A DNA stretch of 64,000 bases from Maylandia zebra. Taxonomy: Eukaryota > Chordata > Actinopteri > Cichliformes > Cichlidae. Every line of letters starts with the position of its first letter. Positions within the stretch are counted from its first letter, which is position 1. The notes beneath the pieces were generated by a model that saw nothing but the letters and a program-made list of their open reading frames with translations, ran no database searches and was not told the DNA's origin. Location of the stretch: the NCBI RefSeq assembly GCF_041146795.1, contig NC_135173.1, positions 69,044,751 to 69,108,750 of the forward strand, in the 5' to 3' direction. Shown in pieces: positions 1-64,000 of this stretch. Both the position numbers and the translations under genes were made by a program.

Positions 1-538
1 GGGTTTCATTCTGATTGGTCAAGGCATCAGGCCCCAGAAACATCTTCTCCACGTTGGTTCAGCCTCCCCAGGAAACAAACCAGCACCCTGTAGGTTGTAA
101 CCGCCCCCTGGATGTCATATCCGGTTCTGATACAGTTTTTAAAGCATGAATTTCAGCCGTTGTTCCCATTATTAGTGACGTAAAACAAATACCTGAGCAT
201 CCACACCGGTTCAGATTCGCATCACGTGACAGATCATTTTAAAGTCAGAGCTTCTCTTTAGTGTCTCATACTCATACACACATTATTTATTAATAAATTA
301 CATTTACAGCCTGTTATTAACTCTGCTGAACGCCGATTTACTCTCCAGGTCACACTTGACATCAGGTAATAAAATTTAGCTTCTGTGTGAGATTTAAAAC
401 TTCATGTGAAGCAGAAAACCTTAAATCATCAGATTTCTGAGTGGAGTTATGCGCCGGCGCATTACAAAGCTAACGTTCTGCTAGCTATCGGCTGCTAGCT
501 GCTCTCGCGTGTCCGTTAGCACGCGCAGCTTCACTCAC
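1..538. other. probable mphosph6 intron 1, no exon seen
   Basis: This stretch lies downstream of the donor of the mphosph6 first exon on the minus strand, so it should be intronic. I compared its minus-strand frames with the known MPHOSPH6 sequence and found no second exon. The region is AT-rich from about 230 to 420. It becomes CpG-richer near 450-540, as expected close to a housekeeping promoter. Confidence 0.5.
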
Positions 539-586
539 CTTCATCCGCAGCAGGTTTTTGGACAGCTTCACCGACTCACTCGCCAT
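539..586 (-). CDS. mphosph6: MPHOSPH6 first coding exon (partial gene)
   Basis: M-phase phosphoprotein 6 is a small nuclear protein that binds the RNA exosome and the MTR4 helicase and helps mature the 3' end of 5.8S rRNA. Only the first coding exon is in the window. It reads MASESVKLSKNLLRMK on the minus strand, and the core KLSKNLLRMK matches the N-terminus of the vertebrate protein, where RLSKNLLRMK is the segment that docks on MTR4. The ATG is at 586-584. The exon ends in phase 0 at 539 and is followed by a GTGAG donor. The rest of the gene lies to the left of the window. The flanks are GC-rich and look like a housekeeping promoter. The match is short but specific. Confidence 0.85.
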
Positions 587-2269
587 CTTTAATCCAAGAG
601 AATGCGGCTAACCGAACCGGAGGACCCTCGGTGCTGCACACCGAGCTAACGCCACGCTAAACAGAGGCAGAAAGAACCGAGCGCCGAGCTGCTTCTCCAG
701 CCCTGCTAATCGAGCTCTGATGTGCAGCCCAGGGGCGGATCTAGAGAAATTTTCTTAGGGTGGCAAAGAAATCAAATGGGGTGGCAAAATCAAAGCCTTT
801 TCCCCCCAAACACTCATGCAGGTGGTTACATGTGGTTACATGATTCAAATGCAGTAAGTATGCACGTTTTTCATATAAATATAGTCGATAACTTAATTAT
901 TGTCTGTAGCCCACATGATTACACACTTTAGTTACATAAAACATGTGAGTTTTGATGCTATGTACTGTATAGCCTGTATGATAAATAAATATGTAGCCCA
1001 ATAAGTATAAACACTAGAAAGCTACACAACATGGGGCGCTTCATTTACAAACACAAGTCTAACTTAAGTTTCACTGTTTTTGTTAGAAAACAGTCACATT
1101 GTTGCAGCTTAAATTACACAAAATGTCAGAAATCTGCACCGTCATGAACAAACATGTAAACCTCATTTTTCATGATTTGTTGGATGAACCCTGAGGTCTG
1201 AAATACAACCGGACATTTGTGACTCCTTTGAGTTTACGTTGTTTATGTCCAACACAGACATGTTGGGTAAATGTTTATAACTTGAAATGCAAATATAAAA
1301 CGTACATTTTATAAACATAAACAACTATTTATCTAAAAATGCAGCCAATACACCGTTTGTTTCATTTTCTACAACCATTTAAAAATATTACTAAAACTAA
1401 AATGAGAGAACAATCAGGTGTGGCAATAAGATGCCCCACAAATGATGTGTGCCAGTAAAAAACAAGTTTGTCCACCAAAAGACAAAAGAGCACAGGGACA
1501 AACCTGCAGGCCCGACAACAGCAGGTGTATCACTCCGCTGGTTTTCTACTTAGTGACAGTGTTTACGTTGCAAATGTGCCTCTGACAGTCATTAGTGCCC
1601 TCACTGACACACTAAACAAAACGACTACACAACAGAACGACTACACAACACACTAAACGTCACAAATCTGCCACATCTAAACTCTCTCTCTCTCTCGCTC
1701 TGTCTCGCTCGCCCTGTTACCGTCACTCCCCAAACTTTTCCCTCTTCCTAAACAACCAAATCCCACATGTTGACTTTTTTTTAATTGGTCGACATGGTGC
1801 ATTTTTCCACCAATAAGAAAGAGGTGGCTTTTTTCCTTTCTTTCCTGTTTTCGTGCTGTCCTTACAAAACGCTTAAAACACACACGTGACGACAGTATTT
1901 AGAACGAAGCGTGGCTGATATATATATGATCATAACTCTGGATTTACTGGCCTGTAATTAAAATTTAAAAACTTTGAAGTCCGAACTTTCAATGTGGCTG
2001 AAACAGAGACTCAGCGTGGCTGCAGCTTGTTGCTGTGTCAGCTTACATCAGTCATGTGATCTGGGGCCCGTTCTTCGTACGTCGCTTACTACATCCAAGA
2101 TCAAATCATCGCGCTAACCGTGAGCTCGCTAATCCGGTTCTCCGAACACACCTGCTGTTGACGATTAGTACAGCTGGATGAAGTAATGTGAGATCACTGG
2201 GTGTCGTAAAAGGGGCTACGCATCGATAGTAGAAACATTGATCGGCAACCCTCTGATTGGTCGGCGAAA

Positions 2270-2905
2270 ATGTCGAAGGTGTGCGCTCGGTATTTTTCGG
2301 CAGCAGAGCAAGAACTCTTGAGTGAGGGATTTCAGGAGTTTCAGAGTTTAATCAGAACGCAAGGGAACACTGCAAAGGCTGCAAAAGCAAGGAGAGAGGG
2401 CTGGCAGGAAGTTGCTGACAAATTAAACTCGTAAGTAATTTAATAATAACAATAATAATGGAGTGGATTGATATAGCGCTTTCCAAGGCACCCAAAGCGC
2501 TTTACAATGCCACTATTCATTCACTCTCACATTCACACACTGGTGGAGGCAGCTACAGTTGTAGCCACAGCTGCCCTGGGGCAGACTGACAGAAGCGAGG
2601 CTGCCATATCACGCCATCGGCCCCTCTGGCCAACACCAGTAGGCAAGTAGGGTAAATTTATTATATTATATTACATGATATCCTCTTTCACATTAGAGCC
2701 ACAACAGGACCCACTAGAACATGGGAACAAGTAAAAGTGAAATATAAGAATATTCTACAGAATGGTAATATTTATCACTTATATTGCTTTTCGTCTCTTG
2801 GAAAGAGACCCTGAAATAATCTGTTTGTTTATAACAGCAACCAAGAAAAGGGCAGAGCAAAAAAAGACAGGTGGTGGTCCTGCACCCCCTCGTCAACAAG
2901 TTGGT
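2270..2905 (+). pseudogene. Harbinger Myb/SANT-like DNA-binding protein, partial
   Basis: Exon 1 runs 2270-2430, starts MSKVCARYFSAAEQELLSEG and ends at a GTAAGT donor. A probable second exon near 2695-2763 contains RTWEQVKVKYKNILQN, and a third near 2837-2905 contains TKKRAEQKKTGGGPAPPRQ. These are the hallmark segments of the Myb_DNA-bind_5 (NAIF1-like) protein that PIF/Harbinger elements carry and that brings the HARBI1 transposase to the nucleus and to the element ends. A SINE-body fragment lies in its first intron. I did not find the C-terminal part. Confidence 0.7.
2455..2648 (-). repeat. SINE body/tail fragment (headless)
   Basis: The sequence has the ATATAGCGCTTT segment and the GGTGGAGGCAGCTACA and GCCACAGCTGCCCTGGGG blocks also found at 11873, 12609, 17836, 50190 and 61812. 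The tRNA-like head is missing. It lies in the intron of the Harbinger Myb-like gene, so it inserted after, or travelled with, the Harbinger element. Confidence 0.75.
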
Positions 2906-3097
2906 TAAGTGAATAATACCCTCACGGGAAAATCGATATCTCTCTATGAGCACACTGTCGCACTGAGCTAAAGGATCCTGTCTGTCCCGCAATATACGCT
3001 GAATTCTGAGGACTCTCCTTATCAATCTTGCACCTTCCGCAATGGGTTGCTCGCGTAAACGGACAGGACATGGCTGCGACAGACTTCCCAAATCCAC
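2890..3097 (-). pseudogene. HARBI1-like transposase, N-terminal fragment
   Basis: On the minus strand the frame contains GARLIRRVLRIQRILRDRQD and IERYRFSREGIIHLTNLL, which match the N-terminal domain of HARBI1-family transposases (typical pattern: RRxxRxRxxRxRxDPL followed by ERYRFSxxGIxxLxxLL). The D-D-E nuclease segment that should follow is absent: downstream sequence toward 2714 does not resemble the family. This is a truncated remnant. Confidence 0.7.
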
Positions 3098-3959
3098 CTT
3101 CGCTTTTATAGCCGTGGTCTCTCATCTTGATTACACGAAGTAATTTACAATTACTACTCTGAAATATGACTTACATCTGTAATAATCACATACATGTAAT
3201 AGAATGTTAATAGTACATTTCCCTTTTTTAGGAAATGACCTGTATGTATCTGTGTGAAATCAATAAAAGGATCAAGTGCTGCATTATCTTCAGTTACATT
3301 GATGTTATTTATTTATGGTGAAACAGTGGTGGAATATCGCTGTTGTTTTCGTATAAATGAAGCGGACATACCTGCGTGGCCGCGATCTAATCCTGTTTAC
3401 ATAAAGTAAACCTGCTCCCGAGCAGGTTTACGCTTACGGCTCTGTTGCTATGGCAGCAAGTCCCGGATGAGCTTCGGGGAACCGAACGATCCAAGATCAC
3501 GCGAAATCGTCAACAATCTAATCCAGCTAACCTACTTAGCGAGGTACGAAGGACGGACCCCTGGAGGTGCAGCGTGTCCGTGGACCACAGAGGGTTAATA
3601 ACACTCACCTTCCTTCCATTTCCACAGTGTAACATCCACCCACCTGTGTAAAATCCAAAATTCCCATGGTGTTGTTCAAAATGTGCTCTGGCACGATCAT
3701 GAGCATCGCTTGCTGCTGAAAACAAGAAAAAAGCCGGTCCTGCTATGGGCTGAACCATTTGTTACTGGTGCAGGGGGGGGGACACTATGCAGTATATTCA
3801 GTTTTAGCATTTATATTCACTGCTGACTGTAACTACGCTCAAACTGTTAATGCTGTCTTATTTTAATAAACAACACTGTCATATGCAAAACTGGGGTGGC
3901 AAGGGATCATTTTAGGGTGGCACTTGCCACCCCATGCCACCCTTCTAGATCTGCCCCTG

Positions 3960-4916
3960 GGTGGCATGGAAATCAAATGGGGTGGCAAAATCAAAGCCAT
4001 TTCTTTATACATATGCAGGTGTTACATTCTGTAATATGCATTATAAATGGTTAAAATACATCAAGTGCAGTATAAGTAAACGCATGTTTTATATAAACAT
4101 TCTTCTTATTTTCTCAAACTACATAATTAAACATCTCAGTTACATAAAACAACTCCAGTTTGGAATTTATGTACTGTATCCACCATATAATAAATAAGCA
4201 TGTAGCATAATAACTATAACACACAGAAAGCTACACAACATGAGGAGCACAAAGTCAAAGTAAACTTTATTGTTATCTCTGCTATACACAGTACAGTATA
4301 TAGAAAGACGACACAACGAGGGCTGTGAGTTCGAGAGTCCGATGGCTTGCAAGAAAAAGCTGTCATGCAGTCTGGAGGATCAGGCCCGATGCTATGATAG
4401 CGTCTGCCGGATGGAAGGAGAGAAAAGAGTCCATGTGAGGGGTGTGAGGGGTCAGGCACGATGCAAGAGGCCTTACTGATGCAGCACACAAGATGTCCTG
4501 TAGCAGAGGGAGAGATGTTCCGATGGTCTTGGCAGCTGTTTTAACTACAAGTTTCTGACAATGACAATAAAGACATTCTATTCACACTGCTTTTATTAGA
4601 AATAATCAAACTGTTACATGTTACTACACACTAACTACACACTAACTACACACTCCAAGAACACTAAATGTCACAAATCTCTCACATGTCAGAACTTCCT
4701 ATTGATGTCGTCTTGCCGTCGTCACATCCAAAGCTTGCCTCTCTCCCCAAACAACCAAATGCCATATAATTTTTTGATTGGTCGACATGGTACATTGTTC
4801 CACTATTCATTGCTAATTGTAGAAAGGCTCAAATTCCAAATAAAGAACATTATCATATGCAAAACTACGGCAGCAAGAGATTGTTTTAGGGTGCCACCCC
4901 AGTAGATCCGCCCCTG
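3960..4916. mobile_element. Older relative of the hAT family, left end missing
   Basis: After the right end of copy 1 the sequence restarts with the family's own 5' body (AATCAAATGGGGTGGCAAAA), lacking about the first 28 bases including the terminal repeat. It ends with a family right end, AGTAGATCCGCCCCTG, at 4916. It differs from the young copies along most of its length and contains an inserted LINE-like 3' segment (about 4255-4580). It is clearly older than its neighbour. Confidence 0.7.
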
Positions 4917-5170
4917 CTGCAGCACCAAGTTTATCAATAATGATCAATAATACTTTAAGGAGTCTGTATCTGTATGCTCATTTATATCCTATCTATCAAT
5001 CCCTAAATGTGATCAGCTCCTGATCCTTGGACTCACCTCTCAGGAATCTAAAGCCCCTTCTCCATTAGTACCTACTTGGATTGACTCGACACGGATCGAC
5101 TGGTTTTCCATTACAATCAAGTACCTCCTAATGTTCATGGTCGTTGTCATACGTTTTTTTTTTTACATTT
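4917..5170. other. Unassigned spacer
   Basis: This is AT-rich sequence between the hAT pair and the L1 5' region. It has a T-run at 5157-5163. I see no gene or repeat signature here. Confidence 0.4.
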
Positions 5171-6243
5171 TTATGTTCCCCTAAAAAGGTCCAGGGGGTG
5201 AGGGGAAATAACGAAATGTGTCCGGGTCAAAAAAAGGAGACAGCAAGACAAAATGGTTAAATTAAAGAGTTTTAGGGGAGTCACATGATGGAGCGTTTGG
5301 GAATGGCCGCGCCATAGAGAGTCTCTGACCCCCATCGATCCTACATTAGTTTTAAAACAAGGTAAACGCTCCCAAATAATATATTTCCTCACTGCGGTGA
5401 CTTGCTAGATCAGTGTCCTTGGATTTATTGAGAGACATGGCCACAGGAACTAAGAAGAAGAGCGTGCAAACCCGAATCTCCACGGTGGCGGCGGGGGAAA
5501 GTAATGCTAGCAGTGCCAAGGTTAGCCCTGCTAGCCAAGAAGAAGGGCCAAAGATGGATATAAGCGGCCTGTTTGCCGAAACGACTAAGCTTGGAACTAT
5601 CCTAACTAGTGTTGCGGCCGATGTATCTCACATCAAGTCAGATATGGTGGAATTTAAAAACGCTATAAGTGCAATCCAAATACGGATGACTGAAGCTGAG
5701 GGCCGCATTTCAGATGTGGAAGACAAAATGAGGAGCATAACAGAAGATAATGGCAAAAACGCTAAAAAGCTTGAACAACTTTGGGCCCGAGTAGACGACC
5801 AGGAAAACAGAAACCGCAGAAAGAACGTTCGGCTTATCGGTCTGGAAGAGGGTCTGGAAAGTGGTGGCAGCATAAATGATTATGTGATGAAGATACTCAC
5901 GGATGGCCTAGGTCTACGAGGGGAGGAATATGAGCTGGAAAGATGCCACAGAAGTACGAGACCACGCCCGGGACCTGGTCAGCCACCTCGAATCGTGCTG
6001 GTGAGATTTCTCTGTTACACTGCACGACAAAAAGTTCTCATGACTGCTAAGCAGAAGAAAGGAATACTGTGGGAGAACTGCTTCTTGTCATTTTATAAAG
6101 ATATGACCGCGGAGCGAGCGGCGCAGAGGAAGCTTTTCTCCCCAGTAATGAAGAAGCTATGGCAGCATCAGATAAAGCACACTCTGGCACATCCAGCAAA
6201 ACTTCGATTAACATGGAAAGGCCAGCAGAAGAGCTTGGATTGA
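5171..6243 (+). mobile_element. L1-type LINE, 5' region with ORF1
   Basis: The frame opens at an ATG at 5437 and runs to 6243, coding about 268 residues. It has the layout of an L1/Tx1-group ORF1 protein. A Lys/Ser-rich N-terminus comes first, then a long coiled coil (roughly residues 45-115). The RNA-binding domain is entered through NRNRRKNVRLIGLEEG, and the C-terminal domain contains PPRIVLVRFLCY and ends AKLRLTWKGQQK. The family normally continues about 20-30 residues past this point; here the frame stops and the sequence switches to a different repeat, with no ORF2. The upstream GC-rich 5170-5436 interval resembles a LINE 5' UTR. ORF1 proteins are RNA chaperones that coat the LINE transcript. 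Confidence 0.8.
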
Positions 6244-7180
6244 ACCGGCTGTTCAAACCCCCACAAGGCTGCCCGCTGGGATTGAAATGATGGGAGAGGC
6301 GTGAGTTTCTCAAAATGGGCTCATTGAGTCAGCACGGATAAGTTCTTGGAGAGGCTACGGCTGCTGTGAATACTCAGAATAACATCTCTGACTGCAGACT
6401 GGATACATCTCGGGGAGGCACACTGCCGTGAGTTCTCAGAATCGGCTCCTTGAGCACAAGAAATGACAACATCACAGAACGCAAGTATGGCGAAGCTCGC
6501 GGCTCTCCAGCGGGAGATTGAGAGACCAGTGTTGGACTGTAGAACTGCTTTGAAATTCATATGAGCTGTTCGCACTAAAGTAAAAGCCACCATCACTTCA
6601 TGTGGAGACCCCTTTGGCGCCAGCTGCAAGGCCGGAGCTGAACAAAACACCCTGATAACGACTGTGTTTAGTCTGTTCTTCCCATTCCCTGCAAGGCCAC
6701 CTGGGTTGGCTGGAAGACTGTTTACTTAGCCTGGCAGGGCGAAGGACACTGTCTCAGCTGAACTATGGACACACACACAAATACATATTCTGATACTGAT
6801 AAGCACTCACCGACGCATCACCCTCCCTACCCCGGATCCAACGCCACCTCCAACGCTTACCTCCCCTCTGATGTGGACATCGGGTCAGCTGGAGGCGCAG
6901 TCAAAGATTGCAGCGGTCCCAGATCAGATGTACACACTGGAACTCTTTGCCATGTTGCTGTCTGTGTTTATTGTGCTATGGTGTGTTGATATCTGTGCAT
7001 TCCTGTATTATCCTTCTGTGTTACACATTTCAATGTTTTTTTCCTGCTACCTAGCCTGACCTGTCTCCCCAATGTGATGTTTGTGTATTGTAAGTACGGT
7101 CGGCAAGGTCTGTCATCTCGGTTGTGGGCAAAAGACCTAAAACTGACAAATAAAGGCTATCTCATCATCTCATCTCTCAT
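6230..7180 (+). mobile_element. Coiled-coil/TM LINE-like repeat, 3' part (copy I)
   Basis: From about 6240 the sequence matches the repeat family seen again at 28.8-30.7 kb (shared block GGCTGTTCAAACCCCCACAA) and includes several degenerate units of roughly 60-70 bp. Its 3' part carries GGGCGAAGGACACTGTCTC, shared with 7921, and ends with an AATAAA signal near 7151 and a short CTCATCAT-rich tail. It abuts the truncated L1 ORF1 directly. I do not recognise the family; a non-LTR retroelement is the best guess from its simple-repeat 3' tails. Confidence 0.5.
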
Positions 7181-8612
7181 ATATAAGAGACAAATATTGT
7201 TCGTTTAATACGTTGGCATTATTACATTTGGCTCAATGCTTACATGTACTGTATAAACACATGTTCATACTTTTATTCCACAATCAGAGAGAAAGAAACA
7301 GAGAGAGAGTGCAGGACAGACAGACAGGTGACAGTCTCAGGTGTACACACTGCTACAAACAGGAGGATTTAGTGTTTGTGTTATTACGAGTGTAAACAAG
7401 AAGAGTTCCAGATGGTACAGTGGACACATGTGTGACTGCTGTGATTAAAGCATCTTTCTTTCAGCTTAACGAGTGAACCGTCAGCTCGTTCAAACACACG
7501 TTAAAGTCCGTTTGGCTCGACACCACCGAACAGAGGCAGCAATATAACACAGCTCACATTAACAGTGCAGTGAATCCTGCTTGTGCCGTGATGTTCAGGA
7601 CTGCAAACCGAGCAGCATCACTGACTTTCAGCTTGTTGTGTTTGTGGATATATGACTGACTTTAATTATCCACAAAATCATCACATTCTCTGTAAGATTA
7701 AGGTCGACTATATATATATTTAGAAGTAGAGGCTTTAAAACCAAGTTAACGCTGAAAGTACAAACATCGCTAATGTCACATATCTTTGCTGACATGTGGC
7801 CAACAGTAATGTTTTAATGTTCTTCATTATTAAACATTCGCACATAGATAAGTGACGTCATATTCAGTACTTACTTTTGACAGTTCACTCTTGGCCGCTC
7901 CCTTCTGCCGTATTTTGTGCCTAGCAGGGCGAAGGACACTGTCTCAGCTGAACTCTGGACACACACACATACACTGATATGCACACACTCATCCCCCCTC
8001 CAAACGCCTTCGACGCTTATTCCCCTCCGATGCTGACGGCGGATCAAGGAGACTAGCGCACGCAGGCCCAGATGTCTCTCACCCTTTACCCCCCCCTGTT
8101 GCTTGTCATGTGTTTCTTTGGTGTATTAAGAGTGTTTTCATGTGCAGAGGTGTTTTTTTCTGTTCTCAGACTGATCTCCCTGTTGGAGCTCAGTCTGGGG
8201 GGAGTTATTTTTCTCCTTATCTTTCCTCATGTGGTGCATTTTCCATTGTTATACCTCTCTGACCTGTCTTCCCCATGTGATGTTTGTGTCCTGTATGTAT
8301 GGTCAGAAGGGTAAGTTGGCGCTGGCAAAGGTCGGCAGCCTTAACCCAATTTCCTTTGGGGTCAACCTTCAGGATCAATAAAGTTTTATTGAATTGAATT
8401 GAATTGAAAATTCTCCACACCCACCGCCGCGCTATGAATTGTGGGACATATGGGACCACGAAGCGTGCACCGGACCACGCTTGATATTTGGGGAAATCGA
8501 CGGCGCATTTGAAGTACACTTCGAATTGGGACAGCCGTCGTTGCGTGGCGGTGACGTAATCACACTCAAAATGCGTACTTCAAGCGTGCGGTCTCTGAAT
8601 TGGGACACAGCC
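7181..8612. mobile_element. Right part of a GGCTGTGTCCCAATT-ended DNA transposon (copy C)
   Basis: The sequence up to the right end GAATTGGGACACAGCC at 8612 matches the right half of the large element at 47278-51371, including CACCGCCGCGCTATGAATTG and AGTGACGTCATATTCAGTAC. I could not find its left terminal repeat. It is split by a retroelement copy at 7921-8404; the uninterrupted version can be read at about 51145-51175. Confidence 0.6.
7921..8404 (+). mobile_element. LINE-like repeat, 5'-truncated copy II with (TTGAA)n tail
   Basis: It starts at the same internal block as copy I (GGGCGAAGGACACTGTCTC) and runs to ATCAATAAAG followed by TTGAATTGAATTGAATTG. A 5' truncation plus a short simple-repeat 3' tail is what target-primed reverse transcription leaves behind, so this is probably a LINE or a parasite of one. 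It sits inside DNA transposon copy C. Confidence 0.6.
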
Positions 8613-9690
8613 TAATTTGCATTTACGTGAAATGTTGTCTTCACTTGTATTAACATGTTTTTGGTATGAATTCTGCTGTCTGTATTCTATGTATCATATG
8701 GCAATAAAAGTAGTTTTATCTTCAATCCATTGTTTATTTGCTGAATTTTAAAGCAATTACAATTTTTTTAACCCAAATATGACTGTAATGTAACCATTGT
8801 GATGGGTTATGAGCTTTCTACCCAATTTTTGGTAACCTCAACTTTAATCAATGGTCAATTCAACCCAGTTTTTGGATAGTTATCCTAACCCAGTATGCCA
8901 AATCAAACCAGTAACCCAGGGTTGGCTCGGTCTATATTTGACCCAGCACTGGGTTACAAATGCAGTTATTTTTAACCCAGCAGCTGTTAGTGTGTATTAA
9001 AGAATGGTAATGATCAACTGCTTTTCATCCAGAAAACTGTTGTTCATGTTAGCCAATGTGAGCAACATTTAGCCAACTTGTGCTCTCATTTTAGTTTTAT
9101 TTTGCCCCTCACCCCAACCAGTCAAGGCAGATGGCCCCGCCCCTCCATGAGGCTGTTTCTGCTGTAAGTTTCTTCCTGTTTAAAGGGAGTTTTTCTTTCC
9201 CACTGTCGCCTAGTTCTTGCTCATAAGGGGTCATTTGATTGTTGGAGTTTATGATGTAGAATTTAACTGCACAGATATAGCCCCACCAACTGTTCTGTCA
9301 TCATTACACACGAGGATATTTTGATATTTAATGACAAAAAAAGTTGAGTTACCTAAAACACAGGTGCCAAACTCCAGCCCTCGAGGGCCGCTGTCCTGAA
9401 ACTTTTGCATGTGTCCCTGCTGCAACACACCTCAATTCAATTAGCAGGTTATTAGGAAGACTCTGTAGAACGTGACTGCATGCTGAGGTGGCAAATCAGC
9501 CATTTGAGTCATGTTACAGTAGCTCATGACTGAATGAGCATGGTGCAATAAAAGTGCATTTAGAAGCAAGTGTTTTACATTTACTTACATTTAATTGAGC
9601 AGCATACTTGACTGTACGCGGAGGCTTGCCTCCAACTCTGTATATTTTTATATATTTTATTTTATTGTTGACTCTATTTAATTTGTAAAA
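8613..9690. other. Intergenic repeats, no gene
   Basis: The stretch holds an AACCCAG-rich repeat at about 8800-8990 (recurring ACCCAGT/AACCCAG words), a piece of the LINE 3' consensus found again at 15.2 and 20.3 kb (about 9115-9245), and a fragment of a common teleost repeat with AACTCCAGCCCTCGAGGGCC near 9370. I see no coding sequence. Confidence 0.5.
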
Positions 9691-9693
9691 TGT

Positions 9694-9737
<44 letters not shown>
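9694..9737. repeat. (CA)n microsatellite
   Basis: About 22 uninterrupted CA units lie directly beside the 3' end of a LINE-like repeat. Confidence 0.95.
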
Positions 9738-9739
<2 letters not shown>

Positions 9740-9945
9740 AGAAACACACGTTTAGTATACATCCATCCAGTAATGCATATACTATTATATATTGTACATA
9801 TATTTATTAGTCTCAGATTTAGCCATTCTTATATTTTGCTTGTTCTTATGTTATTGTATTTTTGCACACCTCTGTTGCTTGTGAAGCTCGCACACAAGAA
9901 TTTCACTCGCATGTACTGTACCAGAATACCTGCACATGTGATGTG

Positions 9946-10918
9946 CAGAGATGGGCAGTAACGCGTTACTGCCCATAGTAAGGGATTACTATTGCAAAAA
10001 CGGTAATTAGATTACCGTTACTTTCCCGTAGGAACGCTGCGTTACTGCGTTACTAAAACCGTGATATTTTTTTTTGCGAGAATGTCTCACGACAGTGACG
10101 TAAGCGAGTGCGACGTTCGTGACAACAGCTGTGTGCAGATCAACAATGGATCATATATCGAGTGCAGAGAGAGTATGAGCTGCAGCGTTTAAAGCGTGGA
10201 AGTACTGACCTTACTTTGATTTTGATTCCATAAAAAGTGACAAAAACATTAGTGTCCGCTGTGCGTGGGAAGAAAACTTCTTTTTACAGCGAAAAAAACC
10301 CCTAAACTTCCAACAAGCACCGAGTAGCTACGACGTAATGGGAAACTCACAGAGAAATTGGATTCTTCCACTGACCGCAGCACACCTGCACCAGGGTAAA
10401 CCTCCGCCTGCCCCACTCCTGCTTTACAGGTGAAAATAGAGCAACAGGACCGCTGAGTCTGTGACTTTATTTATTTTCTGCTGTGTTTTACTTGCATCTA
10501 TTTGAAAGAGTGAGTGTAAACACACAAAATATTTTATTTTATGTGCTGGAATGTGCAGAAAATAGGTTTAAATGTTAAACTAATTTCTTCCAGTCAGAGA
10601 ATGTTGCATATAATTACATTTTTGCTTGATGCATAAAGTTAAAAGATTAAAACTAATAAAACAAGTTTTAAAAAGAGACTTTTCCATTTGATTACATTTT
10701 GTATGATGATTATGTAGAAAAAGTAGAATTGGGCTGAAAGATCTATCGCTTTATCACCTACTCAGGTTGTAAATCGTGTTTTTAAAAAGTAACTAAGTAA
10801 CTAAGTAATTAATTACTTTTGAAAATAAGTAATCAGTAAAGTAATGGGATTACTTTTTGGGGGAAGTAATCAGTAATTAGTTACTGATTACTTTTTTCAA
10901 GTAACTTGACCAACACTA
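9946..10918. mobile_element. hAT element with 8 bp target duplication GTGATGTG
   Basis: The left end CAGAGATGGGCAGTAAC and the right end, read inverted as TAGTGTTGGTCAAGTTAC, are imperfect terminal repeats. The 8 bases GTGATGTG stand at 9938-9945 and again at 10919-10926. The termini are rich in GTTACT/AGTAAC words, typical of one teleost hAT MITE group. There is no transposase frame. The target was the 3' end of a LINE: with the element removed the flanks read ...GTGATGTGACAATAAAAGTGATTTGATTTG. Confidence 0.9.
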
Positions 10919-10926
10919 GTGATGTG

Positions 10927-11235
10927 ACAATAAAAGTGATTTGATTTGATTTGAGATCTGGTTTTCTTTGCCAAATGATGAAAAAAGTGACCACCTTATA
11001 ATTGGTTCACATTGACAGAATTTATTTGTCTTTGTTGGTCTCTTTATAAAAATGTCATGCCCTCTTTGTATTTCTCCAGTAGTTACTCTTGAATTCTGTT
11101 TCTATGCGATGTTGTTAACGTTTACTAACTGGTGTGAGTGCGGGGAAATGTTAGCATGCTCACACACTAGCTAAGCTAACAAGGCGCTGACTCAGTAAAC
11201 CGCCATATTGATCACCATTGTTGCTCTACTTTACA
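10927..11235. other. Spacer, no gene seen
   Basis: It begins with the (GATTT)n LINE tail interrupted by the hAT element and then becomes unassigned AT-rich sequence with GCTAAGCTAAC words near 11170. Confidence 0.4.
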
Positions 11236-11683
11236 ATACCTCTGCTCCGGCTGTGAGTGCCCTCCCTCTCAGCCCGTACCCACCCTTTCAGGCACCACAG
11301 ATCCCAACAGTGACATAGCGAGCCAGTTCGAGTTGGACTTTGCCCTCCCCCCAGTCCTCCAGTGCCAGTCTGGACACCTGGCGTGTACAGTCCAGCCTGT
11401 AACTTAACCAGAACTGGTTGTTGCCTCCTGTAAAATGTCGTTTTTGTCTTTTTGATCCACTCGTCCATGCGTGTATGCAGAAGCATAACTGTGAAGATTA
11501 ACATTTTAATAAACACCTGTCATGAACATACATGTCTTCTTCCCCAGGTGTGCACTAACTGCTGTGCTAGGCTCAGTTTGTGGCCAACATGCTGAGGTCC
11601 CCTGGGTTCCAACAGGAACCTGGCCATGGAGAAGGTGGCCAACTCTGTCCTCTTCCCCTGCATGCACGCTGCATAAGGGTTCA
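11236..11683 (+). pseudogene. SIAH-type E3 ubiquitin ligase, broken RING fragment
   Basis: Two pieces of a SIAH1-like protein are readable. At 11258-11407 the frame reads CPPSQPVPTLSGTT, then DIASQFE and LPPVLQCQSGHLACT, matching the SIAH N-terminus. The first RING cysteine pair segment (CPVCFDY between FE and LPP) is missing. At 11548-11683 a second piece reads VCTNCCARLSLWPTC, then a TGA where SIAH has Arg, then GPLGSNRNLAMEKVANSVLF, the end of the RING and the start of the zinc-finger region. About 140 bp of unrelated sequence with an AATAAA lies between them. SIAH proteins target substrates for proteasomal decay; this fragment cannot do so, since RING ligands and the whole substrate-binding half are absent. 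Confidence 0.8.
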
Positions 11684-11872
11684 CTGGGTTTATTATCATG
11701 TGTGAAATATCAGTGCATCACGAAGAGAAACTGCTCTTGGTTCGTCTATAGGATGTTCAGCTTGTTGGCTCTAGAGAGGACCAAAGGGTGCTTCCTTGTG
11801 ATGAACACCTCACATCTGCATTTCCACAGCATGGAGCACAAATTATGTGTAGGATCTACAGCATGAGTTAAA

Positions 11873-12152
11873 ATGGTAAATGGCTGTATTTGTATAGCAC
11901 TTTACTTAGTCCCTATGGACCCCAAAGCTCCTCACAGTACATTCAGTCATCCACACATTGCTGATGGCAGCTACATTGTAGCCACAGCTGCCCTGGGGCG
12001 CACTGACAGAGGCTGCCGGACACTGGCGCCACCCGGCAACAGGTGAAGTGTCTTGCCCAAGGACACAACGACCGAGACTGTCCAAGCCGGGGATCGAACC
12101 AGCCACCTTCTGATTACAAGACGAACTGGCAACTCTTGAGCCACGATCGCCC
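11873..12152 (-). repeat. tRNA-headed SINE (AFC-like), near full length
   Basis: On the minus strand it starts GGGCGATCGTGGCTCAAGAG (an A-box-like head), continues with a B-box-like GGTTCGATCC and ends in the TAGCGCT/TACAGCCATTTACC-type tail. These features define a tRNA-derived SINE. The body carries a CAGTCTCGGTCG block. It resembles the African-cichlid AFC family from memory. Confidence 0.85.
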
Positions 12153-12608
12153 ACTGATTTCCAAAGGCACGAAGAAAAAAAGCCCTCACTGTGTTTGAGT
12201 AATTAAGAGTTCTGATCTATGGGCTGATTTAGGAAACAGGATGAAAAAAATGGAAGAATCAGTTATTTAGAAGGAAAGGTAACTTACCAGTAAACAAATC
12301 ACGCTTCTCCAGTCCTCTGCTGACATCATTGACTGTTACCAAATCACATGATCGAGTTCTGCTATATCTCATAGGATACTGTAACTGGGAATCAGGTATG
12401 ATCTGTGAGGGATTTTATTTGTGTTAATCCAACTAATGTCATTAATCACATGTGCACATCATCCATCTGTATAAAGTCGGAGTTATTTGGAATTAGATCT
12501 TGGAAATTATATCTAATGATTGTAGAACAAAGTTCATTTCTTTTTGCCTGTGTGGTTTTCTGTAAACATACTTGAACAGGTCTAGTTACCACTTTTTTAA
12601 ACCCTTAC
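12153..12608. other. Spacer between two SINEs, no gene
   Basis: AT-rich sequence with no open frame of note and no repeat I recognise. Confidence 0.4.
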
Positions 12609-12913
12609 GGGCGACCATGGCTCAAGAGTTGGGAGTTCGCCTTGTAATCGGAAGGTGGCCGGTTCGAGCCCCGGCTCGGACAGTCTCGGTCGTGGGCAAG
12701 ACGCTTCACCTACCGCCTACTGGCGATGGCCAGAAGGGCCGATGGCGCGATATGGCATCCTTGCTTCTGTCAGTCTGCCCCAGGGCAGCTGTGGCTACAA
12801 CTGTAGCTGCCTCCACCAGTGTGTGAATGAGTGGATGACTGGGTGTGTGAAGCGCTGTGGGGTCCCTAGGCGGGACTAGTAAAAGAGCTAAACAAATACA
12901 GGCCATTTACCTT
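12609..12913 (+). repeat. tRNA-headed SINE (AFC-like), plus orientation
   Basis: It has the head GGGCGACCATGGCTCAAGAG, the B box GGTTCGAGCCCCGG and the tail AATACAGGCCATTTACCTT. Its body differs from the copy at 11873 in the middle (GATGGCCAGAAGGGCCGATG), as in the headless pieces at 2455 and 61812, so at least two body variants share this head. Confidence 0.85.
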
Positions 12914-14218
12914 ACAAGGTAAAAGCACTGGGAATGTAAACCATTACAAACAACTTAGGGATCATATTGGTATTTGTCCTCTTTTAAACAACTTCAATAA
13001 TTTTAAAAGTAAAAGATCAAGAGAAGAAGATAAGAAATGAAAGGAGAAAACCAGAAATTACACTCAGTTAATTACTTTCCATGGCATGTTTCTGAGAGCA
13101 TACATGTTTCTGGGTCTCCTGTCAGGTTCAAGCAGCACCTTCATCCTCAGCTCTGCTGCTTCCGTCATCACCAGAACTCCTCCGTCAGTCCGTCACACCC
13201 GTGCTCCACCAACTCCACCGGCTGCGGTTAAACACTGTTCAAGTTCAAGCTTCTCCACCTTCTCCACCTTTAAGTCTCTACTGTTCTTCTCTGAACACAT
13301 CTTCGCCCTCTCAGGTCCTCCGTCCATCACTCTCCACTTTCCAGCCTCTCAGAGCACACTTCCTTCCACCTGTCACATGACTCCTCTGTCCTTACTGATG
13401 TTATATTCATGTTTCTGTGAGGTGACTTTAAATCAAACGTATTATTATTCATGTGTTTGGGAGGAAGCCGGAGAGAACACGAGAACACGGACAGTTCCCT
13501 GTTGTCATTAACAAATGTACTCAAACAGAAGCTAACCTGGCATCATAACTACAGTGCTGACTTTGGCCACACCCCCACTCACCTGTTGGTTTTCGCCCTG
13601 TGCTCACAAACACATCGATAAAAGCTAACGCTCCAGGATCTGTTTACATACTCATGTAAATATGCACGTGCAAAAATGATGTTTACAGTAAGATGGGTCT
13701 CTTATGGATGATAAACAGATAATCCAAATCTCAGATTAGCTCATAATCTCTGATGATGTTAGCTATACAGGGCACATAAACAAGCTAAGTGACATAGTGA
13801 GACCTGAACAGTTTGCACTTTGGCTCATTAACATGAGAGATACAGCGAACTTGAATCTGATGATTTAACCTGTTGTAACGTTTGCAGTACACAGACGGTT
13901 CCAACTGAACTGAGCAAAAACAGCAAAACACAAAAACAGCTGCGTGAACGAAAAGGTCTTTGTTCTGTTTTTGAATGTACACACAGTCGTAACTGATCTC
14001 AGGTGAGCAGCAGCTTGTTCCAAAGAGCAGCAACTGAAAGCAGATCGGAGATCTGATCCTGGAGCAGCAGGTGCTGACCCCCACCCAGAGCTACCACAGG
14101 ATGACCAAAGACGCGGCTTCAGTACTGTGTGGTCAGATTTCCATGGTAGAGTCAGCCATTAATCGCTAATCATCAAACATCATGAATCAGACCCAATACC
14201 AAAATTACTTTTAAATAC
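12914..14218. other. Intergenic, downstream of snx20
   Basis: I find no conserved coding sequence. A frame at 13086-13511 is open for about 140 codons but has the look of low-complexity Ser/Pro/Thr chance sequence, and its end (about 13460-13490) resembles a dispersed GGAAGCCGGAGAGAAC repeat. Confidence 0.5.
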
Positions 14219-14224
14219 TTTATT
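14219..14224 (-). terminator. snx20 polyadenylation signal (AATAAA on minus)
   Basis: TTTATT on plus reads AATAAA on minus, about 122 bases past the snx20 stop codon, in the expected place for the cleavage signal. Confidence 0.6.
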
Positions 14225-14345
14225 GCAGGACAGTACTGCAGTACTCTGGGTACTCTGACCCACTGTGAGCTGTTACACCTCCACAGCTGGCAGGGGCTGT
14301 GCAGGGGTTTACCTGCTAATCCAGGTGTGGATGGCCGCTCCACCC

Positions 14346-16722
14346 TCAGAGGAACTCCTGGATCACTACCTCCTTCAGAGAGTGGGAGGACGCTTCCCCA
14401 CGCTCGGCATCTCTCAGAGCGGTCAACTCATCCTGCAGCTGAGCCACGGGCCGGCCCAATTGGTACCCGAGGTCCACCAGCAGCTCCAGCAGCGGCGCTC
14501 TGTAGCGCGTCAGTCCGTAGCGCCTCACCGGAGGCAGCGCTCTCTGAGCGGCGGAGAACGCCCGCTCCGGTTCGTCCAGGTCCCGGTAGCAGACAGCGAG
14601 GGCGGCGAGGGCGGGCACGAGGAGGGTGGGCTTCTGCCAGGGCAGCAGCTTCTCCTGGATGTCCAGCACGGTCTGCAGCAGCTCTGCGGCTGGCCGGAAC
14701 TGCCCCGCCCGGAGCAGGCCGTGCGCCCGCTGCTGCTCCTGCTCTGTGAAGAAAGCCGAGAAGCAAGGCGAGTGTCTGACGCAGCGCGTGGCGTACAGCT
14801 TCGCCAGGTAGTCCTGCAGCGCCAGGCGCCGCTCCCCGATGCTCTCGGGGGAGAAGTTCCCCGAGAGCATCTTGCGAGGCAGCTGCACCTCCTCCAGCTC
14901 CTCGTCAAACTCCTCCAGCAGTTTGTGGTGGAAGCGGGAGAAGTCGCTGTAGCGGCGCTCCACCGAAACACGGCGGGAATCGAAGCTGCCAGAACGCATC
15001 ACCACCACCTGGTAGAGCTGCAAACAAACAGAAAGAACCGTGACCTTTGACCTTTAAAGTTTAAAGTTAACTCTGCTGCAGCGCAAACAGCCAGTCAGAG
15101 AAACAGGCTGGACTTCCTGTTCCCTCTCAACGGTGAACCCACCGCAGGCGTCTTTTCTCTGAGACGTTATGCTGACGATTACATTCATTCATACAACACC
15201 GAATCACGACCGATCACCTCGAGGTGCTTTACACTGTAACATAAAGACTCTACAACCATACAAAGAAAACAGAGAACCCCCAACAGTCATGTGACCCCTA
15301 TGAGCAGCACTTTGGCGACAGTGGGAAGGAAAAACTCCCTTTTAACAGGAAGAAACCTCCAGCAGAACCAGGCTCAGGGAGGGGCGGGGCCATCTGCTGT
15401 GATTGGTTGAGGTGAGAGAAGGAAGACAGAAGAGAGACAGAAGTTAATAATAACCAATGATTAAACACCCAGTGCATCATGGGAATCACCCAGCAGCCTA
15501 CACCTATTGCACCATAACTAAGGGACTATGTGCTTCGTCCTGATGATGATGCTGTGTTTTGGTCCTCTGGGGCACCATAGACAAGCAGAAAGTTGCTGAT
15601 GTGTCAGTTTGAATATTTCCTTCATTATGGAGCACATTAGCTTCTGTGACCGCACGGCATCGGTTACCTGCACTCATCAATGAACAGCTCCCTGACTGAG
15701 TTTTACATGTTTGAGGTTTAAAATGAACACACCTGACAGTGGCAGGCAGGGAAACTGTTGGGACCGCACAGCAGGTGGACAGGTGAGTGCAGGCAGGTGT
15801 GTTAAAGCTGGTCTTTGGGTTGCTTATTATCTCAAATATGTCTTCATATAAAGATTTCACTGCTCAGCCAGTGCCTCTTATGACCAGAGTTCACCTTTAC
15901 TGCTTCCTGCTCCAACAGCCACACCTTTGGAAAATAAGCCCCTCCTCCTCAGGTTAAACTTTCACTTCCTGCGGGCTCACCTTCACTGAAAGTTAGCTGG
16001 GAACATTTACAGGTTAGCCGCTTTGCCCCTCATCCTCATCCTCTGTCTGAAAGAATCTCTTCTGATTGGCTGTCCCTCAAAAACAGAAGGTATTTCACCT
16101 CTATGACATCACAGGGATCCAAGAGTATAAAAACTGCTGAGCAGAGTGTTTGGAGTCGGCTGGTGGGTGTGTTTCGGTGTCTCACCACGTATTTGTGTAG
16201 CACGTGCTCGACGATGCGGGTGGAGGGGATCTCAAAGAGCAGCCGGACGGGTCGCTCTCGCTGCTTCACCGCCCTCCAGTTCTGCTGCAGCTCCTTAGTG
16301 GTTAAACTGGAAGAGCCAGGCAAGTCCTCTGAAACAGCAAACACAGCGAGTCAGCACCCACTGCTGGACTGGCACACCTGTGGAAAGGCTGCATTATTAG
16401 GGGCGGGGCCTCTTTGACTCTACGTGCTGCTTTAGCAGCTGCCAGCCTCTTTGAAACCCACCTCCCTACCAGCTCCTCTTTTCACTGTTTCTGACGTGAA
16501 TCATTGGCTGCAAACACATAAATATCTGCCAGATTAAAGCTCAGCGTCACTGTTTACTCGGGTGGAGGTCTGAAATGTGAGTGAGACTTGACCTAAAAGT
16601 TTGACGTCTCAGTTCAGACAGAAGAATGAAGAAGAGGAAGGTTAAAGGTGAAAGATGACAGAACCTGGAGTCATTGTGTCCACCTCAGTCAGGTCTTGGG
16701 CTCCCTGCTGAGCTTCTGCCAT
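14346..16722 (-). CDS. snx20: Sorting nexin 20
   Basis: SNX20 is an endosomal sorting nexin that binds phosphoinositides and, in mammals, carries the selectin ligand PSGL-1 to endosomes. Coding exons on minus are 16722-16665, 16328-16186 and 15017-14346, giving 290 residues (human 316). Exon 2 contains SLTTKELQQNW and RPVRLLFEIPS, the start of the PX domain. Exon 3 holds the PX core with ERRYSDFSRFHHKLL, the basic-loop segment LPRKMLSGNFSPESIGERR, and then the helical TPR-like PXB domain to the C-terminus VIQEFL. The GSFD and FEI signatures fit SNX20 better than SNX21. Exon 1 (MAEAQQGAQDLTEVDTMTP) is inferred from a clean donor and matching phase 1 and is less certain than exons 2-3. The gene diverges from bcl2l14. 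Confidence 0.9.
15185..15470 (-). repeat. LINE 3'-end repeat in snx20 intron 2
   Basis: On minus the block contains TTTCTTCCTGTTAAAAGGGA, CACTGTCGCC and CACCTCGAGGTGATCGG-type words near 15200. The same consensus occurs at 9115-9245, at 20240-20815 and briefly near 17310. It is a common percomorph LINE 3' region. The intron otherwise shows nothing coding. Confidence 0.7.
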
Positions 16723-17835
16723 CGGGTCCAAACTGCTGATCTGAGGCCAGAGAAGCTCGCTTATCCTCCTGATGTTCACTCAGTGATGGGCAGCTGTGTT
16801 TTCTGGCTCTGCTTCATCTCTTTTGGATTTTTTTATTCCTGTAAAGATCAAAGCTGCCAGTGTGGCTCCTGCAGGTGAGTGAGGGGTTAAAAAGGCCCAA
16901 GCGGGCCTGCCGAGCGTCGCTAACAGAAGAACGTGCTGCACGTTTGCGTGCTGACAGACGAGTGCAGGCAGGAGGAAGTCGACTTCAGCAAACATGCTGA
17001 AGAGGAAGTGAAATGAAAGACCAGTGTGTCGTAAATGGTGTGTGAGAGAGGTGCTTGTTTCATGGCTGCGGAGCAGCAGGCGGGTGGAGTTAGCTAGCAG
17101 AAAGCAGTGTTTTGCATGCAGCTCCTCTCTGCTCCTCTAGGGGGAGCTCTGAAAGCTCTTTAAGCTTTAATGTCCATCTGCAGGTGCACAGGCAGGTCAG
17201 AGGTCACAGGCAGACACCACTGAGTAGTCTTTATTAGATTTACCTTGACATGCTTCACAGTGTTAGAGAGGAACTCAGACGAGCCCTCTGAGCAGCTTTC
17301 TGTGACAGAGGGGAGGAAGAAGACCTCCAGCAGAACCAGGATCAGGGAGGCAGACGTGGTTCAGACGATGCTTGCTGCGGTTTAACAGGATAAATCAAGC
17401 TGTGACTCATCTGCACAGCTGAACTTTGACCTATGGTGCTCAGAAGGAACTGAGACTAAAGTAAAAATAAAACCAGTCTCAGTGACGGAAATAAAAATGA
17501 AAGCCAGACTTTAGAAAAACAGGAAACCTGACCACAAAACTACCCCCCCCCCCCCCCAGCTGCGTGTCTCCACCCCTGCATGATCACGTGCCTGGCTCAG
17601 GGCGGCAGCAGGGCGCAGTTTTAGAGGAAGCACCTGCGCAGACTCGGTTCTTCTGCGCTGTGACGCTGATCAGCTGTTTCTCCGTCAAAGTGAAAGTAAA
17701 AGTGTTCTCGCTCGCGTCGCAGCTCCAGGATCTGCTGATCCGACAGGTTCGCTCTTCCTCCTCCGCGGGTGTCCTGGACACGGTGAGTCAGGTGCCAACA
17801 TCACGGCAGCCCGAGCCGTTATTCCTCGCTCTTAA
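16723..17835. other. Divergent spacer between snx20 and bcl2l14, left half
   Basis: It should hold the snx20 promoter. A poly-C run lies at about 17544-17560 and a short LINE-tail scrap near 17310. GC content rises around 17560-17800. No exon is convincing. Confidence 0.4.
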
Positions 17836-18150
17836 GGGCGATCGTGGCTCAAGAGTTGGGAGGTCGCCTTGTAATCGGAAGGTTGCCGGTTCGAGCCCCG
17901 GCTTGGACAGTCTCGGTCGTTGTGTCCTTGGGCGAGACACTTCACCCGTTGCCTACTGGTGGTGGTCAGAGGGCCCGGTGGCGCCAGTGTCCGGCAGCCT
18001 CGTCTCTGTCAGTGCGCCCCAGGGTGGCTGTGGCTACAATGTAGCTGCCATCACCAGTGTGTGAATGTGTGGATGATTGGATATGTAAAGCGCTTTGGGG
18101 TCCTTAGGGACTAGCAAAGCGCTATATAAATACAGGCCATTTACCATTTA
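17836..18150 (+). repeat. tRNA-headed SINE (AFC-like), near full length
   Basis: It has the head GGGCGATCGTGGCTCAAGAG, the B box GGTTCGAGCCCCGG, the CAGTCTCGGTCGTTGTGTCC block and the tail AAATACAGGCCATTTACC. It is the best preserved of the copies in this window and closest to the consensus as I remember it. Confidence 0.9.
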
Positions 18151-18665
18151 ATAACCGCGTGGGAGGACACGGTGGAGAGGTGATGGAAACACAGTGGCTG
18201 TAAAAGGAAGCAGGTCGCACTGCCCTAACCCGGCATCACCAGAGAGATGCCGAAATTAAAGGATGATTTATTCATTAAGGGAACAAAGTGATCAAACCTA
18301 CCTGCCTGTGTGCAAAAGTAACTGCCCCATAAACCTGATAACTGTTTATTGTGTTTGAGTTGGTACAGCATTTAGGAGAGGAAGTTCAGTAGAATACAGT
18401 AAAATGCAGTAGAACATGCATTGGTTTTGACAGCAGGCAGCTGATGGCGTGCTCACCGTGCCCACCTGCACCAAACAGGCTCAGACACTGATGTCCACTT
18501 TTCTGTAAATAGTTATTATCTGACCGACTCTTCCTGCTCCTTTATTTGTGAATGCTGCACAGAGCGAGCGTGGTGGAGGTCTCTGTTTCTTCATTTCATT
18601 TTAAATACAGACGTTCAAATATTCTGGTAAGCTCTGGTTTCTGCTCTGACTCTCAGCAGCTGAAA

Positions 18666-19783
18666 ATGACAAGCCAGCGAGCTGAAGATGCCACGGAAAC
18701 CAGCGAGGTGTTCCAGCTGCTGGAAAAGTACTGCAGCAAGAGGTCAAAACAGCGCTCACCTGAGATGGCAGTGAGGACGATTGCTGCCCGCCGTGTGAAA
18801 GGAAACGTCCCAGGTTGGTTTGAACTGTGAGCACGCAGCTGGTGCTTCCTCCTTCCTCTGCTCACCAACACGGGAAAGATTCTCTGTGGGTCTTCTGATG
18901 TGCTCACCTGTGTGCTCACCTGTGTGCTCTCTGGTCAGTTATCTTTCCTCAGGGTCCAGCTCCCAGTGCAAGTTTCCAGAAGTCTCTGCAGGTTGTACTT
19001 GATGGAGAAGGTGAGTGAACAGGTGTTTCTCTGACGTCCTGTCCGTGTCGAGGCTCAGACTCATCACGCCGACCGCTCAGTTTGTTTCTCAGGTGAGTCT
19101 TCCACCTGTGATGAGGTGCACAACAGGACGCTCAGTACCTCAGCGCACACGGATGGTGAGTGTCCAAAGCGGCAGCAGGACGCTTGTGTGAAGGTGAGAA
19201 TGTCGGAGTCCTTTTACTCTGCCTGTTCTAACGAGGCGTCTCGCTGTGCCGCAGACATCGTCCAGAGGCTGGTAGAGCTGATCAGAGCGGAGGGAGACGA
19301 CATCGACAGGAAGGTGAATCAGACGCGTAGATGGCTGCGGCAGGTAGGCAGCTCAGTACTGAACACCGGTGTATTTCTGTCAGATCAAACAGAACCTGGA
19401 CCTCCAGCAGCAGCTCAGAGACCTGGACTATGACATGTTCAAGGAGCTCACCTCCAGCGTGCAGAGCCTGGTCCACCCGGCGGAGCGGGCGGCACCCTCT
19501 GAGGTTCACATTCAGAGGCAGAAGATCGCTCTGGTCTTCGAAGTGACCAGCAGGCTGTCAGCCACGAGTCTGGTCCACCAGAGGAGGGTGCTGAGCTTTG
19601 GAGAGCGGTACATTCAGGAGAACCACTCGGCTTGGGTGGAGCAGCACAGAGGCTGGGTGAGCATGAAGATGTGTTAGAACGTGAACTGTTAACTTTCACT
19701 GATGTTGAAGCGATTTCTGTGAAATGAAAACGATTTCTGGGTATGTTGTCTCTGTCCAGGCTGAAGCTTTCAGCATCGACTGA
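18666..19783 (+). CDS. bcl2l14: Bcl-2-like protein 14 (Bcl-G) orthologue
   Basis: Coding exons are 18666-18813, 18960-19010, 19093-19313, 19384-19656 and 19760-19783, giving 238 residues (human 327, so the N-terminus is shorter). Bcl-G is a Bcl-2 relative with a BH3 segment and a BH2-like C-terminus, implicated in cell death and mucosal immunity. The BH3-like core is LVELIRAEGDDIDRK (human: IVELLKYSGDQLERK). The C-terminal block reads RVLSFGERYIQENHSAWVEQ and HRGWAEAFSID, matching NRVLGFGTKYLKENFSPWIQQHGGWEKI. The acceptor of exon 2 was chosen at 18960 because the alternative a few bases upstream runs into a stop. The end of exon 3 could also be at 19343, which adds 10 in-frame residues. The first exon is the least certain part. 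Confidence 0.85.
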
Positions 19784-19882
19784 GCCGCACGAACCTCAGA
19801 GGAATCTCCAGGTGGAGGTCACCACGCTGTCAAAGTTCAAGTATTTGAGCCATATTTGTTTTGTAAAAGTAGAATTTTTTAA

Positions 19883-19888
19883 AATAAA
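19883..19888 (+). terminator. bcl2l14 polyadenylation signal (AATAAA)
   Basis: AATAAA lies about 100 bases past the bcl2l14 stop codon. Confidence 0.65.
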
Positions 19889-20234
19889 CTTTTGAAAAAC
19901 ACACATGCTGACTGAGTGTCACTGACAGTCTTTGTAAACTGAGAAGTTCTTACACCCATCAAACTCTCGCTCCGCCTTCCTGGACGGTCAGTGACCTCGC
20001 AGCAGCCATGTTACTGGTCACACGATGTCATTACAAATGCTCCAAAAGGCTCCAACAGCACAAACGCGGTGCAGAGCTCAGCCAAGCAGCTACAGCCACC
20101 TGTGTCACCATCCACCTGTCAGTCAAAGAGGCCACGCCCCTAACAATGCAAACTTTCAATCAGCTACAGAGACCAAACGGTTTGTGTATCAGACTGTAAA
20201 CATGTTGATCTTAACACAGGAGTCTATGAGTGCT

Positions 20235-20815
20235 GACTTCATTCAGTTCAATTCAACTTTATTTATACAAATCACAACAACAGTCACCTCGAGGTGCTTT
20301 ATATTGTAACCAGACCCCACAATAACACATACAGAGAAACCCCAACAATCATATGACCCCCTATGAGCAAGCACTTTGGCGACAGTGGGAAGGAAAAACT
20401 CCCTTTTAACAGGAAGAAACCTCCGGCAGAACCAGGCTCAGGGAGGGGCGGGGCCATCTGCTGTGATTGGTTGGGGTGAGAGAAGGAAGACATGATAAAG
20501 ACATGCTGTGGAAGAGAGACAGAGGTTAATAACAGATATGATTCAATGCAGAGAGGTCTGTTAACACATAGTGAGTGAGAAAGGTGACTGGAAAGGAAAA
20601 ACTCAATGCATCATGGGAATCCCCGGCAGCCTACGTCTATTGCAGCATAACTAAGGGAGGATTCAGGGTCACCTGGTCCAGCCCTAACTATATGCTTTAG
20701 CAAAAAGGAAAGTTTGAAGCCTAATCTTGAAAGTAGAGATAGTGTCTGTCTCCTGAATCCAAACTGGAAGCTGGTTCCACAGAAGAGGTGTTTCTGTGCC
20801 GTAGCCTGACTGTGA
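20235..20815 (-). repeat. LINE 3'-end repeat, long copy
   Basis: It begins on plus with TCAATTCAACTTTATTTATAC, the inverse of a (TTGAA)n-tailed 3' end, followed by the CACCTCGAGGTGCTTTATA and CACTTTGGCGACAGTGGGAA blocks. It extends at least to 20815 with CCAAACTGGAAGCTGGTTCC. The same family occurs at 15185 and 9115. Confidence 0.75.
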
Positions 20816-21074
20816 CACATCGTGAACGTTTCAGTCTGTCGTCACAGTCCACTGAAACTAAAAGTCAACCACCTGAATTCTTTATTTTACCAACAAAAAC
20901 ATGTCTTTAGTTTCTGTTATTTGTTAATGATCCTTCAGAGGGTTGTCTCTTTACTTTTAAGTGTTTATGAGTCACATCTACCTCTTTAAAACCCTTTCAC
21001 CTCTTTCATGAGACCAAACCGTGTGGAAGGGGGTCGGTTTAAAGGAAACGTCCCAGTTTAAACCGTGACGCTGC
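20816..21074. other. Spacer
   Basis: I see nothing recognisable here. Confidence 0.4.
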
Positions 21075-21690
21075 AGACATTGGCGGTCCTAGCCTGTTTG
21101 GAGCGCTGGGCAAGCACTCCCTCTGCCCCCCCCCCCCCCCCCCCCCAACCACCACACACACACACACAGGCAAAACATATTAAGGATTGTACATTAACAT
21201 AAAACTGTTGTACACACACACACATATGGAGAGAGAGAGAGTATGCATAGTATGCAAACAGCTACCAAACAGCCATCATAATTCGTCATACAATGAGAAC
21301 AGGACAAATCAACAACTGACACTGACTGATTACTATTAAAATCTTTAACATAATGTATTGTTTGGAGTTTAGTCTGTTACTGTTGCTATTTTTACCATTT
21401 CTTCTTGGAGCAACTGTAACTCACATATTTTCCTCAGGGATTAATAAAGTGTTCTGATTCTGATTGGTTCAGGATGACCTGCCATTATCCAATCATACAT
21501 CTGCTTACCTGCATCTGTTGCTCGTTTCTCCTCCTCTTCTTTTCTCTTTTTTCTAAACTGAGCACCTGATGGCTTTGAACTTTTCTTGTCCATCTTGGTT
21601 TTAATTTTGCACTCCAGCATGAACACAAATCCCCCAACCCGAGGATCACCACAACATAACCTAACAGACCCTAACACACCGACACCTTAG
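21075..21690 (-). mobile_element. hAT (ZMYM/DUF4371-type) transposon fragment
   Basis: A minus-strand frame ending near 21441 contains MDKKSSKPSGAQFRKKRKEE, the N-terminal signature (KPSGAxxRKKRKEEEE) of the autonomous hAT group whose proteins are annotated in fish as zinc finger MYM-type 1-like. The block GGCGGTCCTAGCCTGTTTGG at 21080 and the poly-C and CA stretch after it accompany this family elsewhere. Zinc-finger and transposase core regions are absent. Confidence 0.55.
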
Positions 21691-22990
21691 TTCACAGACT
21701 CCCTTTGTCTAAGGTGCATTTCTGGGATTTCACACAACCCAGGATTCAGATCATGAATCCATGATGGGCTTGGATTTACAACATTATGAATGAAATGTGC
21801 TCTATCTGGAAGCAGCAGGGCCCCTCCCCTTTCCACAGGTTGTGTGTGAGGCTTTAAATCATCAAACTGTAAATTTTAAATTGTTATTGATCCTTTACCC
21901 CGAGTCCTAAAGTGTATATTTATTTTCTTACTCCTCTTTGTTTCCTTGCACTGCTGTAGCTGGAGCCTCGTCGTCTCGTCTGAGGCTTGTCATCATGTGC
22001 TTTCTTTCTCAGTGTAACCATCACCCAGTGTTTAGTTGTAGGTTGTGTACATTTACTTCATGTCTTATCTGTGTTTAGTCGTCAGTCTGGTCCCTGTGTT
22101 GGTTTACCTTTCTGTTGGTATTGAAGTGTCACCTGTTCTGTTAGTTCCTGTTTTATTTTGATACTTCTTTGTGTCGTGTGCAGTTCTGCTTCATTAGTCA
22201 CATTCAGTTCACTTGTGTTCCCCAGGTGTCTCCACTTTGCCCATTCGCTTTTGTGAATTTAAACCCTTTGTCTGCATCCTTTGTCGTGTTGTTCCTCATA
22301 TTCCTGCTGTCTAACCTTAGTTTCATGTTTATTCTCTTCTTCATAAGTTCCCAGTAACAAAGTTGAAGTACTTCCACATCTCATCTCCTTCGTCCTGCAC
22401 TCTGTCTGAACATGGTTAAAAGAGAGAGGGCACTTCTCCTTTCTACGAGCAGCAGATTCAAACCTGGCTTAAAGCTGGGCATGGGGCCATGAAGCCTGGA
22501 AACAGGATCACATCCCACCGACACAAACTCACTGAAAAGCCAATTCTGATGGAATGACTTTGAGTCTCGGTTAAAAGTCAAACATCTCTCGAACACCCTA
22601 AAGCCCCCAGCTGTTCCCCACCCACAAACATCTGGATGACACACTGAGTTTGTACCATGGTGGGGGTGAGTGTCAGAGGACTTCAGCAGACTGTAACCTT
22701 GGACTAAAACCACAGGTAGCCCCACCCGTCGGACGCCCTCTGCTCGTGCAGGCATGATGCTCTCACTGCAGGTAAAAATGAAGACACAGAGACCTGCGAC
22801 ACTCGGGAGCTTTAATGGTCCATCATTTACAGGCGTGTACAGAAGCAACACAGCAGCACAGGAAGTTCAGTCAGCCGCGGCCAATCAGCTGAGAGCACCG
22901 CCTGTTCAGTCCACAAATCACACAAACCCTCAGTCAGATCACATGACTCACTGATGCTCTATAGTCACGAGACCTCAAAGCTCATCAGAG
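21691..22990. other. Intergenic, no recognised gene
   Basis: A minus frame at 22381-22851 is open for 156 codons, but its start is not ATG-anchored in a conserved context and I recognise no domain; I regard it as chance. The rest is T-rich. Confidence 0.4.
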
Positions 22991-22997
22991 GGGAGGA

Positions 22998-23640
22998 CCT
23001 TCAGACGGAGCGTTCACACCAAGCACGAAGGGAAGCTTTCACGCTGTGACATCGAAAACGAGACAACAAGAAGAGAGGCGAATGCGTTTTGATCCAATAA
23101 ACAATGTATTCACCCGATCCTGCTGGCAGGAAGTATGGAGAGAGCTCAGACGGACGCCAGAGGAATCGCAACGCGAATGAGGCGGGAGTCGCACTTTGAG
23201 CCAAACTGTGGATCCATCACACAGCTGAGAGAGTGCCATGGTTGCCTGTGCAGTTTGGCGCCAAAGTAAAGGAGAAACAAGTTGTCGAGGCAAAAATTTA
23301 CCAAAAGTTCATTTCTACGATGGATGGCGGTTGGCTGAAGGGGGTTTTGAAAGAGGTGAGTCAATGTGCGAGGGTCTTATTGGACATCCTTCTTACTCAC
23401 GACATCTTGCTCTGATGAGCTGATCGTACTGAGCTAACCGCCGCCATGCTTTTCAGCAGTTCAGCCCGAAATGCAGCGAAAGAGACGGGATTCAGACGAA
23501 CGTAGATGGCTTGAAAGTGTCAAAAACAGGCCTTTGACTCTTTGCAGGCAGTCAAACGGAGCAACACGGGGACGTGAATGCTGCACACAGCGAGGTGAAA
23601 CTTTGCTCTGTGGTTCGTGTGAACGCAGCTTTGGATCGGC
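22998..23640. mobile_element. DNA-transposon-like MITE with GCGTTCACAC ends
   Basis: The left block GGAGCGTTCACACCAAGCAC and the right block GGTTCGTGTGAACGCAGC are inverted relatives that carry the GCGTTCACAC word common at the ends of a teleost MITE group. The interior has no conserved protein. The boundaries are approximate. Confidence 0.5.
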
Positions 23641-23899
23641 GTGGGAAGCCTTACAGGGAGCGTTCCTCGTCCTGGATCTGCCTTCATGAGGAAACACCTG
23701 CAGATGCTTGGGCATGGTCTCGGTGACCTTTGACCTGGTCAGTAAGTCGTCATTGATGGATTCGTGGCGCTGTGATACAGACTATGAGCCGGTATGATAG
23801 CTAATAACTTCCTGTGGTTGCTACATTGGACTCAGAGGCGTAGATGGACGCGTGATGGCGGCTGATGTTCTGCAGAAGCTTGGTGGTGCGTCCCCAGCT

Positions 23900-34882
<10,983 letters not shown>

Positions 34883-37750
34883 CCTGGGGATGGGTTCGCC
34901 ATCGTCCTTCATCACGTGGCCCGACGCCATCGGGAACCAGTGAGTGTACGAGTACCAGGACTCCAGCCTGTCGCTCTGCCGCCGCTCAGGAGGACGAAGA
35001 GGAGGATGCTGCTGCTGATGCTGCTGGAGCTGTGAGCCGCTGCCGACCCGCCTCCTCAAAAATACTCCCCCAGGAGGGGGAGGGGGGGGGGGGTAAGCTC
35101 CACCCACAGCAGTCTCCAGGTGGGCGGAGACTTTGGCAGCAGAGTGACATCATTAGAGCACACATAGCAGCTCAGAGACACACCTGAACACAAACACACA
35201 CTCATTTTCACATCTCCTTGAGGACATTGAGCTGATGTAACACTTTACCTGCTGTCTCACTCTAACCAATAGGAGCTAATGCCTGACCCCAACAATGACC
35301 TAACCACAGCTGAGGACCGCCATTTGGTCCTCCCAATTACTGGTCCCCACAAAGATGTTTAAAGGAGCACACACACACGCACACAGGGACCTGCGTGTTT
35401 AAAAGCAGTGAGATTGTGATATTAATGCCACGTTATGCCCCTGAATAATGACTGTGAATTATTATGTAGTTTTAGTTTGCATTATTCTCCTGAGTTACAT
35501 TTGTTAAACTGCATTACATTAGGCTGCTGGCTTATTGTGAATGAATGATATTGTTTATGATGCATGATACTGCTGAGGTATAAGAAATACTGTTTTCAGA
35601 GTCAGGACCTTGTTTTCTGATAATAGAGGAGACAGAGAGCTTCTGCCTGGTAAAAGGTCAGAGTGCATTTGGAGGTTGAGACACACACACACAGTAGTTA
35701 GACTCATGTTTAGGTAAGAGTTCAAATAATAGTTTGCAAAAGCTTGTGATGCAAAATTGTGTCTGCCTAAGGGACAGTTTGCTCCAGGAGATAAGCGAGA
35801 GTTATTAACAGGAAGCACCTGGCCTCGAGACGGAGAAGATGTCCTTTTAAATGTGTCGAAAGTCGTCAACAGAACATTAGTGGTGTTGAAACGTATGCAT
35901 GTGTTGTATCTGTTTGACGCGTGAGGGGGCGTCATAAACAATACCCTGATGTTATGAAAACAACTGCTTGTGTATCGTTGGGCGGAGATCGATGCTGTCG
36001 GCGTGCAGTGTTCATGTCCCCACGCGTGTGTTCATTAAATCATCCTAACTCTCCTGGACCAATCGTTGTCTTTGTGCTCACCCTCAATATTTCAACTCGT
36101 AACACCCTGACACACCTGGTCACCCCACCTGAGCGATTTCCCGCTGACGTCGAGTGTCATGTGACAGGTAGGACATAAAGAGTAAGAAAGGCTCCACGGC
36201 TCCGCCCTCTCCGGCTTGGACGGACCATACAACTCCCGCAGGTGAGGGGCGTGTTTCCTGCTCTCACACACCTTAAATACCTGCCTATGTTCATAAATCC
36301 TGTCACACAGCTGACCTTCACCCACAGAAAGTCATGTGACCACAAATCAAACATGATTCCCACCTGTACATCCTGCTGTGGCCCCGCCCCCCCGACTGCC
36401 AGACATCAGAGAGGGTGGTTTGGTTCGACTGTAAACATCTGCAGCTCTCGGCCTAATGAGCTTTGAGTCTGGAATGGCGCCGTGCTCTGATTGGTCGTTT
36501 CAGATCTTAAACTTCAGTTTGAGGTTTCATCAGCTGTGGGCACAGAGGAGCGGAGTCCTCTATTAAACCTGTGGGCGGGCAGGTGATGGACGGCTGATGG
36601 TTGGCTGATAAACGGCCATGATGGCAGCCGCGGTTATCAGCGTGCGGAGACAATTTCCTGCCACACAGGAAATGAAAGCTGCATCGGGAGGAGCCGCGGC
36701 TGCTTTGTTCCTGAGGCTTTATGAGCTGATTGCAGGTGATACCTTCATCTTCCTCCTCCTCCTCGTCGCCTTTAAAACCAAACTTCTCCAATCTAAGGAG
36801 GCAAGGAGGGGGAGGTGGTGAGGGGGAGGTGGAGGAGGAGGAGGAGGCCAGGAGATATCTGACAGTCGCATGAAAGCAGCTGAGGTGACATTTGGAGCAA
36901 ACGGGAGGAGGCGTGACATTTATGAAGATGAATCGAATCATTTCCTCACATCGATGCAAGCAGAGCAGCTGCCCTCCACCTCCCCTCCCACTCTGACTGT
37001 GCAGTGGCGCAGCTCTCTGATTGGAGCTTGGCCCTGCAGGTGTGTTTTCCTTCTGCGTGTGACACAAAGCGAAAACGTCCGCGCGAGCATCATCGTAAAT
37101 AATCTGGCCTCCCGTGACGAGCTGCGATGCTGTGTCCAGCTGTGGTCTCCATGGTTACTGACAGGTCAGCTCCAATAAGAGAGAGAGATGGCACTCAGTC
37201 CTTAACGTATTTTAAGGTGGAAGCAGACCTACAGCTGCTGATATTTATGAGGACAAAGTTCAGCGTGTGTGGGTGGAGGTGAACATGGTGCAGTCGGACT
37301 CAGTGTCCCCGTATGCTGAACCGTCCCAGCAGCAGCGACCACAACACGCGCAGGATGTTTGATTGAATTCGGTAAATCCTGAGTGTTTGACTCACATACA
37401 CCACAGATTTCAGACAAACTGAGCCTCAGGATTCAAAGAAGTGTTTGTGCTGACGTCGGTGAATACGACCCCAGACGCTCCTCCTCTCAACGCCAGCCTC
37501 GTTCATATCATCTCCACAAATCGAAGAGGATTTAGTTTTTGTAGTCCGCCTTCAGCACCCTGTAGTTTCAACATGCGTCACGTTAAAGAGCAAAGGGTGT
37601 ATTGCACCACTTCACCTCACTACAAGCAGCAGGCGATTTTAGACCCAGACAGGCCTCAGGGCTGTGTGCTGCTACATCATTGAGTCTACAGGAGGTGGAG
37701 GCCCTGAACCACTCAGGACTCCACCCAGCCACCTGTGGCATCAGTGCCTA
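34883..37750. other. Intergenic, upstream of tph2
   Basis: This should hold the tph2 promoter and 5' UTR. A Gly/Pro-rich frame continues upstream of the tph2 ATG to about 35100 but shows no family conservation. GGA/CCT-rich purine-pyrimidine tracts lie near 36750-36850. I find no further gene. Confidence 0.4.
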
Positions 37751-38735
37751 GTAGGGGTGCAACGATACACAAAATTCACGGTTCGGTTCGATACTTTGGT
37801 GTCACGGTTCGATATTTTTTCGATACAAAAAAAATGTTCATGCTTTTTAATTTGTCATTTATTAAAATTATAAATATATATTTTAACTCAAACGTGCAGT
37901 TTTTAAATTTAATGTTGCTGAAACAACAAAGTAAAAAAATAAATCCAATGGAGAAATCTCTCATCTTTGGAAAAGAGTTTATTACAGAGAAATGTCTCTT
38001 TCCAAAATAAAAGCTCTACTATACGCTTCTTCTGGGCTATATTCTCAGCAGCATATTAAACATATCAGGTCCCCATAAGGAGAATCCTGTGCTAACGGCT
38101 GTCTAAATGACTCGGGTAAAGTTTGTAGCATGCTGCTTGTTGTTTTTGTCTTTGCACTAGGATGATGTCGGAGTAAATGTGCAGTCATATTCGTTGTGTT
38201 CCCACTAGTGCTGTCAGCGTTAATCTGAAATGACGTTAACGCCACAACACGGCAAATCTCCGTTAACGAGCTACCGCGGATCGCCCCGTGCGTGGGGCTG
38301 GACGGCCAACACGTTAATGAGTTAACTGCGCTAACGCACTAGCTCCCACCCATGTAATTGAGCATTGCGTGGCACATCCAACATACTGTTTTACTTTAGT
38401 CCATGACTCGCTTACCTTCAGGGTCATACGTCACATGAAAACCAAAATAGTTCCAAACGCCACATCTGAATGAGAGTGGGGGAGGTCCATGTTGCAAGGA
38501 GAGCTTAACTTCTGTCTCGCTAGCTTGTGCTGCGCTCAGTGGATCTGCGCTCGACAGTGCAGCCTAGGCGGAGTAGTCGAACGCAGATTCACTGAGCGCT
38601 CAACACAGACAGCATTGTCAGAAGGAAAGTTGATAAAATAAATTACAAATGTTGTATTGTTCGATACATATGCGTACCGAACCGAAAGCACTGTATCGAA
38701 CGGTTCAATATCGGTACCAGTATCGTTGCACCCCT
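37751..38735. mobile_element. hAT MITE, TIR TAGGGGTGCAACGATAC
   Basis: The left end GTAGGGGTGCAACGATAC and the right end GTATCGTTGCACCCCT are inverted repeats. The flanks AGTGCCTA (37743-37750) and AGTGCCTG (38736-38743) are a 7/8 target duplication. The sub-terminal regions carry repeated CGGTTCGATA words. No transposase is encoded. A smaller element is nested at 38206-38341. Confidence 0.85.
38206..38341. mobile_element. 136 bp hAT-like MITE nested in the larger one
   Basis: The ends TAGTGCTGTCAGCGTTAA and, inverted, TAGTGCGTTAGCGC are similar. The flanks GTTCCCAC (38198-38205) and GCTCCCAC (38342-38349) match 7 of 8. GTTAACG words recur inside. Confidence 0.7.
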
Positions 38736-38979
38736 AGTGCCTGGGTAAGGCTACAGCATTACGGAGCTGTGTCCTCGTTACATCAGGCAGGCGATGCAGA
38801 CCAAAGAGCTCTACTGCACCACCTGTTAGCGTTCCTCAGGTGGAGCCATGCTGGACGCTGAGGTCGTCTGCACTCACAACATGAACCAGATTCAGTGTTT
38901 CAACCCTGAGAGGAAACTGTGTGTGTGAGTGTGATCCAGATGTCACAGCTGAGACGGTTTCACGCTGCAGGAAACAAAC

Positions 38980-38985
38980 TTTATT
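38980..38985 (-). terminator. tbc1d15 polyadenylation signal (AATAAA on minus)
   Basis: TTTATT on plus, about 550 bases past the tbc1d15 stop codon on minus. The implied 3' UTR contains a long (GT)n tract at 39408-39468. Confidence 0.5.
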
Positions 38986-39404
38986 TCTTTGGTTTGTTCG
39001 CCGTCGTCATGGTGACAGAAGCTGATGACGTGGAGTCTTTAATCTGATCTCAGTACAGAGAAAAACGTCAGAGCGCCAACAGGAAGAGGAACACAGGCAC
39101 CTCCTGTCAACAGAAAGAGCTCCTCCCTCTGTCACTGCATGGCCAATCAGGGCTCTTGTTGGCAGAACTTCCTGGATCTGAAGCCTCATTCATTCAAACT
39201 ACAGCCAGACAACTGCTCCACCCTAACCCTATCTTTAACATATCTGTAACACTCAGGAGGCGGAGCCAACAGGTGAATGATTGCTCAGTCACTGGTTGGC
39301 TCCACCTCCTCTTCATCAGGATGAATGAGGCTTCAGAGTGGAGGAATGCCCGATTAGAGCCGCACGATACAAGAAATTACAAAAATAAGATTCTTAATAA
39401 TCTC

Positions 39405-39407
<3 letters not shown>

Positions 39408-39468
<61 letters not shown>
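39408..39468. repeat. (CA)n microsatellite in the tbc1d15 3' UTR
   Basis: About 30 CA units on plus, read as (GT)n in the tbc1d15 transcript if the 3' UTR extends to the signal at 38980. Confidence 0.95.
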
Positions 39469-39470
<2 letters not shown>

Positions 39471-39531
39471 CCTCCAGTGAGGCGGGGCCACAGATTCACC
39501 CCGCCCACACACAGTCCATCTCCACTCTTCA

Positions 39532-41422
39532 CTACGATACAAAGGCCCCTCTGCCACTCTGCTCGCAGCTGCTTTCTCTCGAGTGTCCGTTGGAGACGCC
39601 AACCTCCCGCCGAGCTGCTCCGGAAGTCGCCGCCGAGCCGCAATCGGTCGAGCCTGCACGGCGAGACTCGACGTCAAAGCCCAAGATGGTGGCGACAGGG
39701 CGAGGGAGGTCCTGAGGAGGAGCAGACAGGTCAGGGTGAGGGGTCAGATGGACGTACCATGACAGAAGACGCTCCCTGCACTCACCTTGCAGCTCCTGAT
39801 CTGCAGACAGATGCCCTCAGCTTTCTGCAGGATCTCCTCGATGTCCAGCTTCATGGAGAGCTCGTTGATGTGCTGAAACACACAGGTCGGTGAACAATCT
39901 CAGGTGTGCACAGATCTCCGGGCAGCTTTGGGGCGATGCTCACCTTCAGGATCTCGTTGAAGCCGTAGTTCTCCTCCATGATCTTCTGCTTCTCTGAGTC
40001 CAGGATGGCGCAGCACACCAGCAGGTGAAAGTTCTCACAGGGCAGCCCGGTCCACATCACCTGAGGATGAACCACACGTGAGACCACAGGAAGAACGACA
40101 CCTGTCAGCACCTCCGACCCCGCAGGAGGACACCAACCTCCCAGAGCCGCAGCACGTCCACGAAGCTCAGTTCCCTCTTGAACCTGATGAGCAGCCAGCG
40201 GAAGCAGAAATACAGGTATCCTGAATCCTGAGACTCTGAGACACAGACAGAGGGGGCGGAGTCATTCAGAGCCGCCGCTATTCACAGCAAACACACACGC
40301 ACAGCTGCAGGCGGCGTACCGAGGTAGTTCCAGAAGGCAAGGTCGAGCAGCCTGAGCAGCGAGCTGAGCTGGATCAGCTGAGTCTTCATGCCCTGCATCT
40401 GCTCCTCAAAGTTCTCGTGCTGCAGGACACACGGCGGTAAATCAGCACGCGGTTAAACGTCCGAGCTGTCAGAGCAAAGATCAGACTCACCATCTGGTCC
40501 ATGAAGGCCACGAAGCACCAGAAAGCCTCGACCTCATTCTCCATGACGTAGAGGATGGGCGACAGCAGGTCGCTCATGCCCTGAACGTAACCTGCAACAC
40601 AGAGAGCTTCCTGTCACGACCAGGAAACGGGAAGCGGCGCCGTACCTGCGGAGGCAAAGCGTTCGCTCACCCAGGTCGAAGTCGTACATGCAGTAGGTCA
40701 TGAGGATGTCGTGCAGCAGGACCAGGCCCGGGTTGTCGATGCCCTCGTAGAAGCGGTTCGTTCGGTCTGTTCGGTTCACGTCCTTCTCTGAGAGCGCAGA
40801 CACATACGTCACATGACCTTTGACCTTTACCCCCTCACGGCAAGCTGTACCACCCAACTCAGAAGACCAAAGCGGTCGTTGCTCAACTCCCGCAGCTCTC
40901 CCTCCACCTCACCGCGGCAGTAACTGAGCATTCACTCGAGTACCTCACTGAAGTACTGCGTTCACTCCCCGTACTGCAGTATTTCACACGTAAAAACTCC
41001 TTTAACTTTACAGGTAACGCCTCAGATCTGATCCCGGCGACAGTGTTACGATCTCACCCACCTGCTGCACCCGACTCCACGCTGACATCATCTCCAGCAT
41101 CAGAGCAAGAATCAATCGCTCATCAATGCTTCTGATTCTTTGGCACATCAAACATCACAAACACCTTCAAATGTGACGTCATCCACCCGCTACACTGGAC
41201 TGCTCTCCATCAGGAGCCCCGCCCAAATAACCAAACAAGGCCTGAGCCGAGGTGCTGCTCACCGATCAGACTGCGGTAGTCTCTCAGTCTGGAGTTCCTC
41301 CTCTCCTGCTCCTCACTCACAGATTTCCACTGCAGCTTCATCCTGAAGTATTCATCACTGACACACACACACACACACACACCCCTCATGTTAACATGAT
41401 ATACACACCAGTCAGGGTAATC

Positions 41423-41461
<39 letters not shown>

Positions 41462-44400
41462 TTTTCTCTCTCTGCAGGGTCTTCCTCTCCTCGTGCGTGC
41501 TCTCCCAGGGATAATACCCCAGCAGGAACTTCCAGGCCTCCTTCCTGAGGGCGTGGCACAGACCCTGCAGACGACACAGACGCGTCAGGGCGTGGTCTCT
41601 GCTCGTTTCAATCAGTGTCACAGGTCAAAACACCAACGAGTGCTTTACAGTAAACTCAGGCATAAAAACCAAAGTGAAGATCAAACAGCCCAAAACTGAA
41701 TAAATGAGTGATGCTGCTAAGAATCACGTCAGCTGATTGGTTCAGAGCTGGACACACCCACAGACACGTACGTACCCCCTTGAAGACGGCGTGTTTCAGG
41801 TCTGGGACATCCTTCATCCTCCCGTCTGCATCCTGGTGTCGCGCCCAGTCGTCTGCAGTCAGCGGCGACTTCCTGCTCACCTCGGGCCTCGTGCCCAGGT
41901 CGATCTGACGGGGTCAAAGGTGAGCAAAGAGCATCACACGGCTGACACACCCGCTGCCACGCGTCTGCCTAACAGCCAATCACATTAGACCCCTCACCCT
42001 GGTGATGACCTCGAAGCCCGGCTCTTCCTGCTGGTTGATCTCCAGCCCCGGGATGACCTCGCCCAGCAGGTCGGCCACCTCCTCTGGGGGGCGCTGTTGC
42101 TGCTCCTCCATCCCCCGCAGCGCGTCGAATAAGTAGTTTGTGACTTTGGAGAAGCCGCCGAGCGTGGTGACGTACGGGTCCCGCTTGAACTTCTGCAGGA
42201 GACAAACGCAGAGCTCATCAGCCGACGGACGCCGGAACAAGATGGAGCGCACGACTCCAAACGTCATCTGAAAATAAATCCTACGACGTGTTTTCACAGA
42301 CAGAATTCTACGTGTGAAACCAGAGCAGCCAACAGCCCACCGCAGCGACCTCGCTCACAAAACCAACACACAGATTTATTTAGTTTGAAATAAATGCGCT
42401 GATGCACAGCAGCTTCCACAGAAACATCTGCGTGAAGATCACACGTTAATGTGTCCGTTTAAATCACCATGGTAACAGCTGCTGAACCCCTCACTCACTA
42501 TGAGGACCATGTGATGCTCACACTTTTATGTGCAGCATGTTTCCGTGCGACAGAGTCCCTGTGCGCACGTCGCCGCACTCCATGACGTTGACACGTCGCA
42601 TGCTAAAACCTCATAAATGTGTTTTTGTACCTGCAGTACACCACAGGAAGCTGTGGGGGCAGCATCGCTGCATCACCTGCCCAGACTGCACTCAGCACAC
42701 AAATAATCGAAGAGAAATCAGACAGGTTAATCGACGACCAAATAATCTATAGTTGCACCCCCGTGTGCGCGCGTGTGCGTGCATGTTTGTGCATGCGAAT
42801 CCAGATGTTTGAGCCTAACAGCTGGCAGTGAGAGATGGTTAAACTTCTTACGTGAACCAGGCCGAAGTTGTTGTCGTCCAGAAGGTTCTCGAAGGACTGC
42901 GACAGAGCTTTGTTTGGCGTGCTGACCAGCAGGCACGTGTGGTCGCTGGGAGACCTGCAAACAGGAAACATGTGACCTCAGTAACAGCTCACAGGATCAA
43001 CGCCGGCCTTCTGATAACAAACGGGTGCTTATTATTCACGGCGCGAGCGGCAAATCAGACATCAGAGGAAGCGCTCGTCTCTTTGGGGTGTACAGATTCT
43101 ATCAGCCAATCAGCAGGCAGCACGTGGGCGGGACGTCATTATGAAGCCTGATAAGAACTTTAATAACAGCTATCTGCCCCCGCCTCACCCGATATTTGGA
43201 TCAGAGGGACGGGAACGCTGCCGCACGCCTGTGGAAATCAGCCATTAGCATATAAATGACCCGAGAGAGCGGCGCCGGCGCCAAATCCCCCCGCAGCCCC
43301 CACCCCAAGGTGGAGTAACATTTATATGTCTTCCTGACTGAGAGTAACTTGAATAAACTGTCTGTGACACAAACACCAATAACTTGATCTGTATGTGAAC
43401 CTGACCAGCCCCCCCCCCCCCCCCAAACAAAACAAAACAAAAAACAAAAAAAAACAAAAAAAAAAACAGCCCTCCTTGAGGTGGAGGGCGGGGTCAGAGC
43501 TTAACATCAACCGCTGGACTCACTCTGTGAGCAGAGCGAACCTCCTCAGGCTGTCCAGGAACGCTCTGCTGCCACCCTGGTGGAAGTGCAGATGTGGCAG
43601 CGGGGTGGAGGAGTCCTTCAGCTGCAGGATGATGAAGGTCCAGCCCTCCTCCCTCACCGTGACGGAGCGGAGGTCACTGACACTGAAGGCGAAGGCCAAG
43701 CGGCTCCTCTCGTGGCTGCTGTTGAGAGAACCTGGAGACAGGAAGCAGGGATTAGAAAAAACAGGGATTTCAAAATAAAAGCTCAGATCAGCCGATGCAC
43801 CCGTCTGGCTCAGGCTGCTGAGAGTCTTCACGACCTGCAGATGCAGCCCGGCAGCTCGAGGCTAGGCTGCAGTCGACAGCATTAAAATTCCTCATCGCCT
43901 CTGAAGCTGAGTCACGTGATTCCAACATGCCGAGCAGGTTAAAGCAGCCGCTCACCCTCCATGTTGGAGCTCCGCCTCTTCCTGAACGACACGGCGTTCA
44001 CCATGTCCCACTCTGTCTCGTAGCTCAGCTGAGCCTCCAACAGCTGCTGAGACTGTGGACGGTCCCCTGGACACTGAGCCCACTCCACCACCGAGCTCGA
44101 GTCCTGCGCACACACACTCTTAAATCACCTTTACATGAATTTTTATGTTTTTTTTGGTTTGTTTAAAAATCTGTTCTTGGAAACTTTGAAGTTTGAATGT
44201 AATCAAATCAGGAAATTCGGTTTGTTGATACTCAATTTGAGTCAATAAAGTTGAACTCTACTGAGTGGGAGTATTTGGACAAACCTTCCCAGCACAGAGC
44301 ATGTTTGAGGGGTCGACGCCGTCCTCCAGAGGTCTATACTCCACCACGATCTCGGCGTCCTGACGGCGAGGACACACATTGACACATTACTTCATCGATC

Positions 44401-45363
44401 AATCAAACAAATCACAGGAGCGTTCAGGAAGAAAGAGCGCTTCTGTTCCGATCGCATAGATCTATAAACAATCAATAACAGTGACAAACCGGAGCTTTAT
44501 TCCAGCCAATCATGTGCAGTTTAACAGGTCTTTGATTAAGCAATCAGGTTATCACCCTGGTATCAAACATGCTGCTGGTGTGTGAGGATGTTTTTCTCTT
44601 CAAGTCGTTCCATCGCAGAGACATTCTGATACTTAATCGATGACCAGGCTGACTAATCGATACCAGAGTGTGTCGGGACTGTTACCTTTTCAAGGATCCG
44701 GAGGGTTCCTGAAACCAGGAAGTCTGGCTCGATCTCCTCATCACTGCTGGGATGGAGGAAGACTCCCTCGTGTTCAAATATCACCTGTGGAGCAGAGTCA
44801 CAGTGAGGTCAGCTGAAGGATCAATACAGCAGGCAGGAAGTCTGATCACATCACATGACGTCTGAGGACTCAGGGCATTGTGGGAAAAATAACCTGCGAT
44901 ACAGCGAGAAGGTGGCACACCTGTTCACACCTGTGCCACCCGCAATCAGAGCTTCAGATAAAACCACTGATCAATACTAATCAAAACAAATCAATCAGGT
45001 TCCCCTGAGATCAATCACGCAAACTTGAAGCGGTCTGCTGAGGTTCACCGGTCCGCCCAGGGACCACTGCACGCTAGCTTAACCCAGCCTGTCCCCTGAG
45101 AGCCCCGACCCTCAGCCCTACGCCGACCGCAGACAGCGTCCGGGCCGGAGAGGCGGACAGAGGCCGGCGGATAGCCGCCTCCCGAGGCAGCTGCGGTCGG
45201 TGAGCTCAGTGGCTATCCGAGCAGCGGCGGCGCAGAGCCGGAGGACAGAGCTCCCGGCCCGACAGGACGGAGCTCTCTTCTCCCCGCCGCGGAGCTCCGG
45301 CCTCCGCGGCAGAATCCCGGAAACGCGATCATGTTTTACCTTGAACGCAGGCTCCGCCGCCAT
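39532..45363 (-). CDS. tbc1d15: TBC1 domain family member 15 (Rab GAP)
   Basis: TBC1D15 is a GTPase-activating protein for Rab7. It acts at lysosomes and, through Fis1, at mitochondria, where it shapes mitophagy. Coding exons on minus are 45363-45340, 44784-44686, 44359-44285, 44103-43956, 43731-43524, 42954-42852, 42192-41998, 41904-41776, 41564-41461, 41357-41263, 40787-40671, 40591-40491, 40419-40320, 40235-40138, 40060-39944, 39872-39786 and 39711-39532. They give 659 residues in phase throughout, close to the shorter human isoform. The TBC domain keeps the arginine finger (EKDVNRTDRTNRFYEG) and the glutamine finger (YVQGMSDLLSP), so GAP activity is expected. The start MAAEPAFK is in a GC-rich region. 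The C-terminal 59 residues are Ser/Arg-rich and unlike the human tail. Intron 9 is unusual (see findings). Confidence 0.96.
41358..41460 (-). other. tbc1d15 intron 9 with (AC)17 ... (GT)11 ends
   Basis: In the sense strand this 103-base intron starts GT and goes at once into (AC)17. It ends with (GT)11 followed by CAG. There is no pyrimidine tract at the acceptor other than the GT run. The two repeats are complementary and can pair, leaving a loop of about 40 bases. Comparable (AC)m-(GT)n introns have been described in fish. Confidence 0.85.
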
Positions 45364-45410
45364 GTCTGGACTCACTCTCCCAATGACGACGGAAGCTCAC
45401 GTGACCACCA
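45100..45410. promoter_or_regulatory. GC/CpG-rich tbc1d15 start region
   Basis: A CpG-dense stretch surrounds the first coding exon and the start of intron 1, typical of a housekeeping promoter. No TATA box is visible. The exact transcription start cannot be set from sequence. Confidence 0.45.
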
Positions 45411-45563
45411 ACTTCCAAAACACAACCGACAGCTCAGCTTCCGGTTTAAAAAGGTCAGCTTCCGGTTAGAACCACGCCCACTTCAACGGGTCAGCTGACG
45501 GCCCAAAAAAAAAAAAGACAAAAGAAGTAAAAACTGACAAACGCACGGATAGATGTTACAGCC

Positions 45564-46424
45564 CAGGGGCGGATCTAGAGAGATTTTCTTAGGGTGGCAA
45601 AGTCGAAGCCCCCCCCCCAAACACTCATGGTTACATACGGTTACATGATTCAAATGCAGTAAGTATGCACGTTTTTCATATAAATATAGTCGATAACTTA
45701 ATTATTGTCTGTAGCCCACATGATTACACACTTTAGTTACATAAAACATGTGAGTTTTGATGCTATGTACTGTATAGCCTGTATGATAAATAAATATGTA
45801 GCCCAATAAGTATAAACTCCAGAAAGCTACACAACATGGGGCGCTTCATTTACAAACACAAGTCTAACTTAAGTTTCACTGTTTTTGTTAGAAAACAGTC
45901 ACATTGTTGCAGCTTAAATTACACAAAATGTCAGAAATCTGCACCGTCATGAACAAACATGTAAACCTCATTTTTCATGATTTGTTGGATGAACCCTGAG
46001 GTCTGAAATACAACCGGACATTTGTGACTCCTTTGAGTTTACGTTTGTATTTCACCCTCAGATTGTTTCATTTTATTTTTCCCCCATTGCCTTGTTTGGT
46101 ATCTTTTCAACTCAACTGAATTTATTTTTTTTACTTTCTTTTTATTGTTTTCTTTAAACATTATACAGGGGGGTAACAACAAAACAAAACAACAACAACA
46201 AAAAGATAAATACAACAGGTAGGATAACAAAACAAACCCATGTTGGATCTCCTTGTTTCTACAGTTTGATCATTTCTCATTATCAGTGTGTTGGTCTTTA
46301 TCCTGTTGGGTTTATGTACTCAGTCCATTTCTCCCACTTTTTATGGTATTGATCTTCCTGAGTCCTTATTCTGTAGGTCAATTCTTCCATAGTTTGTATT
46401 TCATCTATAATTTTGATCCATTCG
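45564..46424. mobile_element. hAT-type non-autonomous transposon, copy 3, right half missing
   Basis: It has the CAGGGGCGGATCTAGA left end and follows copies 1 and 2 closely. It carries the same L1 fragment as copy 2 (from about 46115), and breaks off inside that fragment at about 46424. No right terminal repeat follows. It shares the L1 insertion with copy 2 but not with copy 1. Confidence 0.85.
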
Positions 46425-46980
46425 TTAACTAACTACTTAATTAACGCTCTACGTCTCTGACCTCTGCTCCTCAGTCGGTTTCTTTCTGGTCTCAGTTTGT
46501 CGAGGACGCAGACTGGATAAAGGTCAGTAACAAAGTGAAGAGATTTTATTTGGAAAATTCACCTTTACTCAGTTGTTATGGAATCATGTCACTACGTTCA
46601 TCTCTAACAGCATCTTATCAAAATCTTTTCTACCAAAACGTATTTTGGTTTAGACTTTAGTGAGAGACTCTCATTAATCAAACTCCACATCCATAAATGT
46701 GACTTCTCCACTCTCAGGACAGAATCGGAACAATTTGTTCCTCTTACAACAAGAAAGCTTTAAAACCATTAATAATCTCACGGTGTCTCTCGCCTTTCCC
46801 TGTTTGAATCTGCATTTCTGTCCTATTTATTTGTACATACTCTTCCACTGTATCATAATTTTGCACTACAATTTTACATCGTGCAGTTTTCTGCTTTTTG
46901 TTGAAGATTCTGTTGAAATAAAGTTGGAGAAAAAATTGTTTCTTTCATGAGCAACACATCCCGACATTTCAAAATAAAGT
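46425..46980 (+). repeat. Probable LINE 3' fragment
   Basis: A short plus frame reads LIKLHIHKCDFSTL near 46676-46720, which resembles the C-terminal LxKxHIHKxxF motif of L1-group ORF2. An AATAAAG signal follows near 46916. It replaces the missing right half of hAT copy 3. The boundaries are approximate. Confidence 0.45.
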
Positions 46981-47585
46981 AAAGTCTGGAATGATCAAAC
47001 TCTTAGAAATGAGACAAAAACGGATTAAAATGAGGTTCAATGTTTTTATTTCATGCCTCACAGTGACTGCATCCTCCTGGAACAGCTGGCTCCACCTTTG
47101 GCCACACGTGAAAAATGTCTTCGTCAGCCTAACAGTTTTGATATTGTCACACACTGATGACATCATCAATGAACCCGATCAGTGTATTGAGACACAGCAA
47201 GAACTTTATGCTGAAAGGTGAACACACCTGTGGTCTGCAGGCACAGGTGAGACGCCTGCTGGCTCTCCTCAGTCAGAGGCTGTGTCCCAATTAAGAGACT
47301 GCACGCTTGAAGTACGCGCACTACGCGTACTACAAGTACGAGAAGTGCGGAAGTGAGAGGCTTGTGAAATGGGACGGTATACGCTTCGTCCTGCTGTTCA
47401 GGTTGCCTAGCAACCATGATACTAACCGCGAGACACGTTACATACAGCATTGTTTGACAGAAATGAAGGAGAAAAATGTTTTGTTGGTCATTCATTTTTG
47501 TCATGACATCACTTCAGTTGAGTATCTGAGGCTGAGACCACGGCACTGTAAAACATGATTGTTGGGCTTCATTTCTGTGCTGAAC

Positions 47586-49010
47586 AGGGGCGGACGTGGG
47601 GGTGGCTTACTGGGCTTAAGCCCGGGTTGTTTTGTCAGAAGCCCGGGGTCTTTTGGAGTGTAATTTTTTCATAGTTAGATGTCTGGCTGACAACTGTATA
47701 AAACAAAAAGTACACACAATATTCGAAGCACATAGTGCACACTGTGGGAATTTACGACTGTGCGTGAATCCCCCCTGATATTGGTATGATCCGAGCTCAG
47801 GCACTAAGCGGCTGTCTCCCAATTCAGGGTCTGCAGCCTTAAAGTATGGACTTCAAGGCCAATTACGTCACAGCGGCGCGACGAAGGCTGTCCCAATTCA
47901 AAGGCTGCTCGAAATGCGGCCCTCAAATGCGTCCTTCATTTCCCTGAATTTTAAGGATGTGGCAGTGTAGACTTCGTGGCCCAACATATCCCAGAATGCC
48001 TAGCGTGGCGGTGGGTGTGGATAAATTTGCAGAAAAAAAACGGTGGATGAGGGGCGGCCGAAGAGTGAACTTTAAGTACTGAATATGACGTCACTTATTT
48101 ATGTGCAAATGTTTAATAACGAAGAACATTAAACATTACTGTTGGCCACATGTCGGCAAAGTTATGTGACATCAGTGACGTTTGTACTAACTTGGTTTTA
48201 AAGCCTTTACTTTAAAATATACGCCGTCCAATAGCTGAGCTTAATCTCACAGAGAATGATCAAAGCTCATGTAGAAACAAACAAATGAACAAAAGATTTT
48301 CTCCTTCATCTCTGTCAAACACAGCTGTATGACACGTTTCCAGCTGTTAGTATCATGGTTGCTAGGCTACCTGGGCACCGCAATGGAGGCTTTTTAAAAA
48401 AAAAAACTTTATTGACAAACAACAGTATCAGCGCAACGGAGGCTAGACCGGCCCATTACACAAGCCTCGCACTTCCGGCCTGAGCGGTCTTTGAGTACGC
48501 GGCCCTTGAGGATCGTTGAGGCTGCGTACTTTAAGGCTGCAGACCCTGAATTGGGAGACAGCCAGCGACTGAGCGAGGGGGCGGGGCAGCTGCTGCCTGT
48601 GAGTGCGCTGTTGGAGAAACGGAGCCAGCCATACTAAGGAGAGCTTAAGTTTGACCAGGTACCAAAGCAAATCATTCGTACCGTACAAATAATGTAAATA
48701 TGACGGTGCATCACGAAAGATTGATATCAAACTGATCACTTGACCAATATTACGTTACTCGCTCTTCAAGTGAATCAACAAATGGCGAAATGAAAAGCCA
48801 AACAAATGCTATTTCTTTAGAGAGTCTTAGCTTACGTGTGTTTATTTCATATTCTCAGTTCTTACCCTCCCCGACTAAATCGGTTTCAGTTATGTACTGA
48901 AAGATAAGAATGGACATTAGAGGCTTCTTTCAAAGAAAAAACTCAGGTAAATGTTATTTTATATATTGTGCTTTGTATGTTGTTCAGTATATTTCTATGC
49001 AAAACAAGAG
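47586..49010 (+). mobile_element. hAT (ZMYM/DUF4371-type) transposon, 5' part
   Basis: It starts CAGGGGCGGACG, a hAT-like end. After an interrupting element at 47810-48563 it reaches a short first coding exon near 48911 that reads MDIRGFFQRKNS and ends at a GTAAAT donor. MDIRxFFxxK is the usual opening of this hAT protein group in fish. I see no transposase core downstream, so only the 5' part remains; the right limit is approximate. Confidence 0.6.
47810..48563. mobile_element. MITE with 37 bp perfect inverted repeats (element B)
   Basis: The left end GGCTGTCTCCCAATTCAGGG continues for 37 bases that are exactly mirrored at the right end (to 48563). AGC flanks both sides (47807-47809, 48564-48566), a 3 bp target duplication. 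The interior shares segments with copies A and C in inverted order. No coding sequence. Confidence 0.9.
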
Positions 49011-50189
49011 GGGTTTCAGTACACAGCAGGATAGTCACATTTGTAACCAGATATTTACACTTTAGGGAGAAAACATTTTTACTGTACAACATCAATTTAG
49101 AGTAAACTTTTATTTTAGATAAATATTGAAATATATTTTGAATTAGTTAAATGTCAGAATAAAGAGAGACAGAGCTTTCTGTTTTTTAATCACTTTCATC
49201 AAATGTAGGAGTACATGTACACTAAGTTTATTGTTAATTAGTAAGAAAACTCCAGACGATTCCATTCTGAGCTGAAGAAGCTTCTGATAGGTTCGTAGAG
49301 TCCATGTGAGTAAACTGGTGGCACAGCTGTGGATGCATATAAGGCAAAACACAGAGCCTGTTTCTTTGACATGGGAACATCAAGAGATGTCAACAAAACA
49401 CCAGGAACAGAACTGTGGAGCTCCATAAGTATGGCTCAGTTTGAATACAATTTGGTGCCATTTACAATTAAGAAATACAGACAGTTTATCTCTTTACTCT
49501 TAAAGTTAACAAATATGTTTTTTATATTTATCTAAAAAAATAAACATTTAGTCTAATTTGATCATACAATTAAAAAATTGTTTTTATCTGAAGGGTAAAT
49601 ATCTGGTTTCAACTGTATATTTGATGATTGTCAGCACAAAGAGGGAGAGAGAGGAGCAGAGAGGGAGAGGAACAGAGAGAGAGAGAGGGGAGCAGAGAGG
49701 AAGAGAGAGGAGAATGAGGACAGAACAGATGAACAAGAGCAGGTGAGACACACATGTCAGTCACATGGTTGTTTACCAGAAGTATCAGCGTATCACAGGT
49801 CCTCATGTATCTCGTACCTAGTGTTTCTTTTTAGGTTTGTTATTTTTCAAATTCTATATTTATTAAGTTCTGCAGCTTGTTTGCACAACAAGGCTAAATA
49901 ATTATATAAACTTTTCTCAATCTAAATATTGTACTTTGGTAGAATTAAACAATAAGTGTAGTGCAGGTCTATGATGATTTTTAGTGCTGCTATCATCTAG
50001 TTCTGATTCTGGTTCTGTCTTGGTTAAGTCCTCAGTAGTCCTGATTTTGAACTGTTGTAGTCCTGCTTTAATTCAGGATCAGTTCTGGGTCTGGTTGAAT
50101 TGGGGTTTAGTCCTCGTGTCTTGATGTCTGGCTCCGCCTCTGGTGCTGAACAGTCATTTAAGATTAGTTAGTAAATAACAATTAGTTAA
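49011..50189. other. AT-rich repeat interior, no gene
   Basis: Mostly AT-rich sequence with a GAGAGAGG-rich simple repeat at about 49644-49725. No conserved protein is readable. Confidence 0.45.
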
Positions 50190-50500
50190 ATGGTAAATGG
50201 CCTGCATTTGTATAGCGCTTTTCTAGTCCATAGGACCCCAAAGCACTTTACACTACATTCAGTCATCCACACACTGGTGATGGCAGCTACATTGTAGCCA
50301 CAGCTGCCCTGGGGCGCACTGACAGAGGCGAGGCTGCCGGACACAGGCGCCACCGGGCCCTCTGACCACCACCAGTAGGCAAACACGGGGTTAGTATCTT
50401 GCCCAAGGATATTTGGCATGCAGCCAGGAGGCAGCCTGGGATCGAACCACCGACCTTCTGATTAGTGGCTGACCTGCTCTGCCACCTGAGCTACAGCCAC
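50190..50500 (-). repeat. SINE with a different tRNA-like head
   Basis: Body and tail match the copies at 11873 and 17836. On minus the head reads GGCTGTAGCTCAGGTGGCAG followed by GGTGGTTCGATCCC, which is a different tRNA-like promoter (A box TAGCTCAGGTGG, B box GGTTCGATCCC) from the TGGCTCAAGAG head of the other copies. Confidence 0.85.
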
Positions 50501-50744
50501 CACCAATGTTGTTCATGAGACTAAAGTCAACTCCCTGTGGCAATGTAAATATAATATGGCCAATATTATAGTATTGTCAGATTATTATGATTGATTATAT
50601 ATATATATAGATAGATATACACACACACACACACATATATCACTGACTTTCAGCTTGTGTTTGTATGACTGACTAATTATTAAACATTCGCACATAAATA
50701 AGTGACGTCATATTCAGTACTTTAGTTCACTCTTCGGCCGCTCC

Positions 50745-51117
50745 ATCTTATTAGGGAAATTCCACATACATAAATGTAAATTTCTAAACTCAACCCCATC
50801 ATTTAATTTGGTTTTGATTGAAACTGAATATTACTTAAACTCTCTTAAATTAACTTCCAATAAAAAGGGTTTATCATTGATTGAAATTCATTCAGAAATG
50901 TTTAAGGAATGAGCTGTCACAACTTTCAAGTACAAAGTTGTTATGAAGTCTGTCACATTCCCCCCTTTTTTCTTTTTTTTATCCTTTATTTATTTATCCT
51001 TCTTATTTCATTGTGCTGTATATTGTTACTCTTATTTGCCTTGTATGTCTACTGTACGAACTGAACTGGAATGACTGACTGTTCGCTTTATCATTTCAAT
51101 AAAGTTTGGAAAAAAAA
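50745..51117 (+). mobile_element. L1-type LINE 3' end with 15 bp target duplication
   Basis: The insert begins inside a frame reading LGKFHIHKCKFLNSTPSFN (C-terminal end of an L1-group ORF2) and ends AATAAAGTTTGGAAAAAAA. CTCTTCGGCCGCTCC stands at 50730-50744 and again at 51118-51132. It is a 5'-truncated insertion of 373 bp. Confidence 0.92.
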
Positions 51118-51374
51118 CTCTTCGGCCGCTCCCTTTTGCCGTATTTTGCGGCAAAATTATCCACATCCACCGCCGCGCTATGAATTGTGGGATATATGGG
51201 ACCACGAAGCGTGCACCGGACCACGCTTGATATTTGGGGAAATCAACGGCGCATTTGGAGTATGCGTTTGAAGCACACTTTGAATTGGGACAGCCGTCGT
51301 CGCGTGGCGGTGACGTAACCGCACTTAAAATGCGTACTTCAAGCGTGCGGTCTCTTAATTGGGACACAGCCAGA

Positions 51375-52026
51375 GAATCACGTCAAATACGACTGATGTG
51401 AATGTGTCACTTCCTGGTTGTGACAGGAAGCCGCTGCTGGAGGAAGTGACACGGAGGCAGTGAAGAGGCACACACCCTCTTATTTTAGAAAATAATTTAA
51501 TAACAGGTGAATGTAAAAAACATCAGTGGCAGGACGCGCATCTCCTCTGCTGCTAATACTCTTTAATCAGCTGATTGACAAAACAAAAGCACATTGCACA
51601 TGAGTCTCAGAGGGGCGTGGCCAACAGCGGCGGTGGTCGGTCCAGTCTCTGCATCCGCTCCCTTTCTCGCCGCGTCGCCTCAGTAACACTCAGTTTGTTT
51701 AACTAAAGAGTCCACAGACAGGCGACGGCGGCGTCCTCTTGACACACACACACAGGCGCCAAACACACCCTCAGCACCCCCCTCCCCCCGCCGGGTAAAT
51801 GAGATATAAAAGGGAGGGAAATGACTCCAACTGAAAAGTGAGGAACTAAAGAAAGGTGATGAAGAGTGAGGGCGGCACTCAGCTCTCGATACTTACACTC
51901 ACACCGACGCGCTCCCGGAGGGGGCGTGGCTTCAGCGGCCGGGGAGGGGGACGTCTGGCTTACCTCGTCTGCTCTCACTCAGTCACCTACAGCCTCTCAT
52001 TATTGATCTATTATTGATCAGTCTGA
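51375..52026 (-). other. zfc3h1 3' UTR and downstream spacer
   Basis: The sequence after the zfc3h1 stop is GC-rich near the gene and contains a possible ATTAAA signal on minus at 51496-51501. No frame is conserved. Confidence 0.45.
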
Positions 52027-55000
52027 TCAGCCGTCCTCGCCGAGCGATGGGCCGACGCCCCCGCTCACGCTCACCCCCGCCCGCTGACAGCAGTCCCACA
52101 GCCGCCGAAGGCGCTCCGAGGCCCCGCCGTCCGCTGCCTCCAGCAGCAGACGCTACAAGGGTGTGGGGGGGACAAAGGGAGGGATAAACAAAGGTTGGGG
52201 GGGGGGTGGGGGGGGGGGCATGCGGGAGGGGGACGGGGACGGAGGGCAGGTGAACATGCTGTATACAGGTGAGTCAAACTGTTTATAGTCACATGGTCAT
52301 AGAATACGAGGCAGTACAAGCCAATCAGCATGGGCCGACGCCCTATCTGAACAGCTGATCTCAGATCTACTACAGGGCCACACACTCTGACCAATCAGAT
52401 TCCAGCATTTCTTTTCCCAGTCCAAGTTTTTAGGACCCCCCCCCTTCAGATCTGAGCGCAGCTGTCCAATCACAGCTTGTCTAATGTGATGTCATTATCT
52501 GTGTGTGTGTATATTACATGTTTCCACAGGGCTGCGCTCAGTGGGAGGTTCTGCAGGGCCTGCTGGAACATGTGACGCACCTGAAACACAACAAGGGGGC
52601 GGAGACAAACACCACTGAGTGCTCAGCTAGACTCCACCCTCTTTTCTTGATTTGATTCAGTCTCAGACTCACCTCAGCTCGCTCCTTTAGCTCCTCCTCC
52701 ACAGCAATTGCTCTATGAACATACGCACACACACACACACACAATCAGGACGCAGTAATCATTGATCACTGATCTGGCGGGACTGTCGACACGCACTCAC
52801 ATTTTCCAGCTGCTCAGACACTTGGGGGTGTTACCGCTCAGCATCCGGGCCTGGAACTTCAGGTGCTCCACGTTCCCATCCAGCCACTCCTGGTGCAGCA
52901 ACCTGAGCAGACACACAGCAGTGACATCGCTGATGTGGGCAGAGCTAAACTGTCCCTGCGGTCGGATGATTTAAATCCAACGACAAACAGGAAGTAGATG
53001 TATTTTCCATCTCATTACTGGAGTCAAATCACTGACAAGTGGCATTAAGCTCCACCCAGTCCTCCTCCAAGTGTGTACCTGAGGCCCAGCTCAGTGTTAT
53101 TGGGCATAGTGTAGCACAGTCTCTCCAGAACCAGTGCATGCTGGGATGGCGGCAGGCAGCTCAGGTAAAGCGCGACCACCTGCAGAGGGAGACATGACAT
53201 CAGCAGACTACAACTACAGACCTGCCGCTGAGCAAGGCAGCGAGCGCTCACATCTGTGTGACGACGGCACGGAGTCGTGACATCACGCAGGTGAAGATGG
53301 CGTGTGGCAGCAGACTCGACCTCTGACCTTGTTGTGGAAGCGGTAGCAGCTCCAGAACTCTGCGGCGTTGAAGGGGAGCTCGAGTCTTGAGGGGGTGGTG
53401 CTGAGGCAGCGCTGGACCAGGTCTGAGAACGTCCTGGACTGTGAGGCGGCGGTGGCGGCGCGGGCCTGCGGGCTGCAGCTGAACGTCAGGTAACTGCAGA
53501 GAGAGGGAAACTGTGAGCAGCGGGCGCGTGCGGTCGAGGAGGAAGTACCTGTGGCAGGTGAACTCACTCCATCCACAGCCTGTGAAGCTCCTCCAGCTGG
53601 GTGACCGCCCCCAGTGCGCGCTCAAACGCCTCTGCCGCGTCCTCCACCGAGCCGTGCAGCCACTGCCACCGACTACAACGACAGTGAGCACGTTAACCCT
53701 ACTGCGCCCGCTTTCATCATCACCGCAGGACGCCATTTATGAAACCTTAAACACCAACCAGTGAATGAGGTGGAGGAAGCTCATCTGCTGGCTCAGCCGC
53801 TCCTGCAGCTCCTTCTTGATGACGGGACCTCCCAGCAGCTCGGAGGAAGAGGAGAAGCCCAGGATGTGCCTGAGGGAGGAAGAACAGAGCGCCATCAGCT
53901 GTCCGTGCGGACTACAGCTGGGAAGACGGAGGCGTCGGGACGTACCGCAGCACATCTACGGGCGTCCTCGGACTCTGCTCGTCCTCGCAAAGCGACAGCA
54001 CGAAGCCTCTGAACAGCGGCGTGATGGCGCCCGCCTCCTCCTGTGGACACAGAGACTGTTCTTAGCGTCGAGAGGCGGAGCTTAAACTTTATTCACAGAC
54101 TCACGGTCGAGCTCACCTGAGCCATGAGGAACTTGCAGCAGTGGTAGAAGACCTCGGCGTTGTGGGGGCATTCGGCCAGAGCGTGGAGCCACATGCTGAC
54201 CGCCCGGTCGCCGCTCCCGCCGTGCAGGTGGAGGTCGGCCACAGCGTCTCGCAGAACGCACGACTCGGGACAGAACTCGAGCAGCGACTCGCACAGCGCG
54301 ACGCCCTCGCTGTACCTGCGCACACACACAGCGAGGCGCTTCATAGACCACGATGTCACCGAGCACAAACAGATTTGACCTTTGACTTCACAGCTGTTCA
54401 CAAACCTGACACGATGACATCACACGAGAGAACAAACATGGCGCACTCCGCACTGACCTCACAGGTGACCTCGCGTCACCACACCTGCTCCTCTGGTCAG
54501 GTACGGTGCGGCTCACTAACCGTGTGGCGAGCGTGACGAGGTCAACCGACCAATCACAGAGTCAGAGCGGTCTGAGGTGGGCGGGGCTCTGATTACTCGA
54601 ATGTTCATCCCGCTTCCTCACAGTGTGATGTCAGCAGCGAGCTCACCTTTGTAGCAACTTGTAGAGGAAGATGAGGTTGGTGTGCAGAGGAAGGCAGGCC
54701 AGCGTCCCCTCGCTGTCAGATGCGTGGTCGTCGCTGCACTGACGGACGCCATCTGAGAGGAAACAGTCACACAGGAAGTGGAAACCAGTTAAGCTTAGGG
54801 AGACAAGAACCTCGCGTGTCTGCTGGGTCGCAATGCCATACCTTGGAAGAGAGCGATGAGGATGTCGGCAGGCGTGCTGATGTCCTGCGGCGTCCTCCAT
54901 GGCAGCAGGAACGGCTCCCTGCTGACTACACGGGACGGGCCGGACTCCGCGGGGTCATACAGGCACGCCGGCAGTCGGTCGAACTCCGTCAGGTGGATGT

Positions 55001-58000
55001 AGGAGAGCCAGAGCAGCGCCCGGTCGGCGGCCATCAGGTGGTCGGCGATGCTCCGGTCCTGAGGTGACTTCAGAGCGTTCTGAGAGGAGAAATCCAGACA
55101 GCAGATGTCACGTCACATTAGTCCCGCCCTCTGGAATACAGGTGACAGCCAGTCATGTGGCCCCCAACATGGCTGCACACTGACGTAAACAGCTGTGTTT
55201 GTTGTTTGTTTTTTTAGGAACCTGATTCTTTAAACTCTGTGAAAAATGTTCGTCCCACTCTGACGTTACGTTTGTGGTGCACAGCGTGAGGCAGGTGCCC
55301 GAGGTCGCGGCTCACCTGCAGGACGGCGAGCGCGCTCTCCAGCCGGCCCGTGAACAGGCTCAGCTGGACTCTGTAGAGCAGCGCCTCCATCAGCTCGAAG
55401 GACAGCATCTCTGTGACTCCAGACGACGCCTCGGCGAGGAGGAACTGCAGCAGACGCTCGCACACGTAGTCTTTCCCTTCAAATGAGCTCTCCAGGTTCA
55501 GGTACTGAGCAGCAGAGGTCAGAGGTCATTATGACATTTACCTGATAAACAACGATAAACCCACCAACGCGCCACTGTTAGCCCACTGAGCTGTGCGGTG
55601 AGCTAGCGGCTCCTGCAAGCAAACCACGCTCACTTACGTTCCACCACACTCTGTAGTCAGGGGCGTGCTCCACCGCCATCTCGCACATCTCCTGCACCTC
55701 CTCCCGGCTGCCCCGCCTGGAGAACAAGGACAGGTAATGGCTCCACACCTCGGGATTATCGCAGTTGCTCTCCAAAGCGCGTGACAGCGTGTTCAGGGCG
55801 GCTTCCAAACACTCTGCCGCAGAGCTGCAGGGGACAGATTCAAGGTTAAAGGGGGTGGAGCTCCGCAGCACAGACCTTGAGGTAGGCGGGGACTTACGTC
55901 TCGCTCTGACTGAGGTATTTGAAGGCGAGCTTGATCCACAGCTGAGTGTCTCGGGGGCTCTCCAGGACGCTGGCCTCCAGGTTGGCGATGTCGTCCGTCT
56001 CACTGATGAAGTAGCGTTTGTCCTCCGAGGTGACGCACGCGTCCAGAGCAGAGAGGCCGGCGTGAGCGCCGCTGTCTGCACGCACACAGACACACGTGAG
56101 CTCACTCAGACCTGCCACGGAGGAAACGACGAAATCCTCCCCGTTCACTAACCTCTGCCAGGTGTCACGTGACCGGCCGCCATCCCCTCGTCGCCGCTGC
56201 CGTCGTCCTCGGGACTGAGGTCACTTTGCGTCGATGGCTTCGGCCTCCACCTCCTCGCATCCTTGTAGGTGGTGTAGGGCGGGACTGAAGATGGAGGGGA
56301 CAGGTGAGAAGCACGGAAGCGGCTGGAGCAGTGGGCGTAACGTTACGGGAATGCTGACCTACCGTGGCGCTTGCTTTCGTTGACTTTGCTGACGAGGAGG
56401 ACGGCCTTCTGGTCGACGCCCATGCGGTCCTTGTTAGAGCCGAACAGCCTCTTCATGTACTTCTCTGCAAACAAACACAAACACCTGAGCTTCCACGTGA
56501 CACACCTGCCGACCACCAGACCGAGGCTTCGCACCCACCGCACCTGTGGCGGCGCACACGTCCTCGTCCGAGCTGCCGTCGGAGCAGCCGATCAGCGACA
56601 GGTCGTAGGACAGGATGTCCTGGAAGAGCTGGTTCCCGCTCAGAGTGCAGTTCCTCATGTGCTGCCTGCGGCGCAGAGGGACAAACATTAAACAGGAAGA
56701 GCTACAGACTCAGGCGGGTAACATTATCGTCACGGTAACAGGGCGACACATCACGCAAACGTGCCGCTGCGTTGTTTTACTTTGTGGTGTGACGTCCACC
56801 AGCGATCATCGGGGTGTGTGCACACTCAGCGGTCAGGCTCAGGAATATAACCCGCACGTGCCCGCCGTGAGGTTTCACAAAGACATGCAGTGATTCTAGT
56901 TGCTCCGTGTTGCTGGTTAACCAGCTTTTATCCGACTGTTCAAACTTTAAACTGTTCTTCTCTCTCTGCTGATGCCGGCTATATCTTTTGGTGCTCATAA
57001 CTTTCACACTAGGGCTGGGCCATATTATACCGTTCACGGTAATACCGGTATAATGTTAGGCAACGATAGGAAAATGAAATATCGCGATAGAATGAGTAAA
57101 ACGCGCATGCGCAGTGGCTTTGTTTTCATACGCACATGGCCGATTGTTGAGTGAAACAGATGAACCAGAACTGGTTTGTAAAAACTAACCCAACTTCCGT
57201 GATGTGGAACTGGTTTGGTGTTTGTCCGTCAGATACACAACAAAGCACATTTTTTTGCAGAACATGCAAGCGGCCGTTGTTATTGTCGTATTTGTCGGAC
57301 TAAGATGCTCTTAAATCTGGGAGTAATCTGGGTCCTAAACTCCGTATGCTTCAGGTCAAACAACACTGCAGCATCACTGAGAGTTAAAAACTGTCTAAAT
57401 TCTTTCATCTTTAATAAAACGTTCAGCATTGCTGCTTTACCAGGTGTAACTATAAAGTTTAACTTCCAGGCATCCATGAAAACAAAAGTTATTACATTTA
57501 ACGGAATTAGAAGTTAGCAGGAAGCTAGCAGAAGTTAGCTCGCTAGTTTCGCTAGTTAGCTAAGCATGATATAGCATGTTCTGACTGAGAGATTTCTGAA
57601 AAAAATCAAACGTACAGCTCTGCTATCACTTCCAACATAAATGAAGACAGGAAACTAAACAGCAGTGACGTTTGTAGGGTTACTGAAGTTGGGCTAGCTG
57701 GTATATAATGATGTGCTACGTGATCGCTAGCGACACAGCTATGTTAGCATAACATAAACAGTGAAGGAGGACGATCACCAACACTTTTCCACTTATAAAA
57801 GTTAACGTGAAGGTTCCTGATGGATAGAGACAAATGCAATCGCATGGCAGGATGCTGTAAACGGACCAAACTTCAGTCAGGAGAACAACTGAGATAATCC
57901 ATCCACAATACGAGGTTAGTCATTCATATACTGCAACAACATGGGAATAGAGCAGCTGCCAGAGAATTCAACATTAATGAATCAATGGTACAGAAGTGGA

Positions 58001-61000
58001 GGAAGCAAGAAGAATGAGTTTAATAAAGTTTGATTTATCTGACTGCTTTGTTTCGCTTAATGTGCCTTACAGTGGGGCAAAAAAGTATTTAGTCAGCCAC
58101 CGATTGTGCAAGTTCCCCCACTTAAAATGATGACAGAGGTCAGTAATTTGCACCAGAGGTACACTTCAACTGTGAGAGACAGAATGTGAAAAGAAAAATC
58201 CATGAATCCACATGGTAGGATTTGTAAAGAATTTATTGGTAAATCAGGGTGGAAAATAAGTATTTGGTCACCTCAAACAAGGAAAATCTCTGGCTCTCAC
58301 AGACCTGTAACGTCTTCTGTAAGAAGCTTTTCTGTCCCCCACTCGTTACCTGTATGAATGGCACCTGTTTGAACTCATCATCTGTATAAAAGACACCTGT
58401 CCACAGCCTCAAACAGTCAGACTCCAAACTCCGCCATGGCCAAGACCAAAGAGCTTTCGAAGGACACCAGGAAAAGTATTGTAGACCTGCACCAGACTGG
58501 GAAGAGTGAATCTACAATAGGCAAGCAGCTTGGTGTGAAAAAATCAACTGTGGGAGCAATCATCAGAAAATGGAAGACATACAAGACCACTGATAATCTC
58601 CCTCGATCTGGGGCTCCACGCAAGATCTCATCCCGTGGGGTCAAAATGATCATGAGAACGGTGAGCAAAGATCCCAGAACCACACGGGGGGACCTGGTGA
58701 ATGACCTGCAGAGAGCTGGGACCAAAGTAACAAAGGTCACCATCAGTAACACACTACAACGGCAGGGAATCAAATCCCGCAGTGCCAGACGTGTTCCGCT
58801 GCTGAAGCCAGTGCATGTCCAGGCCTGTCTGAAGTTTGCCAGAGAGCACATGGATGATACAGCAGAGGATTGGGAGAATGTCATGTGGTCAGATGAAACC
58901 AAAGTAGAACTTTTTGGTATAAACTCAACTCGTCGTGTTTGGAGGAAGAAGAATACTGAGTTGCATCCCAAGAACACCATACCTACTGTGAAGCATGGGG
59001 GTGGAAACATCATGCTATGGGGCTGTTTTTCTGCCAAGGGGACAGGACGACGGATCCGTGTTAAGGACAGAATGAATGGGGCCATGTATCGTGAGATTTT
59101 GAGCCAAAACCTCCTTCCATCAGTAAGAACTTTGAAGATGAAACGAGGCTGGGTCTTCCAACATGACAATGATCCAAAACACACCGCCCGGGCAACAAAG
59201 GAGTGGCTCCGTAAGAAGCATTTGAAAGTCCTGGAGTGGCCTAGCCAGTCTCCAGACCTCAACCCCATAGAAAATCTGTGGCGGGAGTTGAAAGTCCGTG
59301 TTGCTCGGCGACAGCCCCAAAACATCACTGCTCTCGAGAAGATCTGCATGGAGGAATGGGCCAAAATACCAGCTACTGTGTGTGCAAACCTGGTAAAGAC
59401 CTATAGTAAACGTTTGACCTCTGTTATTGCCAACAAAGGTTATGTTACAAAGTATTGAGTTGTATTTTTGTTATTGACCAAATACTTATTTTCCACCCTG
59501 ATTTACCAATAAATTCTTTACAAATCCTACCATGTGGATTCATGGATTTTTTTTTCACATTCTGTCTCTCACAGTTGAAGTGTACCTCTGGTGCAAATTA
59601 CTGACCTCTGTCATCATTTTAGGTGGGGGAACTTGCACAATCGGTGGCTGACTAAATACTTTTTTGCCCCACTGTATAATCCCGTGCACCTTATGGTCCG
59701 AAAAATGTGTACTGCACACTGCAGTTTAATGTTGCAAAGCACCTCTTTTTAACTTCAGTGGATATTATACATGGTTATGCTCAGGATATGTCAGCCCATT
59801 TCTACTGGAAATGCCTTTTGGTTAAATTTTCAGCAAGGAATTTGCATTTGCACTGTTAAATTTTTATAAAGCTTTAATGTACATAAAAACCAGCTTCTTG
59901 TTTAAGTGAAAATAAATGGAAGGTTGTCTTTTTGCACTAGTAATGTTGTGGAGTTGTATTTTGTCTCGCATCAATTATATCGTCAGTTATATCGTTATCG
60001 CAAATTTTCAAATATATATCGTGATAAATATTTTTGGCCATATCGCCCTGATCTATTTCACACTTTTTAAAATATTAAGATTTCTATGCCGTTCTTTGGC
60101 CCATTAAAATGAATGAACAAGCGTAGAGCTGGGCGATAGAACGATGACGATATGTATCGCGAAATAACTTTTTCTCGATAGAAAAATTATTGTGATAGAC
60201 CTCGCCGCTCTTGTCCTCTTAAAAAAAAGAAAAAAAAGAAGGACAGCCAATCCAAATGAAGTAGCGCAGAGCCGAACCAATCACAGCCGCAGTGTCACGT
60301 CACGTGACTTGTTACGTACAGCACAAGTGCCAAGCCGCACGTGTGTATTTGTTTTGGGAAGCAGCCAGCCGCCGTGCCGCCGGGTAATGGAGGAAATGAG
60401 TGTGCCGACTAGAGAAACATCAACCGAGAGCGTGACCGAAGGTTACCGAAGAGAAAACAGATGATGGTTCCAATGCCGGAGAGATTGTCGAACGGAAGAG
60501 CCACAGAAGCTCCGCAGTGTGAAGGTATTTCTGCTATTTCAAGTCTGACAAAAACAGAGCAGCCACTGTAAATGTGCCGAAAGCAAGTCTGGAAATACGA
60601 TAAAGCGGTGCAGCTCAGTCTCTGACTGGAAGCGCTGATTCATCATTCGGCTTTTGTCAGACTAAAGTAACTGTTAAAACTGTTTGAAAAGCTCAGCTAT
60701 ACAACAAGGAGAGATTGAGAATTTCCTTTTAGTTCTCAGTTTATTTGATATTGACAAAAGTTAGTCAGTTTTGTCTGTTATTCTGTAAAACAAACTAAGA
60801 TTTATTTTTAGAATTAATATTTTGTTTCTAAGTGGAATTGACAGTTTAGTCTGTTTCGTTTGTTCTATTTTGAAACTTAAACGCTTTAGCGGCTGCCTTT
60901 TGTGTAGTTTGCAATATTTGCCTTTATTTATCTGAAAAAGTCTCATGTTCCTTAAGTACATCTACCCTGTTGAACTTATTATGGGAAATAAATATTTAAA

Positions 61001-63828
61001 TAAAAACAAGCTGCTGATTATTTCACATTTTACTTGTGAGCAACGGCACATTTAAATCTTACAAATATAGTTATTTGGCTGATATCGTGATAGATATCGT
61101 TATCGCCTGAAATGAAAAACACATATCGTGATATGAAAAAAACCGCCCAGCTCTAAACAAGCTCAGTGCGATGAGCAGCGGTTCTCAGAGCAGGAGGCCC
61201 GGGTTTGAATCTCGCCCGTGGAAACATGTTTCACGAGACAGCTCAGGGAATCGTCTTGTATTTCTGCTAATTCATTACAATTCTGCAATTTTTATGATTT
61301 CAGCAGCTCTTCTAATGTGTACTTCAGCTTCTTCAGCTTTTCAGCAGATTCCACTACACGGCATTCACACCGCACTTTCGCAGGAAATGCAACTTTTTCT
61401 AGTTTATGTCTGTGAGCACAAAGCTGACACTGGGAGACTTTGTGTCAAAGTAACTGAGGATAAAAACATGAAGCAGACTTTCCTGGCCTGCCTTTTTATA
61501 GCAGATAACCTTAAACATATTCTGCAGTCGATCAAACACTGAAGAAAACCATAAATCAACATGTGAACGTTACCTGAGGTTTGATTACAGAAGCTGAGCA
61601 ATCGTTTAGGTTTAAATTTCTTCAGTTTGAACAGCAGAGATGAGGCTTTGATGTCAAAGTAAAACAGCGAAAGTCATGACGAAGTTCATCAAACGTGAAG
61701 CTCAGTTTGATCTGCTTTTGCTGCTGGTTCAGTGAACTTGGGTTAGAATAATGATAATGATAATAATGATAATAATGATGATAATAATGATAATAATAAT
61801 AATGATAATAATGGATTGCATTTATATAGCGCTTTTCGGGACCCCTCAAAGCGCTTTACAACACCACTATTCATTCACTCTCGCATTCACACTGGTGGAG
61901 GCAGCTACAGGTGTAGCCACAGCTGCTCTGGGCAGACTGACAGAGGCGAGGCTGCCATATCGTGCCATCGGCCCCTCTGGCGGTTAGAGTGATGCAACCT
62001 GCAGCTTCAGGATCTGTGAGCTTTTGGCCTTCAGCCCGACGGCGTGTCTGTGGACGTGCCATCAGGTGAAAGATCCACGCTCTGTTTTTACATCCTCGTA
62101 GCTGCTCTCACTTACTGCTTTAGCTGTTTGTTGAAATATTTCCTGAGCTTTAACCGGAGATACATTTAAATGCAAAAATCGATTCAGGATTTAATGAATT
62201 GATATCACGTTATTCAAATAGTTTGTTTTGTTGTTTTACACCCCGCTCACCATCTGCAGCCGTCGTCGTTGCACGTTCCCGTGAGGTCGAAGCGGCAGAA
62301 GCACTTCTTTGCTTCGATGGCGTTGCTGTACGTCACCGAGCTCAGAGACAGCTTCTCCTTGGTCCTGTAGTACGGGCTGAACCTGAGCGGGAGGACACAG
62401 CTGTGAGCCGACCGCACAGACCACATACGAGCTCTGCTGCTGTCGGTACGACGGAGCTACCTGTAGGACCTGAAGGCCAGCAGAGGGCTGTGGTACGGTC
62501 CGAAGGGAAGCGGCCTCAGCTCCAAGCCGCCCGACGAACTCACCGCTGTCTCCACCTCAGCCGGAAACACCTGGATGACCGGACACACAGAGCGTTAGCG
62601 TGAAATTCCCCCGAGACCTTCAGCTGCCCCTCTGACAGTCTCCGCTCACCTGTGCAGCGAGGGCGGGGTCCACGTCCTCCCCCAGCACCTGCAGCTCCAT
62701 CAGCAGCAGATCTCCCAGAGGTGTCTTCTGTCTGTACAGCCGCTGCAGGGCGTCCACGTCCAGCCCCGCGAACATCTCGGCAGGAAGCTCCACGCCTGTC
62801 GAGCCACTGGGCAGCGCCTTCACGGGCTTGGCGGCAGTGCCGACGTCTTTGGGCGGAGCCGAGCTCGTGGCGTCCAGGTGGGGTTTGGTGAAGGAGCAGC
62901 TGGACTGACGGAAGGAGGAGCGACGGCCGCCTCTGGCCGCAGCAGCGGGCGCAGGTTCTGGTTCGTGATCCTCGGCCTCCGCGGGGTCCTCGCTGTCCAG
63001 CGTCAGCTTGTCCTGGGAGAGGTCGTGCAGCGAGGGCTGCGGCGGCGGCTGGACCTGAGGGTCCGGGGGCGTGGCGGATCGCAACGGCGGCTCTACGGGG
63101 AGCTCTGGCAGGACGCCTTTGTTTCGCAGCACCTGCGCCTCCTTCAGCTTCTGGATCTTCAGCGCGTACTCGGACTCGAGCTGCTGCAGTCGTTGCTTCT
63201 GAGCGATGAGCTCGGCAAAGTGGCGCTCAGAACCGCGGGGCGCTGCGTCACGCCGCGGCAACTTGCTGAGCTGGAAAGGATAACGTTACGCAGGGTAAAC
63301 ACACCTGCACACAGCGGCGCTCCATCAGAGCTTTCTTATAGTTTTATCGGCGGGTGCATGTAACCACCAACGCCTCTGAATCCATGGTTACCGGCGCCGT
63401 GAGGAGCTGCGTGAGCGCAAGCGTCCTCTGTAACAGCCCGAGTTCGTTTAGCCAGCGCCTCCCCACTGTGGGTCCCACCCTGATCCTTGCCTCAGCTGTT
63501 CATTAGCTGACTGGATGGGTAATTAGCTTTATTAGCTAACCAGCCAGCTAACTACAGCTAACTGCCTCACCTGTAAGTTTCAACAGCAATTCTTCATGCA
63601 ACTGTTTTTTCAGAATAAAAGCCTCTCTGGCTGAGTGTTTCTCTGCTGAGGAGACAAACACACAACCTGCAGGTTCCACAGAGAAACAGGAAGACTCACC
63701 GCGGGCCGGCTGGAGTCCGCTCGCCGTTTGGGCGCCCTGCCGGCGGCCAGGTGAGCCTGCACCAGCTCCTGCTCCAACCGCACCGCCACCGTCTTCTTCA
63801 CGGAGACCCGCTGCTCCACCCGGTGGAC
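52027..63828 (-). CDS. zfc3h1: Zinc finger C3H1 domain-containing protein, C-terminal 22 exons
   Basis: ZFC3H1 joins MTR4 in the PAXT complex, which hands polyadenylated nuclear RNAs to the exosome. Exons on minus: 63828-63700, 63270-62650, 62570-62461, 62382-62251, 56665-56544, 56464-56363, 56284-56153, 56075-55898, 55824-55638, 55504-55316, 55079-54842, 54752-54647, 54315-54117, 54040-53946, 53869-53759, 53672-53568, 53493-53328, 53179-53079, 52902-52801, 52712-52673, 52580-52518 and 52152-52027. They code 1117 residues, in phase at every junction, against 1989 for whole human protein. A coiled coil ([19 protein letters not shown]) comes first. The CCCH finger [18 protein letters not shown] is split between exons 62251 and 56665. 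Half-a-TPR repeats follow (for example [32 protein letters not shown]). The 5' part of the gene lies right of the window. Confidence 0.96.
58070..59674 (+). mobile_element. Tc1-like transposon, complete
   Basis: The ends CAGTGGGGCAAAAAAGTATT and its inverse bound 1605 bp, with TA at 58068-58069 and 59675-59676. The terminal inverted repeats are about 200 bp long and nearly identical, continuing to the TGACCAAATACTTATTTTCC block on the right. Between them is one uninterrupted transposase gene. All parts needed for movement are visible, so this is a young copy. Confidence 0.96.
58436..59458 (+). CDS. Tc1-family transposase, full length (340 aa)
   Basis: The protein cuts and pastes the Tc1 element by a DDE reaction at TA sites. 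The N-terminal paired-like domain has two helix-turn-helix parts (about residues 1-110: [17 protein letters not shown] and [19 protein letters not shown]). A Gly-rich box [12 protein letters not shown] is present. The catalytic residues are D in [12 protein letters not shown] in [14 protein letters not shown] and E in [11 protein letters not shown], with 34 residues between the last two (DD34E). The length of 340 is normal for the family, the start ATG is in the usual place after the inverted repeat, and there is no internal stop. Confidence 0.97.
60124..61155. mobile_element. hAT element, TIR TAGAGCTGGGCG, in the same zfc3h1 intron
   Basis: The left end TAGAGCTGGGCGATAGAACG and the right end CGCCCAGCTCTA are inverted repeats. 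AACAAGCG (60116-60123) and AACAAGCT (61156-61163) match 7 of 8. TATCGCGA/TATCGTGATA words fill the sub-terminal regions. Non-autonomous; only 67 bp separate it from the hAT at 57011. Confidence 0.88.
61747..61812. repeat. (AATGAT)n-like microsatellite
   Basis: Runs of AATGAT and AATAAT words abut the SINE fragment that follows. Confidence 0.9.
61812..61983 (-). repeat. SINE body/tail fragment
   Basis: It shares ATATAGCGCTTTTCGGGACC-type tail and GGTGGAGGCAGCTACAG blocks with the headless copy at 2455 and ends where the tRNA head should begin. Confidence 0.75.
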
Positions 63829-64000
63829 CTGCAGAGGACGTGGAGGCGGTCAAACGACACCAAACAAAGAGACTTCACAGCAGCCAGGAGGAGTCTGAGC
63901 TTCATGTCCTGCATCTGAGTGCCGCCGTGCTGACGCCACATTGGGGTCGTGTAGATTTAAGAGAAACACCCAACAGCGAGTTGGGGCGGTAAACTTGGCG

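Follow-up and report, generated by a model that had tools for sequence, protein, structure and literature searches.

Structure of tbc1d15 in the window

The window, by which we mean the whole 64,000-nucleotide stretch of Maylandia zebra DNA analyzed here, carries tbc1d15 on its minus strand (Table 1). Our hand-built model of the gene reads as one open frame from ATG to stop (659 aa), interrupted by 16 GT-AG introns; the predicted protein has a PH_RBD domain at residues 9-208 and a RabGAP-TBC domain at residues 332-560. Exon 1 (24 nt) was placed from the reading frame, the bases at its splice site and the known human protein rather than by a homology test. The number 9 used for the intron described below depends on this model, and the numbering could shift.

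Elsewhere in the window, we observed a Tc1/Sleeping Beauty-type transposase frame on the plus strand at 58373-59455 (stop-to-stop length 361 codons; HTH and DDE_3 domains), a 64-base unit repeated in tandem about 9 times with 93% matches at 26950-27529, and a PX-domain frame on the minus strand at 14349-15053 (E 2e-16), possibly a sorting-nexin-like gene. About 65 bases past the tbc1d15 stop, positions 39408-39467 hold (AC)30 on the plus strand, or (GT)30 in the sense direction, probably within the 3′ UTR.

Table 1. Features of tbc1d15 and of its intron 9, in window coordinates; a slash marks an exon-intron boundary
Feature	Position	Strand	Details
tbc1d15 coding region	39532..45363	minus	17 coding exons; hand-built model, 659 aa; PH_RBD and RabGAP-TBC domains
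Exon 9	41461..41564	minus	104 nt; 3′ end ...CTG CAG AGA GAG AAA AC/; gene model and homology
Donor AAC/GTACAC	41455..41463	minus	4/9 U1 pairs, fewest among the 16 introns
Intron 9	41358..41460	minus	103 nt, phase 2; (AC)m-(GU)n type; sense intron read directly
(AC)17 arm beside donor GT	41425..41458	minus	(GT)17 on the plus strand
Core separating the arms	41383..41424	minus	42 nt
Second branch-point-like motif CTGAC	41410..41414	minus	A at 41412, 54 nt from the acceptor; motif only
Palindrome TCATGTTAACATGA	41386..41399	minus	14 bases; predicted 5-bp side hairpin with UUAA loop
Candidate branch point TTAAC	41390..41394	minus	A at 41391, 33 nt from the acceptor; motif match
(GT)11 arm beside acceptor	41361..41382	minus	(AC)11 on the plus strand
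Acceptor CAG	41358..41360	minus	sense read
Exon 10	41263..41357	minus	95 nt; 5′ end /T GAT GAA TAC TTC AGG; gene model and homology

Intron 9 begins and ends in complementary repeats

Read in the sense direction, intron 9 consists of GT, (AC)17, the core, (GT)11 and CAG. The sequence-only reading of this DNA had described just such a layout of 103 bases with complementary ends, and direct reading confirmed it to the base, with the AC and GT runs at the exact ends of the intron. The intron carries U2-type features, namely GT...AG ends and a YTNAY-like motif upstream of the acceptor, YTNAY being the branch-point motif. Besides the two branch-point-like motifs in Table 1, a third, CTGAT, lies 63 nt from the acceptor. 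A U12-type intron was set aside on account of the GT-AG ends.

The placement of these ends was examined at the protein level. A 172-aa piece spanning the exon 9-10 junction (LQREKT/DEYFRMKLQW) aligned without gaps to pig TBC1D15 (E 1.1e-101); the same piece was gapless across the junction against shark TBC1D15 (E 2.7e-97) and gapless against a TBC1D17 chain (species not given; E 1e-78). Since homology runs unbroken through the junction, the repeats sit exactly at the splice sites of intron 9, and we regard these boundaries as firm on the strength of sequence homology; misplaced splice sites are thereby ruled out. The alternative that the exon boundaries are wrong, with the repeats lying away from the splice sites, is exceedingly improbable, given the gapless alignment, a frame that stays open through the whole gene and an intron of the same position and phase in a paralogue (see below). 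The junction falls at residue 362, inside the RabGAP-TBC domain. Thus, the gapless TBC1D15 homology and the open frame uphold the earlier identification of the gene and its splice sites, and the exon 9-10 join does lie within the TBC-domain coding region, as had been proposed. According to the model, retention of intron 9 would extend the protein by 12 residues past T362 before a stop codon is reached. With so early a stop, mis-splicing would lose most of the RabGAP domain.

Both splice sites of intron 9 are weak

Both splice sites of intron 9 are weak, the donor as well as the acceptor. The donor consensus score is 5/9, the joint lowest, with intron 13, among the 16 introns of tbc1d15. On the acceptor side, no pyrimidine run in the 40 nt upstream of the CAG exceeds 2 nt, the lowest maximum of the 16 (3-8 nt in the other 15 introns), which bears out the earlier remark that a pyrimidine tract is missing. 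Measured instead as pyrimidines in the last 20 nt, intron 9 (10/20) equals intron 11, and intron 3 is lower still (8/20). Intron 3 (44104-44284, minus strand) ends in GTGTGTGTGCGCAG, which is GU-rich and pyrimidine-poor, and it has no AC partner. A GU-rich acceptor alone is therefore no proof that pairing is needed.

Intron 9 is predicted to fold into one intron-spanning hairpin

We folded intron 9 together with 20 exon bases per side and obtained a minimum energy of -62 kcal/mol. None of 200 dinucleotide shuffles folded as well (mean -45.6, sd 3.8; z -4.31). Folded alone, the intron gave an energy per base of -0.518, versus -0.17 to -0.398 in 11 other tbc1d15 introns; this comparison covered introns 2-4, 7, 8 and 11-16, all shorter than 400 nt (71-326 nt). 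Of the 22 bases of the GU arm, an expected 21.9 are paired with the AC arm at 37 C, 21.9 at 28 C and 22.0 at 20 C, and in the best fold the surplus AC units pair with the GU-rich part of the core. The A of the TTAAC motif showed a pairing of 0.0 at all three temperatures, being exposed in the loop of the predicted palindrome hairpin, and the CTGAC motif was predicted to be paired at 0.28-0.59. The predicted fold also buries donor positions +4 to +6 (C4-A5-C6), with a pairing of 0.96-0.99 over 37, 28 and 20 C; predicted pairing was 0.71-0.84 for G1 and U2 at +1 and +2 (about 0.7 at 37 C) and 0.98-1.0 for the last G of the intron. With its donor bases paired in this way, U1 would need to open the helix.

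The sequence-only reading had suggested that length variation in either repeat could change splicing. Modeling the two arms separately supports this for the GT arm and not for the AC arm. With AC fixed at 17 units, GT arms of 6, 8, 11 and 14 units gave -40.5, -49.1, -62.0 and -73.4, so that shortening from 11 to 6 units was costly. With GT fixed at 11 units, AC arms of 11, 14, 17 and 22 units gave -57.7, -60.5, -62.0 and -62.0; cutting the arm from 17 to 11 units had only a small effect, and lengthening it to 22 had none. Because the AC arm has surplus units, it is the GT arm that limits the predicted stability.

Long complementary arms at exact intron ends look rare in the genome

We searched the genome (962 Mb, 63 contigs) for end-anchored repeat pairs, using reversed patterns as the control. 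The strict pattern GT(AC)6-N50-80-(GT)6CAG matched once genome-wide, at tbc1d15 intron 9, and its reversed control gave 0 matches. A genome full of identical introns was accordingly set aside, the strict long-arm pattern having matched only tbc1d15 in its gap range. The looser pattern GTACACACAC-N-GTGTGTGTCAG gave 2 matches at gaps of 45-75 (control 0) and 2 at gaps of 76-106 (control 1). Overall, the looser pattern was found at 4 places versus 1 in the control, comprising 2 supported introns, 1 possible intron and 1 unsupported match; all 3 matches besides tbc1d15 have at least one short arm. A variant pattern with a GTGAGT donor, an AC run behind it and a GT run ahead of CAG matched nowhere in the genome, and its control likewise gave 0. 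Unanchored (AC)6..(GT)6 pairs numbered 1621 versus 1391 in reversed order, a slight excess in counts that are redundant (several per place), and some of the matches listed for contig C1 were AT-rich palindromic repeats, so these pairs are of little use. The pattern GT(AC)17 had 857+816 genome matches versus 289+281 for its reverse. Together, exact long-arm introns look rare within the gap ranges searched, a result that has no bearing on looser, more distant repeats.

The best-supported match outside tbc1d15 lies in an NF-X1 zinc-finger gene (L025, 1501-1624), where an intron runs from GTACACACAC to GTGTGTGTCAG with exact ends. A longer piece joined by eye matched zf-NF-X1 (E 5.8e-11), its best stretch lying away from the junction, and in a PDB search a 131-residue piece matched FAP1 (E 2.2e-16), the alignment crossing the junction with a gap of one residue at that point; a Pfam search with short pieces around the junction gave no match. 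On this sequence evidence, we consider the intron supported. It resembles tbc1d15 intron 9 in having an AC run at the donor and a GT run at the acceptor, both at the exact ends; unlike intron 9, it has short arms (AC4 and GT4), and its GT run is preceded by a C-rich pyrimidine tract. By eye, other introns of the same gene seem to bear AC runs near their donors, and at 2131-2205 a further apparent intron closes with TAG after more than 60 bases of GT run, with only short AC-rich stretches near its donor.

The match at L026 is a possible intron. Two of its three phases are open on both sides over 120 bases, and one looks protein-like by eye; no family was supported (best Pfam E 0.036, below the cut-off; PDB E 0.055). 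At L027, no phase was open on both sides of the match. The class thus seems to extend past tbc1d15 to at least one more gene, in a count of few matches and a small excess over the control.

A paralogue has an intron at the matching site that lacks paired repeats

A protein search of the genome identified a second gene of the tbc1d15/17 family at C4:32.32 Mb. Its protein is similar to both TBC1D15 (E 9.9e-43) and TBC1D17 (E 2.2e-38), and either name fits. One of its introns (L048, 2509-2935) has the position and phase of tbc1d15 intron 9 (AAAAC/.../GGATGAGTACTTC), suggesting that the intron predates the gene duplication. The paralogue intron is longer, at 427 nt (GTTAGT...CCCTTCTGCGTGTGCAG), and has a better donor (6 U1 pairs) and 12/20 pyrimidines before the CAG. 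Unlike tbc1d15 intron 9, it lacks paired repeats: its ends hold no AC or GT run of at least 4 units, and one (AC)4 lies mid-intron at L048 2724. Either the paired repeats are derived in tbc1d15 or they were lost in the paralogue.

Intron 9 resembles the (AC)m-(GU)n introns of fish

An intron class with such repeats, (AC)m-(GU)n, is reportedly present in about 10% of zebrafish genes, a figure attributed to Lin et al. in 2016. In the published accounts, zebrafish (AC)m-(GU)n introns form hairpins (PMC9024468, PMC7404189, PMC9198270, PMC9508853), are spliced without U2AF2 (PMC9024468, PMC9198270, PMC9508853), are attributed to fish and lamprey (PMC7404189) and have folding energies up to two-fold lower (PMC9024468). 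The likeness to this class pointed out in the sequence-only reading stood up on both sequence features: intron 9 has an AC repeat near the donor and a complementary GU repeat near the acceptor. It also shows the fold feature, a predicted intron-spanning hairpin with an energy well below that of 11 introns of the same gene (71-326 nt), and its energy per base agrees with the lower energies given for the class in PMC9024468. Sharing with the zebrafish class the AC repeat on the donor side, the GU repeat on the acceptor side, a single intron-spanning hairpin and a low folding energy, intron 9 likely belongs to it.

Two published systems help to place it. According to PMC9024468, cep97 intron 5, of the zebrafish class, has its branch point masked in double-stranded parts and its terminal Gs unpaired. 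tbc1d15 intron 9 differs, in that its best branch-point candidate is predicted to be unpaired, its last G to be paired at 0.98 and its first G at about 0.7. Fungal stwintrons with terminal inverted repeats, as described in PMC9024468, are like intron 9 in having an end-to-end stem of a spliceosomal intron, and unlike it in being nested introns without AC-GU repeats. No mention of tbc1d15 intron 9 was found in the titles and abstracts of the literature searched, including papers that cite the zebrafish class. The mechanism has already been described in zebrafish (Lin et al. 2016, Genome Res 26:12, doi 10.1101/gr.181008.114); what is new here is the tbc1d15 example, whose candidate branch point is predicted to lie unpaired.

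Discussion

We favor as probable the reading that intron 9 adds a new case to the vertebrate (AC)m-(GU)n class, its removal being aided by the modeled helix. In the pre-mRNA, (AC)17 after the donor would pair with (GU)11 before the acceptor, setting both weak splice sites at the foot of one hairpin, and the candidate branch point UUAAC would stay unpaired near the hairpin tip. The helix would probably make up both for the absent pyrimidine tract and for the poorly matched donor, and intron 9 may then be removed with U2AF2 hardly or not at all required. We infer that the fold is present in cells and that U2AF2 can be dispensed with; it is plausible that splicing of intron 9 depends on the fold. 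Counting against this reading, the donor positions that U1 must reach are paired in the predicted fold, and intron 3, with a GU-rich acceptor poorer in pyrimidines than that of intron 9, has no AC partner.

Other explanations dispense with the helix. Proteins could define the intron instead, with hnRNP L-type binders of CA repeats on the AC arm and TDP-43- or CELF-type binders of UG repeats on the GU arm; these would bind single strands and bridge or regulate the intron ends, and the helix would be irrelevant. Long, pure CA and UG runs would suit such binders, and the partnerless GU-rich acceptor of intron 3 offers a fitting case in tbc1d15 itself. The predicted duplex is very stable, however, and UG binders near acceptors are better known as repressors. 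Single-strand binding, moreover, needs no complementary arms at exact opposite ends, an arrangement seen once genome-wide at such length in the gap range searched, and we judge a protein-defined intron unlikely.

We hold it unlikely that the repeats are neutral microsatellites. On that account, AC and GT repeats grew in an ordinary intron, exon definition and recognition of the CAG suffice for splicing, and the hairpin is either without function or mildly costly. The paralogue speaks for it, because its matching intron, which lacks paired repeats, implies that the site is presumably spliceable in the conventional manner; the abundance of GT(AC)17 over its reverse and the partial hiding of donor bases in the predicted fold also favor it. 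However, among the 16 introns, intron 9 combines the fewest U1 pairs with the shortest pyrimidine run (its pyrimidine fraction is not the lowest), a pairing of defects that would be hard to keep uncompensated. The 4 end-anchored pairs versus 1 in the control, at least 2 of them in real introns, likewise argue against neutrality, in numbers that are small.

For splicing driven by structure, intron 9 is a clean test case: it is short enough for a minigene and has long pure arms and weak splice sites, its candidate branch point is predicted to lie unpaired, and the paralogue intron serves as an internal control. A more far-reaching scenario, which we rate as rather unlikely, is that an ancient tbc1d15/17 intron turned structure-spliced in one fish lineage. 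Repeat growth would have let the donor and the acceptor decay together, the branch point would be displayed on its own hairpin tip, and the length of the (GU) arm would tune tbc1d15 output. If so, intron 9 would be a natural splicing switch, sensitive to microsatellite length and to temperature.
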